Positions 1-57,275 of a stretch of DNA of 57,275 bases are shown here, in pieces. The position numbers were made by a program, and so were the translations under genes. Position 1 is the stretch's first letter, and each line of letters begins with the position of its first letter. The DNA comes from Clostridiaceae bacterium (GTDB lineage Bacteria > Bacillota > Clostridia > Oscillospirales > Acutalibacteraceae), in assembly GCA_016280595.1 (NCBI GenBank), contig JAEEHB010000055.1:1-57275 (forward strand), written 5' to 3'. Below the pieces are notes generated by a model. The model saw only the letters and a list, made by a program, of their open reading frames with translations. It was not told the origin of the DNA and did no database searches.

Positions 1-1
1 A

Positions 2-140
2 CCTCAAAGAGATGAAATTTGTGCATATTTGCAGGTTTTGACGACGAGGAATACTTGGCTGTATTCCGAGGAGGAAACCCTGCATAAGATGTGCAAAGGT
101 CGCTCTTTGAGGCATTACTGTTTTATGACCCTCCGCCCTT
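2..140 (+). repeat. Structured repeat element, left copy (candidate small RNA)
   Basis: Bases 27-140 are identical to the reverse complement of 57162-57275, giving a 114-bp exact inverted duplicate at the two window edges. The left copy also folds into one nested rod on the plus strand: a 10-bp outer helix (2-11 with 103-112, no mismatch), a 9-bp helix with two G-T wobbles (18-26 with 89-97), an inner helix (31-35 with 79-83, extended by 36-38 with 75-77), and a 7-bp apical hairpin (48-54 with 61-67, loop ttggct). A weak terminator-like hairpin follows at 130-147. This looks like a multi-copy structured RNA or a palindromic mobile repeat. I do not recognise a named RNA family. A short reading frame (TTG at 19 to TAA at 87, ending FDDEEYLAVFRGGNPA) crosses it but lacks a convincing ribosome site. 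Confidence 0.7.
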
Positions 141-158
141 TCGGGGGTGCTCTGTTTT
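130..158 (+). terminator. Weak terminator-like hairpin after the left repeat
   Basis: CCTCCG at 130-135 can pair with CGGGGG at 142-147 (one T-G wobble), followed by a T-rich stretch (gttttcattttatt). It would end a plus-strand transcript of the repeat element. The stem is only 6 bp, so this is tentative. Confidence 0.35.
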
Positions 159-175
159 CATTTTATTATTAGTTT

Positions 176-1510
176 TTATTCGTGAGCGCTTGTACCTTCA
201 AAGCGGTCGAGTGTTAAGTTTCCGGCGTTTTCGCAGTCAATCGCGTCTGCGTATTCGTCACACACTCTGCCCCAGCTGACTTTTGATTTAGATATTTTCA
301 CATTGTCTGCGTATCTTATGCAGAAGCCCGAATTTTTATGTTTTTCAACCTCTCTGCCGATGCCCGGGCGCAGGTCGTAAAGTCCGCTTTCCCATTTTGA
401 GGATTTGTCAAGCGTGATACTGCAGTTTTCAAACAGCACATCTTTAATCCTGTTTTCCTCTGTGCCGTGTATCAGTACGCCGTTTTCGCCTTTTGCGGTG
501 ATGTTGAAAAACCTGATGTTTTCTATACTGCCGCTCTTCGTGTTTTCGTCGCGGTTAAATGTGGTTATCACTATCGGCTCGGCGGTGCCCCACCAGTCGG
601 GGCAGAAGCGTCTTGTTTCGATTATGATATCCGAATATGAAACATTTTCAACACAGCCGCCGTCTCTTATCTGGATTGAAAGCCCTCTGTTTGAGCGGCT
701 TATGATGCAGTTGCTGACCAGTATATTTCTGAAATCTCCCACGCCCTCTGTGCCGATTTTAATCGCGGCGGAGGTTGAAACGAGCGTACAGCCGCTTATG
801 ATTATGTTTTCGCACGGTCCGTATTCGGAATTGCCTTTTGATGTTTTAAGGCAGATGCAGTCGTCCGCGCACTCGATATGGCAGTTTGTAATCCTGACAT
901 TTGAGCAGTGGTCGGGGTCTATGCCGTCGGAGTTTGCCACGTCAAGGTCGTTGAGAATACGGATGCTGTCAATTCTCACATCGTCACACCCTGCGGGGTG
1001 CAGAGTCCAGAAAGGGGCATCCTTTACACAGAAATCGCGCAGGGTGATATGGTTGCTCTTTTCAATATATATGACTGTCGGGCGGGGATAAAAATCGCCC
1101 GTGACATAATACCTGTCTTTTCTTTTCACAAATGAATGACCGTTTGCGTCAATCAGACCTTCACCGCTGATTGAGCAGAAATCCGCCTCATAAGCGTATA
1201 TAAATACAAAACTCGGTTTGCCCGTCACGGGGTTTCCGATGAGGGCTGTCTTCGGGTCGTTTATCTGCATATTAGGGCGGAAGTAACCTTCAATATCGCC
1301 CGTAGCCTTAAGCACGGCGCCTTTCTGAATGTGCAGGTCAACATTTGCCTTAAGGTGAATTGAACTGCTGTAAAAGGTTTTGCCGCTTTCAAGCACTACT
1401 CTGCCGCCGCCGTTTGAGGCGCATTCGTCAATCGCTTTCTGAATTGCGGCGCTGTCGTCCGTTTTGCCGTCTGCGAGTGCGCCGTATGAAATTGCATTGT
1501 ATTCTTTCAT
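176..1510 (-). CDS. Glycoside hydrolase family 28 (polygalacturonase-like), cytoplasmic
   Basis: This 444-residue protein has the right-handed parallel beta-helix pattern of GH28 pectin-degrading enzymes: an N-terminal pectate-lyase-superfamily strand (YGALADGKTDDSAAIQKAID, near residue 8) and the GH28 signatures NSDGIDPDHC and ADDCICLKT carrying the catalytic aspartates. The third classical GH28 motif (GHGxSxGS) is replaced by IKIGTEGVGDFRNI. There is no signal peptide, so it should act in the cytoplasm on imported oligogalacturonides or related oligosaccharides. The ATG lies one base beyond the stop of the upstream thiolase gene, so the two are translationally coupled. The exact substrate cannot be read from the sequence. 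Confidence 0.88.
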   Translation of the reverse strand: MKEYNAISYGALADGKTDDSAAIQKAIDECASNGGGRVVLESGKTFYSSSIHLKANVDLHIQKGAVLKATGDIEGYFRPNMQINDPKTALIGNPVTGKPSFVFIYAYEADFCSISGEGLIDANGHSFVKRKDRYYVTGDFYPRPTVIYIEKSNHITLRDFCVKDAPFWTLHPAGCDDVRIDSIRILNDLDVANSDGIDPDHCSNVRITNCHIECADDCICLKTSKGNSEYGPCENIIISGCTLVSTSAAIKIGTEGVGDFRNILVSNCIISRSNRGLSIQIRDGGCVENVSYSDIIIETRRFCPDWWGTAEPIVITTFNRDENTKSGSIENIRFFNITAKGENGVLIHGTEENRIKDVLFENCSITLDKSSKWESGLYDLRPGIGREVEKHKNSGFCIRYADNVKISKSKVSWGRVCDEYADAIDCENAGNLTLDRFEGTSAHE

Positions 1511-1511
1511 A

Positions 1512-2222
1512 TCAGTATCCGTTAATCTCCTTGCGCTGCATCGCGCCGAGTATTTTTCCTCTCACGTTTCCGTATTTCTTTTCGAGCGAAGAGAGAAACT
1601 GCTTCACTTCCTCGCGCTCCGTGTTACCGTCTGCCGGGCAGCTGCTCGGCTTTACGGGCAGGTTTTCCCTGCGGGCAACTCTTGCGCAGTCGCTTTCCCT
1701 CGCGTATATCATAGGCCTTATCACCGTAACCTCTTTTCTGTCAAGGTAGGTCACAGGCTGAAAACAGTCGAGCGTGCCGCCGTTAAACAGATTCATAATA
1801 AAGGTTTCCGCCACATCGTCAAGGTGATGCCCGAGCGCGACTTTATTGCAGCCCTGCTCAATCGCCGCAAGGTTTAGAGCACCTCTTCTCATTTTTGAGC
1901 AGAGCGAACACGGGTTGCTCTCCTGACGCACCTCAAATATCAGTTTGTAAAGATTGGTCGGCTTTATTATGTGCTTAACGCCTATGCTTTCGCAATATGC
2001 GGTTATTTCCGAAAAGTCCGTTGGCTCGTTGCCGAACTGCATATCAACGGTGATTGCAACCAGGTCAAACGGCTCGGGGTAAAAAGATTTCAGTTTTGCC
2101 ATAGCGGCAAGCAGCGAAAGCGAATCCTTGCCCGCGCTTACACCTACCGCGATTTTGTCGCCGTTTTGTATCATATCATAATCCTGACACGCGGCGCGCA
2201 TATATCCGAGAAGTTTCTGCAA
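1512..2222 (-). CDS. TtcA/TtuA-type tRNA 2-thiolation PP-loop ATPase
   Basis: This is a 236-residue N-type ATP pyrophosphatase. The PP-loop SAGKDS is at residues 29-34, a CxxC pair (PCSLCSKMRRG, Cys105 and Cys108) is suited to hold an Fe-S cluster, and GHHLDDVAETF follows. Together these are typical of TtcA-like enzymes that adenylate a tRNA pyrimidine and replace oxygen with sulfur (2-thiocytidine at position 32 in TtcA). A lone later Cys (PSSCPADG) may be the third ligand. The start is TTG with the site TAGGTGA upstream. The gene sits 10 bp after ymdB and directly precedes the GH28 gene. Which tRNA base is modified in this lineage is inferred, not shown. Confidence 0.85.
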   Translation of the reverse strand: MQKLLGYMRAACQDYDMIQNGDKIAVGVSAGKDSLSLLAAMAKLKSFYPEPFDLVAITVDMQFGNEPTDFSEITAYCESIGVKHIIKPTNLYKLIFEVRQESNPCSLCSKMRRGALNLAAIEQGCNKVALGHHLDDVAETFIMNLFNGGTLDCFQPVTYLDRKEVTVIRPMIYARESDCARVARRENLPVKPSSCPADGNTEREEVKQFLSSLEKKYGNVRGKILGAMQRKEINGY

Positions 2223-2232
2223 CTTATATCAC

Positions 2233-3000
2233 CTACTCAACAATAACCGGCTCAACGCTCAGGCATTTGCCCGTACCGTTGTCAATTTCAAAAATACACC
2301 CGTTCATAAAGCACGGGCCGTCTGCGGCGTCAAAGCGGGTGGGCAAACCCGTACGTATATATCTTACGGAAAGCTCGGGTTTAACGCCGATTACGGAATC
2401 CTTAACGCCCGTCATACCTATATCCGAGATAAATCCCGTGCCGCCGGGCAGTACTCTTGCGTCCGCTGTTTGCACATGCGTATGCGTGCCGAAAACGGCG
2501 CTTACCCTGCCGTCAAGGTGATATGCAAGGGCGGCTTTCTCGGCTGTCGCCTCCGCGTGAAAATCCACAATAATACTTTTACAGCGTATTTTTGAAAGTA
2601 TCTCGTCTGCTGTGTCAAACGGATTTGCGCAGTCTTCCATATACACTCTGCCGGAAAGGTTGATAACCGCAACCTGCGTATAGCCGAGGTCAATTACGGC
2701 GTAGCCTTTGCCGGGCGCCTCGCGGTGATAGTTGGCAGGTCTTATTATATCCGCCCTCTCATCGAGAAAGTCATATATTTCTTTGCGGCGGAAAACGTGA
2801 TTGCCCGTTGTGATTATGTCCGCTCCGCTGTCGAATATATGATTTGCGCTCGAGGGCAATATGCCGTTGCCTACGGCTGAGTTTTCGCCGTTGACGATTG
2901 TGAAATCTATGCTTTTCAGTTTTTTGAATGCGGGCAGGCGGGCTCTGAGAAATTCACAGCCTCTGTCCGATACAACATCGCCTATTGCAAGTATATTCAT
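2233..3000 (-). CDS. ymdB: YmdB-family metallophosphoesterase (TIGR00282)
   Basis: This 255-residue protein has the metal-binding motifs of the YmdB family: GDVVSDRG near the N-terminus, NGENSAVGNG, TTGNHVFRRKE, and a C-terminal GTHTHVQTAD. In Bacillus subtilis YmdB hydrolyses 2',3'-cyclic nucleotides and influences biofilm and motility decisions, and its gene lies next to rny as here. I chose the ATG at 3000 because the upstream AGGTGA sits at the right distance. A GTG three codons earlier overlaps that ribosome site. The gene follows the rny terminator hairpin, so expression is probably partly uncoupled from rny. Confidence 0.9.
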   Translation of the reverse strand: MNILAIGDVVSDRGCEFLRARLPAFKKLKSIDFTIVNGENSAVGNGILPSSANHIFDSGADIITTGNHVFRRKEIYDFLDERADIIRPANYHREAPGKGYAVIDLGYTQVAVINLSGRVYMEDCANPFDTADEILSKIRCKSIIVDFHAEATAEKAALAYHLDGRVSAVFGTHTHVQTADARVLPGGTGFISDIGMTGVKDSVIGVKPELSVRYIRTGLPTRFDAADGPCFMNGCIFEIDNGTGKCLSVEPVIVE

Positions 3001-3019
3001 CGTATTCACCTAAATAAAA

Positions 3020-3043
3020 GGCGGAAGCCGAAAGACCTCCGCC
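3020..3043 (-). terminator. Intrinsic terminator after rny
   Basis: Read on the minus strand, GGCGGAGG pairs with CTTCCGCC (8 bp, one wobble, stem 3036-3043 with 3020-3027) and is followed by TTTTATTT. It lies between rny and ymdB and may only partly terminate. Confidence 0.75.
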
Positions 3044-3052
3044 CGCTCTTTT

Positions 3053-4600
3053 TTACTTCGCTATACCCTGAGCCCTGGTTTCTCTTATGAGATTGACTTT
3101 GATTTCACCGGGGTAGTCCATGGTGCTTTCAATTTTCTCAGCAATTTCTTTTGCAAGAATAACCATTCTGTCATCACTGATTTTCTCGGGATTGACAATG
3201 ATTCTGACTTCTCTGCCCGCCTGGATGGCGTAAGCCTTGTCAACGCCTTCAAATCCGGTTGTGACCTCTTCAAGAGCCTGCAGACGCTTGATGTAATTCT
3301 GAAGGTCTTCGCGTCTTGCGCCGGGTCTTGCCGCCGAAATGGCGTCGGCCGCCTGTACGAGGATGGCGGTAATGCTCTTGGGCTCTACCGTGCCGTGATG
3401 CGCTTCAATCGCGTTGAGAATAATATCGTTTTCTTTATATCTCTTGGCAAATTCTACGCCGAGGGCAACGTGTGTGCCTTCCATCTCGTGGTCAAGCGCC
3501 TTGCCGATATCGTGAAGAAGACCGGCTCTCTTTGCGCTCTTGACATCGGTGCCGAGTTCCTGCGCCATAAGGCCTGCTATATAGGAAACTTCAAGCGAGT
3601 GGTTGAGCACGTTCTGGCCGTAACTTGTGCGGTATTTGAGTTTTCCGAGCAGTTTTACTATCTCGTGGTTTACATTGTTTACGCCGGCCTTGATAACCGC
3701 TTTTTCGCCGGTCTGCTTAATTGTCTGCTCAACTTCGCGTTTTGATTTTTCAAACAGTTCTTCGATTCTCGCCGGGTGAATTCTGCCGTCCTGAATAAGT
3801 TTTTCAAGAGTAAGGCGTGCAACTTCTCTGCGTACCGGGTCGAATGATGAAACGGTGATTGCTTCGGGTGTGTCATCGATGATAAGGTTAACGCCCGTAA
3901 TCATTTCGAATGTGCGGACATTTCTGCCCTCTCTGCCGATGATTCTGCCCTTCATATCGTCATTGGGAAGGGCAACGGTTGATACTGTGGCTTCTGCGGA
4001 GTGGTCTGCAGCGCAGCGCTGAATCGCCGTAGCGATAATCTCCGCCGCGAGAGCGTCGCTCTCGTCTTTGGTTCTCTGGGTGAATTCCTGAATTTTGACC
4101 GCTTTTTCGTGGTCGAGTTTGTCCTCAAGTCTGCTGAGAATGTATGCCTTTGCCTGCTCCTGTGAGTAGCCGGATATTCTTTCGAGGTTTGCCATTTCGG
4201 CGTTTTTGAGCCTCTCAAGTTCTTCCATTTTTGCGTCGGCTTCTTTCAGTTTGCCTTCAAGGACTTCTTCTTTCTTTTCGAGGTTGTCGGTCTTTTTGTC
4301 AAGGTTTTCTTCTTTCTGGTTGAGTCTTCTTTCAAGCCTCTGAACTTCGGAGCGTCTTTCACGCAGCTCTTTTTCGGTTTCTGTACGCTGCTTGTGGATT
4401 TCGTCTTTCGCTTCGAGTATGGCTTCTTTCTTTTTCGCTTCTGCTGTTGTCATCGCTTCGCTGACAATTTTCTTTGCTTCTTTTTCAGCTGAGCCGATGG
4501 CGGCTTCCGCCACTTTCTTTCTATGAGCAACGCCGATAAGGTATCCGGCTATGATGCCGACTACGATGCCTGCGGCGATACCGATCAGAATTTTAATCAA
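3053..4600 (-). CDS. rny: Ribonuclease Y
   Basis: RNase Y is the membrane-anchored endonuclease that starts bulk mRNA decay in many Firmicutes. The 515-residue product has one N-terminal membrane helix ([20 protein letters not shown]), a long charged coiled coil (about residues 35-185), a KH domain ([15 protein letters not shown]), and an HD domain with [19 protein letters not shown] place the start at a TTG (4598-4600) because AAAGGAGG lies just upstream and the membrane helix follows at once. Extending upstream adds 18 residues with no family similarity. Length matches the B. subtilis enzyme (about 520). Neighbouring ymdB is a conserved partner. Confidence 0.96.
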
Positions 4601-4747
4601 GCTTTTTCCTCCTTTACCGTAAATTCTGATTAGACCCGGGGGAGCAAAAGACACACTCCCGCGGCCGGAAATATATGTTTTGCAGATACAAAATCATTCA
4701 ATGGAGCCCGGGTAAAACAGATTAACCCATTAAACACCATTGTAGTA

Positions 4748-4776
4748 ATAATACAATCATATAAATATAATGTCAA
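4748..4776 (-). promoter_or_regulatory. Promoter for rny
   Basis: On the minus strand TTGACA (4771-4776) and TATTAT (4748-4753) are separated by 17 bp, a near-ideal sigma-A promoter. It leaves an untranslated leader of about 140 bases before the rny start. I see no riboswitch in that leader. Confidence 0.75.
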
Positions 4777-4806
4777 GATTTTTATTCATATTTTGTATAA
4801 AAGTTG

Positions 4807-4835
4807 TTGACAATAACAATATATAGTGCTAATAT
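4807..4835 (+). promoter_or_regulatory. Promoter for the thrS T-box leader
   Basis: TTGACA (4807-4812) and TAATAT (4830-4835) with a 17-bp spacer lie immediately upstream of the T-box leader. The promoter diverges from the rny promoter. Confidence 0.8.
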
Positions 4836-4844
4836 TACTTGCAA

Positions 4845-5068
4845 TAAGAAATCGTTGAAGCAGAAGTCTTATCCGTATTTCCCGGTTTCAGAGAGCCGCC
4901 TCACGGCTGAAAGGGCGGTAACAGGGCAGGGTAAGATACCACTGCCGAGTGCCTCCGAAACAAGGTGTGCCGTATGGCTGCGTTAAGGCCTTCAAGTGCC
5001 GGCTTTACCGGAATACGGGTGGAACCGTGGGATTATATCTCATCCTGTTTTCAGGATGGGATTTTTTG
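4845..5068 (+). promoter_or_regulatory. T-box riboswitch controlling thrS
   Basis: This leader binds uncharged tRNA-Thr and lets transcription continue when threonine is scarce. The conserved features are visible: AGAGAGCC in the Stem I distal bulge (from about 4891), the T-box element GGGTGGAACCGTGG (5017-5030), and a Rho-independent terminator with stem 5038-5047 pairing with 5052-5061 followed by six Ts. The Stem I base can pair GCAG with CTGC (4942-4945), which places the specifier codon at ACC (4938-4940, Thr) followed by the usual purine. Specifier and downstream gene agree. Confidence 0.92.
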
Positions 5069-5116
5069 TTTTCTCCCGGTGCACAAAAGAAAAATAATTT
5101 CGAAAGGATGAATAAT

Positions 5117-7060
5117 ATGGTAAAAGTAACTCTCAAAGGCGGAGTAGTAAAGGAATTTGACAGCGGAATTACCGCCGCCGAAATCGCAAAGAGCATAGGT
5201 GAAGGCCTCTATAAAGCTGCCTGTGTCTGCAAGATAAACGGCGAAGTCAAGGACTTAAGAACTCCCGTAAACGAAGATTGTGAACTTCAGATTTTAACAT
5301 TTGATGATGAGGACGGAAAAAGGACCTACCGTCACTCCGCTTCTCACGTGCTCGCTCAGGCGGTGAAAAGGCTTTACCCCGCTGCAAAACTCGCCATCGG
5401 TCCGGCTGTTGACAACGGCTTCTACTATGACTTTGATGTTGACGAGCCCTTCACTCCCGAGGATGTTGAAAAAATCGAGGAAGAGATGCGCAAAATCATT
5501 AAGGAAGATCTGCCCATCGAGTATTTCGAGATGACACCCGACGAAGCGATTTCTTATTATGAAAATCTCGGCGAAATCTATAAGGTTGAACTTATCAAAG
5601 AGCATGCCGACAAAGGCGAAAACATCAGTTTTTATAAGCAGGGCGAGTTCACGGAACTCTGCGCGGGTCCTCACATTATGTCAACCGGCAGAATAAAGGC
5701 TTTCAAGATTACCTCCTGCACGGGCGCTTACTGGAGAGGCAACGAGAAAAACAAGATGCTCCAGCGCGTTTACGCCACCGCCTTTACCAAAAAGGATGAG
5801 ATGGAAGCATACCTTGCATCCGTTGAAGAGGCGAAGAAAAGAGACCACAATAAACTCGGCAGAGAACTTCACCTGTTTACAACGGTTGATTATATCGGTC
5901 AGGGTCTCCCCATTATGCTGCCCAAGGGCGCCAAAATCATCCAGCTTCTTCAGCGCTTTGTTGAGGATGAAGAGGCTCGCAGAGGCTGGCAGCTCACCAA
6001 AACGCCGTTTATGGCAAAGAGCGATCTTTACAAGATTTCAGGCCACTGGGATCACTATAAAGACGGTATGTTCGTTCTCGGCGACGAGGAAAAGGACGAC
6101 GAAGTGTACGCCCTTCGCCCGATGACCTGCCCGTTCCAGTATCAGGCTTATCTCAACGAGCCCCGTTCATACAGAGACCTTCCCCTCAGATATGACGAAA
6201 CCTCCACGCTCTTCCGCAACGAGGCTTCCGGCGAAATGCACGGCCTTATCAGAGTGCGTCAGTTCACGATTTCCGAAGGCCACCTTATGTGCAGGCCCGA
6301 CCAGCTCGAGGATGAATTCAGAAACTGCCTTGAACTTGCCATTTATATGCTCAAAACGCTCGGTCTCTATGAGGATGTTTCATACAGATTCTCACAGTGG
6401 GATCCCGATGACAGAGAGAAATATATCGGCACCGAAGAGCAGTGGGATGAAGCACAGAGCACGATGAAGAAAATCCTTGACGATATTGGTATTTCCTATA
6501 AAATCGGTATCGGAGAAGCCGCCTTCTACGGCCCGAAACTTGACATCCAGATCAAGAATGTTTTCGGCAAGGAAGACACGCTCATTACCATCCAGATTGA
6601 CCAGATGCTTGCTCAGCAGTTTGATATGGTTTATACCGATTCCGACGGCTCCAAGAAGAATCCCTACATCATTCACCGCACATCAATCGGCTGCTATGAA
6701 AGAACGCTCGCTCTTCTTATCGAAAAGTACGCCGGCGCTTTCCCGCTCTGGCTTGCTCCCGTTCAGGTAAGGCTCATGCCCATAGCGGACAGACATCACG
6801 ATTACGCCTATGAAATCAAGGCGAAACTCGAAAAAGCCGGCATCCGCTGCGAAGTTGACGCGAGAAATGAGAAAATCGGCTACAAAATCAGAGAAGCACA
6901 GCTTGAAAAAATACCCTATATGCTCCTTATGGGCGATAAGGATATCGAAGCCGGCGTAGTATCCGTGCGCAAGAGAGGCGAGGGCGATATAGGCGCTCTC
7001 GGCGTTGACGAATTTATCGAAAGCGCGCTTGCGGATATTGATAAAAAAGTCATTTGGTAA
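5117..7060 (+). CDS. thrS: Threonyl-tRNA synthetase
   Basis: Class II aminoacyl-tRNA synthetase that charges tRNA-Thr. The 647-residue protein has, in order, an N-terminal TGS domain (VTLKGGVVKEFDSG), the second additional editing domain with HSASHVLAQAVKRLYP and the CAGPH motif, the catalytic core (motif 1 near HWDHYKDGM, motif 2 RYDETSTLFRNEASGEMHGLIR, motif 3 near HRTSIGCYERTLALLIE), and the C-terminal anticodon-binding domain. I chose the ATG at 5117 because GAAAGGA ends seven bases upstream. An in-frame ATG at 5108 overlaps that site. The gene is controlled by the T-box leader upstream. Confidence 0.97.
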   Translation: MVKVTLKGGVVKEFDSGITAAEIAKSIGEGLYKAACVCKINGEVKDLRTPVNEDCELQILTFDDEDGKRTYRHSASHVLAQAVKRLYPAAKLAIGPAVDNGFYYDFDVDEPFTPEDVEKIEEEMRKIIKEDLPIEYFEMTPDEAISYYENLGEIYKVELIKEHADKGENISFYKQGEFTELCAGPHIMSTGRIKAFKITSCTGAYWRGNEKNKMLQRVYATAFTKKDEMEAYLASVEEAKKRDHNKLGRELHLFTTVDYIGQGLPIMLPKGAKIIQLLQRFVEDEEARRGWQLTKTPFMAKSDLYKISGHWDHYKDGMFVLGDEEKDDEVYALRPMTCPFQYQAYLNEPRSYRDLPLRYDETSTLFRNEASGEMHGLIRVRQFTISEGHLMCRPDQLEDEFRNCLELAIYMLKTLGLYEDVSYRFSQWDPDDREKYIGTEEQWDEAQSTMKKILDDIGISYKIGIGEAAFYGPKLDIQIKNVFGKEDTLITIQIDQMLAQQFDMVYTDSDGSKKNPYIIHRTSIGCYERTLALLIEKYAGAFPLWLAPVQVRLMPIADRHHDYAYEIKAKLEKAGIRCEVDARNEKIGYKIREAQLEKIPYMLLMGDKDIEAGVVSVRKRGEGDIGALGVDEFIESALADIDKKVIW

Positions 7061-7110
7061 TTAAGCCGAAAAAACTCCTCAAAAACACCGCTTCTTTTTA
7101 TAATTTTATA

Positions 7111-7155
7111 TTTACAAATCTGTCGTGTAGTGTTAAAATACTATACGGCAGATTT
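7111..7155 (+). promoter_or_regulatory. nifJ promoter embedded in a 16-bp inverted repeat
   Basis: TTTACA (7111-7116) and TAAAAT (7134-7139) with a 17-bp spacer form a promoter for the oxidoreductase gene. The region is also a long inverted repeat: 7116-7131 pairs with 7140-7155 across all 16 positions with two G-T wobbles, and the -10 box fills the 8-base loop. This could be an operator for a dimeric regulator or a thrS terminator (the following T tract is poor). Both readings fit the sequence. Confidence 0.55.
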
Positions 7156-7194
7156 TGTCTAAGAAGATTAAAAAACTTTCAGGAGGAATGTTCT

Positions 7195-10100
7195 ATGTCC
7201 AGACAAAAGAAGACCATGGACGGCAATAACGCAGCGGCGTATGTCTCTTATGCGTTTACCGAGGTTGCGGGCATTTACCCCATCACCCCGTCAAGCCCCA
7301 TGGCAGACTATGTTGACCAGTGGTCGGCACAAGGCCTCAAAAACATTTTCGGCACAACCGTTAAGGTAGCCGAGATGCAGTCCGAAGCAGGCGCGGCAGG
7401 TACCGTGCACGGCTCACTCGCAGCCGGCGCTCTCACCACCACCTACACCGCTTCACAGGGCCTGCTCCTTATGATTCCCAATATGTATAAGATTGCCGGC
7501 GAACTCCTTCCCGGCGTGTTCCATGTATCCGCACGCTGTGTGGCATCACATGCTCTTAACATTTTCGGCGATCACTCCGACGTTTACGCCTGCCGTCAGA
7601 CCGGTTTTGCAATGCTTGCAGAGACCAATCCGCAGGAAGTTATGGACCTCGGCGCGGTTGCTCACCTTGCCGCAATCAAGGGCAGAGTTCCCTTTATCAA
7701 CTTCTTTGACGGCTTCCGTACCTCCCACGAACTTCAGAAGATTGAAACCTGGGATTACGAAGACCTTAAAGAAATGTGCGATATGGACGCCGTTGAAGCA
7801 TTCCGCAAGCGCGCTCTCAACCCCGAGAGACCCGTTATGCGCGGCTCACACGAAAACGGCGACATTTTCTTCCAGCACAGAGAAGCATGCAACCCCTACT
7901 ATGACGCTCTTCCCGCAATCGTCGAAGAGTACATGAACAAAGTCAATGCCAAACTCGGCACCAACTACAAACTGTTCAACTACTACGGCGCTCCCGACGC
8001 GGAGAAGGTTATCATCGCTATGGGCTCCATCTGCGACGTTGCCGAAGAAGTTATCGATTACCTCAACGCACGCGGCGAAAAAGTCGGTCTTGTAAAAGTC
8101 CGTCTTTACAGACCCTTCTCAGCAGAGAAACTCGTGGAAGCAATTCCCGCCTCCTGCAAGAAGATTGCCGTGCTTGACAGAACAAAAGAGCCCGGCTCAC
8201 TCGGCGAGCCTCTTTACCTCGATGTTGTTGCCGCTCTTGCCGCTACCGGCAGAACAGGCATCAAAGTTGTGGGCGGCCGTTACGGGCTCGGTTCAAAGGA
8301 TACTCCTCCTTCAAGCGTATTCGCAGTATATGACGAGCTTGCAAAGGATGCTCCTTCACACAACTTCACCATCGGCATCGTTGACGATGTGACCAATCTT
8401 TCACTCGAAGAGAAGCCCGCTCCCAACACCGCAGCGGAAGGCACTCAGGAGTGCAAGTTCTGGGGTCTCGGCGGTGACGGCACTGTCGGCGCAAACAAGG
8501 ACTCCATCAAGATTATCGGCGACCATACCGACAAATATGTTCAGGCATATTTCCAGTATGACTCCAAGAAGACCGGCGGTATCACCATTTCCCACCTTCG
8601 TTTCGGTGATAAGCCCATCAAGAGCCCCTACTACATCAACAAAGCAGACTTCGTTGCCTGCCATAACCCCTCTTATGTTGAAAAGGGTTACAAGATGGTC
8701 AACGACGTTAAACTCGGCGGCGTATTCCTCATCAACTGCCAGTGGTCTCCCGAAGAACTCTCCGAGAAACTCAACGCAGAGGCAAAGAGATACATCGCTC
8801 AGAACAATATCCAGCTCTACACCGTTAACGCTATCGGCCTTGCGGCAGAAATCGGTCTCGGCAAGAGAACAAATACCGTGCTTCAGTCCGCTTTCTTCTC
8901 ACTCTCCAAGATTCTTCCCGAAGAGGAAGCAATCGGCTATATGAAAGAAAAAGCCCAGAAGTTTATGAAGAAGGGCAAAGAAATAGTCGAAATGAACGAG
9001 AAGGCAATTGACGCCGGTGCAACCGCCTATGTCAAGATTGATGTTCCCGCCGACTGGGCAAACGCAGTTGATGCCGCTCCCGCAAGTGCAGGCGAAGGCA
9101 GCAGCAAACTTGAGCAGCAGGTTGAAAAGATTATGAACCCCGTAGGCCTTATGGATGGCGACGCTCTTCCCGTTTCCGCATTCAAGGGTCACGAAGACGG
9201 CACCTTCGAGCAGGGCGCATCCGCTTTTGAGAAGCGCGGTGTTGCGGTTCAGGTTCCCGCATGGAACGGCGAATCCTGCGCACAGTGTAACGCCTGCGCG
9301 TATGTCTGCCCCCACGCAACAATCAGACCTTACGCTCTTACCGCAGAAGAGGCGGCCGCGGCTCCCTCCAATGCAATTATCGTTGACAAGAAGGGCAAGG
9401 GCAAAGATTCCTATAAGTACACCCTTGCAGTTTCCCCGCTCGATTGTATGGGCTGCGGTGTCTGCATAGGCGTATGCCCGACCAATTCTCTCACCATGGT
9501 TTCCAGAGAGAGCCAGGATGCAATGCAGCCCGTATTCGATTACATGGTTGCCAATGTATCCGTCAAAGAAGACCTTGCCGACAATACTGTTATCGGCAGT
9601 CAGTATAAGACTCCGCTGCTTGAGTTCTCGGGCTCCTGCGCAGGCTGCGCCGAAACCTCATATGCACGTCTTATCACCCAGCTCTTCGGTGACAGAATGT
9701 ATATCTCCAATGCTACCGGTTGTTCGTCCATCTGGGGCGGCCCGGCTGCAACCTCACCCTACACCGTAAACAAGCAGGGCAAAGGTCCCGCATGGGCAAA
9801 CTCCCTGTTTGAAGATAACGCAGAGCACGGCTTCGGTATGTATCTCGGTCAGAACGCAATCCGCAACAGCCTCATCTCCAGAGTTGAAGCAATCGTTGCG
9901 AGCGACAAGGCTTCCGATGAAGTCAAAGCGGCTGCTCAGGCTTACCTCGATACAGTCAATGACGGCAGTGCAAACGGCGCGGCGGCTGACGCTCTTGTAG
10001 CGGCAATCGAAGGCATCGACTGCGACAACTGCAAAGCAATCGTTGAGAGCAAAGAATATCTTGCCAAGAAGTCCGTATGGATTTTCGGCGGCGACGGCTG

Positions 10101-10734
10101 GGCATATGATATCGGCTTCGGCGGCGTTGACCATGTTCTTGCAAGCGGCGAAGATGTAAACATCATGGTATTCGATACCGAAGTTTACTCCAACACCGGC
10201 GGACAGGCATCCAAGGCCTCCAACATCGGCCAGGTTGCTCAGTTTGCGGCAGCAGGTAAATCAGTTGCCAAGAAGAGCCTTGCCGAAATCGCCATGAGTT
10301 ACGGCTATGTATACGTTGCTCAGATAGCAATGGGCGCAGACCGCAACCAGACCATCAAGGCCCTCACCGAGGCAGAAGCATACAACGGTCCTTCAATCGT
10401 TATCGCTTACGCTCCCTGCGAGATGCACTCCATCAAGGGCGGTATGGTTAACTGCCAGGCCGAAATGAAGAAGGCTGTTGACTGCGGTTACTGGAATATG
10501 TTCCGCTTCAACCCCGCTCTCAAAGCACAGGGCAAGAATCCGTTCACAATCGATTCCAAGCCCGCTACCACGAGTTACAGAGACTTCATTATGAATGAGG
10601 CCCGTTACTCACAGCTTACCCGTTCCTTCCCGGAGAGAGCGGAAGAACTCTTCACCAAGGCAGAACTTACTTCGGTTGAGAGATATAAGCATCTTCTCAG
10701 ACTCAAGGATCTCTACGCTCCCGAAGAGCAGTAA
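7195..10734 (+). CDS. nifJ: Pyruvate:ferredoxin (flavodoxin) oxidoreductase
   Basis: This single-chain enzyme oxidises pyruvate with coenzyme A to acetyl-CoA and CO2 and reduces ferredoxin, central to clostridial fermentation. The 1179-residue length fits the family. Visible domains are the N-terminal pyrimidine-binding domain (TEVAGIYPITPSSPMADY), the CoA-binding region, a dicluster ferredoxin domain with CAQCNACAYVCPH (about residue 695) and CMGCGVCIGVCPT (about 751), the proximal cluster region CAGCAETSYARL (about 813), and the thiamine diphosphate domain (GGDGWAYDIGFGG near 965, then EVYSNTGGQ). The start follows AGGAGG. A strong hairpin follows the stop. Confidence 0.97.
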   Translation: MSRQKKTMDGNNAAAYVSYAFTEVAGIYPITPSSPMADYVDQWSAQGLKNIFGTTVKVAEMQSEAGAAGTVHGSLAAGALTTTYTASQGLLLMIPNMYKIAGELLPGVFHVSARCVASHALNIFGDHSDVYACRQTGFAMLAETNPQEVMDLGAVAHLAAIKGRVPFINFFDGFRTSHELQKIETWDYEDLKEMCDMDAVEAFRKRALNPERPVMRGSHENGDIFFQHREACNPYYDALPAIVEEYMNKVNAKLGTNYKLFNYYGAPDAEKVIIAMGSICDVAEEVIDYLNARGEKVGLVKVRLYRPFSAEKLVEAIPASCKKIAVLDRTKEPGSLGEPLYLDVVAALAATGRTGIKVVGGRYGLGSKDTPPSSVFAVYDELAKDAPSHNFTIGIVDDVTNLSLEEKPAPNTAAEGTQECKFWGLGGDGTVGANKDSIKIIGDHTDKYVQAYFQYDSKKTGGITISHLRFGDKPIKSPYYINKADFVACHNPSYVEKGYKMVNDVKLGGVFLINCQWSPEELSEKLNAEAKRYIAQNNIQLYTVNAIGLAAEIGLGKRTNTVLQSAFFSLSKILPEEEAIGYMKEKAQKFMKKGKEIVEMNEKAIDAGATAYVKIDVPADWANAVDAAPASAGEGSSKLEQQVEKIMNPVGLMDGDALPVSAFKGHEDGTFEQGASAFEKRGVAVQVPAWNGESCAQCNACAYVCPHATIRPYALTAEEAAAAPSNAIIVDKKGKGKDSYKYTLAVSPLDCMGCGVCIGVCPTNSLTMVSRESQDAMQPVFDYMVANVSVKEDLADNTVIGSQYKTPLLEFSGSCAGCAETSYARLITQLFGDRMYISNATGCSSIWGGPAATSPYTVNKQGKGPAWANSLFEDNAEHGFGMYLGQNAIRNSLISRVEAIVASDKASDEVKAAAQAYLDTVNDGSANGAAADALVAAIEGIDCDNCKAIVESKEYLAKKSVWIFGGDGWAYDIGFGGVDHVLASGEDVNIMVFDTEVYSNTGGQASKASNIGQVAQFAAAGKSVAKKSLAEIAMSYGYVYVAQIAMGADRNQTIKALTEAEAYNGPSIVIAYAPCEMHSIKGGMVNCQAEMKKAVDCGYWNMFRFNPALKAQGKNPFTIDSKPATTSYRDFIMNEARYSQLTRSFPERAEELFTKAELTSVERYKHLLRLKDLYAPEEQ

Positions 10735-10753
10735 GAAACTTACACAAACAACG

Positions 10754-10785
10754 CTCACGCCTACCTGCCTTTTGGTAGGCGTGAG
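10754..10785 (+). terminator. Hairpin after nifJ
   Basis: A perfect 12-bp stem (10754-10765 with 10774-10785) with an 8-base loop is followed by tttat. The T run is short, so some read-through into the GH30 operon is possible. Confidence 0.65.
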
Positions 10786-10804
10786 TTTATAAAGGGGAAA
10801 GAAA

Positions 10805-12172
10805 ATGAGAAAACTTGTATCCGACAGACAGAAGTCCTACCAGACTTTTGAGTCATTCGGAGTATCGGGCGCCTGGTGGGCCCAGGTCGTAGGCGGCTGG
10901 GGCGAAACAGATGAGGCATCCGGTATGCCCAAAAGAGAAAGAATCGCAGAACTCCTTTTCAACAAAGAAAAGGGTATAGGTATCTCCTGCTACAGATATA
11001 ATCTCGGCGGCGGCTCCGCGCAGAGCGGAAAGGGCAACATCTCCGAGCCCTCAAGGCGCGCCGAAAGTTTTGACATCGGCGAAACGGAGTACGACTGGAG
11101 CAGGGATGAAAACGCGGTAAGGATGATGAAACTTGCCGTGAGCGAAGGCGCGGACGAAGTTATCCTCTTCGTCAATTCACCGCCCGAAAGATGGACTAAA
11201 AACGGCAAAGCCCACTGCGAAAAGGCGGGTCAGACCAACCTGCCCAAAAGCAATTATGAATCCTTTGTGCGCTACTGCCTTGACTGCGCCGAACATTTCA
11301 TAAAAGAGGGCATTCCCGTAAAATATATTTCCCCCGTAAACGAGCCCGTGTGGGTGTGGACCGGAGGGCAGGAGGGCTGCCATTACAGACCTCATCAGGT
11401 GTATTCCCTTATGAAGATACTTGCCCGTGAAATGGATAAACGTCCCGCCCTTGACGGCGTGAAGATTTCCGGCGCGGAAAACGGCGATATCCGCTGGTTC
11501 AACAAAATGTACTCTTACGCGATGCTACACGATAAAACCGTGCGCAGAAGAGTTGACTCGGTTGATGTTCACTCTTATTTTCTTACCCCCGATGTACCTG
11601 TCATAAGGCACATAAAGTTTAACCGCGTTTCATTTCTCAGACGGTACAGGAAGTTTATGGATACCTTTTATCCCGGCGTCGCGGTAAAGACCAGCGAGTG
11701 GACTCATATGAAGGGCGGCAGGGATTACGGCATAGATTCAGCTCTCGAGCAGACGAAGGTAATGATGGAAGATATCTCTGTGCTCAATGTCACCTCCTGG
11801 CAAAACTGGATTGCCCTTTCAAACGTTGACTACTGCGACGGCCTCATTTACGAAAACGACGGGCCGCGCACCTTCGAAATGACAAAGCGCTACTACGCCT
11901 TCGGCAACTTCTCTAAGTTTATCGAAAAGGGCAGTGCCAGAATCGAAGCGGATGCAGGCGAAGGGCTTGACTGCGTCGCGTTTTACAAAGACGGCAAAAC
12001 CGTTTATGTTATCGCTAACCGCACCAAAGAGGACAAAGACCTCGAACTCCCCGCAAATGTTTCGGGCGTCTTTATGACAAGCAAAAAATACAATCTTGAC
12101 AGAGTTTACCCGGAAAACGGCACAATCATTATTCCCGCAGAAAGTATCACCACGGTAATAACGGAGGAATGA
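10805..12172 (+). CDS. Glycoside hydrolase family 30 enzyme, cytoplasmic
   Basis: This 455-residue retaining glycosidase of clan GH-A has the GH30 opening FESFGVSGAWWAQ, an (alpha/beta)8 barrel with the acid/base Glu180 in SPVNEPVWVW and the nucleophile Glu298 in KTSEWTHM, and a C-terminal beta domain (GLDCVAFYKDGKTVYVIANRT). No signal peptide is present, so it should cleave oligosaccharides inside the cell. The next gene, four bases on, is a GPH-type sugar symporter that probably imports the substrate. Beta-1,6-galactan, beta-glucan or xylan-derived oligomers are all known GH30 substrates, and the sequence alone does not decide between them. Confidence 0.87.
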   Translation: MRKLVSDRQKSYQTFESFGVSGAWWAQVVGGWGETDEASGMPKRERIAELLFNKEKGIGISCYRYNLGGGSAQSGKGNISEPSRRAESFDIGETEYDWSRDENAVRMMKLAVSEGADEVILFVNSPPERWTKNGKAHCEKAGQTNLPKSNYESFVRYCLDCAEHFIKEGIPVKYISPVNEPVWVWTGGQEGCHYRPHQVYSLMKILAREMDKRPALDGVKISGAENGDIRWFNKMYSYAMLHDKTVRRRVDSVDVHSYFLTPDVPVIRHIKFNRVSFLRRYRKFMDTFYPGVAVKTSEWTHMKGGRDYGIDSALEQTKVMMEDISVLNVTSWQNWIALSNVDYCDGLIYENDGPRTFEMTKRYYAFGNFSKFIEKGSARIEADAGEGLDCVAFYKDGKTVYVIANRTKEDKDLELPANVSGVFMTSKKYNLDRVYPENGTIIIPAESITTVITEE

Positions 12173-12175
12173 ACG

Positions 12176-14389
12176 ATGGTACTTGTTGAAAAAGTCAAAG
12201 GGATAATCACCGATGTCCGCGCATACTGGAAAGTGCCCGCCGCGGGTGATTATGTCGCTTACAAAGAATATCTGATGCTCTCTCTCGGCTGGCTCGGTAT
12301 GCGCCTTGCCACCACTTTCGGCATCGCCTTCTCCGTCAACAATCCCTTCACCGCAATGACTCTTCATATGGAGCATAAGGACCTGCTGATTTTAGGCTAT
12401 GTATGCACAGCCATCAGTTACGCCCTCGCTCCGCTTAACGCATATATCATTGACAACCTCAAATCCCGTGTCGGCAAATACAAGGTGTTTGTGCGTCTTG
12501 CTGTGCCCTCGGGAATCCTCTCACTTTTCGCGATTTTTTACCCTTACGAAAAAATGACATATATCCCGATGATAGTATCGCTGTTTATCATCGGTCAGAT
12601 TCAGGGATATGTGCAAGGCTGGTACAACACCGGTGTCAGCAACCTGGTTTATGTTATCTCGCCCAATTCAAAAGAAAGAGTAAAGATTATCACGGTCGCT
12701 TCTCTTGTGCATAATTTCGCGCCGAGCATAACGGGTCTTCTCATCCCGATGCTCAGCGACGTGCTTGCGGGCGGCGACCTTTACAATATCAGAACTTACA
12801 GGCTCGTTTATCCTGCGTTTATCGTAATCGGCGTAGCTCTCAGTATGACCTCATACTATGGTGTCAGCGAAAGAATAGTCGAGCCCAAATCAAGAGCGAC
12901 CGGCATTGGTCTCATAGAGGCGCTTCGCGATGTTTCGCGCAACAAACTGTTCTGGATAAAGTGCACCGACAACTGGAACAACTTTATGGAGGACAGCAAA
13001 AACGTGCTTATGCAGTGGCTGTTCTATTACGGCAAGGTCGGCTCAATGACCATGTACGGTATTATGGATACCGTTTCCTACAACTCATCGATGTGGGCGA
13101 TGCTCTTCTCACCCTGGATGATAGACAAGATGGGCAAAAAAGGCTTCAAGGTAGTGAAAAACATCTCTCAGGTTTTCATCACGCTCGGCCTTGCGCTCAC
13201 TTACAAAAAGAGCCTCGTAATGATTTTTATCTTCTATTTCCTCAACAGATTCTGGGAGACTACGGAGGTTATCGACCGCTCAATAGAATCGGATATCAGA
13301 GATTATCAGCAGTATATCAGCGGCGAGAGAATCGACGGCTCCTTCGGTGTGGTTGACACTTATGTGGGCGGTGCAATCGGCGCGGTCACCAATCTTTTCG
13401 TTCCCTGGGTTTACAGGAAAAACGGCTTTGACGGCACCGATTATTCCGTGCTCAACGCCTACGATGAAAACGGAGTTTACAGAGAAAACAACCTGCTTTA
13501 TCCTCTGCTTGACAAACTTCTCAAGATTTCGCTCGTCGGCGCGGTTATTGATATATTCCCGTGGTTCTTCTATGATCTCAGCGAAACCGATCAGAAGTCC
13601 GTGCTCAGAGTTATAAGGCTAAGGAGCGCAGTTGAGGACAGAACCGAAGGCCTCGTTGAAGACAGCCTCTACTGTGAGGCCTGTGAGGCGGTAATATCGA
13701 TGAAAGAAAACATCGATAAGGAAAAGACCGAAAAACTGACCGATAAAAGCGCATACACCAAAAAAGAATTCAAAGAAAAGAACAAGCAGATTGCGGCGGC
13801 AAACGAAGAGATTGAAATCGCGCATTTCCTCGCCTCCGAAATCGATAAATACAATACCGAATTCGGCAAAGAATTCATCGCCCTGTGCAGCGGCGTATTT
13901 GACGAAGGTCCTTCCGGCTTCTTCTCAAGCGATAAAGACTTTGAGGCTCTTGCACTCGCGCTTCCGGAGGCAAAGAGCAAAGACGAAAAAACTCTGCGCG
14001 GCGAAGCAATCCGTATGACAAGGGCAATTAAGCATTCTGCAAAAGCGGTGCAGAAGTATTACGGCGAAGGCTTCAAGGAGTTTTCCGCATCCGCCTACGA
14101 GGCGCTGTACGATTTGCCCGAAGATACCAAAGAGCAGAGGAAAGAAAAGAACGCTCTTATCAGAAAAGCAAACCGTGAAAGACGCTCTTACGGCAAGGTT
14201 ATGAAGCCTTTCCTTTGGGCAAAGAGAAACGTAATGCTCAGCCGCGCCTACGCTGATATTGATTCCTTCATAGCAGATTATCCCGAAACAAGACATCGTC
14301 TTGACGATAAAATCGCCGCTGACAGAGCGGAAGAAGAAAGAAGACTTGCCGAAAGAAGGGCAAAAGCGCTCGCCAAAAAAGCAAACTGA
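12176..14389 (+). CDS. GPH-family sugar:cation symporter with long cytoplasmic tail
   Basis: Residues 1 to about 470 have about twelve membrane segments and resemble the glycoside-pentoside-hexuronide:cation symporters of the MFS fold (AYKEYLMLSLGWLGMRL at the start, DNLKSRVGKYKVFVR in the first cytoplasmic loop). The remaining roughly 265 residues are charged and helix-rich with no membrane segment (QRKEKNALIRKANRERRS, ending RAEEERRLAERRAKALAKK). This tail is unlike the IIA domain found on some GPH transporters such as LacS. The gene starts 4 bp after the GH30 gene, so the pair probably imports and cuts one oligosaccharide. What the tail does is unknown. Confidence 0.8.
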   Translation: MVLVEKVKGIITDVRAYWKVPAAGDYVAYKEYLMLSLGWLGMRLATTFGIAFSVNNPFTAMTLHMEHKDLLILGYVCTAISYALAPLNAYIIDNLKSRVGKYKVFVRLAVPSGILSLFAIFYPYEKMTYIPMIVSLFIIGQIQGYVQGWYNTGVSNLVYVISPNSKERVKIITVASLVHNFAPSITGLLIPMLSDVLAGGDLYNIRTYRLVYPAFIVIGVALSMTSYYGVSERIVEPKSRATGIGLIEALRDVSRNKLFWIKCTDNWNNFMEDSKNVLMQWLFYYGKVGSMTMYGIMDTVSYNSSMWAMLFSPWMIDKMGKKGFKVVKNISQVFITLGLALTYKKSLVMIFIFYFLNRFWETTEVIDRSIESDIRDYQQYISGERIDGSFGVVDTYVGGAIGAVTNLFVPWVYRKNGFDGTDYSVLNAYDENGVYRENNLLYPLLDKLLKISLVGAVIDIFPWFFYDLSETDQKSVLRVIRLRSAVEDRTEGLVEDSLYCEACEAVISMKENIDKEKTEKLTDKSAYTKKEFKEKNKQIAAANEEIEIAHFLASEIDKYNTEFGKEFIALCSGVFDEGPSGFFSSDKDFEALALALPEAKSKDEKTLRGEAIRMTRAIKHSAKAVQKYYGEGFKEFSASAYEALYDLPEDTKEQRKEKNALIRKANRERRSYGKVMKPFLWAKRNVMLSRAYADIDSFIADYPETRHRLDDKIAADRAEEERRLAERRAKALAKKAN

Positions 14390-14425
14390 TACCGATAAAT
14401 AATTTTTCGGAAAGGAGGAAAACCG

Positions 14426-16399
14426 GTGGATAAATTTGAACTTGTTGCGCCGTATGAACCTATGGGCGACCAGCCTGCGGCTATTGCCGAGCTTACCGAA
14501 GGCATCCGCAAGGGTTACCGAGAGCAGACGCTACTCGGAGTAACGGGCTCGGGCAAGACTTTCACAATGGCAAATGTAATAGCAAACCTCAACAGGCCCA
14601 CTCTCGTGCTCGCGCATAACAAAACTCTCGCCGCGCAGCTTTGCAGTGAGTTCAAAGAGTTCTTTCCGAATAACGCCGTAGAGTATTTTGTTTCCTACTA
14701 CGATTACTATCAGCCCGAAGCATATATACCTACGACCGACACATACATTGAGAAAGACTCAGCCGTCAATGATGAAATTGACAAACTGCGCCACTCGGCT
14801 ACCTCCGCCCTCTCCGAAAGACGAGATGTTATAATTGTCGCGTCCGTTTCCTGTATATATACTCTCGGCGACCCGATTGACTACAGAAGTATGGTTATTT
14901 CGCTTCGCACGGGTATGGAGAAAAACAGGGATGACCTTATAGCGAAACTTATCGCAATACAGTATGAAAGAAACGATATCGAATTCAGCCGTAACAAATT
15001 CAGAGTCAGAGGAGACGTAGTTGAAGTTTTCCCCGTTTACTCCAATGACAGCGCAATCAGAATTGAGTTTTTCGGCGATGAAATTGACAGAATAAGCGAA
15101 ATAAACCCGCTCACCGGGCAGGTGAAAAGCGTGCTTTCGCACGTGGCAATCTATCCCGCGTCTCACTATGTTATCGCCCCCGAAAAAATGGAGCGCTCCA
15201 TTGAGGAGATAAGAGCCGAGATGGAGGAGAGGGTAAAATACTTTGAGGCTAACGGCAAACTGCTCGAAGCACAGAGGATAAGAGAGCGTACGGAGTATGA
15301 TATGGAAATGCTGCGTGAAACGGGTTTCTGCAAGGGCATAGAAAACTATTCACGCGTTATGAGCGGCAGACCTGCGGGCTCAGCGCCTTTTACCCTGCTC
15401 AACTATTTCCCGGATGACTACATCCTTTTTATAGACGAATCACATGTCACCATTCCTCAGGTGCACGCAATGTACGGGGGAGACAGGGCAAGGAAAGAGA
15501 GCCTTGTAAAATACGGTTTCCGCCTTCCCTCCGCCTTTGATAACAGGCCGCTCACGTTTGATGAGTTTTATGAAAGGACGGGGCAGAAGATATTTGTTTC
15601 CGCCACTCCCGGCAAGTTTGAAAGAGATGTGAGCGCGAATATTTCCGAGCAGGTCATCAGGCCTACCGGACTTCTCGACCCCGAGATTTCCGTAAGACCG
15701 GTTGAAGGTCAGATTGACGACCTCGTTTCTGAAATCAATATCCGCACCGAAAAGAAGCAGAGAGTGCTTGTCACCACGCTCACAAAGAAGATGGCGGAGG
15801 ATCTTACCGATTACCTTGACGACCTCGGCATAAAAGTGCGCTATATGCATCACGATATTGACACCATAGAGCGTATGGAGATAATCCGCGACTTACGTCT
15901 GGGCGAATTCGATGTGCTTGTGGGTATCAACCTTTTAAGAGAAGGTCTCGATATTCCCGAAGTATCGCTTGTCGCCATACTCGATGCCGATAAAGAGGGC
16001 TTCCTCAGGAGCGAAACTTCGCTTATTCAGACTGTCGGCAGGGCGGCAAGAAACGCGGAAGGCACTGTTATTATGTATGCTGACAGCGTTACTCCCTCTA
16101 TGGAAAACGCCATCAGGGAGACGGCGAGACGCCGCGAAAAGCAGAGCAAATACAATGAGGAGCACGGCATAGTGCCCAAGACAATTGTAAAAGACGTAAG
16201 GGAAATCATAGAGATTTCCTCCAAAGCGGATGACGACGGAAAGTCATACGCAAGAATGAGCAGAAAAGACAGAGAAATGCTCATAGCAAAACTTACGGCA
16301 GAAATGAAGGCGGCGGCAAAGATACTCGAATTTGAGCACGCCGCTTATATCAGAGATAAAATCGAAAAGATTAAAAACGCAGGCAGGAATAATAAATGA
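14426..16399 (+). CDS. uvrB: UvrABC excision repair protein UvrB
   Basis: Damage-verification helicase of bacterial nucleotide excision repair. The 657-residue product has the Walker A loop GVTGSGKTF (about residues 39-47), the beta-hairpin [21 protein letters not shown] that inserts between strands, the DEAD-like box FIDESHVT (about 335), helicase motifs [15 protein letters not shown] and [15 protein letters not shown], and a C-terminal UVR domain ([20 protein letters not shown]) that binds UvrC. The start is GTG after AAAGGAGG. The stop overlaps the uvrA start by four bases (ATGA). Confidence 0.98.
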
Positions 16400-19242
16400 T
16401 ATCCGAAAACATAGTAGTAAGAGGCGCAAAAGAGCATAACCTCAAAAATGTCGATGTCACAATCCCGAGAAACAAACTTGTGGTGTTTACCGGGCTTTCG
16501 GGCAGCGGCAAGTCTTCACTCGCTTTTGACACCATATATGCCGAAGGCAGAAGAAGATATGTTGAGTCCCTTTCCGCTTACGCGCGCCAGTTTCTCGGCA
16601 AGATGGATAAGCCGTCTGTTGAGAGCATAGAAGGGCTTTCACCCGCCATTTCAATAGATCAGAAATCCACCTCCAAAAATCCGAGGTCAACAGTCGGCAC
16701 CGTGACCGAAATATATGATTACATGCGTCTTCTCTATGCGAGAATAGGCCTGCCTCACTGCCCCGTATGCGGCAGAGAGATAGTAAGGCAGACCGTTGAT
16801 GACGTTACCCTCAAAATAATGAAATATGATGAGGGCACAAAACTGCAGATTCTCGCTCCGATTGCCAGAGGCAAAAAAGGCAGATTTGAAAAAGAAATCG
16901 AGCAGGTGCGAAAAAGCGGTTTCGCCAGGGTGAGAATTGACGGCATAATCTACGACCTCTCCGAAGAAATAAAACTTGAAAAGAATATAAAGCACAATAT
17001 CGAGGTCGTTGTTGACCGTATTGTGATAAAAGAAAATATCCGCTCAAGGCTTGCCGATTCAATAGAGACTGCGGCAAAACTCTCGGACGGACTTATAATA
17101 GCCTCGTTTTCCGATAACGATGAGCAGATGTATTCCCTCAATTACACATGCCCGGAGCACGGCGTGAGCATAGAAGAACTTGAGCCGCGCTCGTTTTCAT
17201 TTAACAATCCCTTCGGCTCCTGCCCCGAATGCTCGGGTCTCGGTGAGCAGATGAGAATTGACCCCGACCTTATAGTGCCCGATAAATCCCTCTCGATCAG
17301 GCAGGGCGCAATCAAGGCCTCCGGCTGGAGCACCGAAGCGTCTATTGCAAGGATGTATTTTGAAGGGCTCGCGAAGGAATACGGCTTCACTCTCGATATG
17401 CCGTTTTCCGATATTCCCGAAGAAGCTAAAAAGGTTCTGTTTTACGGCACGGGCGGCAAAAAAATCAATTTTCAGCGCCCCGCTCTTTACGGCAGCGGAG
17501 ATATGTCTTACTCGGCTGAATTTGAGGGCATAGCGGCAAACCTTGAGCGCCGTTACGGCGAAACAAACAGCGAGTGGTCACGCAGTGAAATAGAAGCCTA
17601 TATGTCCAAAACTCCGTGCCCCGGATGCGCGGGAGCGCGCCTACGCAAAGAGGCGCTGTGCGTTACGGTAGGCGGGCTGAATATATATGAACTTTCAAGT
17701 CTCCCCATAACCAAGGAACTCGATTTCATAAACTCGCTTAAACTTACAGACAGAGAAAAAGTAATAGGCGATCAGATTATAAAAGAAATCCGCAACCGCC
17801 TTGAGTTTCTTTCAAGCGTAGGGCTCGAATACCTGCAGCTTTCCCGCTCGTCATCCACTCTCTCGGGCGGTGAGGCGCAGAGAATACGCCTTGCGACCCA
17901 GATAGGCTCGTCTCTTATGGGCGTGCTCTATGTGCTCGATGAGCCCAGCATAGGCCTTCATCAGCGTGACAACCGCAAATTGCTTGCCACACTCAAAAGC
18001 CTCAGGGATATCGGCAACACCCTCATAGTCGTTGAGCACGACGAAGAGACGATTCTTAATGCCGATTATGTGGTTGATGTCGGGCCCGGTGCGGGAGTGC
18101 ACGGAGGCAACATCGTATGCTGCGGCACCCCTGATGAAATCAAAAAATGCCCCTCATCCGTCACGGGGCAGTATCTGAGCGGCGAAAAGTTTATTCCCGT
18201 GCCGGCTCAGAGAAGGAAAGGTAACGGCAGTTTCCTTGAAATAAAAGGCGCGGCGGAGAATAACCTCAAAAACATCGATGTCAGCATACCTCTCGGCTCG
18301 TTTGTCTGTGTAACGGGTGTGTCGGGCAGCGGCAAATCCTCGCTCATAAACGAAACGCTCAGCAAGTATCTTGCCGTCACGCTCAACGGCGCAAAGAAAG
18401 TGCCCGGCAAATACGAAAAAATTACCGGCACCGAATACCTTGATAAAGTAATCAACATCGATCAGTCTCCCATAGGCAAAACCCCGCGCTCAAATCCCGC
18501 CACCTATACAGGCGTGTTCAATGATATCCGCGACCTGTTTTCACAGACGGTTGACGCGAAGAAGCGCGGCTATAAGCCCAACAGGTTTTCCTTCAATGTG
18601 AAGGGCGGCAGATGCGAGGCGTGCCAGGGCGACGGTATAGTCAAAATCGAGATGCAGTTTCTTGTGGATGTGTTTGTGCCCTGCGAAGTCTGCGGCGGTC
18701 ACAGATACAACCACGAAACGCTTGAAGTTAAATACAAGGGCAAAAACATTTACGATGTGCTCGAAATGACTGTTGAAGAGGCAATGAACTTCTTTGACAG
18801 CGTGCCCAAAATCCGAAAGAAACTTCAGACTCTGTTTGATGTAGGTCTCGGATATATCAAACTCGGGCAGTCGTCAACCACTCTTTCGGGCGGCGAAGCG
18901 CAGAGAGTGAAACTCGCCACCGAACTCGCAAGAACCTCGACCGGCAAAACTGTCTATATCCTTGACGAGCCTACAACAGGGCTTCACACGGCGGATGTTC
19001 ACAGGCTGCTTGAAGTGCTGTCAAAGTTTGTTGACGGCGGCAACACTGTGATAGTTATCGAACACAACCTTGATGTAATCAAAACTGCCGATTATATCAT
19101 AGACCTCGGTCCCGAAGGGGGAGAGGCGGGCGGACGCCTTGTGGCGTGCGGCACTCCCGAGCAGGTTGCAAAGGTAAAGGAATCATATACCGGGCAGTTC
19201 CTTAAAACGTTACTCAGCGAAAGGAAGCAGAAAAATGGATGA
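16396..19242 (+). CDS. uvrA: UvrABC excision repair protein UvrA
   Basis: Damage-sensing ATPase of nucleotide excision repair, 948 residues. It has two ABC modules: Walker [20 protein letters not shown] near the N-terminus, first signature [16 protein letters not shown] with [14 protein letters not shown], second Walker [16 protein letters not shown], and second signature [16 protein letters not shown] with [14 protein letters not shown]. Zinc-binding cysteine clusters include CPECSGLGE and CEACQGDG...CEVCGGHRY. It is coupled to uvrB by a four-base overlap, and its 3' end overlaps the following kinase gene by eight bases. Confidence 0.98.
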
Positions 19243-20365
19243 CATTATCACCAATGCGGGCGAAATACTTGCCGCTTACGGAATCACCGGAGAGATTGAG
19301 GAAATCAAAAGAATCTGCGACGGCCATATAAACAACACTTTTAAAGTGGAAGTAAAAGACGGCAGCGGAAAACTCAGAAGATACCTTATTCAGGAACTCA
19401 ACACTTCCGTTTTCAAGGATCCCGTCAATCTTATGAACAACCTCATCGGCGTAACGGCATACCTGCGCAAAGAGGTTGAGAAAAACGGCGGCGATGTTGA
19501 CAGGGAAAGTCTTTACGCTTATCCCGCGAAGGACGGCAAGCCCTACTATATTGACAATGACGGCAGATTCTGGCGCTGCTTCAACTATATTTACGGCGCT
19601 CACTCCGAGCAAAGGGTGACAAGCCCCGAACTTTTCCGCAAGGCGGCAAAAGCCTTCGGCAAGTTTCAGTGTATGCTCGCGGATTACCCGATGGAAGGGC
19701 TTGTTGAAACCATACCCAACTTTCACAACACCGTGTCGAGATTTGCCGATTTCAAGGCGGCAGTTGAAAACAACATTTCAGGGCGCGCGGATACCTGCCG
19801 CGAAGAAATCGCTTTTGCTCTCGCAAGGGAAAAAGACTGCTCTGTTTTTGTTGACCTGATTGAATCGGGCGACCTTCCGCTCAGAGTTACTCATAACGAC
19901 ACCAAGCTCAACAACGTTATGTTTGACGATGAAACGGGCGATGGCATATGCGTAATAGACCTTGACACCGTAATGCCCGGGCTTTCGCTCTATGATTTCG
20001 GTGACAGCATCCGCTACGGCGCAAGCACAGCCGCAGAGGATGAGAAAGACCTTGACAAAGTCCATTTCAGCCTCGAATATTTCAGAGCATACGCAGAGGG
20101 CTATCTTTCCGAAGCGGGCAGTTCTCTTACAAAGAAAGAAATTGAATGCCTTGCCTATTCCGGCAAACTTATGACTCTTGAATGCGGCATGAGATTTCTC
20201 GGCGATTATCTCAACGGCGATGTATATTTCAAAACCGAGTATCCCAAGCACAATCTTGTCCGCTGCCGCACGCAGTTCAAACTCGTGAAAGAAATGGAAG
20301 AAAAGATGGCAGAAACGCAGAAGATAATCGAAGAAGTCTGCGATAAACTCGGTATTGAAAAATGA
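19235..20365 (+). CDS. APH-fold sugar kinase, N-acetylhexosamine 1-kinase-like
   Basis: This 376-residue protein has the aminoglycoside-phosphotransferase fold as used by NahK (anomeric kinase for GlcNAc or GalNAc). Visible are the opening nucleotide-binding strands ([15 protein letters not shown]), the catalytic loop [14 protein letters not shown] near residue 220, and the metal-binding [11 protein letters not shown]. It is cytoplasmic. It overlaps uvrA by eight bases and the next small gene by four (ATGA), so it belongs to the same transcription unit. A phosphorylated hexosamine or other sugar product would fit the GH30-transporter genes upstream. Substrate is inferred from family resemblance only. 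Confidence 0.75.
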
Positions 20366-20697
20366 CGGATAATCTTCTCTCGGAAAACGAGTGCAGGAAA
20401 GCGGTTGCCCGCTGGATGCTCGCAAACAAAAGAAACGTCTGCCTCCTGCCGGGGCAGACACCCGAAGACTTTGCCGACTCGTTTGAAATGCCGCAAATCA
20501 TTTACCGCCATACGGATTCTTATGCCGACGCAAACGGCGACCTCGTTACAATGCTCAAAGGCGAAATCGCCCTGAGCGACTGGGAAACCAAAAACGGCAC
20601 CGAGCCGAAAACGCTCACCGTTTACAAAGTGCTCAAAACCTCGCTGACCAACCCCGACGTCGAGCCCTTCCCCGCAGGGTATATTGTAATCGAATAA
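20362..20697 (+). CDS. Small conserved-looking protein of unknown function
   Basis: I do not recognise this 111-residue protein. It is soluble and mixed in composition, with no signal peptide, membrane segment or metal motif. It opens NLLSENECRKAVARWMLANK and ends in beta-strand-like segments (TLTVYKVLKTSL, PFPAGYIVIE). Its ATG overlaps the stop of the kinase gene by four bases (ATGA), the usual sign of translational coupling, which supports it being a real gene at the end of the GH30-to-kinase unit. Confidence 0.6.
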   Translation: MTDNLLSENECRKAVARWMLANKRNVCLLPGQTPEDFADSFEMPQIIYRHTDSYADANGDLVTMLKGEIALSDWETKNGTEPKTLTVYKVLKTSLTNPDVEPFPAGYIVIE

Positions 20698-20707
20698 AAG
20701 CTCAATG

Positions 20708-20728
20708 GGGGCGGATGGCATCCGCCCC
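20708..20728. repeat. GC-rich palindrome, REP-like
   Basis: GGGGCGGATG and CATCCGCCCC form a perfect 10-bp inverted repeat around a single central base, eleven bases after the stop of the small gene. It has no T tract and so is not a typical terminator. I see no second copy in this window. Such short palindromes are often dispersed intergenic repeats. Confidence 0.5.
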
Positions 20729-20918
20729 TACTGGATGCGCATTTGTAAAAAACGAGTATTAATCTTGCTTTCTGAGTGGCACTTAGGGAGGAGAAGAGAC
20801 GAGCGAAAACGGAGCATTTGCGAATGAAGACAGTATGCAGATACGGCGAATGAGCAAAGGCTTCGAGAAAAGACAATAATAAAACATTCCTTATGACAAA
20901 TCATATCGAATAAAAATC
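20729..20918. other. Intergenic stretch without a recognisable gene
   Basis: About 190 bases between the palindrome and the convergent terminator. It has no promoter, structured RNA or gene that I can support. Composition is purine-rich on the plus strand (ggaggagaagagacgagcg), unlike the other intergenic DNA here, and could be a decayed remnant. Confidence 0.3.
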
Positions 20919-20951
20919 AAAGGACTGCAAGTTATAAACTCGCAGTCCTTT
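20919..20951. terminator. Bidirectional terminator between the uvr unit and adh
   Basis: AAAGGACTGC (20919-20928) pairs with GCAGTCCTTT (20942-20951), with a T run on the plus-strand side and an A run on the other. It separates convergent transcription of the kinase-small-gene unit and the alcohol dehydrogenase. Confidence 0.75.
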
Positions 20952-20998
20952 TAAACTCTATTGTCTTTTCGATTTTCGTCGTATATTCTCCGACCGTC

Positions 20999-22228
20999 TT
21001 ATTTCCAGTTTTCGCCGAGGTTTCCGATTTTTCCTATAAGTTCAACGCAATCCGGGAATCCCATAATCTTCGGCACGGGATAGAGCGGATTCGCTTCGTG
21101 AAGCGCTCTCTGTGCGAGAGTGGGCACATCGTTCGGCTGAATTTCAAGATGCTCGGGAATGCCCATATATTTGTTCATTTCCTTGATTGTCTCAATAAAG
21201 AGTTCTGCTTTCTGATGCTCTGCGAGGCCTGCGGTTTCAAGGCCTGCCACGTCCGCAAGTTCCGCAAGGCGGGCGTGAGCGGTCTCGCCGAAGAATTCAA
21301 GCACATAAGGCAGAATAACGGCCATCGCAAGTCCGTGAGGTGTGCCGTACATACCGCCGAGATTGTGGCCGATTGCGTGAACATAACCAACATATGCTCT
21401 TGTGAAAGCACAGCCCGCGAGGTAAGATGCTTCAAGCATATTCTCTCTTGCTTCTATATTCTTGCCGTCATCGTATGCGGTCTTGATATTGTCAAAAATA
21501 AGTCTGACCGCTTTCTTCGCCGCTTCTTCGGTTTCGGGAGTATTACTCTGACCGATGTATGCCTCAACCGCGTGAGTGAGAGCATCCATACCTGTGGTGG
21601 AAGTGATATGCTTGGGCAGACCTACCGTAAGAGTGGGGTCAAGCACTGCATATTTCGGGCGGAGTACAGGGTCCTGAATAGCATATTTCTCGTGAGTGGA
21701 GGGGTCGGAAACAACAGCCGCGAGGGTGGTCTCCGAGCCGGTGCCCGCTGTGGTGGGTACTGCGTAGAGCATAGGCAGTTTCTTGAGCACTTTGAGAGTG
21801 CCTCTCATCTTCTTTACGGGGGTGTTGGGCCTTGCAATTCTGGCGCCGCAGATTTTTGCGCAGTCCATAGGTGAGCCGCCGCCGAATGCGATTATGGCGG
21901 AGCAGCGGTGATTGTTGTAAATCTTTACGGCTTCTTCGATATTCGCAATTGTGGGGTTGGGCTGAACGCCGTCATAAACCACGAAGTTTATGCCCTGCTC
22001 TTTGAGGCCTTCAAAGAGGGGATCGAGAAGGTTTAGACCCATAAGGCCTTTATCGGTAACAACAAGCACGCTGTAATGACCGTTGTTCTTTACTATCTCG
22101 GGAAGTTTTCTGAGAGCGCCTTCGCCTTTTATTACCTGAGGCTCGGTCCAGTCAAGGAATTTAACCGCCACTCTGAAAGCGGCCTGATAACTTCTGCAAT
22201 ATGCGATTGTAAGTTTGGTTACAGCCAT
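20999..22228 (-). CDS. Iron-containing alcohol dehydrogenase
   Basis: NAD(P)-dependent group III alcohol dehydrogenase, probably reducing an aldehyde during fermentation. The 409-residue protein has the dinucleotide motif FGGGSPMDCAK, the PTTAGTGSE loop, and metal-binding residues in DALTHAVEAY and HAIGHNLGGMYGTPHG. I chose the ATG at 22228 because GGAGGT sits six bases upstream. Extending upstream adds 22 residues without similarity. It lies 37 bp after the 5'-nucleotidase stop on the same strand and may share its transcript. The exact alcohol is not evident. Confidence 0.92.
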   Translation of the reverse strand: MAVTKLTIAYCRSYQAAFRVAVKFLDWTEPQVIKGEGALRKLPEIVKNNGHYSVLVVTDKGLMGLNLLDPLFEGLKEQGINFVVYDGVQPNPTIANIEEAVKIYNNHRCSAIIAFGGGSPMDCAKICGARIARPNTPVKKMRGTLKVLKKLPMLYAVPTTAGTGSETTLAAVVSDPSTHEKYAIQDPVLRPKYAVLDPTLTVGLPKHITSTTGMDALTHAVEAYIGQSNTPETEEAAKKAVRLIFDNIKTAYDDGKNIEARENMLEASYLAGCAFTRAYVGYVHAIGHNLGGMYGTPHGLAMAVILPYVLEFFGETAHARLAELADVAGLETAGLAEHQKAELFIETIKEMNKYMGIPEHLEIQPNDVPTLAQRALHEANPLYPVPKIMGFPDCVELIGKIGNLGENWK

Positions 22229-22265
22229 AACGGCACCTCCGTAAATAGAATTCTTAATTATTTTA

Positions 22266-23996
22266 TCATTTTGTTTCTGATTTATCAAGAACAAATATTA
22301 AATTGTTTTCTGTTTGTCCTCCGGTAACAGTGATTCTTCCCTGGCCGTATGGGTCGGAATAATCATCGCCAACATTCCCGTTAAGATTATTCACAATGTA
22401 ATCAATCAGAATCTGGTTATCAAGTTTGAGGCTCTTTTCTATAAGACGCGCCGAGTCAAAAGCCGTGTTGCCGTCACCGTTATTGAGCATTACATAAACA
22501 ACGCCCGCAACTGTATAAGTCTTTTCGGGGTCAAGAGGCTCGGAACCGACTTTTGCGTTTTTAACTCTGCGCTCGCCTTCAAATCCCGTGCACATATTTT
22601 CCGTATCCGCTATGCACGGGCTGGGGATTGAGGCGTCGATTTCATAACTCATACCCGAAACATGCAGAAATCCGCCGAATTCATCCGGCACGGCTTTTGC
22701 GCCCCATTCAAGAGCGTCCAGAATCTGCTGACCTGTTGCCTCTATAACGCACACTTCATTGTTGAAGGGGAAAACGCTGATTATGTCGCCGTAAGTAATG
22801 TCGCCTTTGGCTATGTTTGCGCGCACTCCGCCGCCGTTTACCATTGCTATGTCGGCACCCGTTTCGGCACGTATTGCATCGGCGCACAAATCCGCGAGAT
22901 TGGTTTCACTGTAGCGCACAATTCGCACGGGGTTTCCGTAGTCATCGGTAATTGCGGGGTCGTTGATTGTAAGGTCAACCGTGCTTTTTGCCACGATTTG
23001 TTTCAGGGTTTCTTCAAAGCCTGCCAAAACCTCGTCAACCTTCGTTTTCATTTCGTTGTCAATTCCGAAAAGGTCGGCGGCGCTGATGTCATTATTCCAA
23101 CTGCGTATGTTCGTTTCGGCAATGCCGTCGGGAGTGATTCTGCTGTAGCCTATGTTATTGAGTTTTGTACCGCAGGCGGAGCGTACAACATCCTCGCCGT
23201 CTTTGTTTTGGAAAACAAGCTGATCCGTGTCGTGGCTGTGACCGTCAAGGAAAACATCTATTCCGTTTGTGTGCTCGATTATTTCCCTGCTTGTCCAGGG
23301 TGATGAAGCGGCATCATTACCGATATGACCTATGGCGTAAACATAGTCCGCGCCTTCGCTCCTTGCGCCGTCAACCGCTTTCTGCACCGCTGAGTAAAGA
23401 GCCTCTCCCGTTTCATCGCTCATAAATCCGTAAATGAAATTGCCCGAATCATCCTGGAAATATGCGGGCGTGGAGGATGTGATTGTTTCGGGGGTAGAAA
23501 TACCCACAAAGGCAATTTTGATGCCCGCCGCTTCCTTTATGATATAAGGCTCAAATACCGTTTCTCCGTCTTTCACGAAGTTGCAGCTGACAAACGGGAA
23601 GTCCGCTTTTTCGGTCAGTTCAAAGAAACGGTCAATGCCGTAATCGAAATCGTGATTGCCGAATGTTGCCACATCGTATTTCATTTCGTTCATAAGGTCG
23701 ATTACCGTTTCGCCTTTTGAAAGCACTCCTATTGTTTCGCCCTGATCGGAGTCGCCGTTATCAATAAGCAGCGTGGTGTATCCCGCCTTATCGAGCGTGT
23801 CGCGTATCTGCTTTAGACCCGCAAAGCCGAAGCCGTCGGCTATTGCGCAGTGAATATCACTTGTATAGAGTATCATTACTTCGCCGTTCTTTTCAATCTC
23901 GGCAGTCTGCGTCTGACCGGCTCCGCCGCAGGAAACAGCTGTGAAAACCAGCACAACGGCGATGAGCACGGTTAAAGCCGCTTTTATCTTTTTCAT
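22266..23996 (-). CDS. Lipoprotein 5'-nucleotidase / UshA-type metallophosphatase
   Basis: Surface phosphatase of 576 residues that should release phosphate from nucleotides or similar esters outside the membrane. A lipoprotein signal peptide ends at the lipobox TAVSC. The N-terminal calcineurin-like domain shows ILYTSDIHCAI, NGDSDQGE, GNHDFDYGIDRF and FLDGHSHD. The C-terminal 5'-nucleotidase domain shows NGGGVRANIAKGDITYGD and FPFNNEVCVIEATGQQI. It has its own promoter and is followed by the alcohol dehydrogenase. Members of this family also include 2',3'-cyclic phosphodiesterases, so substrate range is uncertain. Confidence 0.9.
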   Translation of the reverse strand: MKKIKAALTVLIAVVLVFTAVSCGGAGQTQTAEIEKNGEVMILYTSDIHCAIADGFGFAGLKQIRDTLDKAGYTTLLIDNGDSDQGETIGVLSKGETVIDLMNEMKYDVATFGNHDFDYGIDRFFELTEKADFPFVSCNFVKDGETVFEPYIIKEAAGIKIAFVGISTPETITSSTPAYFQDDSGNFIYGFMSDETGEALYSAVQKAVDGARSEGADYVYAIGHIGNDAASSPWTSREIIEHTNGIDVFLDGHSHDTDQLVFQNKDGEDVVRSACGTKLNNIGYSRITPDGIAETNIRSWNNDISAADLFGIDNEMKTKVDEVLAGFEETLKQIVAKSTVDLTINDPAITDDYGNPVRIVRYSETNLADLCADAIRAETGADIAMVNGGGVRANIAKGDITYGDIISVFPFNNEVCVIEATGQQILDALEWGAKAVPDEFGGFLHVSGMSYEIDASIPSPCIADTENMCTGFEGERRVKNAKVGSEPLDPEKTYTVAGVVYVMLNNGDGNTAFDSARLIEKSLKLDNQILIDYIVNNLNGNVGDDYSDPYGQGRITVTGGQTENNLIFVLDKSETK

Positions 23997-24032
23997 GTTA
24001 TTTCTCCTTTTTCCGAATTTTTTAACGGATAT

Positions 24033-24061
24033 ATTTTACCTTTTTTACTTGATAAAATCAA
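24033..24061 (-). promoter_or_regulatory. Promoter for the 5'-nucleotidase
   Basis: Minus-strand TTGATT (24056-24061) and TAAAAT (24033-24038) with 17 bp between. It lies back to back with the promoter of the secreted lipase-like gene. Confidence 0.6.
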
Positions 24062-24099
24062 CAGGTTATTCACTCTGCACCGCTTTTTGTTTATCACGC

Positions 24100-24128
24100 T
24101 TGAATATGATTTTTATTTATGATATATT
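24100..24128 (+). promoter_or_regulatory. Promoter for the lipase-like gene
   Basis: TTGAAT (24100-24105) and TATATT (24123-24128) with a 17-bp spacer, about 22 bases before the start codon. The short leader leaves no room for a riboswitch. Confidence 0.6.
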
Positions 24129-24150
24129 AAGTCAAAGAGGTGAAGCGAAA

Positions 24151-26091
24151 ATGAAAAAGATTCTTGCACTTGTTCTTTCTGCATTTATTTGTCTTTCCTG
24201 TGCGTATCTTGCTTTCGCGCAGGACGGCACCGCTGCTTCTCACGAGTGGGAGCACGAGGTCAAAACAGACTGCGGCGGAGAATGCGGCAACAGCCCGGTA
24301 ATAATCATACCCGGCATTATGCAGTCGCAGACTTATGTACAGGATAAGGAAGGCAACGATATTCTCACAAGCGAGGGTTTCCCGATTCTTGAGGGTATGG
24401 ACCTTACCTTTATGTTTGATACCGAAGCGGTAAAGCGCGAAATCAAAGAGGCGATTCCCGATATCCTCAAGGCAATTCTCAAGCGCGACAGGGATGAACT
24501 TTTTGATATTCTGCTCGGCATATTTGATGACAGTTTTTCCGACCATTATTTCAACCCCGACGGCACAAGGGTCAATTCTGCCGCCACGGATGAATACTGG
24601 TATTCACTCGCCGAGTGCAAGGAAATGCCCGATAAATCCTACAACTACGCCAAAGGCTATTCCAAGGATGAAAACGGCAATCCGCTTCCCTCCACAAAGT
24701 ATCAGAATCAATATGATTTCATTTACCGCCAGGTTGATATTTCCGCTTTCTGTGAAAAGTGCGGTTACGACCACGCGTACTATTACGCTTATTCCTCATT
24801 CGGCAACATCCTCGAAACCGCCGAAAACTTAAATGAATATATCGATATGGTTAAATACCAGACGGGGCACGATAAAGTCAGCCTTGTATTCATCAGCCTC
24901 GGCGGCACGGTTGCCAACACCTACCTCGCGGATTATGTTGACCCCGATGAGATTGACAGAGTTATTCTCGCCGCCTGCGCCACCGACGGCTCGTATCTGC
25001 TCTCCGATCTGATGGCGGGCAAGAGCACCTTCAACAACGGTTACGTGCTTTACAATGACCTTATCCCCAACATAGTCGCCATCGCGGCAGAGGAATATAT
25101 GTCCCTTGCCTATCTCGGCAATGTCATAGCAAGAGCCATTCCGGAGGATGTGTTCAGCGATTTCCTTCAGGAGGCGCTTGAAAGGGCGCTTGACGAAGTG
25201 CTGGGCAAGTGCATAAGAAACTGCCAGTCAATGTGGGCGCTCGTTCCGTCCGGAGAATACGAAGAACTCTCAGCGAAATATATTTCCGACGAAGAGCATG
25301 CGCCTCTCAAAGAGATGACAGACAGATATTACAAAATCCAGAAAAACGCCGCAAACAGAGTCAAAGAACTCGAAGCGCAGGGTATGGACATTTTCGTTAT
25401 ATCCGGCTACAACCTCGAACTCCCGGCAGCTGTTGAGCACTACGCCGTCAGTTCCGATAATATTATTCAGGCAACCTCCACCTCAATGGGAGCCGTTTTC
25501 GCACCTGTAAACGGTACGCTCGGCGACGGATACACACCCGTGCTCGACGCTTCCTATGTCAGCCCCGATAATTCGGTTGACGCAGGCTCCTGCGCTCTGC
25601 CCGACAAAACTTTCTTCGTCAAAAACCAGAGCCACCTCACCCTGCAGTCAAGCATAAACGATGTTATCGGTCTGTGCGTTGCCCTGCTTACCGATAAGAC
25701 GATAACCGACGCGAGGGAAAACAGCGGCGGCTATGCCCAGTTTAACGAATACAGGGATTTCAGAAAGATTGACAGTCTGCTTTATGATTACGCCAAAGCC
25801 GACAAATCCGGCATAAAGCAGTCAAAACTCGATGCCTGCGAAGAAGCGGTGCAGTATGTAAACGAAGTAAAGGCAAAGCGCGAGTGGAAGGCTGACGAGG
25901 CGAAAGAAGCCGAAGAAAAGTTATATACCGCTATGGATAAAGCGGACCTGCTTTCCGATAATTCCGAAAGCAGTTTCGTAAGATACAAACTCCTACCCGC
26001 TATTGAAAAAATATGCAAGGCAATAAGCGATTTCTTTAAACTCATATTCAAAGGCAACGATTATTATCTTTTCACCATTAAACTGATTTAA
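24151..26091 (+). CDS. Secreted alpha/beta hydrolase, LCAT/lipase-like
   Basis: A 646-residue exported protein with a cleavable signal peptide (MKKILALVLSAFICLSCAY, cleavage near AFA-QD). After the cysteine-flanked CGGECGNSPVIIIPGIM, a typical lipase opening strand, comes VSLVFISLGGTVANTYL, where Ser249 takes the position of the nucleophile. GDGYTP and NQSHLTLQ resemble the Asp and His regions of lecithin:cholesterol acyltransferase-like lipases. The nucleophile elbow is atypical: the usual first Gly of GxSxG is Phe. The last 110 residues are helical and charged. The start follows AGAGGTGA. An upstream in-frame extension was rejected. It probably forms an operon with the membrane protein downstream. 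Confidence 0.7.
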   Translation: MKKILALVLSAFICLSCAYLAFAQDGTAASHEWEHEVKTDCGGECGNSPVIIIPGIMQSQTYVQDKEGNDILTSEGFPILEGMDLTFMFDTEAVKREIKEAIPDILKAILKRDRDELFDILLGIFDDSFSDHYFNPDGTRVNSAATDEYWYSLAECKEMPDKSYNYAKGYSKDENGNPLPSTKYQNQYDFIYRQVDISAFCEKCGYDHAYYYAYSSFGNILETAENLNEYIDMVKYQTGHDKVSLVFISLGGTVANTYLADYVDPDEIDRVILAACATDGSYLLSDLMAGKSTFNNGYVLYNDLIPNIVAIAAEEYMSLAYLGNVIARAIPEDVFSDFLQEALERALDEVLGKCIRNCQSMWALVPSGEYEELSAKYISDEEHAPLKEMTDRYYKIQKNAANRVKELEAQGMDIFVISGYNLELPAAVEHYAVSSDNIIQATSTSMGAVFAPVNGTLGDGYTPVLDASYVSPDNSVDAGSCALPDKTFFVKNQSHLTLQSSINDVIGLCVALLTDKTITDARENSGGYAQFNEYRDFRKIDSLLYDYAKADKSGIKQSKLDACEEAVQYVNEVKAKREWKADEAKEAEEKLYTAMDKADLLSDNSESSFVRYKLLPAIEKICKAISDFFKLIFKGNDYYLFTIKLI

Positions 26092-26104
26092 CGGAGGAAT
26101 TGAA

Positions 26105-27004
26105 ATGAGCGATATTCAGAAAAGAGAGATGCCCAAAGCCTATGCGGTGCTCTGGGGTGTTATAACTCTCGCTTATACGGTATGGATGGCTTTCTTTATG
26201 AAAGACATTGTGCTCGTTAAGTATGAAACAGAAGCGGCAAGGACCGTTGACGGCTATCTTTACACCGACATAACCGGTATGATAGGCAGGCACTGGCTCT
26301 ATCCCGTCTGGGTTATTGTTTCGGCTGTAACACTTCTTCTCTTCATCGTCTACATCAAAAAAATTCTTTACGCCGACGCGCTCGGCAACTTTGTAAAATG
26401 GTTTTGCCTCATAGGCGCGGTGGTCGGCTGTATCTATGTTATCGTTTACGGCCTTCTTGACGCCCCCAACAAGCAGGGTGAAATCGCGAGTTTTTCCGAT
26501 AAACTCAAATACATTACCGCCAGTATGATAGGTCTTATGTGGCCCTGGCTTTTCAGAGGCTGGGGAGTGATTGCCGCCCTCACGGTATTCACCAACACAA
26601 TGTACTGCTACCGCAGATATGATTTCAACAGCAAACTCGGCGTAATTCTCGGCTCAATCGGCTCAGCCGCGATTTACCTCACAATCAACTGCCCCTCAAT
26701 GGGAGATGATGACAAGGATTTCTCAATCCCCAGGTGCTCAGTGCACTGGGCGGGCGCTCTGATTTTTGCCGTTTGCTGCGCCGCTCCGCTTATCATCTTC
26801 CTTTTCAACAGAGGCAGAAAACTCAAAGGCAGATTCCTCGGCGCATTTATCATCTTCGTTGCCCTTCTCGTTGTTATGGCCGTGCTTCTTGTCACGGTCG
26901 GCAAGAGCGCTATGATTGAAAATATCCCGATGGTTGCCGCCTATATTCTGCTTATCACCCTGAATTTCACAAACTTCTATGAAAAGGGAAACACAAAAGA
27001 ATAA
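26105..27004 (+). CDS. Polytopic membrane protein of unknown function
   Basis: I do not recognise the family. The 299-residue product has about eight hydrophobic segments (for example YAVLWGVITLAYTVWMAFFM, FVKWFCLIGAVVGCIYVIVY, FLGAFIIFVALLVVMAVLL) and a short charged tail. One extracytoplasmic loop is acidic (SMGDDDKDFSIPR). It starts 13 bp after the lipase-like gene with the site CGGAGG, so the two are likely co-expressed. It is followed by a strong terminator. Confidence 0.7.
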   Translation: MSDIQKREMPKAYAVLWGVITLAYTVWMAFFMKDIVLVKYETEAARTVDGYLYTDITGMIGRHWLYPVWVIVSAVTLLLFIVYIKKILYADALGNFVKWFCLIGAVVGCIYVIVYGLLDAPNKQGEIASFSDKLKYITASMIGLMWPWLFRGWGVIAALTVFTNTMYCYRRYDFNSKLGVILGSIGSAAIYLTINCPSMGDDDKDFSIPRCSVHWAGALIFAVCCAAPLIIFLFNRGRKLKGRFLGAFIIFVALLVVMAVLLVTVGKSAMIENIPMVAAYILLITLNFTNFYEKGNTKE

Positions 27005-27019
27005 GTATGCATAATCAAA

Positions 27020-27047
27020 CCGCCTTGCACTGAGCAAGGCGGCTTTT
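27020..27047. terminator. Terminator shared by convergent genes
   Basis: CCGCCTTGC (27020-27028) pairs with GCAAGGCGG (27034-27042), followed by CTTTT. It ends the lipase-membrane protein unit and lies just beyond the stop of the convergent EamA gene. Confidence 0.85.
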
Positions 27048-27049
27048 GT

Positions 27050-27958
27050 TTATTCTCTGATTTCTCTTTTTCTTTCGGGCAGATTCATAAGCACTATTGC
27101 CGCAAGCACAAGCGCTATGCCGGCGAGTTTCGCGGGGCTTCTGCTCTCCGAAAAAACGGTCATTCCTATTACGGCGCCCACAAGCGGCTCAACAGCCACG
27201 AGGATTGAAGCCTTGCCGCTGTCCATTCTTTTAAGCCCCCAGGTATAAAAGAAATAGGGGAGTACGGTTGAAAAAACTCCTATGCCGAGGCTCAGCAGAA
27301 TAAGTTTCGGCGAGGAAAACACGGCGCTGAATGTTGCGGCGGGTTTGCCGACGATTATTGAGGCGGGCAGACCGAAAATGAAGGTCCATACCGTCACGGT
27401 CATTGTGTCATATTTTCCGAGCGCCACTCTGCCGAATATCGTGTAAAGCCCGTAGGCAAGCCCCGAAAGAAGACCTGTTAAAAGGTAAAACGGTTTTATC
27501 ACATATCCGCCTCCTGCAAGCCCTGCCACAAGCACACAGCCGGTCAGGGTAAGCACGAGCGAAATGATTTTTACCGGCGTAATCTTTTCCTTAAAGAAAA
27601 CGGCTGACATTATCATGATAAACACGGGTGAAGTGTAGAGGAGCACAACCGCCACGCTCGCCTGCGAGTGAATCATGGTGTAGAAGTAGCATATGTTGAA
27701 AAAGACGATGCTTATTATTCCCGTGCCGATAAACATCCAGCAGTCGCGCGGATTTATCTTCATCTTCTTTCTGTCCGTTATCAGCAGAAACGCCGTAAAA
27801 AGAGGCGCGGCAACGGCCATACGAATAAGAGAAATCTGCATTGCGTCAATGCCGTAGGCGGATATATTTTTTATAAACAGCGATATTATTCCCCAGAAAA
27901 CTCCCGCCGCAATAACGGAGAGTGAAGCGAGGGCGCTGCTTTTGTTTGTTTCGTTCAT
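27050..27958 (-). CDS. EamA/DMT-family transporter
   Basis: A 302-residue drug/metabolite transporter with ten predicted membrane helices in two EamA repeats (SVIAAGVFWGIISLFIKN first, LLTGLLSGLAYGLYTIFGRVALG opening the second). The family exports or imports small metabolites such as amino acids. The direction and cargo here are unknown. I place the start at the ATG at 27958; a GTG seven codons earlier is possible. The gene has its own promoter divergent from the next gene. Confidence 0.85.
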   Translation of the reverse strand: MNETNKSSALASLSVIAAGVFWGIISLFIKNISAYGIDAMQISLIRMAVAAPLFTAFLLITDRKKMKINPRDCWMFIGTGIISIVFFNICYFYTMIHSQASVAVVLLYTSPVFIMIMSAVFFKEKITPVKIISLVLTLTGCVLVAGLAGGGYVIKPFYLLTGLLSGLAYGLYTIFGRVALGKYDTMTVTVWTFIFGLPASIIVGKPAATFSAVFSSPKLILLSLGIGVFSTVLPYFFYTWGLKRMDSGKASILVAVEPLVGAVIGMTVFSESRSPAKLAGIALVLAAIVLMNLPERKREIRE

Positions 27959-27991
27959 AATGATTATCTGTCCTTCCACGAAGTCCCGATT

Positions 27992-28020
27992 ATTATATCT
28001 TACTATGTGAATAATGTAAA
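27992..28020 (-). promoter_or_regulatory. Promoter for the EamA transporter
   Basis: Minus-strand TTTACA (28015-28020) and TATAAT (27992-27997) with a 17-bp spacer. Confidence 0.7.
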
Positions 28021-28025
28021 GTGAT

Positions 28026-28054
28026 TTGACAAATTGTATGAATTACAATACAAT
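28026..28054 (+). promoter_or_regulatory. Promoter for the DUF6935-like gene
   Basis: TTGACA (28026-28031) and TACAAT (28049-28054) with a 17-bp spacer, giving a leader of about 10 bases before ATG 28072. The -35 boxes of the two divergent promoters are only 5 bp apart, so the polymerases must compete. Confidence 0.75.
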
Positions 28055-28071
28055 TAATATGAGGTGATAAT

Positions 28072-28566
28072 ATGAATAAAAGTTTTACCTTTGAAAAAAT
28101 ACTGATGGACATTGATGAGTTTACCGCGCTTGCCGCAGACAAATCGGATTATAACTATATCGGCGCGCTCACGGTAGTCGCCCTGTGCAATTACAGAACG
28201 GATCCGGCGCTCTGCTACTCTATGCTTGACGCTCTTAAAAACCCCGCGGAGCCCACAAGCACCTATGAAAAGCAGTTTCTCAAAGACCGCCTTAGCGGTA
28301 AGGACTACAAACCGTTTTCTTATTTCGCGGGCTCCTCTCCCGAAAACGGCTATACTCCCTCCGCTCCCTACAGCATCACTCTTTCAACAAATCCGTATTC
28401 TTTCTCGGGCGATGAGAGAGTTACACTCCACCTTCATTCATCCGGAGCGGACAGCGACAGGCAGATTAAACTCAGGCAGAAAAAGAGCACGGGAGAATGG
28501 TTCCTTCTCGAGCAGTTTCTGCTCTCCGATATCCGCATTCCCGCCGCGCAGGACCCCTGGGCATAA
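28072..28566 (+). CDS. DUF6935-like protein
   Basis: A 164-residue soluble protein that resembles, as I recall it, the clostridial DUF6935 family: an opening KSFTFEKILMDIDEF, a segment YEKQFLKDRLSGKDYKPFSYFAGSSPENGYTP, and a conserved end (SDRQIKLRQKKSTGEWFLLE, then IRIPAAQDPWA). No function is known to me for this family. There is no signal peptide or membrane segment. It is expressed alone, from its own promoter to a hairpin terminator. The family assignment is from memory of its pattern and moderately certain. Confidence 0.7.
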   Translation: MNKSFTFEKILMDIDEFTALAADKSDYNYIGALTVVALCNYRTDPALCYSMLDALKNPAEPTSTYEKQFLKDRLSGKDYKPFSYFAGSSPENGYTPSAPYSITLSTNPYSFSGDERVTLHLHSSGADSDRQIKLRQKKSTGEWFLLEQFLLSDIRIPAAQDPWA

Positions 28567-28580
28567 ACAAAGCAATATAA

Positions 28581-28610
28581 AAAGCACTGCAGCCGCAGTG
28601 CTTTTTTCGT
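28581..28610. terminator. Bidirectional terminator
   Basis: AAAGCACTGC (28581-28590) pairs with GCAGTGCTTT (28595-28604) around AGCC, followed by Ts. It serves both the DUF6935-like gene and the convergent phosphodiesterase. Confidence 0.85.
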
Positions 28611-29384
28611 TTATACTGTAAGCACTTTTCCTTCCCAGTCACCGTCGGGTTCAACTTCCAGCACTTTGCATACCGTCGGGGCAATGTCAATTATATTTCC
28701 GCCCTCGCGCACGCCTGCGCTGAGTGAAGGATTGCTGAAAATTATCGGGATAGTCATATCTTCGGGCTCTTCGCTTCCGTGAGTCCTGTCGTGCCCACCG
28801 TGGTCTGCCGTGATTATCACAAGGTAATCATCGGATATGCCCTCGCACAGGTTTTCAATGCAGTCAAAACTCTGACTTACGGCTTTAATGTATTCGCCGC
28901 TCATCCAGCCGGAGTTGTGACCTGCCGCGTCAACATAGCCGAGATACACAAAGGCAAAATCCGGCGCATCGGCTGAAATATGATTTTTTGCTATTTCGCT
29001 CACGCGCCTGTTCGCCTCCTCATAGCCGTATATGTGCCCCGACACATAGGTCGCGAAAGAGAGCGAATCGGGGCGGGATAAATCTTTGAGTTCTTCCCAG
29101 TTATAGATAAAGGCGCACTTTTTTCCTGCGGCTCTGAGTACCTCGCATATGCCTTTTACCGGGCGCACCTGAGGCACATAGGTGTTTGTGAGTATCCCGT
29201 GCCTGCCGGGAGTAACGCTGTGAAACAGCGACATATGGCAGGGCAGGGTAACCGAGGGCATAACCGTGCGTGCGGCACTGTAATATACGCCTCCGGCAGT
29301 AACTTTCTTCGCAAAAGGATGTCCGCATTTTTCAATCGCGTCGGGGCGCATACCGTCTACAAGAATCAGAAGCACTTTATTCAT
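28611..29384 (-). CDS. Type I phosphodiesterase / alkaline-phosphatase-superfamily hydrolase
   Basis: This 257-residue enzyme of the nucleotide pyrophosphatase/phosphodiesterase family has the metal site and nucleophile region LLILVDGMRPDA...MPSVTLPCHMSLF (Thr nucleophile in PSVTLP) and the later metal motifs YVDAAGHNSGW and TADHGGHDRTHG. No signal peptide is visible, so it is probably cytoplasmic, acting on phosphodiester or phosphomonoester substrates I cannot specify. The start ATG at 29384 follows GAAGGTGA. It has its own promoter. Confidence 0.88.
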   Translation of the reverse strand: MNKVLLILVDGMRPDAIEKCGHPFAKKVTAGGVYYSAARTVMPSVTLPCHMSLFHSVTPGRHGILTNTYVPQVRPVKGICEVLRAAGKKCAFIYNWEELKDLSRPDSLSFATYVSGHIYGYEEANRRVSEIAKNHISADAPDFAFVYLGYVDAAGHNSGWMSGEYIKAVSQSFDCIENLCEGISDDYLVIITADHGGHDRTHGSEEPEDMTIPIIFSNPSLSAGVREGGNIIDIAPTVCKVLEVEPDGDWEGKVLTV

Positions 29385-29417
29385 AAGGGTCACCTTCTCA
29401 TCGCTTTTTATGAAACT

Positions 29418-29446
29418 GTTATAGCAAACATAAGTGTTTTTGTCAA
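29418..29446 (-). promoter_or_regulatory. Promoter for the phosphodiesterase
   Basis: Minus-strand TTGACA (29441-29446) and TATAAC (29418-29423) separated by 17 bp. Confidence 0.7.
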
Positions 29447-29462
29447 TCGCGCAAATACTTTC

Positions 29463-29491
29463 TTGACTTGCACGCGCGCGTTTGATATCAT
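29463..29491 (+). promoter_or_regulatory. Promoter for the DUF4838-GH63 operon
   Basis: TTGACT (29463-29468) and TATCAT (29486-29491) with a 17-bp spacer containing cgcgcgcg. It diverges from the phosphodiesterase promoter. Confidence 0.6.
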
Positions 29492-29528
29492 CAAATTAAA
29501 GCAATTATCTCTACGGAGGGTCGGTAAT

Positions 29529-31436
29529 ATGAAAAAACTGATTTCTGTTATTCTTGCCTGCTGTTTATGTATCTGCTTTTTAATTCCTGCTTTTGCAACG
29601 GAAGGTGACGCTGTTATGGATTCATCCTGGTCAATACTTGTTCCCGCTTCACCTTCGCCTTACGAATCGTTTGCCATCGGCAAACTGAAAGAAGCGCTCT
29701 CCGAAGTGCTCGGCGAAGAGATTCAGGAGTCAACAACTGCAGACGGAAATTATATCGCCGTCGGCTCGGCATCGGACCTTGATCTGTCCGGCGCAGCGGA
29801 AAACGGCTACCGTATTGCGGTAAAAGACGGCAATATTCATATAGGCGGCACGGGAGTAAGAGGCCTTCAGGCGGGCGTTAACCGCTTCCTTGAAGAATTC
29901 TGCGGCAGAAAAGTTTATACAGGCGATATTACCGTATTGCCTCAGGCTGAGAGTATAACTGTGCCGGCGGATACCGACATATCCTATGCGCCGTTTTTCG
30001 AATATACCGAAACCGACTGGAAAAGCCCGAGAAATAATAACTATTCACTTGCAAACGGACTTAACGGCGGCACATACCGCAGCCTTCCCGAAGAGGCGGG
30101 CAGCACCGTTGACTACTTAGGCGGCTTCTGTCACACAATGGGGTCGCTTTGCGAAACAGAAAAATATGAAGAAACAAACCCCGAAATGCTTGCCCTTCAC
30201 GACGGCGAGCGCACAGTCGACCAGCCCTGCCTTACAAACCCCGAGGTGCTTGAAATTGCCACCGCAAATGTGCTTAAAATTTTAAGAGAAAAGCACAACC
30301 CTCAGGCTTCTCTGCAGATAGTTTCCGTTACACAGAATGATAACTATCACTACTGCGAGTGTGAAAGATGCAAGGCGTTTGAAGCCGCTCACGGCGGCGT
30401 GCAGTCCGCGACTATGATAAACTTCGTCAACAGCATAGCAGACACCGTAAAGGAAGCGGGCTATGATAACGTGGCAGTCGATACCTTCGCCTATCAGTAC
30501 ACCCGCAAGGCGCCCGAAGGCATTGCGCCGCGCGATAATGTTATCGTAAGGCTCTGCACCATCGAGTGCTGCTTCTGCCACGCGCTCGATGACCCCAAGT
30601 GCAGTCGCAATGTTGACCTGATGAAAGACCTTGAAGACTGGTCAGAAATCTGTGACAGAATATATGTGTGGGATTACACCACTAACTATTCAAACACCTG
30701 CATCGTATTTCCCGATTTCGGCATTATTCAGCGCAACATTCAGGTTTTCTATGAAAACAATGTTAAAGGCGTTTACGAAGAGGGCAATTACTATATCGAC
30801 GGCTGTGACACCGAATTCGGAGAACTCAGGGCTTATATGATTGCCAAGTGCCTTCAGGATCCTTACTGCGACCTTGACAGCGAAGTTGACGGCTTCCTCA
30901 AAGCTTACTATGGCCCGGGCGGTGGATATATAGGTGAGATTCTTGACAGGCATGTTGAAAATGCCTGCAGGCTCGGCAACCATATATCAATAGGCGAGAG
31001 CCCGAGAGCGAGTTTTATTTTCACTTCATGCGAAGTATCCGAGATTAACGCTCTCTGGGCAAAGGCAAAAGAGGCGGCTGAGACAGATGAACAGCTTGCC
31101 AATATCGAGCGCTCCGAACTTTCCTGGCGTTTCTGGAAAGCGAGCGCGGACAAAGACGAGTTTTCTGTGCTCAATCCCGGCCGTTTCGACGAAAGGGAAA
31201 AACTGTTTGAAGATTTCAAGGATCACGGAGTGGTACGTCTTAACGAAGGCGGTTACGAGGATTACCTTGACTGCCTGTGCGTAAGATATGTGCCCGCAAA
31301 CGAGTGGAATATGTACGAGGCGGATGAAATCGGCGCGCAGACAAGGCTCTTCTTCGGGCAGCTGCTCGAAAAACTGACACCCTTCCTCTCTGCATACGGC
31401 CTGTATTACAAGATTTACCGCTCAATTTACGGATAA
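29529..31436 (+). CDS. Secreted DUF4838 protein, probable glycan-active
   Basis: A 635-residue exported protein with an N-terminal signal peptide (MKKLISVILACCLCICFLIP, likely cleaved near AFA-TE). Residues about 40-140 resemble the N-terminal domain that precedes glycosidase barrels (GNYIAVGSASDL, GLQAGVNRFLEEFCGRKVY). The DUF4838 region follows with NDNYHYCECERCKAFEAAHGG, DTFAYQYTRKAPEG, VIVRLCTIECCFCHAL and RIYVWDYTTNYSNT. DUF4838 proteins are glycosidase-like and common in polysaccharide-degrading bacteria; activity on a specific glycan is not established here. It is the first gene of a two-gene unit with an intracellular GH63-like enzyme. Confidence 0.85.
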   Translation: MKKLISVILACCLCICFLIPAFATEGDAVMDSSWSILVPASPSPYESFAIGKLKEALSEVLGEEIQESTTADGNYIAVGSASDLDLSGAAENGYRIAVKDGNIHIGGTGVRGLQAGVNRFLEEFCGRKVYTGDITVLPQAESITVPADTDISYAPFFEYTETDWKSPRNNNYSLANGLNGGTYRSLPEEAGSTVDYLGGFCHTMGSLCETEKYEETNPEMLALHDGERTVDQPCLTNPEVLEIATANVLKILREKHNPQASLQIVSVTQNDNYHYCECERCKAFEAAHGGVQSATMINFVNSIADTVKEAGYDNVAVDTFAYQYTRKAPEGIAPRDNVIVRLCTIECCFCHALDDPKCSRNVDLMKDLEDWSEICDRIYVWDYTTNYSNTCIVFPDFGIIQRNIQVFYENNVKGVYEEGNYYIDGCDTEFGELRAYMIAKCLQDPYCDLDSEVDGFLKAYYGPGGGYIGEILDRHVENACRLGNHISIGESPRASFIFTSCEVSEINALWAKAKEAAETDEQLANIERSELSWRFWKASADKDEFSVLNPGRFDEREKLFEDFKDHGVVRLNEGGYEDYLDCLCVRYVPANEWNMYEADEIGAQTRLFFGQLLEKLTPFLSAYGLYYKIYRSIYG

Positions 31437-31454
31437 AACACCGAGGTGAATGAT

Positions 31455-33116
31455 ATGAAATTCCCCGATTTTTACGGTTACGGTCAGCTGTTTGCTTTCA
31501 GCGGAATTGATGGTGAAAACTCGCACGATGAGGATTTTGCCGGTATGCTTATGCCCGGTAAAATCAGCATCCGTTTTGAAGCACCCGATGCAGTCACTCT
31601 TTCTCTGCCCTGCGCCGATAAAGAGATTGACGCGCTGTTTTCTGATGTCATAATTGCCGGGGACATAAAACTCCTGTTTTATGACAGAAAGACAGTGCTC
31701 GGCTTTTACGCGGGAAATGCACGCATATTCTCCGAAAGCGGAGCGCAGGTGACAAGCGAAGGCGGGTGCAGTATTCTTGAGGCGGACGGCTTTTGCTACT
31801 GCCTGCTGACACAGGGCGGCAGATTTGCTTTCTGCCGAGAAAACAGCCGTGCACTTGCGATTGAATTTGCAAAGAAAAAAATCGGCGCGGATATTGACTG
31901 CATCTGTGAAAAACGCCTTGACTATTACCGCAGAATGACGCCGTGCCAATACCCCGAATACGAAAAACTCTATTATAAATGTCTTTCGGTAAACAAAGTT
32001 AATGTCTACTCACCGCAGGGCGGGATTGACTGCCGCGCCACCACGCCGGACAGACTGCCTCACCGCCATATCTGGCTGTGGGATTCAATGTTTCACGCTA
32101 TGGCGATTGCGGGCTATGACACCGCCCTCGCAAAAGATTCGATAAAAGCGGTGCTGCAGTGTCAGAGGGAGGACGGCTTTATTCCGCATATGATAATGAG
32201 CAGGGCGGATGTTTCCGCTATCACTCAGCCGCAGGTAATTGCCTCTGCGGTGCTCAGCGTTTACCGCAAAGACAGCGACACCGGTTTTCTCTCATACTGC
32301 GCCGATAAAATCGCCGCCTTTCTTATCTGGTTTACAGAAAACAGAGACCTTAACAGAAACGGTCTTTTTGAATGGAAAACAGATTTTGCCAACACTCGCT
32401 GCCGCTGTGACGAGAGCGGAATGGATAATTCTCCGCGCTTTGATACCACCGAGACGCTTGACGCAATAGACTGCTCCTGCTTTATGGCATATGACTGCAG
32501 ATGCCTTGCAGAGATTTATTCGATTCTCGGCGAAAAAGAAAAAAGCGCCCGCTTTGAGGCGCTCGCGGACGAAACGGCAAAAAGAATAAATGAACTTTTG
32601 TGGGACGAAGAAACGGGAGCATATACCGACCGCGCTTTTTCCGGCAAAACAACGGGCGTGCTGACCTGCTCGTCTTTCCTACCGCTATACGCCGGAATCT
32701 GCAGTGAGGAGCGCGCCGCGAAACTCGTTTCGCTGCTTCGGGATAAAGAAAAATTCGCTTCCGAAATGCCCGTGCCGAGCATCGCGCGCGATAACCCGCT
32801 TTACGGCGCGGATATGTGGCGCGGCTGTGTATGGCTCAATTACAATTATTTCATCATATCGGGTCTAAAGCGTTACGGCTATGAAGACCTTGCGCGCTCT
32901 CTTGCGAAGACAACTCTCGAAAAGGTCAATAAGTGGTTTGAACTTACGGGCAACATATTTGAGTTTTACGATGCCGAAGATAAAACAATGCCGCTTTATC
33001 TTAACCGCAAAGGCCCTCAGCCCGAAACACCCGATTACCGTATCAAGTATCACGCGATAACGGATTATAACTGGTCGGCAAGTTTTATCCTGATGCTTCT
33101 GAGAAATGAATATTGA
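31455..33116 (+). CDS. GH63-like (alpha/alpha)6-barrel glycosidase, cytoplasmic
   Basis: A 553-residue protein whose C-terminal 400 residues look like the mannosylglycerate hydrolase/GH63 and trehalase barrel: HRHIWLWDSMFHAMAIAGYD, DGFIPHMIM, CDESGMDNSPRFD (likely catalytic Asp region), GAYTDRAFSGK and GADMWRGCVWLNYNYF. The N-terminal 150 residues form a beta domain. It has no signal peptide. ATG 31455 is preceded by GAGGTG. It begins 18 bp after the secreted DUF4838 gene and so probably finishes the breakdown of the oligosaccharide that protein releases. Substrate unknown. Confidence 0.8.
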   Translation: MKFPDFYGYGQLFAFSGIDGENSHDEDFAGMLMPGKISIRFEAPDAVTLSLPCADKEIDALFSDVIIAGDIKLLFYDRKTVLGFYAGNARIFSESGAQVTSEGGCSILEADGFCYCLLTQGGRFAFCRENSRALAIEFAKKKIGADIDCICEKRLDYYRRMTPCQYPEYEKLYYKCLSVNKVNVYSPQGGIDCRATTPDRLPHRHIWLWDSMFHAMAIAGYDTALAKDSIKAVLQCQREDGFIPHMIMSRADVSAITQPQVIASAVLSVYRKDSDTGFLSYCADKIAAFLIWFTENRDLNRNGLFEWKTDFANTRCRCDESGMDNSPRFDTTETLDAIDCSCFMAYDCRCLAEIYSILGEKEKSARFEALADETAKRINELLWDEETGAYTDRAFSGKTTGVLTCSSFLPLYAGICSEERAAKLVSLLRDKEKFASEMPVPSIARDNPLYGADMWRGCVWLNYNYFIISGLKRYGYEDLARSLAKTTLEKVNKWFELTGNIFEFYDAEDKTMPLYLNRKGPQPETPDYRIKYHAITDYNWSASFILMLLRNEY

Positions 33117-33123
33117 TAAAAAC

Positions 33124-33157
33124 AGGCGGAGCAAAGAATTCTTTGCTCCGCCTTTTT
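33124..33157. terminator. Bidirectional terminator
   Basis: A perfect 13-bp stem (33124-33136 with 33141-33153) around AATT is followed by TTTT, ending the GH63-like gene and the convergent thioesterase. Confidence 0.88.
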
Positions 33158-33160
33158 CTT

Positions 33161-33571
33161 TTATTTTGCTTTCGGATAGATGTGAGTGCCGGTGATGCTT
33201 ACCTTCGCAACGGTAACACCCGTGTCGTCGGTTATTATTATATCATAAAAGCACAGCGTCCTGCCGTCTTTTATCAGCACACTCTCCGCCGTGAGAGTGT
33301 TTCCTTTTGCCGCGGCAAGGTGATGCACACTGCTCACTGTTGATACGGTGCCGTAATCCTTGTCGAAGTTTGTTGAAACAGCAAAGGTGAAATCCGCCAT
33401 AGTGTAAACAACGGCGCCCATTAGTGTGCCCCTTGCGTTCATATGTCTTTCGTCAAGTTTCAGCACTGTCTTTGCGTAGTTTTCGCCGATTTCCGCAATC
33501 TCTATGCCTGTGGCAGAAGTTGCGTATTTATCGTGCGAAAAGAATTCTCTTGCCCTTTCGAGATCTGTCAT
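33161..33571 (-). CDS. Hotdog-fold thioesterase (PaaI family)
   Basis: A 136-residue single hotdog domain with the family pattern HMNARGTLMGAVVYTMADFTFAV, which contains the substrate-binding helix, and a strand VSSVHHLAAAKGNTLTAES. Such proteins hydrolyse acyl-CoA thioesters, PaaI acting on phenylacetyl-type CoA esters. It follows the sodium/solute symporter by 18 bp on the same strand and so falls under the same T-box control. Confidence 0.83.
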   Translation of the reverse strand: MTDLERAREFFSHDKYATSATGIEIAEIGENYAKTVLKLDERHMNARGTLMGAVVYTMADFTFAVSTNFDKDYGTVSTVSSVHHLAAAKGNTLTAESVLIKDGRTLCFYDIIITDDTGVTVAKVSITGTHIYPKAK

Positions 33572-33589
33572 ATCCGACCTCCCGTTTAA

Positions 33590-35176
33590 TCAATCGGTGA
33601 ATTCTTCGCCTTCGTCACCGATGGAATCGGTTACGGAAACAACAACTTTTTTGTTGTAGCAGGAGAAGATGCTGTCAATCTTTTCAGCCGAAGGCTTTTT
33701 GGTAAACAGGCTGACAACGGGTATTATCACAAGACCTGCAAGCATGCAGAATGCGCCGCAGTTGATGGGGGACTGAAGAAGGGCGGGGAAACTGCTTCTT
33801 ACTATGCAGTTGGCTATCATAACTACCGTTGAGAAAACGAAGTTTACCGCGCAGGAAGCCTTTGTGGCTTTCTTCCAGTAGAGACCGTAGAGGAAGGGAG
33901 CAAGGAATGCGCCTGCGAGTGCGCCCCACGAAACGCCCATCATCTGAGCAATGAGTGAAAGACCGCCTCTGTACTGGAAAATGGCGATTACGGATGAAAT
34001 AAGAATAAATACCGCGATGAATATTCTCATCCAAACTATCTGTGCTTTCTCACTCATATTCTTGCTGAAATTCGGCTTGATAAAGTCGAGAGTGAGAGTT
34101 GATGAAGATGTAAGAACAAGGGATGAAAGTGTGGACATTGATGCCGAAAGAACAAGCACCACGACCAGCGCAATAAGGATTGCGGGCAGGTTAGAGAGCA
34201 TTGAGGGAATAACCGCGTCATAGCTCGCGGGGGTAACGCCGTCTGCGCCCATTTCAATCTGGTTTGCAAAGAGCCTGCCGAAGCCGCCGAGGAAGTAGCA
34301 ACCGCCTGCAACTATAACCGCAAAGATTGTGGAGATAATCATGCCCTTGTTTATTGATTTTTCGCTCTTGATTGCGTAGAATTTCTGCACCATCTGGGGA
34401 AGTCCCATTGTGCCGAGAGATGTAAGAATAATAACGCCGACAAGGTTTACTATATCGGGTCCGAAGAATGAGGTGAATACACCGGGCTGCGCTTTTCCTG
34501 CGGCAGTGGTGCCTTCAACAAGCGAGAGTTTGTAAATGGCTTCCGTGAGGCCGCCCTGAGTTTTGAGCACCGCAACGATAACGGCGATTATGCCTACTAT
34601 CATAATGAGGCCCTGAATAAAATCGTTCATCGCTGTTGCCATATATCCGCCCACGATAACATAAATTGCGGTGAGTATTGCCATTGCGATTACGCAAACC
34701 TCATAGGGAATATCAAAAGCCATACCGAAAAGACGGCTCAGGCCGTTGTAAAGGGATGCGGTGTAGGGGATAAGGAAAATGAAAACAACGACCGATGAAA
34801 TGAGTTTGAGAGATTTTGAGTCAAAACGCTCGGCAAAAAACTGCGGCATGGTTGCGCTTGAAAGATGCTGAGTCATAATACGGGTTCTTCTGCCGAGAAT
34901 TGCCCAGGCAAGCAGTGAGCCGAGAAACGCGTTCATAAGTCCCACCCAGGTGGTTGCAAGGCCGTATTTCCAGCCGAACTGACCTGCGTAGCCGACAAAT
35001 ACGACAGCGGAAAAATAACTCGTGCCGTAAGCAAAAGCGGTGAGCCAGGGGCCGACTGCCCTGCCGCCGAGTACGAAGCCGTTTACATCTGTTGAATGCT
35101 TGCGGCAGTAAACGCCTATGGCTATCATTACGCCGAAAAAGATTACAAGCATTACGATTTTGATTGCGAGATCCAT
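33590..35176 (-). CDS. Sodium/solute symporter family protein, T-box controlled
   Basis: A 528-residue SSF-family symporter, the fold of PutP, with about thirteen membrane segments. It contains the N-terminal DVNGFVLGGRAVGPWLTAFAYGTSYFSAVVF and the sodium-site helix region SMSTLSSLVLTSSSTLTLDF. The closest named relatives are proline and pantothenate symporters, but the T-box leader upstream argues for an amino-acid substrate. By alignment with the thrS leader the specifier reads UAC, so tyrosine or a related amino acid is the best guess. Cytoplasmic membrane. The thioesterase follows in the same unit. Confidence 0.85.
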   Translation of the reverse strand: MDLAIKIVMLVIFFGVMIAIGVYCRKHSTDVNGFVLGGRAVGPWLTAFAYGTSYFSAVVFVGYAGQFGWKYGLATTWVGLMNAFLGSLLAWAILGRRTRIMTQHLSSATMPQFFAERFDSKSLKLISSVVVFIFLIPYTASLYNGLSRLFGMAFDIPYEVCVIAMAILTAIYVIVGGYMATAMNDFIQGLIMIVGIIAVIVAVLKTQGGLTEAIYKLSLVEGTTAAGKAQPGVFTSFFGPDIVNLVGVIILTSLGTMGLPQMVQKFYAIKSEKSINKGMIISTIFAVIVAGGCYFLGGFGRLFANQIEMGADGVTPASYDAVIPSMLSNLPAILIALVVVLVLSASMSTLSSLVLTSSSTLTLDFIKPNFSKNMSEKAQIVWMRIFIAVFILISSVIAIFQYRGGLSLIAQMMGVSWGALAGAFLAPFLYGLYWKKATKASCAVNFVFSTVVMIANCIVRSSFPALLQSPINCGAFCMLAGLVIIPVVSLFTKKPSAEKIDSIFSCYNKKVVVSVTDSIGDEGEEFTD

Positions 35177-35265
35177 AATTTCTCTTCCTTTCTTCTGCCG
35201 GAGTTATACTTCGGCTGTATCTGACCGGATATCCGGAAAATACCGATATGACGAGCGCGGGCATT

Positions 35266-35525
35266 AAAAAACCCTCCGTGTATCATATACACAGAGGGCG
35301 AATTAATCCGCGGTACCACCTCAATTACCGGCTACGCCGGTCTCTCAGGCCTAACAGCCTTGACGCTTTAACGGGCGAACCCGGTACAGCCTACTCGGAA
35401 AAACCTTTCGGTGCACTGCTCGGAAGGGTAATTGGAGAGACGCGCCTTTCTGCCTTGCACCGCCCGGCAGCTCTCTGTAAAGACTTATCGCCGCTCTACT
35501 GATTCTTCGTCATCGCATCGATATT
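35266..35525 (-). promoter_or_regulatory. T-box riboswitch upstream of the SSF symporter
   Basis: On the minus strand the leader contains AGAGAGC and GGTGCAA of Stem I, the T-box element GGTGGTACCGCGG (35308-35320), and a terminator hairpin (35287-35298 with 35272-35283) followed by six Ts (35266-35271). This is a transcriptional T-box. Stem I base pairing GAAG with CTTC places the specifier at UAC (35428-35430, Tyr). The base after it is C, not the usual purine, so a one-base shift to ACC (Thr) cannot be excluded. Confidence 0.88.
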
Positions 35526-35531
35526 GCAGTT

Positions 35532-35560
35532 ATTTTAGCACCGTGTTATTTGTTTGTCAA
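35532..35560 (-). promoter_or_regulatory. Promoter for the SSF T-box leader
   Basis: Minus-strand TTGACA (35555-35560) and TAAAAT (35532-35537) with a 17-bp spacer. Confidence 0.8.
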
Positions 35561-35613
35561 TACAAAATCTGCGATTTCCGATAAAAACGGTTTTGCTTTT
35601 ATATTTTTTATCA

Positions 35614-35642
35614 TTGAAAAAAGGTTGTTTAAATGATAAAAT
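35614..35642 (+). promoter_or_regulatory. Promoter for hydF
   Basis: TTGAAA (35614-35619) and TAAAAT (35637-35642) with 17 bp between, about 30 bases before the start. Confidence 0.65.
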
Positions 35643-35672
35643 ATCATAAATAAAAAACGGGGAGGCGAAAGC

Positions 35673-36854
35673 GTGAGCCTTAATGAAACCGTATCTGCGG
35701 AGAGAATACATATCGGCTTTTTCGGCAAAAGAAACGCGGGCAAATCCAGCCTTGTTAACGCCGTCACCAATCAGGATGTAAGTCTTGTATCGGATGTCAA
35801 GGGCACCACTACGGACCCTGTAACCAAAGCGATGGAAATTCTGCCGCTGGGTCCCGTGCTTATCACGGATACGCCCGGTATTGATGACGAGGGCACTCTC
35901 GGAGCAATGAGGGCGGACAGAGCCAAAAAAGTGCTTGCGAAAACCGATGTCGCAATACTTGCGGCGGATATAAATATGCCTCTGTCTGATGAAGACAGGG
36001 AACTGATTGAATATTTTATTATTAACAAAGTTCCGTATATTATAGCGCGCACAAAGAGCGATCTCAAAACAGGCGAAGCGGCACTCGGCGAAAATGAAAT
36101 TGCCGTGAGCAGTGTCACGCTTGAGGGCATTGAAGCGCTCAAAAACAGAATAGGCGAGTTTGCAAAAATAACACAGAAGGAAAAGTACGTTGTATCTAAC
36201 CTGCTGGATGAAAGCTCGCTCGTGATGCTCGTAATTCCGATTGATTCCTCCGCGCCCAAGGGCAGGATTATCCTGCCTCAGCAGCAAGTGCTCAGAGAAC
36301 TGCTCGATAAACACATAAGCGTTATCTGCTGCCAGCCCGAAGAAATTAAAGGAACGCTGTCAAATTTAGGCAAAGCGCCCGACCTTGTTATCACCGATTC
36401 GCAGGCGTTTGAAAAGGTCGCGGTGGATGTGCCCGAGACTATCCCGCTCACCTCATTTTCAATTCTCTTTGCCAGATACAAAGGCAATATCGACGTGCTC
36501 GCGGCAGGCGCCAAGGCTCTCTCACAGATAAAAGACGGCGACAGAATTCTTATATCCGAGGGCTGCACTCATCACAGGCAGTGCGAGGATATCGGCACAG
36601 TCAAAATTCCTGCAATGATAAAAAAATTCACCGGGGCACAGCCCGAGTTTGAGTTTACCTCGGGCGGCGGATTCCCCGATGACCTTTCGCCGTATTCACT
36701 GATTGTCCACTGCGGCGGCTGTATGCTCAGCGAAAAAGAGATGAAAAATCGCCTGGCAAAGGCTCAGACGGCAGGCATCCCGGCAGTAAACTACGGCGTG
36801 CTTATCGCATATATAAAAGGTATTCTTGACAGAAGCCTTTCACCCTTCGCATAA
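35673..36854 (+). CDS. hydF: [FeFe]-hydrogenase maturation GTPase HydF
   Basis: HydF is the scaffold on which the 2Fe subcluster of [FeFe] hydrogenase is assembled before transfer to HydA. The 393-residue protein has a GTPase domain (GKRNAGKSS at residues 18-26, TTTDPVTK in the switch, DTPG, ARTKSDL), a dimerisation domain, and the C-terminal cluster-binding region with SEGCTHHRQCEDIGTVKIP and VHCGGCMLSEKEM. The start is GTG after GGGGAGG. HydE, HydG and HydA are not in this window. The gene supports hydrogen metabolism in this organism. Confidence 0.95.
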   Translation: MSLNETVSAERIHIGFFGKRNAGKSSLVNAVTNQDVSLVSDVKGTTTDPVTKAMEILPLGPVLITDTPGIDDEGTLGAMRADRAKKVLAKTDVAILAADINMPLSDEDRELIEYFIINKVPYIIARTKSDLKTGEAALGENEIAVSSVTLEGIEALKNRIGEFAKITQKEKYVVSNLLDESSLVMLVIPIDSSAPKGRIILPQQQVLRELLDKHISVICCQPEEIKGTLSNLGKAPDLVITDSQAFEKVAVDVPETIPLTSFSILFARYKGNIDVLAAGAKALSQIKDGDRILISEGCTHHRQCEDIGTVKIPAMIKKFTGAQPEFEFTSGGGFPDDLSPYSLIVHCGGCMLSEKEMKNRLAKAQTAGIPAVNYGVLIAYIKGILDRSLSPFA

Positions 36855-36862
36855 TAAAAAAC

Positions 36863-36890
36863 ATCCCGCAGTAAATGATTACTGCGGGAT
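36863..36890. terminator. Bidirectional terminator
   Basis: ATCCCGCAGTAA (36863-36874) pairs with TTACTGCGGGAT (36879-36890) around ATGA, a perfect 12-bp stem between hydF and the convergent CmpB-like gene. Confidence 0.8.
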
Positions 36891-36893
36891 TTG

Positions 36894-37736
36894 TTATTTG
36901 TTATCGTCTTCGCTTTCGTCTTTTTTGTCTACGTCGTTTTCGTCGGGTATGGTATCGGCAGTGCCGTAGAGTTTTATATCTTTGCGCTTTTTGTTGTTAT
37001 CCGGCCTGTCGCCTATCATACTCATAAGATATTTGTAGTTGAGCAGGGTGATGGCGGGATGATTGCGCTTGAATTCAATCAGCCTTCTGTTTTCGGAAAT
37101 CGCTTTTCTGTAAACTTCGCTCTCGGAAATAGTGGTCTTGATTGATTCAATCTGCTCGGCGGTGTGGTCAACGCCTTTCTGCAATTCGGTAACCGCCGTA
37201 TGCTGAAAGCTTTTGAGAGTTTTGATGGTATCTTTAAGGTCCGCAAAGGTGGTTGCAAGGTCGCAGATAAGCACTGTGTAGAGCGCGAAACTGATTGAGT
37301 AAATCAGTTTTTCAGGCATAAGTGCAAACAGGTCGTAGAGCAGGGGAAGGAAAACTTTTACAATAAGCACCGAGCCCGCCGCAAAGAAGAGAAGACCTTT
37401 GAGATATATCCTGCCGTTAACGTTGAATTTACGGTCCGAATAATCCCACCACATAGCGTGAAAAAGTTTTTCCATTGTAAAGTGGGTGAGGTATTCAAGC
37501 ACACCCGTGAGCAGGAAACCCGCCAGCGCGATGTAAACAACATTATCGAGAATACCGTAGATAAGGAAGTTGCAGATAAGCGCGGCAAAGCCGTAAATGG
37601 GGCAAAGCGGGCCGAAAAGGAAACCGCGTTTGACCGCTTTACCGTCTCTTATGAGATACAGCAAAGTCTCCGTTACCCAGCCGAGCACGGAGAATATTAG
37701 AAATATTAAAAAGTATTGACAGATTTTAACCAGCAT
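36894..37736 (-). CDS. CmpB-like integral membrane protein (putative ABC permease family)
   Basis: A 280-residue membrane protein of the family annotated as ABC transporter permease (ABC_trans_CmpB). Typical are FLIFSVLGWVTETLLYLI, FLFGPLCPIYGFAAL and the central GRIYLKGLLFFAAGSVLIVKVF. About six membrane segments precede a cytoplasmic helical tail rich in Asp and Lys. Despite the name no ABC ATPase is nearby and the function is unknown. The start is uncertain: ATG 37736 overlaps the upstream HD gene by 11 bases, and one ten codons earlier (37766) overlaps it by 41. Confidence 0.82.
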   Translation of the reverse strand: MLVKICQYFLIFLIFSVLGWVTETLLYLIRDGKAVKRGFLFGPLCPIYGFAALICNFLIYGILDNVVYIALAGFLLTGVLEYLTHFTMEKLFHAMWWDYSDRKFNVNGRIYLKGLLFFAAGSVLIVKVFLPLLYDLFALMPEKLIYSISFALYTVLICDLATTFADLKDTIKTLKSFQHTAVTELQKGVDHTAEQIESIKTTISESEVYRKAISENRRLIEFKRNHPAITLLNYKYLMSMIGDRPDNNKKRKDIKLYGTADTIPDENDVDKKDESEDDNK

Positions 37737-38271
37737 AATAATCGGACTTTCTGAGTATTTCGTCATATACCGCGCTGAATCTCGCGGATATTGAAAAATA
37801 ATCCTGCGTTGCGCAGTATTTGTCGGCGGCGGTGAGCATCCAGGCGCCCAAAGAGCCGGGCATTTTTTTGCTCAGGGGAAACATGTGGGCAAGAATCATA
37901 TTTTTCTGCTTTGATGTTATCCTGCCGAAATACTCTTCAATATTTTTTACTGACTCTTTCGGGTGATAGAAGATGTGATTTTCATCGTGCTTTTCGGTGT
38001 ACCACTCATACAGATAAAAATCGTGAAGCAGGGACGCGCGCACAATATCGGCTGTGTTTGCCGCGTTGAGCGTGCAGCACATCTTAAGCACGCAGTAGGA
38101 GACATATACGGAGTGATAAAGCGTGTTTATTTCTCCGTGATGCCTGTACTGTGCCATGCTTTTCACGAGGGTGTCGCTGAGCAGGTCCCTGTTTATATCA
38201 AGATATTTGTTGATGTAAACTCTTTCTTTTTCGAGGTCCATCGGTTTTACGTTTTTAATCTTAATATTCAA
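37726..38271 (-). CDS. HD-domain protein
   Basis: A 181-residue HD-superfamily protein. The metal-binding residues are visible in HHGEINTLYHSVYVSY, RASLLHDFYLYEW (the HD pair), ILAHMFPLSKKMPG and TAADKYCATQDYF. Such proteins are metal-dependent phosphohydrolases of unknown substrate in this class. It is cytoplasmic and overlaps the next gene (CmpB-like) on the same strand, so the two are co-translated. Confidence 0.8.
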   Translation of the reverse strand: MNIKIKNVKPMDLEKERVYINKYLDINRDLLSDTLVKSMAQYRHHGEINTLYHSVYVSYCVLKMCCTLNAANTADIVRASLLHDFYLYEWYTEKHDENHIFYHPKESVKNIEEYFGRITSKQKNMILAHMFPLSKKMPGSLGAWMLTAADKYCATQDYFSISARFSAVYDEILRKSDYYAG

Positions 38272-38303
38272 ATCAAACCACCGTTAAACAGAGTGTAAAT
38301 AAA

Positions 38304-38333
38304 CTGTAAAAAAAACCCGCCCCGGGCGGGTTT
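38304..38333 (-). terminator. Terminator after secG
   Basis: The minus strand reads AAACCCGCCC then GGGCGGGTTT (38313-38333, almost no loop beyond one base, so the real loop is probably three to five bases) followed by a T run. It ends secG. Confidence 0.7.
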
Positions 38334-38338
38334 CTTTT

Positions 38339-38590
38339 TTATTTTGCTATGAACAAAACGATAAGCGTTGCAAGAAGCGAAAGAACAAAGAAGGTGGAAG
38401 CAACAATCTTTGTGATTTTGACAAGTTTGTCTTCCATTGTTCTGCCTTTGTTTTTGCCGAGGAATGTTTCCGCGCCGCCTGCAATTGCGCCCAGACCGTC
38501 GGAACGGCCTTCCTGCATAAGGACTATGACTATGAGTACTATGGAAGTAACGAAAAGAATAACTCCCAACATTATTTCATACCAAGGCAT
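38339..38590 (-). CDS. secG: Preprotein translocase subunit SecG
   Basis: An 83-residue SecG with two hydrophobic helices (MLGVILFVTSIVLIVIVLMQ and ASTFFVLSLLATLIVLFIAK) and the conserved loop EGRSDGLGAIAGGAETFLGKNKGRT. It completes SecYEG and increases translocation efficiency in the cytoplasmic membrane. It has its own promoter and terminator. Confidence 0.94.
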   Translation of the reverse strand: MPWYEIMLGVILFVTSIVLIVIVLMQEGRSDGLGAIAGGAETFLGKNKGRTMEDKLVKITKIVASTFFVLSLLATLIVLFIAK

Positions 38591-38627
38591 ATCTGTTTAC
38601 CTCCGTCAGAGTGATATTTACTGGTGC

Positions 38628-38656
38628 ATTTTATCACATATATTATATAAATGCAA
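38628..38656 (-). promoter_or_regulatory. Promoter for secG
   Basis: Minus-strand TTGCAT (38651-38656) and TAAAAT (38628-38633) with a 17-bp spacer. Confidence 0.65.
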
Positions 38657-38670
38657 GAACTTTTTTATTT

Positions 38671-39201
38671 TTATTTATTGTCCGCCTGCCTGCGCCGCTC
38701 TTCAAAAGCGTCAAGATACGGCTTTTCCCTTTTCGCCTTCCACTCGTAGTAGTGAGGGTAAAGGCTTTTGCCGGGCAGCGGATCGATCCTCACGGCGATT
38801 GCGCCGCACCTGTTTGCCGCTTTGATGTCGGAAAAAAGCTGGTCGCCGAGCATAGCGAGTTCGGTGATTTTTACATTCATCCGCTTTGCCGCTTTTATCA
38901 GCCCTCCCGGGCGCGGCTTTTTTGCCAGGTGCACAAACGGAATGCCGCCGAGATACTTTGACACGGTTTTTACCCTGAAAATCGTTCCGTTTGAAATCAG
39001 GGTAACGGGTATGCCTGCATCCGTGATGCTCTTCACCCATTCCTTTACTCCCGGCGCGTATTTCAGAGTGCCGTCGGGGGCAATCACGTTGTCAATATCC
39101 AGCCCCACCGCTTTTGCGCCCATTTCACGAAGAATATCGGGCGTCACTTCGCCGAGAGAGCCGAAGCGGTAAGCGGGCATAAGAAGTTCGGCTTTTGTCA
39201 T
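38671..39201 (-). CDS. yqeG: YqeG-family HAD phosphatase
   Basis: A 176-residue HAD-IIIA phosphatase. Motif I is GLDIDNVIAPDG, motif II LISNGT, motif III with Lys is KKPRPGGLIKAAKR, and motif IV is MLGDQLFSDIKAANRCGA. YqeG relatives act on phosphatidylglycerophosphate (the Pgp-like role) in some lineages, but substrate here is not shown. I take ATG 39201; a GTG two codons upstream overlaps the stop of the preceding gene by four bases. Confidence 0.88.
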   Translation of the reverse strand: MTKAELLMPAYRFGSLGEVTPDILREMGAKAVGLDIDNVIAPDGTLKYAPGVKEWVKSITDAGIPVTLISNGTIFRVKTVSKYLGGIPFVHLAKKPRPGGLIKAAKRMNVKITELAMLGDQLFSDIKAANRCGAIAVRIDPLPGKSLYPHYYEWKAKREKPYLDAFEERRRQADNK

Positions 39202-39203
39202 AC

Positions 39204-39866
39204 TCACACAAACATTGAGCCTATAAGGGCGATTATGATTGTCTTGAGCAGGGGAGAGATGTCAATACCGGTGGGCACTGCGGTCACTTTATCGTCAACC
39301 GTGAAAGAGATGTTTTCAAAATATGTGTTCTGGGTTGATTTTGTTTTCGCGTCGTAAACGGAGAGAAGTTTAAGTTCGTCGCCGTCATAGTAAAATTTGA
39401 GTTTTACCTGCGCGCCGTCGTTGAACTGCTCAACATAGTATTTCTTTCCGTCAAGTTCTTCCTCATAGCTCTTTTCAAAATGGGTGATGCCTTTGGTGAG
39501 GCCTACCGCGTTTTTGATGATTGCCGAAACATCCATCTTGATAAGACCTGTGTTGTCGAGTTTTGCATAGAAAAACGGAAGAATCGGGAAATAGGCGTAT
39601 GCGGTGCCGTCCCTGAGCACAACTCTCACGGTGAAGAAACCGCTGTTGTAGTCAAATGCCGCCGCGTCGCCGTTGATGTAATATGTGTCCGTTGACGAGC
39701 CGAGCGCTGTATCACCCGCAGTCATGGTAACGGAAATCTGCTTTGAATTGCTTACCTTGTCAAGCAGTGCCTCTGTTTTGGTTGCCGATGCTGCAAAACC
39801 GCTTACCGACAGAAGAATAGCAAGCACGAGTGAAAGAGCCGTAACGGCTGTGATTTTCTTTTTCAT
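39204..39866 (-). CDS. Secreted protein of unknown function
   Basis: A 220-residue exported protein with a signal peptide (TALSLVLAILLSVSGFAASA, cleavage near AAS). The mature part alternates beta strands (KQISVTMTAGDTALG, FTVRVVLRDGTAYAYFPI, AQVKLKFYYDGDELKLLSVYDA) in a pattern reminiscent of LolA-like beta sandwiches, but no family is clear. A hydrophobic stretch near the C-terminus (LLKTIIIALIGSMFV) may anchor it. It sits between the secreted PHP protein (24 bp upstream) and yqeG, in one unit. Confidence 0.7.
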   Translation of the reverse strand: MKKKITAVTALSLVLAILLSVSGFAASATKTEALLDKVSNSKQISVTMTAGDTALGSSTDTYYINGDAAAFDYNSGFFTVRVVLRDGTAYAYFPILPFFYAKLDNTGLIKMDVSAIIKNAVGLTKGITHFEKSYEEELDGKKYYVEQFNDGAQVKLKFYYDGDELKLLSVYDAKTKSTQNTYFENISFTVDDKVTAVPTGIDISPLLKTIIIALIGSMFV

Positions 39867-39890
39867 AATTTTACCTCCCGTATATGTGGA

Positions 39891-41429
39891 TTATCTGAAT
39901 AAATTGCCTATTGCTCTGCCTATTATATCCGCCCAGTTTCCGGTAACGCCGATAAGGAAGTCGAATACTCCGAGGTCCGTGAAACCGCTGTCAACGATTT
40001 TCTCGGCGCCCTGTGTATCATCCGGGTTTATTATAAACGCCTGCGTATAGACTATTCCGCCTTCGCCGAAGATTTCCGCCCTTACATATTTTCCTGTTTT
40101 TTCGGCAAAATCGTCGAGGTCAAACACCGCTTCTTCGGCGGAAGTGGTCGTAACAAGTTTTCCGTTTGAAATCCATCTTACTATCAGCGCGTTTTCGCTC
40201 TCGATTGAGATTGTGCCTTCGCTTTCGTCAACGTCAACGCGTGTAATCACCGGCTGTGTGGCGCTCTTGCAGTAGCCTTCATCGTCAAGCACGGAGTAGG
40301 TGATGCCGATATCATCGTCCGCGTCCTCTTCGCCGTTTTCAATCGCGGCGGCTTTTTCGTCCATCGCTTTCGCCGCCTCTTTTACGGCGTTGCTCAGTTC
40401 GCTTTCACCGTAAATCTCTTCGAGCGCGGTGTATATCTCAACAAGTTCATCAGGGTTTCCGAGGCAGTGCGAAGCACCGAAAAATCTTCCGTTTTCAAGC
40501 GAATCCCTGAGTGCCGCAGATGTCTTTTCGGGCATAAGCGCGTAAACGAAGCCTGTGTCTATTTTGTCCAGCTGATGAGCGTCACTTGAGCAGATTGCAA
40601 ATACATTTTTGCCGTTTGACGAAAATCTTTCGAGCAGTATATCCCAGAGTATGCGGTCAAATCTCGTTCTTCCGTCGCCCTTGGAATTCATATCTATGCC
40701 TATGCAGCAGTCGTATTTGTCAATGAGTTTCGCCCATTTATTCACGTGATACCAATACTGGAATTCATCCGTATTATAGGCGTTTGCCGAGCGGATTTCA
40801 TACCTTGCTTTAGAGTATTCGCCCGGGTGATTGATTACGCATACGCCGCCCGCCTTCTGCACGCCTCTGAGAGCGTCGGAATAGGTGGTGATGCTGTTAT
40901 CATGATAATCGACAAACCAACTGTTGACGTGTGCATTTACCGAAACAGCGTTGTTTTCAATGCCGTAGGGCACGCGCATTATTTCTCTGCCGCTGTCAAG
41001 CATAAGGTAGTCGTCGCCGTTTCTTTCGGCCAGGGTGTAGGCGGTGCCGTCGGCGAATGTGCCTTCTTTGCCCAGATAATCGAGGTCGCCTTTGCTTTTG
41101 CCCACAAGGCTCAGACCGCCGTGAATAAGTTTGTTGGGGTTTTCGTATTCCCAGGAGTAATTTACCGTGCCGTGGTCGGTGACGGCTACTATGTCAAAGC
41201 CCGTCTGAGCGTGGCGCTCAAGATTCTGCCTGAGAGTGGGCGTGCCGTCGGAGGCGTTGGTGTGATTGTGCAGAGCCACCTTGTAGGTGTTTACAGTGCC
41301 CCAGTCCACGTCCGCATACGGGTTTGAGATTTTGTATGAGCCGCCCTGCGAAGCCGCGCCTGCGGAAAAGCACAGGCAAAGCACCATAACAGCCGCGAGA
41401 AGCACGGACAGTATTCTTTTAACATTCAT
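39891..41429 (-). CDS. Secreted PHP-domain metallohydrolase
   Basis: A 512-residue exported protein with a signal peptide (MNVKRILSVLLAAVMVLCLC, cleavage near GAA-SQ). The polymerase-and-histidinol-phosphatase domain is visible from VALHNHTNASDGTPT (His54, His56) and VAVTDHGTVNYSWEY through INHPGEYSK to SSDAHQLDKIDTGF, which hold the metal ligands. The last 150 residues are a beta domain. PHP enzymes are phosphoesterases; an exported one may act on phosphate esters at the cell surface. It heads the minus-strand unit ending with yqeG. Confidence 0.85.
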   Translation of the reverse strand: MNVKRILSVLLAAVMVLCLCFSAGAASQGGSYKISNPYADVDWGTVNTYKVALHNHTNASDGTPTLRQNLERHAQTGFDIVAVTDHGTVNYSWEYENPNKLIHGGLSLVGKSKGDLDYLGKEGTFADGTAYTLAERNGDDYLMLDSGREIMRVPYGIENNAVSVNAHVNSWFVDYHDNSITTYSDALRGVQKAGGVCVINHPGEYSKARYEIRSANAYNTDEFQYWYHVNKWAKLIDKYDCCIGIDMNSKGDGRTRFDRILWDILLERFSSNGKNVFAICSSDAHQLDKIDTGFVYALMPEKTSAALRDSLENGRFFGASHCLGNPDELVEIYTALEEIYGESELSNAVKEAAKAMDEKAAAIENGEEDADDDIGITYSVLDDEGYCKSATQPVITRVDVDESEGTISIESENALIVRWISNGKLVTTTSAEEAVFDLDDFAEKTGKYVRAEIFGEGGIVYTQAFIINPDDTQGAEKIVDSGFTDLGVFDFLIGVTGNWADIIGRAIGNLFR

Positions 41430-41459
41430 TTCGCCTTCACCCCTTTACATATTAATATT

Positions 41460-41488
41460 ATTTTATCACCGAATAATAATACAGTCAA
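41460..41488 (-). promoter_or_regulatory. Promoter for the PHP-yqeG unit
   Basis: Minus-strand TTGACT (41483-41488) and TAAAAT (41460-41465) with a 17-bp spacer. Confidence 0.7.
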
Positions 41489-41520
41489 TGATTAACCTTA
41501 CTTTACGGCAAACATAAGTA

Positions 41521-41549
41521 TGGACATACACCCTGTAATGGTGTAAAAT
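41521..41549 (+). promoter_or_regulatory. Promoter for the phosphosugar mutase
   Basis: TGGACA (41521-41526) and TAAAAT (41544-41549) with a 17-bp spacer, about 40 bases before the start codon. Confidence 0.65.
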
Positions 41550-41590
41550 AATTCCGTTCACAACTTAATTTTATAACAGGAAGTGACAAT

Positions 41591-43210
41591 ATGACAGATT
41601 TTGAATACTGGTGTTCGCTTGACGAAGCAACCCGCTCCGAACTCGAATCCCTTGACGCAAAAGAACTTGAAGACAGATTTTATAAATCTCTTGAATTCGG
41701 CACGGGCGGTATGCGCGGCATTATGGGCGCAGGCCCCAACAGAATGAATCAATACACCATTGCCAAAGCGACCGAAGGTCTTGCTAATTACCTTGAGGCT
41801 TTTGTGCCGGGTGAGAAAAGCGTCGCAATCGCTTACGACTCCCGCAACAATTCATCCTCTTTCGCCCTGACCGCCGCGGGAGTGCTTGCCGCTCACGGGA
41901 TAAAAGTGCATATCTTCGGCACTCTTATGCCCACTCCCGTGCTTTCGTTTGCCGTGAGAAAACTCGGCTGCTCTGCGGGCATAGTTGTAACCGCGAGCCA
42001 TAACCCGAAGGAATATAACGGCTACAAGGTTTATGACGCAAACGGCTGTCAGCTTGTGCCCGGAGACGCCGACCGCCTTATTACCTTTGTAAATGCGGTT
42101 GAGGATGTGAAAAATATCGCCGTTCTTTCGCCCGCTGAAAGCGCGGGGCTGATAGAATACATAGGCGATGAAGTGCTTGACTCATTCCTTGACGAAGTGA
42201 AGAAACTCAGTGTTTACTCCGATAAATCCGACCTTAAAATAGTCTACACACCGCTTCACGGCACGGGCAATATTCCCGTGAGAAGAATACTCGAAGGCAG
42301 GGATGTTTCCGTTGTCAAAGAGCAGGAAATGCCCGACGGCAATTTTTCCACCGTGCGCTCACCGAATCCCGAAGAGAAAGACGCGCTTAACCTCGCCATA
42401 GAGCAGGCGCGCAGGGAAAACGCCGATATCGTAATCGGCACAGACCCTGACTGTGACAGAGTGGGTGTTGCCGTAAAGCACAACGGTGAATTCGTACTCC
42501 TCACGGGCAACCAGACGGGAGCGCTGCTGCTCGATTTTGTGCTGAAATTCAAAAAAGATTCTTTCGGTAAAAACCCGACCGTTGTCACCACCATTGTAAC
42601 GGGCTCTCTCGGTGCCGATACGGCAAAGAGTTACGGGTGTGATGTTGTATATACGCTTACGGGCTTTAAGTATATAGGTGACCGCATCTGCCGGTGGGAA
42701 AAAGACGGCAGCAGAACCTATGTTTTCGGCTATGAAGAAAGTTACGGCTATCTTGCGGGCACTCACGCGAGAGACAAAGACGCCGTTTCCGCCGCGATGC
42801 TCGTTGCTGAGATGGCGGCTTATCATAAAAATAACGGCAGAACCCTTGTTGACGCGCTTGAATCGCTCTATGGCCGCTTCGGTTATTACCTAGACAGCCT
42901 CGAAACCGTTGTGCTCAAAGGCAAAGAAGGGAGCGAAAAAATAAAAGCGTCAATGTCCGCTATGAGAAGCGCGGGCAAAACGCTCTTTGATGACTGCGTA
43001 AATGTGGAGGACTATTCCGAAGGCTTCGGCGAACTCCCGAAAGAAAATGTGCTCAGATTCATTTTTGCAGACGGCTCCTGGGCGGCGGCAAGGCCCTCCG
43101 GCACCGAGCCGAAACTCAAACTCTATTTTTCCGTTAAAGGAAAAAACAGAGAGGCGGCACTCGAAAGGCAGGAAAAAATCAAGCAGATATTACTCAATTT
43201 GGTGCAATAG
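41591..43210 (+). CDS. Phosphoglucomutase/phosphomannomutase (PgcA-type)
   Basis: A 539-residue alpha-D-phosphohexomutase that interconverts hexose 1- and 6-phosphates. Visible are the N-terminal LEFGTGGMRGIMGAGPNRMN, the phosphoserine loop VTASHNPKEYNGYKVYD, the metal-binding GTDPDCDRVGVA, the sugar-binding GYEESYGYLAG, and the phosphate-binding RPSGTEPKLKLYF. Length fits the PgcA/YhxB branch. Cytoplasmic. It would link the sugar 1-phosphates made by kinases and phosphorylases to glycolysis. Confidence 0.95.
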   Translation: MTDFEYWCSLDEATRSELESLDAKELEDRFYKSLEFGTGGMRGIMGAGPNRMNQYTIAKATEGLANYLEAFVPGEKSVAIAYDSRNNSSSFALTAAGVLAAHGIKVHIFGTLMPTPVLSFAVRKLGCSAGIVVTASHNPKEYNGYKVYDANGCQLVPGDADRLITFVNAVEDVKNIAVLSPAESAGLIEYIGDEVLDSFLDEVKKLSVYSDKSDLKIVYTPLHGTGNIPVRRILEGRDVSVVKEQEMPDGNFSTVRSPNPEEKDALNLAIEQARRENADIVIGTDPDCDRVGVAVKHNGEFVLLTGNQTGALLLDFVLKFKKDSFGKNPTVVTTIVTGSLGADTAKSYGCDVVYTLTGFKYIGDRICRWEKDGSRTYVFGYEESYGYLAGTHARDKDAVSAAMLVAEMAAYHKNNGRTLVDALESLYGRFGYYLDSLETVVLKGKEGSEKIKASMSAMRSAGKTLFDDCVNVEDYSEGFGELPKENVLRFIFADGSWAAARPSGTEPKLKLYFSVKGKNREAALERQEKIKQILLNLVQ

Positions 43211-43214
43211 TCCA

Positions 43215-43243
43215 TTGAGTGTAACATAAATTTGTAGTATAAT
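43215..43243 (+). promoter_or_regulatory. Promoter for the cotH-like gene
   Basis: TTGAGT (43215-43220) and TATAAT (43238-43243) with a 17-bp spacer, beginning just after the mutase stop. Confidence 0.7.
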
Positions 43244-43274
43244 ATTTTCAGCAAATATCAGGGAGGAAAACAAT

Positions 43275-45098
43275 ATGAGCAAAAAAATCACTTCTGTTAT
43301 TCTTGCGCTGATTATGGCGCTTTCGTGCTGCTGTGTTGCGTTTTTCAACGCTTCGGCAGACGCTTCATTCACCGTAACCGCAGGCTTCGAAGTCGAATCG
43401 GCGGATGCCCTTCAGACAGTTGACTGGTTCCCGGGTGAAGACGGCAGTTACTTCTTCTTTATCCCTTCATACTGGGATGCGGCCGAACTTAATGTGTGGA
43501 CTTCCGCTCCCGCTCAGATTAACGGGCAGGATTTTGAAAGCGGCAGTGTGATTGACCTGGGCGAAAGCGGCACAATCACAAGCGGCGGCACAGAGTATAA
43601 ATACACCGTTGTTTGCAGCAGCGGCGTCGGCACCGTGTTTATCAACACTCAGAGCGGCTCGCTTGATTCCGTTCACGCGGATAAGAACTATAAAGAGCCC
43701 GGAGAGATTTCAATCAGAAATGCAGGCGGCAAAGAGCAGACCAAAAGCACTGTTCTCGAATATATCAAGGGCAGAGGCAACGCCAGCTGGAATGCCGAAA
43801 AGAAGCCCTATAACATCAAGCTTGACAAAAAGGCAGGAATTCTCGGCATGGAAAGCAGTAAAAAATGGTGCCTTATTGCCAACGATGATGACAGAACTCT
43901 CATGAGAAACGCAATGGTCTATAATGCCGCTGCGGATGCGGGCCTTGAATACTCACCCGAAAACGCTCCCGTTGACCTCTTTATCAACGGCGAATACAGG
44001 GGTGCATATCTGCTTACCTCAAAGGTTGAAGTGGCAAGCAAGAGAATCAATGTAAAAGACCTTGACGAAGTAAACGAAGAAATCTGCGTTGAGCAGTACG
44101 GCGAAGATTTCGATATGGATACAATCAAAATCGGCGGCGTTTACGGCAAATACGCAGGCCTTCTTGAAGGCAACTGCAAATACGCCGAAATACCCGAGAG
44201 CGAAAAGAATACTGCCGACGGCGGATATGTGCTCGAAATGGAAATCGCAAACAGATACTCGGGCGACCTTACCGGCTTTGTTTCAAATGACGGTCAGCCC
44301 TTCGTAATGAAGAGCCCCGAATATGCCTCACAGGCTCAGATGGAATTCATAAGCGGCTATTATCAGCGCTTTGAAGATGCTGTTAAGAGTGAAGACGGTA
44401 AAAACGCAGACGGTGAATCATACACCGACCTTATCGATACAGAGTCGTTCGCAAAGTACTACACAATCAGCGAATGGACCTCCAATATGGACACCGGCCT
44501 TACTTCAACATATTTCTATCTTGACACAACCAAAGACGGGCTCCTTTACGCAGGCCCCGTTTGGGACTATGATATCGCGCTCGGCAACAACGGCGACGCC
44601 AGATACGGCCTCGATTACACCGATCCCGAGCAGTTTACCGTATGCTTCGGCAGGCAGTACAGAAACACTGTTTTCGGCACACTCGATGTTGACGAAAAGC
44701 CCACCGTTTTCAACTATCTCTGCCAAAAAGAAGATTTTGCCGCAGAGTGCAAAACTCAGTGGGACGGCAGTGTCTATGAAGCGGTCAGCGCATGGTGCGG
44801 CGATAACTTCAATGAGTACGCGGATACGATATATGACAGCGCGATTATGAACCACATCCGCTGGAACACATTCCGCACTCAGAATTCCGAAGAAGTCGGC
44901 ATCGCTTATTCAGACCGGGTTTCCGCACTTAAAGTTTTCGCATCAACCAGAGCGGAATTCCTTAACGCGAATCTCGGCAAAGTTCAGGAGAATCCCGTAC
45001 AGACCAACTTCTTTACCGGCATTCTCAAGAAAATCGGCACTGGCATCAACAATGCTTTTGAAAAGATGATAGTCCTCTTCCATCTTGAGAATAAATAA
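43275..45098 (+). CDS. Secreted CotH-family protein
   Basis: A 607-residue exported protein with a signal peptide (MSKKITSVILALIMALSCCC, cleavage near ASA-DA). Residues about 145-520 form the CotH kinase-like domain: IKGRGNASWNAEKKPYNIKLD, KWCLIANDDDRTLMRN, DLFINGEYRGAYLLTSKVE, EWTSNMDTGLTSTYFYLD and GPVWDYDIALGN. CotH in Bacillus is an atypical protein kinase of spore coats; secreted versions in gut Clostridia are common and their targets are not known. The 120-residue N-terminal part is beta-rich and may bind ligands. It has its own promoter and terminator. Confidence 0.9.
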   Translation: MSKKITSVILALIMALSCCCVAFFNASADASFTVTAGFEVESADALQTVDWFPGEDGSYFFFIPSYWDAAELNVWTSAPAQINGQDFESGSVIDLGESGTITSGGTEYKYTVVCSSGVGTVFINTQSGSLDSVHADKNYKEPGEISIRNAGGKEQTKSTVLEYIKGRGNASWNAEKKPYNIKLDKKAGILGMESSKKWCLIANDDDRTLMRNAMVYNAAADAGLEYSPENAPVDLFINGEYRGAYLLTSKVEVASKRINVKDLDEVNEEICVEQYGEDFDMDTIKIGGVYGKYAGLLEGNCKYAEIPESEKNTADGGYVLEMEIANRYSGDLTGFVSNDGQPFVMKSPEYASQAQMEFISGYYQRFEDAVKSEDGKNADGESYTDLIDTESFAKYYTISEWTSNMDTGLTSTYFYLDTTKDGLLYAGPVWDYDIALGNNGDARYGLDYTDPEQFTVCFGRQYRNTVFGTLDVDEKPTVFNYLCQKEDFAAECKTQWDGSVYEAVSAWCGDNFNEYADTIYDSAIMNHIRWNTFRTQNSEEVGIAYSDRVSALKVFASTRAEFLNANLGKVQENPVQTNFFTGILKKIGTGINNAFEKMIVLFHLENK

Positions 45099-45108
45099 TC
45101 GGCAATAA

Positions 45109-45139
45109 AAAACGGTGCACGTTTTCCGTGCACCGTTTT
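45109..45139. terminator. Bidirectional terminator
   Basis: AAAACGGTGCAC (45109-45120) pairs with GTGCACCGTTTT (45128-45139) with a 7-base loop, then attttat. It lies between cotH and the convergent yigZ gene. Confidence 0.85.
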
Positions 45140-45150
45140 ATTTTATATTG

Positions 45151-45774
45151 TCAGTCTACATCCGCATAAAACTCGTCTGTTATCTTTGCCTCAAACCTTC
45201 CGTTTGAGGCATCGATTATTTTTGCGAGGATTGCGGGGGATTCGTCTTTCTTTATTCTGAAAATCACTCTGACATTATCTTCAAACACGCTGTCCTCAAT
45301 TATACCGCCGTTTTCGGGAATAAGGGAGGCAAGCCTGCCGTAAAAAGCGTAATCGCACAGCGCTTCGCATTTTGCGCAGATTGCTCTCGTAACTATGCCC
45401 GCCTTGTTAATGCCGAGCGAGGCGGAGTGAGAATAGGCTCTCACAAGCCCTCCCGCGCCGAGCATAATGCCGCCGAAATAGCGCGTCACCACTACGGCGC
45501 AGTCCGTAACGCCGCTCTTTTCGAGCACATCAAGCGTGGGTATGCCCGCCGTGCCCTGCGGCTCGCCGTCATCCGAAAAACGCTTTACGCCGCCTTCTCT
45601 TATTGAATAGGCATATACGTTGTGAGTTGCGTCCCAGTATTTCTTTGAAATCTCCGAAATGAACGCAAGAGCCTCATCCTGGCTTGTCACGGGCTTTACG
45701 CTCGCGATAAACCGGGATTTTTTTACTATGTATTCTTCCGAGTCGGCTTTCCTTACGGTTTTGTAACTGTCCAT
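45151..45774 (-). CDS. YigZ/IMPACT-family protein
   Basis: A 207-residue protein of the UPF0029/IMPACT family. The conserved N-terminal domain is visible (EEYIVKKSRFIASVKPVTSQ, YWDATHNVYAYSI, FSDDGEPQGTAGIPTL, VVVTRYFGGIMLGAGGLVRAYS). The C-terminal part resembles the ferredoxin-like second domain. Bacterial members are of unclear function; the eukaryotic homologue IMPACT binds GCN1. It lies 54 bp after rpmE on the same strand, beyond a terminator. Confidence 0.9.
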   Translation of the reverse strand: MDSYKTVRKADSEEYIVKKSRFIASVKPVTSQDEALAFISEISKKYWDATHNVYAYSIREGGVKRFSDDGEPQGTAGIPTLDVLEKSGVTDCAVVVTRYFGGIMLGAGGLVRAYSHSASLGINKAGIVTRAICAKCEALCDYAFYGRLASLIPENGGIIEDSVFEDNVRVIFRIKKDESPAILAKIIDASNGRFEAKITDEFYADVD

Positions 45775-45796
45775 AATTTCCTGCTCATAAAAGCAA

Positions 45797-45818
45797 GGCG
45801 GCGCGAATATGCGCCGCC
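45797..45818 (-). terminator. Terminator after rpmE
   Basis: On the minus strand GGCGGCGC pairs with GCGCCGCC around six bases, followed by TTGCTTTT. Confidence 0.8.
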
Positions 45819-45828
45819 CGGTTTTTGA

Positions 45829-46032
45829 TTACTTATTGATGTTGAAACGCTTGTTGAATCTGTCAACGCGTCCGCCGGTATCAACGAGCTTCTGCTTGCC
45901 GGTGAAGAAGGGATGGCACTTGGAGCAGATATCAACTCTCATGTTTTCTTTTGTGGAACCGGTTTCGATGACCGCGCCGCATGCGCAGCGAACCTCTGTC
46001 TGCTTGTAATCGGGATGAATACCGTCTTTCAT
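45829..46032 (-). CDS. rpmE: 50S ribosomal protein L31 (zinc-binding type)
   Basis: A 67-residue L31. The family opening [16 protein letters not shown] and the zinc ligands (Cys in RCACG and the [13 protein letters not shown] pair) identify the zinc-containing form, typical of zinc-replete growth. ATG 46032 follows GAGGTGA. It has its own promoter and terminator. Confidence 0.96.
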
Positions 46033-46072
46033 TTGTTTCACCTCTTTCAAATAACTCAATAGAACGGTTTGA

Positions 46073-46101
46073 ATTGTATCATAAGAATAAATAAAATGCA
46101 A
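46073..46101 (-). promoter_or_regulatory. Promoter for rpmE
   Basis: Minus-strand TTGCAT (46096-46101) and TACAAT (46073-46078) with a 17-bp spacer, beginning just after the trmD stop. Confidence 0.7.
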
Positions 46102-46108
46102 GTGTTTT

Positions 46109-46840
46109 TTATTTTTTACCGAGAGTGTCAAGATATTTCATGTCCTGCTCGGTAAGTTCGGCATCTTTGAGCAGATCCGGCCGCCTTTCGTAAGTGCGGG
46201 CGAGGCTCTGCTGCCGCTGCCATTTTTCGATGTTTGCGTGATGCCCGGAGATAAGCACTTCGGGCACTTTCATACCGTGCCACTCAAAGGGTCTTGTGTA
46301 TTGCGGATGCTCCAGAAGCCCCGAGTAATGGCTTTCAAGCGTAAATGCCTCTTCATTGGGGAGTACGCCGGGCAGCATTCTTGAAATGCAGTCCGAAATA
46401 ATCAGTGCCGGCAACTCTCCGCCTGTCAGCACATAATCTCCGATGGAAATCTCTTCGTCAACAATTTCTTCGATAATTCTTTCGTCGATTCCTTCATAGT
46501 GACCGCAAAGAATTGCGATATTGTCATATTGCGCAAGTTCTTTGGCTCTCTGCTGAGTAAAAACTTTCCCCTGAGGCGAAGAATATATCAGATGGGGCCT
46601 TTTCCCTGTCTGCCTGCATACAGCGTCAAAGCAGTCATAAACGGGCTGCGCCTGCATAATCATGCCCATGCCGCCGCCGTAAGGGGCGTCGTCAACGCTG
46701 CCGTGCTTGCTTAAAGTGTAGTCCCTGATGTTATGGCAGTTAATTTCCACAAGCCCCGCTTCCCTTGCTCTGCCTATGATGCTCTCGCCGAGAACACTCA
46801 TACACATTTCGGGAAAGAGGGTAAGAATATCAATCCTCAT
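46109..46840 (-). CDS. trmD: tRNA (guanine-37-N1)-methyltransferase
   Basis: TrmD methylates G37 next to the anticodon and prevents frameshifting. The 243-residue SPOUT-fold enzyme opens [13 protein letters not shown] and shows [26 protein letters not shown] and the knot region [18 protein letters not shown]. The ATG at 46840 overlaps the 3' end of rimM by 11 bases; a TTG two codons earlier is less likely. It is the last gene of the ylxM-ffh-rpsP operon. Confidence 0.96.
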
Positions 46841-47348
46841 GGTCAAATATACCTTTCAAGGGCCTTATTTTCACTATGCCGTTTTCAACATCGGTGTCAA
46901 TGACAACCTGCGGAATGGCGGGTATCAGATACTCGCCGCTTTCGTTTGTGATGTGCCACACATCGTTTGCCCCGGTTTCACTCGCATCCGTGAGCGTACC
47001 GTAGCATACTGTGCCGTCATCCGCGTCAACCACTCTGCAGCCCTTGAGTTCCGCTATGAACCAGGTGCCTTCGGGCAGGTGAGCGTCACTGCGTTTTATG
47101 TACATCACTTTGCCGCGCAGTTTCTGCGCCTGCTCCACAGTGTCAGTATCGTCAAGTTTAAGAATTACGATATTGCCGTGCGGCCTCGCATTTTTAAGAG
47201 CGACGGGCTGTCTGCCCTCGCTGTCAAAATACAAGGTTTTGAATTTCTTCACAAAGTCGGGCGAATCGCACCAGGGGTTGAGCCGCACCTCTCCGTGAAT
47301 GGAGTGAGTGCCGGTAATTTCGCCCACTTCAAGATATTCCTTAATCAA
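46830..47348 (-). CDS. rimM: Ribosome maturation factor RimM
   Basis: RimM helps assemble the head of the 30S subunit. The 172-residue protein opens LEVGEITGTHSIHGEVRL, followed by the PRC-barrel half (GTVCYGTLTDASETGANDVW, YLIPAIPQVVIDTDVENG). The start appears to be TTG, overlapping the khpA stop by eight bases; no strong ribosome site is visible, consistent with coupling. Confidence 0.94.
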   Translation of the reverse strand: MIKEYLEVGEITGTHSIHGEVRLNPWCDSPDFVKKFKTLYFDSEGRQPVALKNARPHGNIVILKLDDTDTVEQAQKLRGKVMYIKRSDAHLPEGTWFIAELKGCRVVDADDGTVCYGTLTDASETGANDVWHITNESGEYLIPAIPQVVIDTDVENGIVKIRPLKGIFDHED

Positions 47349-47571
47349 TTTCCACTATCGCTTTCGCGTTCTGGCGGGTGGCGGCGGCTCTCATAACAGT
47401 GCGGATTGCCTTTGCAATTTTGCCCTGCTTGCCGATAACTCTGCCTACATCGTTTTCGGCAACATGAAGGTGGTAAACCACAGCACCGTCTTCCTGTGTT
47501 TCGGTGGTTACCGAAACGGCGTCGGGATTCTCAACGAGACCCTGAGCCATGCTTACAAGTAACTGTTCCAT
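47341..47571 (-). CDS. khpA: KH-domain RNA-binding protein KhpA
   Basis: A 76-residue protein made of one KH domain with the motif GRVIGKQGKIAKAIRTVM. KhpA binds RNA and works with KhpB in cell division and small-RNA biology in other Firmicutes. It starts two bases after rpsP, the standard position. Confidence 0.93.
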   Translation of the reverse strand: MEQLLVSMAQGLVENPDAVSVTTETQEDGAVVYHLHVAENDVGRVIGKQGKIAKAIRTVMRAAATRQNAKAIVEID

Positions 47572-47573
47572 AA

Positions 47574-47816
47574 TTAAAGAATACCTTCCTTTTTAAGAAG
47601 AGCCTTAACGGTGTCGGTGGGCTGTGCGCCGTTGCCGAGCCACTGCTTTGCTTTGTCGGCATCGATTTTAACTTCGATGGGAGTTACAACGGGGTTGTAA
47701 GTGCCGAGTTCTTCGATGAATCTGCCGTCACGGGGATATCTTGAATCAGCAACAACTATACGATAGAAGGGTGATTTCTTTGCGCCCATGCGGCGAAGTC
47801 TGATTTTTACTGCCAT
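47574..47816 (-). CDS. rpsP: 30S ribosomal protein S16
   Basis: An 80-residue S16 with the classic opening [20 protein letters not shown] and [19 protein letters not shown]. It follows ffh by 57 bp in the conserved operon. Confidence 0.97.
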
Positions 47817-47873
47817 AATTTTTTCCTCCTGAAAATAGAAAATACAATATATAATGCATCGGCATTAGCCGTA

Positions 47874-49232
47874 TTACATCCCGAATTGTGACATATCTAT
47901 GCCGTTTGGCATACGCATTCTGCTCTTTCTGTGCCTCTTGCCGGGCTTGCCGTTCATCTGGCGGAAGAGTTTCTGCATCTGCCTGTATCTGTTGAGCAGG
48001 CCGTTCACATCCTCAACGCTCTGACCGCAGCCTTTGGCTATGCGAATTTTGCGGGAGGCGTTTATGATATCGGGCTTTGCTCTCTCTTTGGGTGTCATCG
48101 AAAGAATTATCGCCTGCATACGGTCAAATTCTTTTTCGTCAACATCAAGATTCTTTGCTTTGCTTCCGAGTCCGGGTATCATTCCGAGCATATCCTGGAT
48201 TGAACCCATTTTGCGAAGAGAGCGGAACTGATCGAGCAGGTCATTGAGGTCAAACTTGTTCTGCATCAGTTTCTTCTCAAGTTCTTCCGCTTTCTTCATA
48301 TCGAGAGTCTGTTCGGCTTTCTCAATCAGGGAGAGCACATCGCCCATGCCGAGAATACGGCTTGCCATCCTGTCCGGATGGAAAACATCGAGATTGTCGA
48401 GCTTTTCGCCCGTGCCGACAAACTTAATCGGTTTTCCGGTAACGGCTCTTGCAGAGAGGGCGGCGCCGCCTCTGGTATCGCCGTCAAGTTTGGTGAGAAT
48501 CAGGCCGTCAATGCCGAGCGCCTCATCAAACGATGTGGCAACATTAACGGCATCCTGACCGGTCATCGCGTCAACAACAAGGAGAATTTCGTGGGGCTTC
48601 ACCGCGGACTTGATGTTTTTGAGTTCGTTCATCAGTTCCTCATCAACATGCAGACGGCCGGCGGTATCGATAATCACATAATCGTAGCCCTTGATTTTCG
48701 CCTCGGCTATTGCCGCTTCGGATATCTCAACGGGATTTCCCTGACCCATTTCAAAAACGGGAACGCCCGCCTGTTCACCTACAACCTGCAGCTGCTTGAT
48801 TGCGGCGGGACGGTAAACATCGCACGCCACGAGCAGGGGACGGTGGTTTTCTTTTTTAAGCATAAGAGCGAGTTTGGCGCAGTGGGTGGTTTTACCCGAG
48901 CCCTGAAGGCCGCACATAAGCACAACTGTCGGCGGATGGTTTGCGTAAGCAAGCCTCGCGTTTGTGCCGCCCATAAGTTCAACAAGTTCTTCCCTGACAA
49001 TCTTAATGACCATCTGGGAGGGGGTAAGGCTCTCCATAACCTTTTCACCGATTGCTTTTTCGGTGACGGAGTTTGTGAAGTCCTTAGCCACTTTATAGTT
49101 AACATCCGCTTCAAGAAGAGCCATACGGACTTCTCTCATCGCGGCGCGTACATCGGATTCGGTGAGGCTGCCTTTTGCTCTGAGACTTTTAAATGTAGCC
49201 TCTAATCTGTCTGAAAGCCCTTCAAATGCCAC
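47874..49232 (-). CDS. ffh: Signal recognition particle protein Ffh
   Basis: The SRP54 GTPase that targets nascent membrane proteins. The 452-residue product has the N domain, the G domain (GLQGSGKTTHCAKLA near residue 108, DTAGRLHVDEELM, TKLDGDTRGGAALS) and the methionine-rich M domain that binds SRP RNA and signal peptides, ending NGIDMSQFGM. The start is GTG preceded by GGAGGTGA. It follows ylxM by 18 bp. Confidence 0.97.
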   Translation of the reverse strand: MAFEGLSDRLEATFKSLRAKGSLTESDVRAAMREVRMALLEADVNYKVAKDFTNSVTEKAIGEKVMESLTPSQMVIKIVREELVELMGGTNARLAYANHPPTVVLMCGLQGSGKTTHCAKLALMLKKENHRPLLVACDVYRPAAIKQLQVVGEQAGVPVFEMGQGNPVEISEAAIAEAKIKGYDYVIIDTAGRLHVDEELMNELKNIKSAVKPHEILLVVDAMTGQDAVNVATSFDEALGIDGLILTKLDGDTRGGAALSARAVTGKPIKFVGTGEKLDNLDVFHPDRMASRILGMGDVLSLIEKAEQTLDMKKAEELEKKLMQNKFDLNDLLDQFRSLRKMGSIQDMLGMIPGLGSKAKNLDVDEKEFDRMQAIILSMTPKERAKPDIINASRKIRIAKGCGQSVEDVNGLLNRYRQMQKLFRQMNGKPGKRHRKSRMRMPNGIDMSQFGM

Positions 49233-49250
49233 GGGTGTTCACCTCCGTAA

Positions 49251-49616
49251 TCAGGTTTCAAGCAGTGTCATGGCTTTGGTCTTGATTTCAAGGCTGTAAT
49301 CATTAATTTCCTTTGAAAGACCGTGCCTTAGATTATACTGCGTTATTTTGTCGGAATACTGAATGATGTCTTTGAGACCTTCGCTCAGTTCCGCAAATCT
49401 CTTTGCCATGCCGAGCCGCTCTTCCATATCGAGCATCTGGCCCTCGGCTCTTTTTATAGCATCACGCACGCCCTGGCGGGTGATGCCTTCGTTTTCGGCA
49501 ATCTCCGAAAGTGAGAGATCATCGTTATAATAGTATTCAAGAAAACTGCGCTGTTTTTCGGTGAGCATATCGCCGTAAAAGTCGATAAGAATCGCCATTT
49601 CGTAGTTTTTGGCCAC
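49251..49616 (-). CDS. ylxM: YlxM-family helix-turn-helix protein
   Basis: A 121-residue protein that resembles sigma-factor region 4 (LTEKQRSFLEYYYNDDLSLSEIAENEGITRQGVRDAIKRAEGQ). YlxM is encoded next to ffh in many Firmicutes and supports SRP assembly. The start is GTG with the strong site AAGGAGG. It heads the operon and lies just after the palindromic promoter. Confidence 0.93.
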   Translation of the reverse strand: MAKNYEMAILIDFYGDMLTEKQRSFLEYYYNDDLSLSEIAENEGITRQGVRDAIKRAEGQMLDMEERLGMAKRFAELSEGLKDIIQYSDKITQYNLRHGLSKEINDYSLEIKTKAMTLLET

Positions 49617-49644
49617 GCTGATCCTCCTTCCGTTTAAAAATTCA

Positions 49645-49708
49645 ACTGCCTGTAAAGTTTTGACACTTTACAGGCAGTCATTATACTATATAGATATGGT
49701 CTTGTCAA
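49645..49708 (-). promoter_or_regulatory. ylxM-ffh operon promoter with palindromic operator
   Basis: Minus-strand TTGACA (49703-49708) and TATAAT (49680-49685) with a 17-bp spacer form a consensus promoter. A perfect 13-bp inverted repeat (49645-49657 with 49666-49678, 8-base spacer) begins one base downstream of the -10 box and spans the expected start of transcription near 49673. Such placement suits a repressor operator better than an RNA hairpin. I do not know the regulator. Confidence 0.75.
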
Positions 49709-49745
49709 GGAAAATTTATACCTGATTCAGGGCAAAAATCGCGGG

Positions 49746-49864
49746 TTATTCACATCGGGTGCGTGAAAATGTGGTGAAAGCAGGGCTGAACACCACAAAT
49801 TGTGCCCGAAAACGGCATCGGCCACTAAATGTATGCAGTTATTCACATTTCGGGAGTGAATAAC
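49746..49864. other. DnaA-box-like repeats between mutS2 and ylxM
   Basis: TTATTCACA, which fits the DnaA consensus TTATNCACA, occurs at 49746-49754 and 49839-49847. The second is part of a perfect 9-bp inverted repeat (GTTATTCAC at 49838-49846, GTGAATAAC at 49856-49864). The 289-bp gap 49617-49905 holds no gene. These could be DnaA sites for regulation or titration. The neighbourhood (mutS2, ffh) is not a usual origin. Confidence 0.45.
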
Positions 49865-49905
49865 TTTTTCCGGCATACGCGTAAAGTTTATGCCCTTTAC
49901 ACCGT

Positions 49906-52296
49906 TTATTTGAGCGTGACTATGGTTACTCCGTCCTCGCCTTCGCCGTAAACGCCGAGGCGGCTCGTTTTGACATAGGGCGATGATTTGAGATATCTCG
50001 TCACCGCGCTCCTGAGAGCGCCGGTGCCCTTGCCGTGTACTATGGTAAACTCCGAGAGCCCCGCGCGCATCGAACGGTCAATGAAACGGTCGAGTTCGAG
50101 CAGGCAGTCGTCAACGGTCATTCCTCTGACATCCAGGCGTGTATCGGGAGCAGTGCCTATTTTGCTTTCTCTCGGAGCCATCGGCTTCTTTGCTTCTTTG
50201 CTTTTTTGTACGGGGGCGTCAATAAGTTTGAGGTTGTCTTCTTTAACCCTCGTTCTCAGTGAGCCTGCGAGCACTTCCACATTGCCTTTTTTATCGGCTG
50301 CCGAAATGACTTTTGCGCTTCTGCCTATGTCTCTTATTATTACATTATCTCCGGGCACTACATGTCTCGGAAGCACATAGTCCTCGTCATCGTCAATTTC
50401 CATCACGGGGTCTATGGCGGAATCTATTGATTCCATGCCTCTTCTGATTGTCAGTTTCGCTTTCTTCGCGAGTTCGGATGCGTCCTTTGCCTGCGCCTGC
50501 TCTTTTTTCAGTTTTTCAAGTTCGTGCATAAGAGCGTACGCTTCACGCTTCGCCTGCTCCACGATTTTAAGAGCCTGCGATTTTGCCTTTTCCATCTCTC
50601 TTTCGCGAAGTTCGGCAATCTCTTTGCGCTGCTGCTCGGCAACATCTTTTTCTTTCTGCGCCGTTTCCGAGAGCGCTTTCACGGTTTCGTACTCGTCCTC
50701 CATCTTCTTTCTCGTGAGTTCGAGTTTATCCACCACGTTTTCAAATTCTTTGTTGCCGCTCGAAACGAGTTCTCGCGCTCTTTCTATAACCGATGAATTG
50801 AGACCGAGCCTTTCGCTGATTGAAAGGGCGTTCGATTTGCCCGGTACGCCTATAAGCAGGCGGTAGGTCGGCCTGAGGGTGGCAACATCAAATTCACAGC
50901 ATCCGTTTTCAACACCCGGCGTTTCAAGCGCATAGGCTTTGAGTTCCGCATAGTGGGTGGTGGCGGCTATCTTCGCGCCCTGTGCGTGCAGCTGCTCGAG
51001 TATTGCCATAGCGAGCGCGGCTCCTTCCACCGGGTCGGTGCCTGCGCCGAGTTCGTCAATGAGCACCAGAGTGCGGTCATTGGCTATGCCCAGTATATCA
51101 ACGATGTTTGTCATATGAGCGGAGAAAGTGGAGAGAGACTGTTCTATCGACTGCTCGTCGCCTATATCCGCGAGTATCTCGTCAAAAACGGATATTTCGC
51201 TTCTGTCCGCGGCGGGAATCATCAGGCCGCTCATCGCCATCATGGTGAGAAGTCCTATTGTTTTGATTGAAACGGTCTTGCCGCCCGTATTCGGTCCCGT
51301 TATCACAAGCGTGTCAAAATCCCTGCCGAGGTTAATGTCAACCGGGACTGCCTTGCGCGGGTCAAGCAGAGGGTGCCTTGCGCTTCTTAAATCTATAATA
51401 CCTTTATCATTGAGTACCGCGGGCGAGGCTTTCATACTGTATGCAAACTGCGCCTTCGCAAAAATCAGATTGAGTTCAACAGCGCACTTGTAACTGTTTT
51501 TGATGCTGTCGCTGAATTCGCCGCACGAAACAGAGAGTTCATACAGTATTCTCTCAATCTCTTCTTTTTCTTTTGATTCGAGCACGCGGATTTCGTTGTT
51601 CGCCTCAACAACTGCCATCGGCTCAATGAAGACGGTGGCGCCGCTTGAAGAAGTGTCGTGAACAAGGCCCGGCACATTTGCTCTGTGCTCTGCTTTTACG
51701 GGCACCACATATCTGCCGTTTCTCTGGGTTACTATGCCCTCCTGCAGATATTTGGAGTAAGAAGCGGAGCGCGTGAGTTTGTCGAGTTTCTCACGTACAT
51801 TTGACTCCTGTATCCTTATCTTGCGTCTTATATCCGCAAGGGCGGGGGAGGCGTTATCCGAAAATTCGTTTTCCGCCGTGATTGCGGAAAAAATCGCAGT
51901 TTCGAGAAATTTATTGGGAACAAGGGCGTTGAACAGACTGTCAAGTCCGCATTCAACGCCTTCGTTATTTGCTCTCCACTGGTTGAGCGAGCGGATTACC
52001 CTTAGCACTTCGCCTATGTCAAGCAGTTCTCTCGTGTTGAGCACACTGCCCGCCGCGGCGCGGCTCAGAGCGTTGTTCACGTTTTTGAGCCCGCCGAAAG
52101 ACGGACCGCCGAATCTCGCGAGCAGCATATGAGCGTCGACCGTCTGCTTGAGAAGAGCGTTTGCAAGGGCAAGATTGCTCTCGGGTTTCAGGGCGAGGGC
52201 GTCGAGCCGCGCGTCTTCACATCCGGTAAACTCGGCAAGTTTCGCGAGCACTTTGTCATATTCAAGACTTTTTGCTGTTTTTTCAAAATCAGTCAT
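49906..52296 (-). CDS. mutS2: Endonuclease MutS2
   Basis: A 796-residue MutS2. It has the MutS core and clamp helices, the ATPase (Walker A ITGPNTGGKTVSIKT, Walker B TLVLIDELGAGTDPVEGAA), a long charged coiled coil (about residues 515-635), a KOW-like segment (VPGDNVIIRDIGRSAKV), and the C-terminal Smr nuclease domain (LDVRGMTVDDCLLELDRFID, IVHGKGTGALRSAV). MutS2 suppresses recombination and, in Bacillus, acts on collided ribosomes. The start follows AGGAG. It closes a minus-strand unit with the DMT transporter and FHA genes. Confidence 0.96.
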   Translation of the reverse strand: MTDFEKTAKSLEYDKVLAKLAEFTGCEDARLDALALKPESNLALANALLKQTVDAHMLLARFGGPSFGGLKNVNNALSRAAAGSVLNTRELLDIGEVLRVIRSLNQWRANNEGVECGLDSLFNALVPNKFLETAIFSAITAENEFSDNASPALADIRRKIRIQESNVREKLDKLTRSASYSKYLQEGIVTQRNGRYVVPVKAEHRANVPGLVHDTSSSGATVFIEPMAVVEANNEIRVLESKEKEEIERILYELSVSCGEFSDSIKNSYKCAVELNLIFAKAQFAYSMKASPAVLNDKGIIDLRSARHPLLDPRKAVPVDINLGRDFDTLVITGPNTGGKTVSIKTIGLLTMMAMSGLMIPAADRSEISVFDEILADIGDEQSIEQSLSTFSAHMTNIVDILGIANDRTLVLIDELGAGTDPVEGAALAMAILEQLHAQGAKIAATTHYAELKAYALETPGVENGCCEFDVATLRPTYRLLIGVPGKSNALSISERLGLNSSVIERARELVSSGNKEFENVVDKLELTRKKMEDEYETVKALSETAQKEKDVAEQQRKEIAELREREMEKAKSQALKIVEQAKREAYALMHELEKLKKEQAQAKDASELAKKAKLTIRRGMESIDSAIDPVMEIDDDEDYVLPRHVVPGDNVIIRDIGRSAKVISAADKKGNVEVLAGSLRTRVKEDNLKLIDAPVQKSKEAKKPMAPRESKIGTAPDTRLDVRGMTVDDCLLELDRFIDRSMRAGLSEFTIVHGKGTGALRSAVTRYLKSSPYVKTSRLGVYGEGEDGVTIVTLK

Positions 52297-52311
52297 TGTT
52301 TTCTCCTGTTA

Positions 52312-53265
52312 TCAGGCTTCGGCGAGACCTTCCGAAATGCCGAGAATAACTATGCCGGCTATAACGGAAACAACACAGGCATACTGGCTCGCCTTTAGTT
52401 TTTCTTTCAGGAATATTCTTGAGAGAATCACCGACACTATGCAGTAGCACGCCACTATCGGAGCGGCAAGCATCGGCTTTCTCGCCATTGCGTAAACATA
52501 AAAAATCTGTCCGAATTCTTCACAGCAGGCTGCAAAGAAATTGGTTTTCTGTGATTTCGTAAACGGATTATATGCTTTCTTTGTTTTTATCAGCAGGAAA
52601 ATCCAGCATATAACAGCCGCGAGCAGGAAGGTGAGTCCGTAGAGAATAATCACGTCGATTTCGCCGAGACCGAGCCCGGTTTCTTCGTCAAGTATTATTC
52701 CGTCGGCGGCTGTGCCTGCGGTGTCAAACACACAGTAAAGAACAGGAAATATCAGGGCAAGCGCGCCGAGTTTATATTTCCTGTCTTCTGCTTTTTCTTC
52801 CGACGACAGTTTCTTTTCAACTGCGGCGAGAGCCACAACGCCGATAACTATTATCACCGTGCCGATTATATCGAGAGCGGAAAATTCGTCGCTTATTCTC
52901 TGCATCCTTCCGACTGCGGTGAAGTAGATAATCATGGCAACCGTCGAAAAAGCGCCCGAAGCGTTCTGCACGGGTGAGATTATCGAAAGTTCGAGGTATC
53001 GAAGGCCCGCATAGCCGACAACCATTGAGATTATGTATGAGATTGAAGCGGGCGAATACCTGAGAGCGTTTGTAACAAGGGATGAGAGCGAAAAACCGCT
53101 TTCCGCAAAGGGGAGCAGTCCGATTGAAACAACGCCCATTATAATGCCGACCCAGATTGCCGTTTTCAGGTGAGAGTAGCGGTCATCGCCGGGCGCGCTT
53201 TTTTTGTAGAAGAGATCCGCGAGACCCCAACCGAAGGTTGAGATAAGAGCAAAAATGAACCACAT
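52312..53265 (-). CDS. DMT-superfamily (EamA-like) transporter
   Basis: A 317-residue membrane protein with about ten helices opening WFIFALISTFGWGLADLFYKK and the second-half signature FGQIFYVYAMARKPMLAAPIVACY. A charged cytoplasmic loop (EKKLSSEEKAEDRKYK) separates the two halves. Substrate unknown. The ATG at 53265 follows GAGGAGG. It starts within two bases of the end of the acidic-tail protein gene, 15 bp ahead of mutS2. Confidence 0.82.
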   Translation of the reverse strand: MWFIFALISTFGWGLADLFYKKSAPGDDRYSHLKTAIWVGIIMGVVSIGLLPFAESGFSLSSLVTNALRYSPASISYIISMVVGYAGLRYLELSIISPVQNASGAFSTVAMIIYFTAVGRMQRISDEFSALDIIGTVIIVIGVVALAAVEKKLSSEEKAEDRKYKLGALALIFPVLYCVFDTAGTAADGIILDEETGLGLGEIDVIILYGLTFLLAAVICWIFLLIKTKKAYNPFTKSQKTNFFAACCEEFGQIFYVYAMARKPMLAAPIVACYCIVSVILSRIFLKEKLKASQYACVVSVIAGIVILGISEGLAEA

Positions 53266-53266
53266 A

Positions 53267-54160
53267 TTAAGCGATTTCCTCCTCAACGTCTGTCTGTAAT
53301 GCGTCTTCTTCTGATTCGCCTGTTTCTTCCTGAGTTACGGTTTCGCCGTTTTCGTCGGTGAGCGGCTCCGTGCTTTCGGTTTCGCCGGTCACGCTTTCAT
53401 CTGTAATATCGGTAACATCGGTTACTTCTTCCGTTTCCTCTTCGTAAGTGTAAGGAACGGTTGTTGTGCTTATCTGCGCCGCTATTTCCTGACCGTCGGC
53501 CGCCTGGATTGATGAAACATACATGCCGCCGCTTCTTTCGCGCAGAGTGATTTTCATATATTTGTCGGGCTCGGGCGAGGTGTATTCGCCGTCGCTTATA
53601 TCCGCCCATACCTTTGTGCCTATGTAGCCCACATTAAGCACAACGCTGCTGCCCTGTTTATCTATGCTGTACACTTTGGGGTTGTAAGCGGATTCAATGC
53701 CGGTAATCGGTATGATGTAACTCTGAAGAGCCGAATCGTAAGCGATGTCATAGCGGCTCATATCGGTGCTCGAATGAAGTTTCGCCACCTCTATCTCCGT
53801 GCCGTAGAGTTTTGTGAAACTCTCTTCAACATCCGCCTGAGGAATCTGAATACCGAAGTTTTCGCCCGTGGCATAGGGGTATTTGCTCATACCCTCCTCA
53901 TCCATAAGCAGAGCCCATATTGAAGAATAAAGCAGCTGTGATTTGTCCGCTTTGGTGAGGTCATCAAACGGGTCTGGGTCAAACATTACAACGGGTTTGA
54001 GAAGCGCCTCATAGTTTGCCTTCTGCGCCGCTTTTGTTTTGGCATCCTGCGCGTAGTTTATTCCCGCGCGTATCACGGTTATAAGCCCCACAACGGCGAG
54101 AATAACCGTCAGTATTCCCGCCGGCAGAGCAAGTCTATTTTTTTTCTTTTTGTTTGCCAC
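53267..54160 (-). CDS. Membrane-anchored protein with acidic Thr/Glu-rich tail
   Basis: A 297-residue protein that I cannot place in a family. A basic N-terminus (ANKKKKNRLALP) and one helix (AGILTVILAVVGLITVIRA) suggest N-in, C-out topology. The outside part is mixed alpha/beta (about residues 45-245), followed by a tail of about 50 residues rich in Thr, Glu and Asp (for example TDVTDITDESVTGETEST). The tail resembles linker or wall-spanning sequence. The start is GTG with GGGAGG upstream. It overlaps the FHA gene by 26 bases and is co-translated with it. Confidence 0.65.
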   Translation of the reverse strand: MANKKKKNRLALPAGILTVILAVVGLITVIRAGINYAQDAKTKAAQKANYEALLKPVVMFDPDPFDDLTKADKSQLLYSSIWALLMDEEGMSKYPYATGENFGIQIPQADVEESFTKLYGTEIEVAKLHSSTDMSRYDIAYDSALQSYIIPITGIESAYNPKVYSIDKQGSSVVLNVGYIGTKVWADISDGEYTSPEPDKYMKITLRERSGGMYVSSIQAADGQEIAAQISTTTVPYTYEEETEEVTDVTDITDESVTGETESTEPLTDENGETVTQEETGESEEDALQTDVEEEIA

Positions 54161-54596
54161 CTGCGGCACCTCCCGATTTATTGATAATCTTTGCAAGTCT
54201 TTCTTTGTTGCTGAAAACAAGGACCGCGTTTCCTATGGTTATTTTGTCACCGGTTGAAATCATCTGCGATTTTTCCGCCTGAGCGCCGTTTACAAACACA
54301 GGCGAATCCTTGTTGAGCCCTTTGATATACCAGCCGTCTTTGCCGCAGATTATCACCGCGTGCTGCCTCTGAACAGACGGAAGATCAAGGCTTATGTCAC
54401 AGTCCTTATGGCTTCCGATGGATGTTTCGCGGGCGGTAATGGGGTATACTTCTCCGGTGTGCGGGTCATATATCATCACATTCCCGAGCGACTGCGGCTT
54501 GCGCGAAAGCAGGGGAACGAGGCATAAACTCAGTATCAGCACCGCCAGAATCGGCAGGGCGTAGCGGGCATAGGGTAAGAAATCCGAAAAACTCAT
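54135..54596 (-). CDS. Membrane-anchored FHA-domain protein
   Basis: A 153-residue protein with an N-terminal helix (YALPILAVLILSLCLVPLL) and a C-terminal forkhead-associated domain (about residues 45-130): TARETSIGSHKDCDISLDLP, VQRQHAVIICGKDGWYIKG, DSPVFVNG and GDKITIGNAVLVF. FHA domains bind phosphothreonine. The helix probably places the domain in the cytoplasm. No Ser/Thr kinase or FtsW gene, the common partners, is visible here. ATG 54596 follows GGGAG. It heads the minus-strand unit that includes mutS2. Confidence 0.85.
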   Translation of the reverse strand: MSFSDFLPYARYALPILAVLILSLCLVPLLSRKPQSLGNVMIYDPHTGEVYPITARETSIGSHKDCDISLDLPSVQRQHAVIICGKDGWYIKGLNKDSPVFVNGAQAEKSQMISTGDKITIGNAVLVFSNKERLAKIINKSGGAAGGKQKEKK

Positions 54597-54630
54597 TTTT
54601 ACCACTCCCGTGCATATTTTTTCATCCTAT

Positions 54631-54659
54631 AATTTACTATAATATCTGTAAAAAGTCAA
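54631..54659 (-). promoter_or_regulatory. Promoter for the FHA-mutS2 unit
   Basis: Minus-strand TTGACT (54654-54659) and TAAATT (54631-54636) with a 17-bp spacer. An alternative -10 (TATAGT) is nearby. Confidence 0.6.
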
Positions 54660-54684
54660 CAATACACATTAATATAATACTCCC

Positions 54685-54713
54685 TTGAAACTCCTTGTTT
54701 ATAATGCTATAAT
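54685..54713 (+). promoter_or_regulatory. Promoter for the FAD oxidoreductase
   Basis: TTGAAA (54685-54690) and TATAAT (54708-54713) with a 17-bp spacer, divergent from the FHA promoter. Confidence 0.7.
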
Positions 54714-54748
54714 ACCTTGAGAGCAATTTGAGAAGCGGGGGTGACGTT

Positions 54749-56041
54749 ATGAAAAAAATACTCGTTGCAGGCTGCGGGCACGGCGGTCTTTATGCCGCTT
54801 ACGCGCTTGCAAAAGCAGGCTTTGATGTAACTGTTTTCGAGCAGAAGGAAAGAGATAATCTCGGCTACGACTGGCACGACTGCATTTATCCGCCCGATTT
54901 TGAGCGCCTCGGCATCCCTCTGCCCGAATGTGACGAAATCATACCGTTTTACGGCTCCGTTTATACCAACCCCGCAAAGACCGTGAAACTCAGGGTTGAT
55001 TTGCCCGAAGATTCAAAACTCAGATGTATCGACCGCATCTTTCTTCTCAATCACCTTGCGGACCTTGCCATTTCGGCAGGTGCCGAAATCCGTTTCGGCG
55101 TAAAGGTAAACGGCGCGGTTACAAGAAACAACGAAGTCACCGGACTTGACACCACCGAAGGCATTTTCAATGCCGACCTCGTAATAGATGCGGCGGGGCT
55201 TGATTCCCCCGTAAGAAGGAGCCTGCCCGAAAGCTGGGGCATAATCCGTGAATTGCCCGAAGACGATGTCTTTTATACATGGCGCGGCTATTTTGAAAAC
55301 AAGACCGGTGAAGTCAGCGACCCCGCGCAGACCATATATTTCTACCACTGCGGCAAACCCGGTATGGACTGGAATGTTACCGACAGAAATTTCATAGACA
55401 TACTTGTAGGCAGGTTTTATCCCATAGGGCAGGAGGACGTTGATGAGGCGGTAGCCGATGTGCGCGCCGATCTTCCCTTTATGGGCGATAAACTCATCAG
55501 GGGCGGCAGTTTCGAAAAGATACCTCTCAGGCTTCCACTTCCTCTGTTTGTATGGAACGGCTATGCCGCTGTAGGCGACAGCGCCTGTATGACCGAGCCG
55601 ATGAGCGGATCCGGTATCAACAACAGCATCAACGCCGGCGCCTATCTTGCCGAAACGGTTGCCGGTGCGCGCGGCGGCAAACTTACCCTTGAAGTGCTGT
55701 GGAAATATCAGTATAAATATTTCAAAAATTACGGCGAGCATCATTTTTCACCTGAAATCGTGCGCAGGATGCTTCAGTCACTTTCCGCGCAGGATATCGA
55801 TTATTTCTTCGAAAAGAGAATCCTTACGGAGAAAGAACTCAAAGCGGGCGGCATCACCGCTTCTTCCGTGTCGGAGACGGTGAACAGAATTATCGCTTTC
55901 ATTCCCAAAATCAATCTTCTGCCCGCGCTCTCGGGCGTGCCGTATAAAAACGGCATAGCCGAAAAGGTGAAAAAACTCATGCCTCAGAAGTATTCCCGTG
56001 ACGCTTACCTCAAGTGGCGAAAAGAATTTGAAAGGTTATAA
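54749..56041 (+). CDS. FAD-dependent oxidoreductase (geranylgeranyl reductase-like)
   Basis: A 430-residue flavoprotein with the Rossmann FAD motif VAGCGHGGLYAAYALAKAGFDVTVFE at the N-terminus, a DG-like region VIDAAGLDSPVR, and the ribityl-binding GYAAVGDSACMTEPMSGSGINNSIN. It belongs to the group of NAD(P)/FAD-dependent oxidoreductases that includes geranylgeranyl reductases and halogenases. Substrate unknown. ATG 54749 follows GGGGGTGA. It shares one base with the start of the next gene. Confidence 0.83.
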   Translation: MKKILVAGCGHGGLYAAYALAKAGFDVTVFEQKERDNLGYDWHDCIYPPDFERLGIPLPECDEIIPFYGSVYTNPAKTVKLRVDLPEDSKLRCIDRIFLLNHLADLAISAGAEIRFGVKVNGAVTRNNEVTGLDTTEGIFNADLVIDAAGLDSPVRRSLPESWGIIRELPEDDVFYTWRGYFENKTGEVSDPAQTIYFYHCGKPGMDWNVTDRNFIDILVGRFYPIGQEDVDEAVADVRADLPFMGDKLIRGGSFEKIPLRLPLPLFVWNGYAAVGDSACMTEPMSGSGINNSINAGAYLAETVAGARGGKLTLEVLWKYQYKYFKNYGEHHFSPEIVRRMLQSLSAQDIDYFFEKRILTEKELKAGGITASSVSETVNRIIAFIPKINLLPALSGVPYKNGIAEKVKKLMPQKYSRDAYLKWRKEFERL

Positions 56042-57144
56042 TGAAAATGAATATATTTATTGAATGGGCGCTTCTCTGCCTTGCCGCAGAGGCTGCCGTA
56101 ATTGCGGTGCACCTGCTTCTGCGCAAAAAACAGAACAGCAGAAAAGCGCGTATAATCACAATCATCTCTGAGTTTCTTGTTTCTGTTGCCTGCGCGACGA
56201 TTGTATTGGCTGGCCCCGTTTCATTCAGACCCGTTCAGCCCTTCCTTTTTGCGCTTTATGCGGTGCTCTTCGCGGATGCTTTGGGCCTTACCGTTTATTA
56301 TCTGATTTGCGCCATAGCGAAAAAAGAGAGAAAGACCGTTATCAGCCGAGTGATTTGCGCCGTTTTTGCCGTCGCTTTCATTGTTTACGGCACGGTGAAT
56401 ATGCAGATTGTAAAACCTGATTACCACACATATTATTCGCCCAAAATCAGCGGCGAAACAAAAATCGTGTTTGCGGCGGATATACACGTCGGCGGCTCAC
56501 AGCCCTTTGAAGTAACCGAAAAGACGGTGAAGGCAATGCTTAGCGAAAACGCCGACTGCATTATACTCGGCGGCGATATCACCGATGACTACACTACCGC
56601 TGAAGAAATGAAGAATATGTTTGCTCTCTTTGCAGGGAGCGAAACACCCGTTTACTATGTTTACGGCAATCACGACAGGCAGGCTCACGCCGACTACGCA
56701 AAAGGCAGGCAGTTTACGGAGGAAGAACTCGCTGAAACCCTTGCCGCCTGCGGTATCACGGCTCTTATTGATGAATATGCCGCCGTTAATGATGAACTTG
56801 TTATTCTCGGCAGGGAAGATGATTCCGTCAGCACCAGAAAAGACATCAAGGATTTGCCTGCAAATCCAAATGAAAGCGCCTACCTCGTTGTTGCCGACCA
56901 TCAGCCCGTAAAAGCGGATGAAAATCTTGAAACAGGTATGGACTTGCAGCTTTCCGGCCACACTCACGCCGGTCAGCTTTTCCCGCTCGGTTTGCTTTAC
57001 AGAGTTATCGGAGCATCCTGCGGAGAGTATAAAACGGGTAACGCTCTGCTCTATGTCAGCCCCGGTGCCTGCGGCTGGCGGATGCCTATAAGAACACAGT
57101 CGCAGTGCAGATACGAAGTAATAACCCTTATGCCTATGAAATAA
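56041..57144 (+). CDS. Membrane metallophosphoesterase (YkuE/YaeI-like)
   Basis: A 367-residue protein with four N-terminal membrane helices (residues 1 to about 125) and a calcineurin-like phosphoesterase domain carrying the metal motifs IVFAADIHVGG, LGGDITDD, YGNHDRQAH and LSGHTHAGQLFP. Relatives such as YkuE act at the cell surface; one E. coli relative (LpxH/YaeI types) acts on lipid phosphates. It overlaps the FAD gene by one base (TAATG). It stops 17 bp before the terminal repeat. Confidence 0.88.
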   Translation: MKMNIFIEWALLCLAAEAAVIAVHLLLRKKQNSRKARIITIISEFLVSVACATIVLAGPVSFRPVQPFLFALYAVLFADALGLTVYYLICAIAKKERKTVISRVICAVFAVAFIVYGTVNMQIVKPDYHTYYSPKISGETKIVFAADIHVGGSQPFEVTEKTVKAMLSENADCIILGGDITDDYTTAEEMKNMFALFAGSETPVYYVYGNHDRQAHADYAKGRQFTEEELAETLAACGITALIDEYAAVNDELVILGREDDSVSTRKDIKDLPANPNESAYLVVADHQPVKADENLETGMDLQLSGHTHAGQLFPLGLLYRVIGASCGEYKTGNALLYVSPGACGWRMPIRTQSQCRYEVITLMPMK

Positions 57145-57161
57145 AAAAATCCCGGTTTCGT
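57142..57161 (-). terminator. T-run downstream of the right repeat copy
   Basis: Read on the minus strand, the sequence after the repeat is ACGAAACCGGGATTTTTTTA. The T run is good but the possible stem (CCC/GGG) is only three base pairs, so I call this tentatively as the end of a transcript of the right repeat copy. Confidence 0.3.
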
Positions 57162-57275
57162 AAGGGCGGAGGGTCATAAAACAGTAATGCCTCAAAGAGC
57201 GACCTTTGCACATCTTATGCAGGGTTTCCTCCTCGGAATACAGCCAAGTATTCCTCGTCGTCAAAACCTGCAAAT
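57162..57275 (-). repeat. Structured repeat element, right copy, cut by the window edge
   Basis: Exact reverse complement of bases 27-140 (114 of 114). The copy is incomplete: the 5' part (26 bases in the left copy, containing the arms of the outer and second helix) lies beyond the window end. Both copies, if transcribed, would read towards the middle of the window. The flanking sequences differ immediately outside the 114 bp, so this marks the true edge of the shared unit on the inner side. Confidence 0.8.

What the first reader, a model, noticed from the sequence alone, without database searches (positions are those of the whole stretch)
1..140. Exact 114-bp inverted repeat at both ends of the window
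Bases 27-140 equal the reverse complement of 57162-57275 without a mismatch, and similarity stops abruptly on the inner side (base 141). No coding gene is duplicated. A window ending inside such a repeat is what assembly contigs look like when a multi-copy element breaks the graph. This implies a dispersed family of identical or near-identical copies in this genome, under active spread or gene conversion.
Basis: partly seen in the sequence, partly recalled or inferred. Interest (0 to 1): 0.7.

Follow-up and report, generated by a model that had tools for sequence, protein, structure and literature searches.

The report
Mobile palindrome inserted in terminator loops
The repeat at both ends of this contig is half of a 280-base mobile palindrome with at least 14 copies in this draft genome; it tends to sit in the loops of gene terminators, and relatives with the same foldable core but different ends occur across its bacterial order.

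Summary
In detail: 27-140 is the exact reverse complement of 57162-57275. The window is a whole contig of a 65-contig draft genome; bases 1-140 match 16 stretches there, 10 touching a contig end. The repeat is the right half of an element of about 280 bp: 26-bp terminal inverted repeats, two long hairpins, no consistent reading frame, 14-16 copies. Copies sit in loops of intrinsic terminators with TT on both sides. Flank stems link 9 of 12 right ends to a left end, seven clearly, two with a close runner-up.

The interior is shared more widely than its ends. A covariance model finds it in 37 of 45 genomes of the genus and 42 of 245 of the order, own genome included. The same interior carries at least three different kinds of end; one goes to terminator loops, the others lie at TA. 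The fold is kept by double changes at 37 of 85 pairs, without a strand preference across genomes, so it may act as DNA.

I read it as a non-autonomous transposable element moved in trans. No mobiliser was found, and a target duplication is plausible but not proven. No Rfam family fits.

The parts
2..112 (+). Copy 1: hairpin H2, the right-hand arm of the element; the left part (terminal repeat, hairpin H1, small hairpin) lies on another contig, probably C20
   Evidence: window 1-130 folds at -52.1 kcal/mol, z -6.8; consensus structure with covariation; stem link to C20
113..138 (+). Copy 1: right terminal inverted repeat CATTACTGTTTTATGACCCTCCGCCC
   Evidence: matches the left ends GGGCGGAGAGTCGTAATCCAGTATTGG of other copies
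139..140 (+). Copy 1: TT outside the right end; contig C20 has TT before the left end. Possible target duplication, not proven
146..154 (+). Right arm GGTGCTCTG of the interrupted terminator; pairs 9 of 9 with CAGAGCACC at the end of contig C20; T-run at 155-158
   Evidence: runner-up C33 with 8 pairs
176..1510 (-). Neighbouring ORF (444 aa); its 3' end lies 35 bp beyond the TT of copy 1
56041..57144 (+). Neighbouring ORF (367 aa); its 3' end lies 17 bp before copy 2
57145..57161 (+). Outer flank of copy 2 (AAAAATCCCGGTTTCGT), terminator-like left arm by eye; its partner arm was not found
   Evidence: best stem only 4 bp
57162..57163 (-). Copy 2: AA (TT on the element strand) outside the right end
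57164..57189 (-). Copy 2: right terminal inverted repeat
57190..57275 (-). Copy 2: part of hairpin H2, cut by the contig end

Best explanation
Both window ends are the right-hand halves of two copies of one non-autonomous, MITE-like transposable element of about 280 bp. The whole element is a near-palindrome: a stem made of its two terminal repeats, then a long hairpin H1, a small hairpin and a long hairpin H2. Copies spread into the loop of intrinsic terminators, at a TT, probably with a 2-bp target duplication. The terminator arms stay on both sides of the element, so damage to the host is probably small. An enzyme encoded elsewhere acts on the ends. The conserved interior fold most likely works as DNA (a hairpin or cruciform read during transposition), because across genomes both strands fold about equally well. 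Shown: copies, ends, TT on both sides, terminator flanks, covariation, shared interior across an order. Inferred: movement in trans, the duplication, the DNA-level role of the fold, low cost to the host.
For: Copies: 16 matching stretches and 17 strong matches of the two halves in this genome. Terminal repeats, with TT outside 14 of 14 left and 12 of 12 right ends. Terminator stems: 9 of 12 own right ends find a left end with a perfect stem of at least 9 bp, one of them the known true partner; 41 of 91 terminator-class copies pass a strict stem test against 3.2% with permuted flanks, and 37 of the 41 have an A- or T-tract; mean flank duplex energy -16.7 against -10.3 permuted. Covariation: 37 of 85 pairs with double changes against 25.8 shuffled, 254 such cells against 69, 0 of 500 shuffles each; slid versions give 7-13 pairs. 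Matches in 37 of 45 genus genomes and 42 of 245 order genomes, own included. No consistently open frame. As DNA, one copy folds with z -13.3.
Against: No mobiliser was found: IS30 and IS630 models give 0 matches in the own genome, and no longer element with the same ends was seen in the near-complete relative G281. The 2-bp duplication is not proven: after orienting the copies, equal flanking dinucleotides are 65 of 91 against 0.613 in a permuted control, because TT is so common; of 26 copies whose left dinucleotide is not TT only 4 are equal. No empty site was compared. By the strict test 50 of 91 terminator-class copies lack a perfect flank stem, among them own copy C9b and 7 of 15 G281 copies. 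One covariation measure, further pair types, did not exceed shuffles (80 against 78.4, 163 of 500), and many double changes separate two sequence families. Within the genus the + strand folds better in 31 of 34 copies, which would fit an RNA role.
Confidence: 0.7

Rival explanations
1. A structured non-coding RNA gene family carried by transposable ends; the fold is kept because the transcript has a function.
For: Strong covariation. In the genus the + strand alignment folds better (-90.9 against -75.2) and 31 of 34 copies are more stable on that strand; on pairs chosen from the + strand fold G-U cells outnumber A-C cells 202 to 28. Conserved letters such as AAAACTGC..GCACC in the order.
Against: On the 58 pairs predicted for both strands G-U cells are balanced, 18 against 20. 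Over 48 genomes the + strand is more stable in 28, p 0.31. No Rfam match for window 1-600 or 8 loci with full copies; one sub-threshold hit (mir-8517, 31.1 of 70 bits) falls inside the L173 copy and I take it as chance. No expression data.
Confidence: 0.2
2. The mobiliser is an IS30-like DDE transposase, which (recalled) chooses palindromic targets and makes 2-3 bp duplications.
For: Palindromic targets entered near the centre, with TT on both sides. IS30 transposases exist in the genus: 6 of 45 genomes, 5 over the cut-off.
Against: No IS30 match in the own genome, and among the copy-rich genomes only a fragment in G017. No tblastn hit of the L173 IS30 protein in the 1.58 Mb of G281 examined. 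The ends of the one IS30 locus that I read by eye (L173) differ from the element ends; an inverted-repeat script returned none for it. The duplication itself is unproven, which is why I lowered this rival from 0.2 to 0.15 on checking.
Confidence: 0.15
3. The element is moved as folded single-stranded DNA by a hairpin-reading (HUH/RAYT-like) enzyme.
For: Strand-neutral fold across genomes and a strong DNA fold. Flanking dinucleotides are oriented within lineages: TT in the own genome, AA in 9 of 11 oriented G281 copies. Two RAYT-like ORFs, named from a recalled motif, in G281.
Against: Both RAYT-like ORFs contain other palindromes, of GTAGGG type, and no link to this element was shown. The own genome was not searched for such a gene.
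Confidence: 0.15
4. The inverted repeat is an assembly artefact (mirrored or chimeric contig end).
For: Both copies lie exactly at contig ends.
Against: Different flanks at the two ends, two copies inside contig C9 (91%, and a shortened one at about 97%), and many copies inside contigs of other species.
Confidence: 0.01

Closest known systems
[quoted passage not shown]
   Same: Short, non-coding, terminal inverted repeats, many near-identical copies.
   Different: Terminator-loop target; interior fold kept by compensatory change and shared by classes with different ends and targets; no parent transposon found; duplication unproven.
Pneumococcal BOX, RUP and SPRITE repeats (PMC3049150, passages read)
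   Same: Small structured interspersed repeats, over-represented between convergent genes; the paper describes terminal repeats paired to each other in the BOX and RUP folds.
   Different: SPRITE itself resembles a terminator; the present element is inserted into terminators. Sequence relation was not tested.
IS1272, stem-loop-replacing transposition (PMC5678879, passages read)
   Same: Chooses potential stem-loops of unrelated sequence as target.
   Different: IS1272 replaces the target stem-loop and leaves no duplication; here the arms remain on both sides in the copies that pass the stem test. IS1272 encodes its transposase.
REP sequences and RAYT transposases (PMC2817692, start of abstract in the listing)
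   Same: Palindromic repeats that may be moved in trans by another gene's enzyme.
   Different: Much longer, with terminal inverted repeats; no linked RAYT gene shown.
Group IIC introns (recalled)
   Same: Associated with terminator hairpins.
   Different: No consistent reading frame, no Rfam match, and it lies in the loop with terminal inverted repeats.

Membership tests
MITE | Short non-coding element with terminal inverted repeats | tested here: met
   about 280 bp, 26-bp ends, no consistent open frame
MITE | Short target-site duplication | tested here: inconclusive
   TT on both sides is common, but equal dinucleotides (65 of 91) barely exceed an oriented permuted control (0.613), and only 4 of 26 non-TT copies are equal; no empty site compared
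MITE | Parent autonomous transposon with the same ends | tested here: not met
   own genome: 23 exact end matches, each a known copy end, 3 with two mismatches not followed; genus: none in the listed part of a cut list; G281: none among 24 places with 0-1 mismatch. A parent elsewhere is not excluded, hence MITE-like
IS1272-type IR-replacing element | Target stem-loop replaced | tested here: not met
   target stems remain on both sides in 9 of 12 own right ends and 41 of 91 terminator-class copies
IS30-mobilised element | IS30 transposase with matching ends in the genome | tested here: not met
   0 IS30 matches in the own genome, which is 78% complete
IS630/Tc1-mariner-mobilised element | TA on both sides as target duplication | tested here: not met
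   terminator class has TT or AA in 61 of its 65 equal pairs; TA is seen in the other two classes
Known Rfam RNA family | Match to a covariance model at its gathering score | tested here: not met
   0 matches for window 1-600 and 8 loci; in L173 and L294 nothing reached a gathering score
Group IIC intron | Reverse transcriptase or intron domains | tested here: not met
   no consistent reading frame, no Rfam intron match
REP/RAYT system | RAYT gene that moves the repeat | tested here: inconclusive
   two RAYT-like ORFs in G281 by a recalled motif, no link shown; own genome not searched

The most novel reading that the evidence does not exclude
An order-wide family of mobile DNA whose conserved, foldable core has been fitted several times with different terminal repeats, and with each new set of ends has changed its landing site (loops of terminators, or TA). 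The core itself would then be the hereditary unit, probably a DNA structure that recruits or licenses several transposition machines, at least one of which reads hairpin loops.
Probability: 0.35. Interest if true: 0.8.

Novelty: new variant of a known kind. Interest (0 to 1): 0.6.

Why it matters
It points to a transposition system that prefers terminator loops, a landing site likely to spare host genes, and to a structured DNA core that outlives its own ends. Because the terminator arms match across a copy, the element also helps to join contigs that short-read assembly had to break: the left end of this window probably continues into contig C20. A mobiliser that reads hairpin loops would be a useful tool and a new question for transposition biochemistry.

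Tried and rejected
Rfam gave nothing for the element; it gave weak FMN riboswitch halves around two distant copies and a sub-threshold mir-8517 hit inside one, taken as chance. IS30 and IS630 family searches in the genus gave no candidate parent. The end pattern gave 0 in viral contigs; blastn of one copy gave no match in phages and plasmids. A signature scan for a longer element in terminators over 1.58 of about 1.96 Mb of G281 gave 10 rows at five places; I opened two and both enclose ordinary genes by eye, the other three were not opened. Self-comparison of the same DNA (top 45 of 263 rows read) showed a repeat family of about 0.5-0.7 kb at some ten places; three copies that I translated are repeat-rich coding sequence, not a transposase. 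A coding role of the element was rejected. An RNA-strand preference looked real in the genus but did not hold on strand-neutral pairs or across 48 genomes. That the two 31-32-bp solo ends in G281 are truncated retro-insertions was dropped, because a deletion between short AGGGC repeats explains them. A tRNA origin of the TA-class ends was suspected by eye; ARAGORN found no tRNA in 8 loci. A first control for the 2-bp duplication mixed strands (0.31); the oriented control (0.613) removes most of that support, so I withdrew the duplication as shown and lowered the best explanation from 0.75 to 0.7. Literature: the listings show no description of this element; most subscription papers are not held, so this is weak evidence of absence.

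Notebook slips corrected here: one search parsed 54 copies, not 52; alignment A1 covers 11 genomes, not 9; not all G281 copies pass the terminator test; the notes call the 2-bp repeat a duplication and the relatives' habitat rumen or omasum, both more firmly than the calls allow.

Full report
What the repeat is. Bases 27-140 are the exact reverse complement of 57162-57275. The window is contig C65, complete, of a draft genome of 1.83 Mb in 65 contigs, 78% complete. Bases 1-140 match 16 stretches in that genome (15 places; two rows are one copy): 10 touch a contig end, 3 lie within 150 bp of one, 3 rows are inside contig C9. Fourteen of the 16 are 97-100% identical; one inner copy (C9:31501) is 91%. 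The other half of the element, read from contigs that run into it from the opposite side, has 17 strong matches. There are 14 left outer ends and 12 right outer ends; if the stem links below hold, they make 14 to 16 copies, depending on whether the two right ends without a partner (C6, the right end of this window) belong to left ends that also lack one.

Anatomy. A complete copy runs GGGCGGAGAGTCGTAATCCAGTATTGG ... CATTACTGTTTTATGACCCTCCGCCC, about 280 bp, with TT outside 14 of 14 left and 12 of 12 right own-genome ends. The whole folds as one stem of the two terminal repeats enclosing hairpin H1, a small hairpin and hairpin H2: -123.9 kcal/mol, z -10.4 as RNA for the joined 287-base query, and -81.4 kcal/mol, z -13.3 as DNA for a copy in C9. 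The window keeps H2 and the right terminal repeat of copy 1, and part of H2 with the right terminal repeat of copy 2. No reading frame stays open consistently among copies.

Target. In the own genome the sequences outside the two ends form terminator stems. Pairing 12 right flanks with 14 left flanks, 9 right flanks find a left flank with a perfect stem of at least 9 bp; one of them is copy C9a, whose true partner is known. Seven are clear; two have a close runner-up (window start: C20 with 9 pairs, C33 with 8, but C33 pairs better with C40; C64: C28 and C20 both 10). Three find none: C6, the window's right end, and C9b, whose true partner is known and does not pair. In 147 copies with both flanks (flanks under 30 nt and duplicates dropped; classes set by end sequence, with rules written after I had seen the flanks), 41 of 91 terminator-class copies have a perfect flank stem of at least 6 bp with at least 3 G-C near the junction, against 3.2% with permuted flanks; 37 of the 41 have an A- or T-tract. 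For the TA class it is 5 of 29 against 5.3%, for the third class 2 of 13 against 1.2%, for the unclassified 2 of 14 against 0.5%. The other 50 of 91 fail, 7 of the 15 G281 copies among them; many look like mismatched terminators by eye. By duplex energy the terminator class averages -16.7 against -10.3 permuted.

Flanking dinucleotides. In the terminator class 65 of 91 copies have equal 2-bp flanks, 19 of 91 equal 3-bp flanks. A control that mixes strands gives 0.31, but once copies are turned so that T leads, the control is 0.613, and of 26 copies whose left dinucleotide is not TT only 4 are equal. Eight further copies read TA|TT and would become TT|TT if the end is drawn one base further out (my reading). 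TT at the junction is thus clear; that it is a duplication is only plausible. In the two TA classes 20 of 29 and 10 of 13 have equal flanks, TA or AT; TA is its own complement, so there too it could belong to the ends. Read with H1 on the left, 38 of the 77 terminator-class copies that could be oriented have TT on both sides, 15 AA, 24 are mixed; the own genome and G017 are TT, G018 mostly, G281 mostly AA. Ends and target strand are thus told apart within a lineage.

Relatives. By blastn 18 of 60 genomes, own included, have a match, all in the same genus, some of them only short stretches of the ends. The end pattern in named genomes gave 91 stretches, 80 listed: 75 are Clostridia, Clostridiaceae, Clostridiales or Ruminococcaceae drafts, several named for goat, sheep or buffalo rumen, omasum or duodenum, and 5 are outliers without the rest of the element. 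I parsed 54 complete copies from 54 fetched loci, 3 of them from the own genome, and aligned 34 of the 54 (near-duplicates and several short copies left out) from 11 genomes. The consensus has 85 pairs; 37 show a change on both sides against 25.8 shuffled, 254 such cells against 69, covariation score 0.307 against 0.146, 0 of 500 shuffles each; further pair types do not exceed shuffles (80 against 78.4). Shuffles do not keep relatedness, and many double changes separate two families; slid controls give 7-13 such pairs. A model of this alignment finds matches in 37 of 45 genomes of the genus at E 1e-3 and 42 of 245 of the order at E 1e-4, 28 of 127 genera, own included.

Same interior, different ends. 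Copies outside the first set carry other terminal repeats: further GGGCG-type ends with TT or AA; ends like AGCCGAAGGGAGTCGAACCC at TA; ends like TACTTTTTGAAACGGTAATC at TA. To see whether the shared interior is more than shared folding, I trained a sequence-only profile on 70 interiors of the terminator class: it hits 56 of 56 copies of the other classes at the right place (E 4e-57 to 5e-3) and none of their 56 reversed sequences. Those 56 had been found by the covariance model, so the rate is not independent, but the similarity is in the letters. Two distant copies (G021, G061) appear to lie inside an FMN riboswitch: Rfam sees the 3' half (E 9e-4 and 1e-7) and, weakly, the 5' half (E 0.11 and 0.18), all below its gathering score.

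RNA or DNA. In the genus the + strand folds better: -90.9 against -75.2 for the alignment, 31 of 34 copies singly. But on the 58 pairs predicted for both strands, G-U cells are 18 for one strand and 20 for the other, and over 48 genomes the + strand is more stable in 28, p 0.31. I therefore favour a fold that matters as DNA, without excluding RNA.

Mobiliser. None was found. IS30: 6 of 45 genus genomes, none in the own genome, in the copy-rich ones only a fragment in G017. IS630: 10 of 45 weak, none over the cut-off. G281, three contigs and 99% complete, has 15 copies. Of 24 places with its end sequence at 0 or 1 mismatch, 20 belong to copies, 2 are solo ends of 31-32 bp in terminator loops, and 2 are not part of a copy and are taken as chance; most of the 38 places with 2 or 3 mismatches were not examined. 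A scan of 1.58 of about 1.96 Mb for a longer element with this signature gave five places; of the two opened neither is a transposon. The genome has two RAYT-like ORFs by a recalled motif, with no link shown.

Verdict. The finding is real and its reading right as far as it went. Beyond it lies a mobile palindrome that prefers terminator loops, and an order-wide core that has worn several kinds of ends. I file it as MITE-like, a new variant, because no parent transposon and no proven duplication were found, and because target and core conservation are unusual. What would lift it to a new kind is the mobiliser.

Noticed in passing
L294:1461-1860 and L173:145-565: Distant copies appear to interrupt an FMN riboswitch in two species of the genus (G061, G021); Rfam matches the two halves on either side below the gathering score, the 5' halves only weakly. 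In L173 the ORF downstream looks like a riboflavin transporter (named by eye).
   Followed up: partly
about L407:1488-1519 and L412:1488-1519: Solo right ends of 31-32 bp inside terminator loops of G281, the same product at two loci; explained by deletion between AGGGC repeats.
   Followed up: partly
L179:5152-5196 (G029): A 45-bp remnant with only the two terminal repeats of the element, again after a terminator-like left arm.
   Followed up: no
L301:1002-1275 and L307:1777-1946: A second, apparently related palindromic repeat in G024 with ends TAACCGAGTGATNATAANNCGAACCC, lying directly beside the first one at TA.
   Followed up: partly
L450:2169-2792 (G281 C1:462169-462792, +) and L500:12488-13093 (C2:892488-893093, -): Two RAYT-like (REP-associated transposase) ORFs by the motif MPNH[VI]H; each stretch contains a GTAGGG-type palindrome (C1:462394-462596, C2:892675-892844).
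   Followed up: partly
L339, L344, L349, L384: Ends of the TA class (such as GGTTCGACTCCCTTCGGCT) resemble a tRNA T-arm with acceptor strand; ARAGORN calls no tRNA there.
   Followed up: partly
L173:1360-2358: An IS30 transposase ORF lies about 0.9 kb from a distant copy in G021; its ends look different by eye.
   Followed up: partly
G281 C2:324990-325747, 746943-747554, 55669-56338 and others: A family of 0.5-0.7-kb repeat-rich coding stretches (repeats such as SGKKYYMGADGAAYTKKLI) at some ten places.
   Followed up: partly
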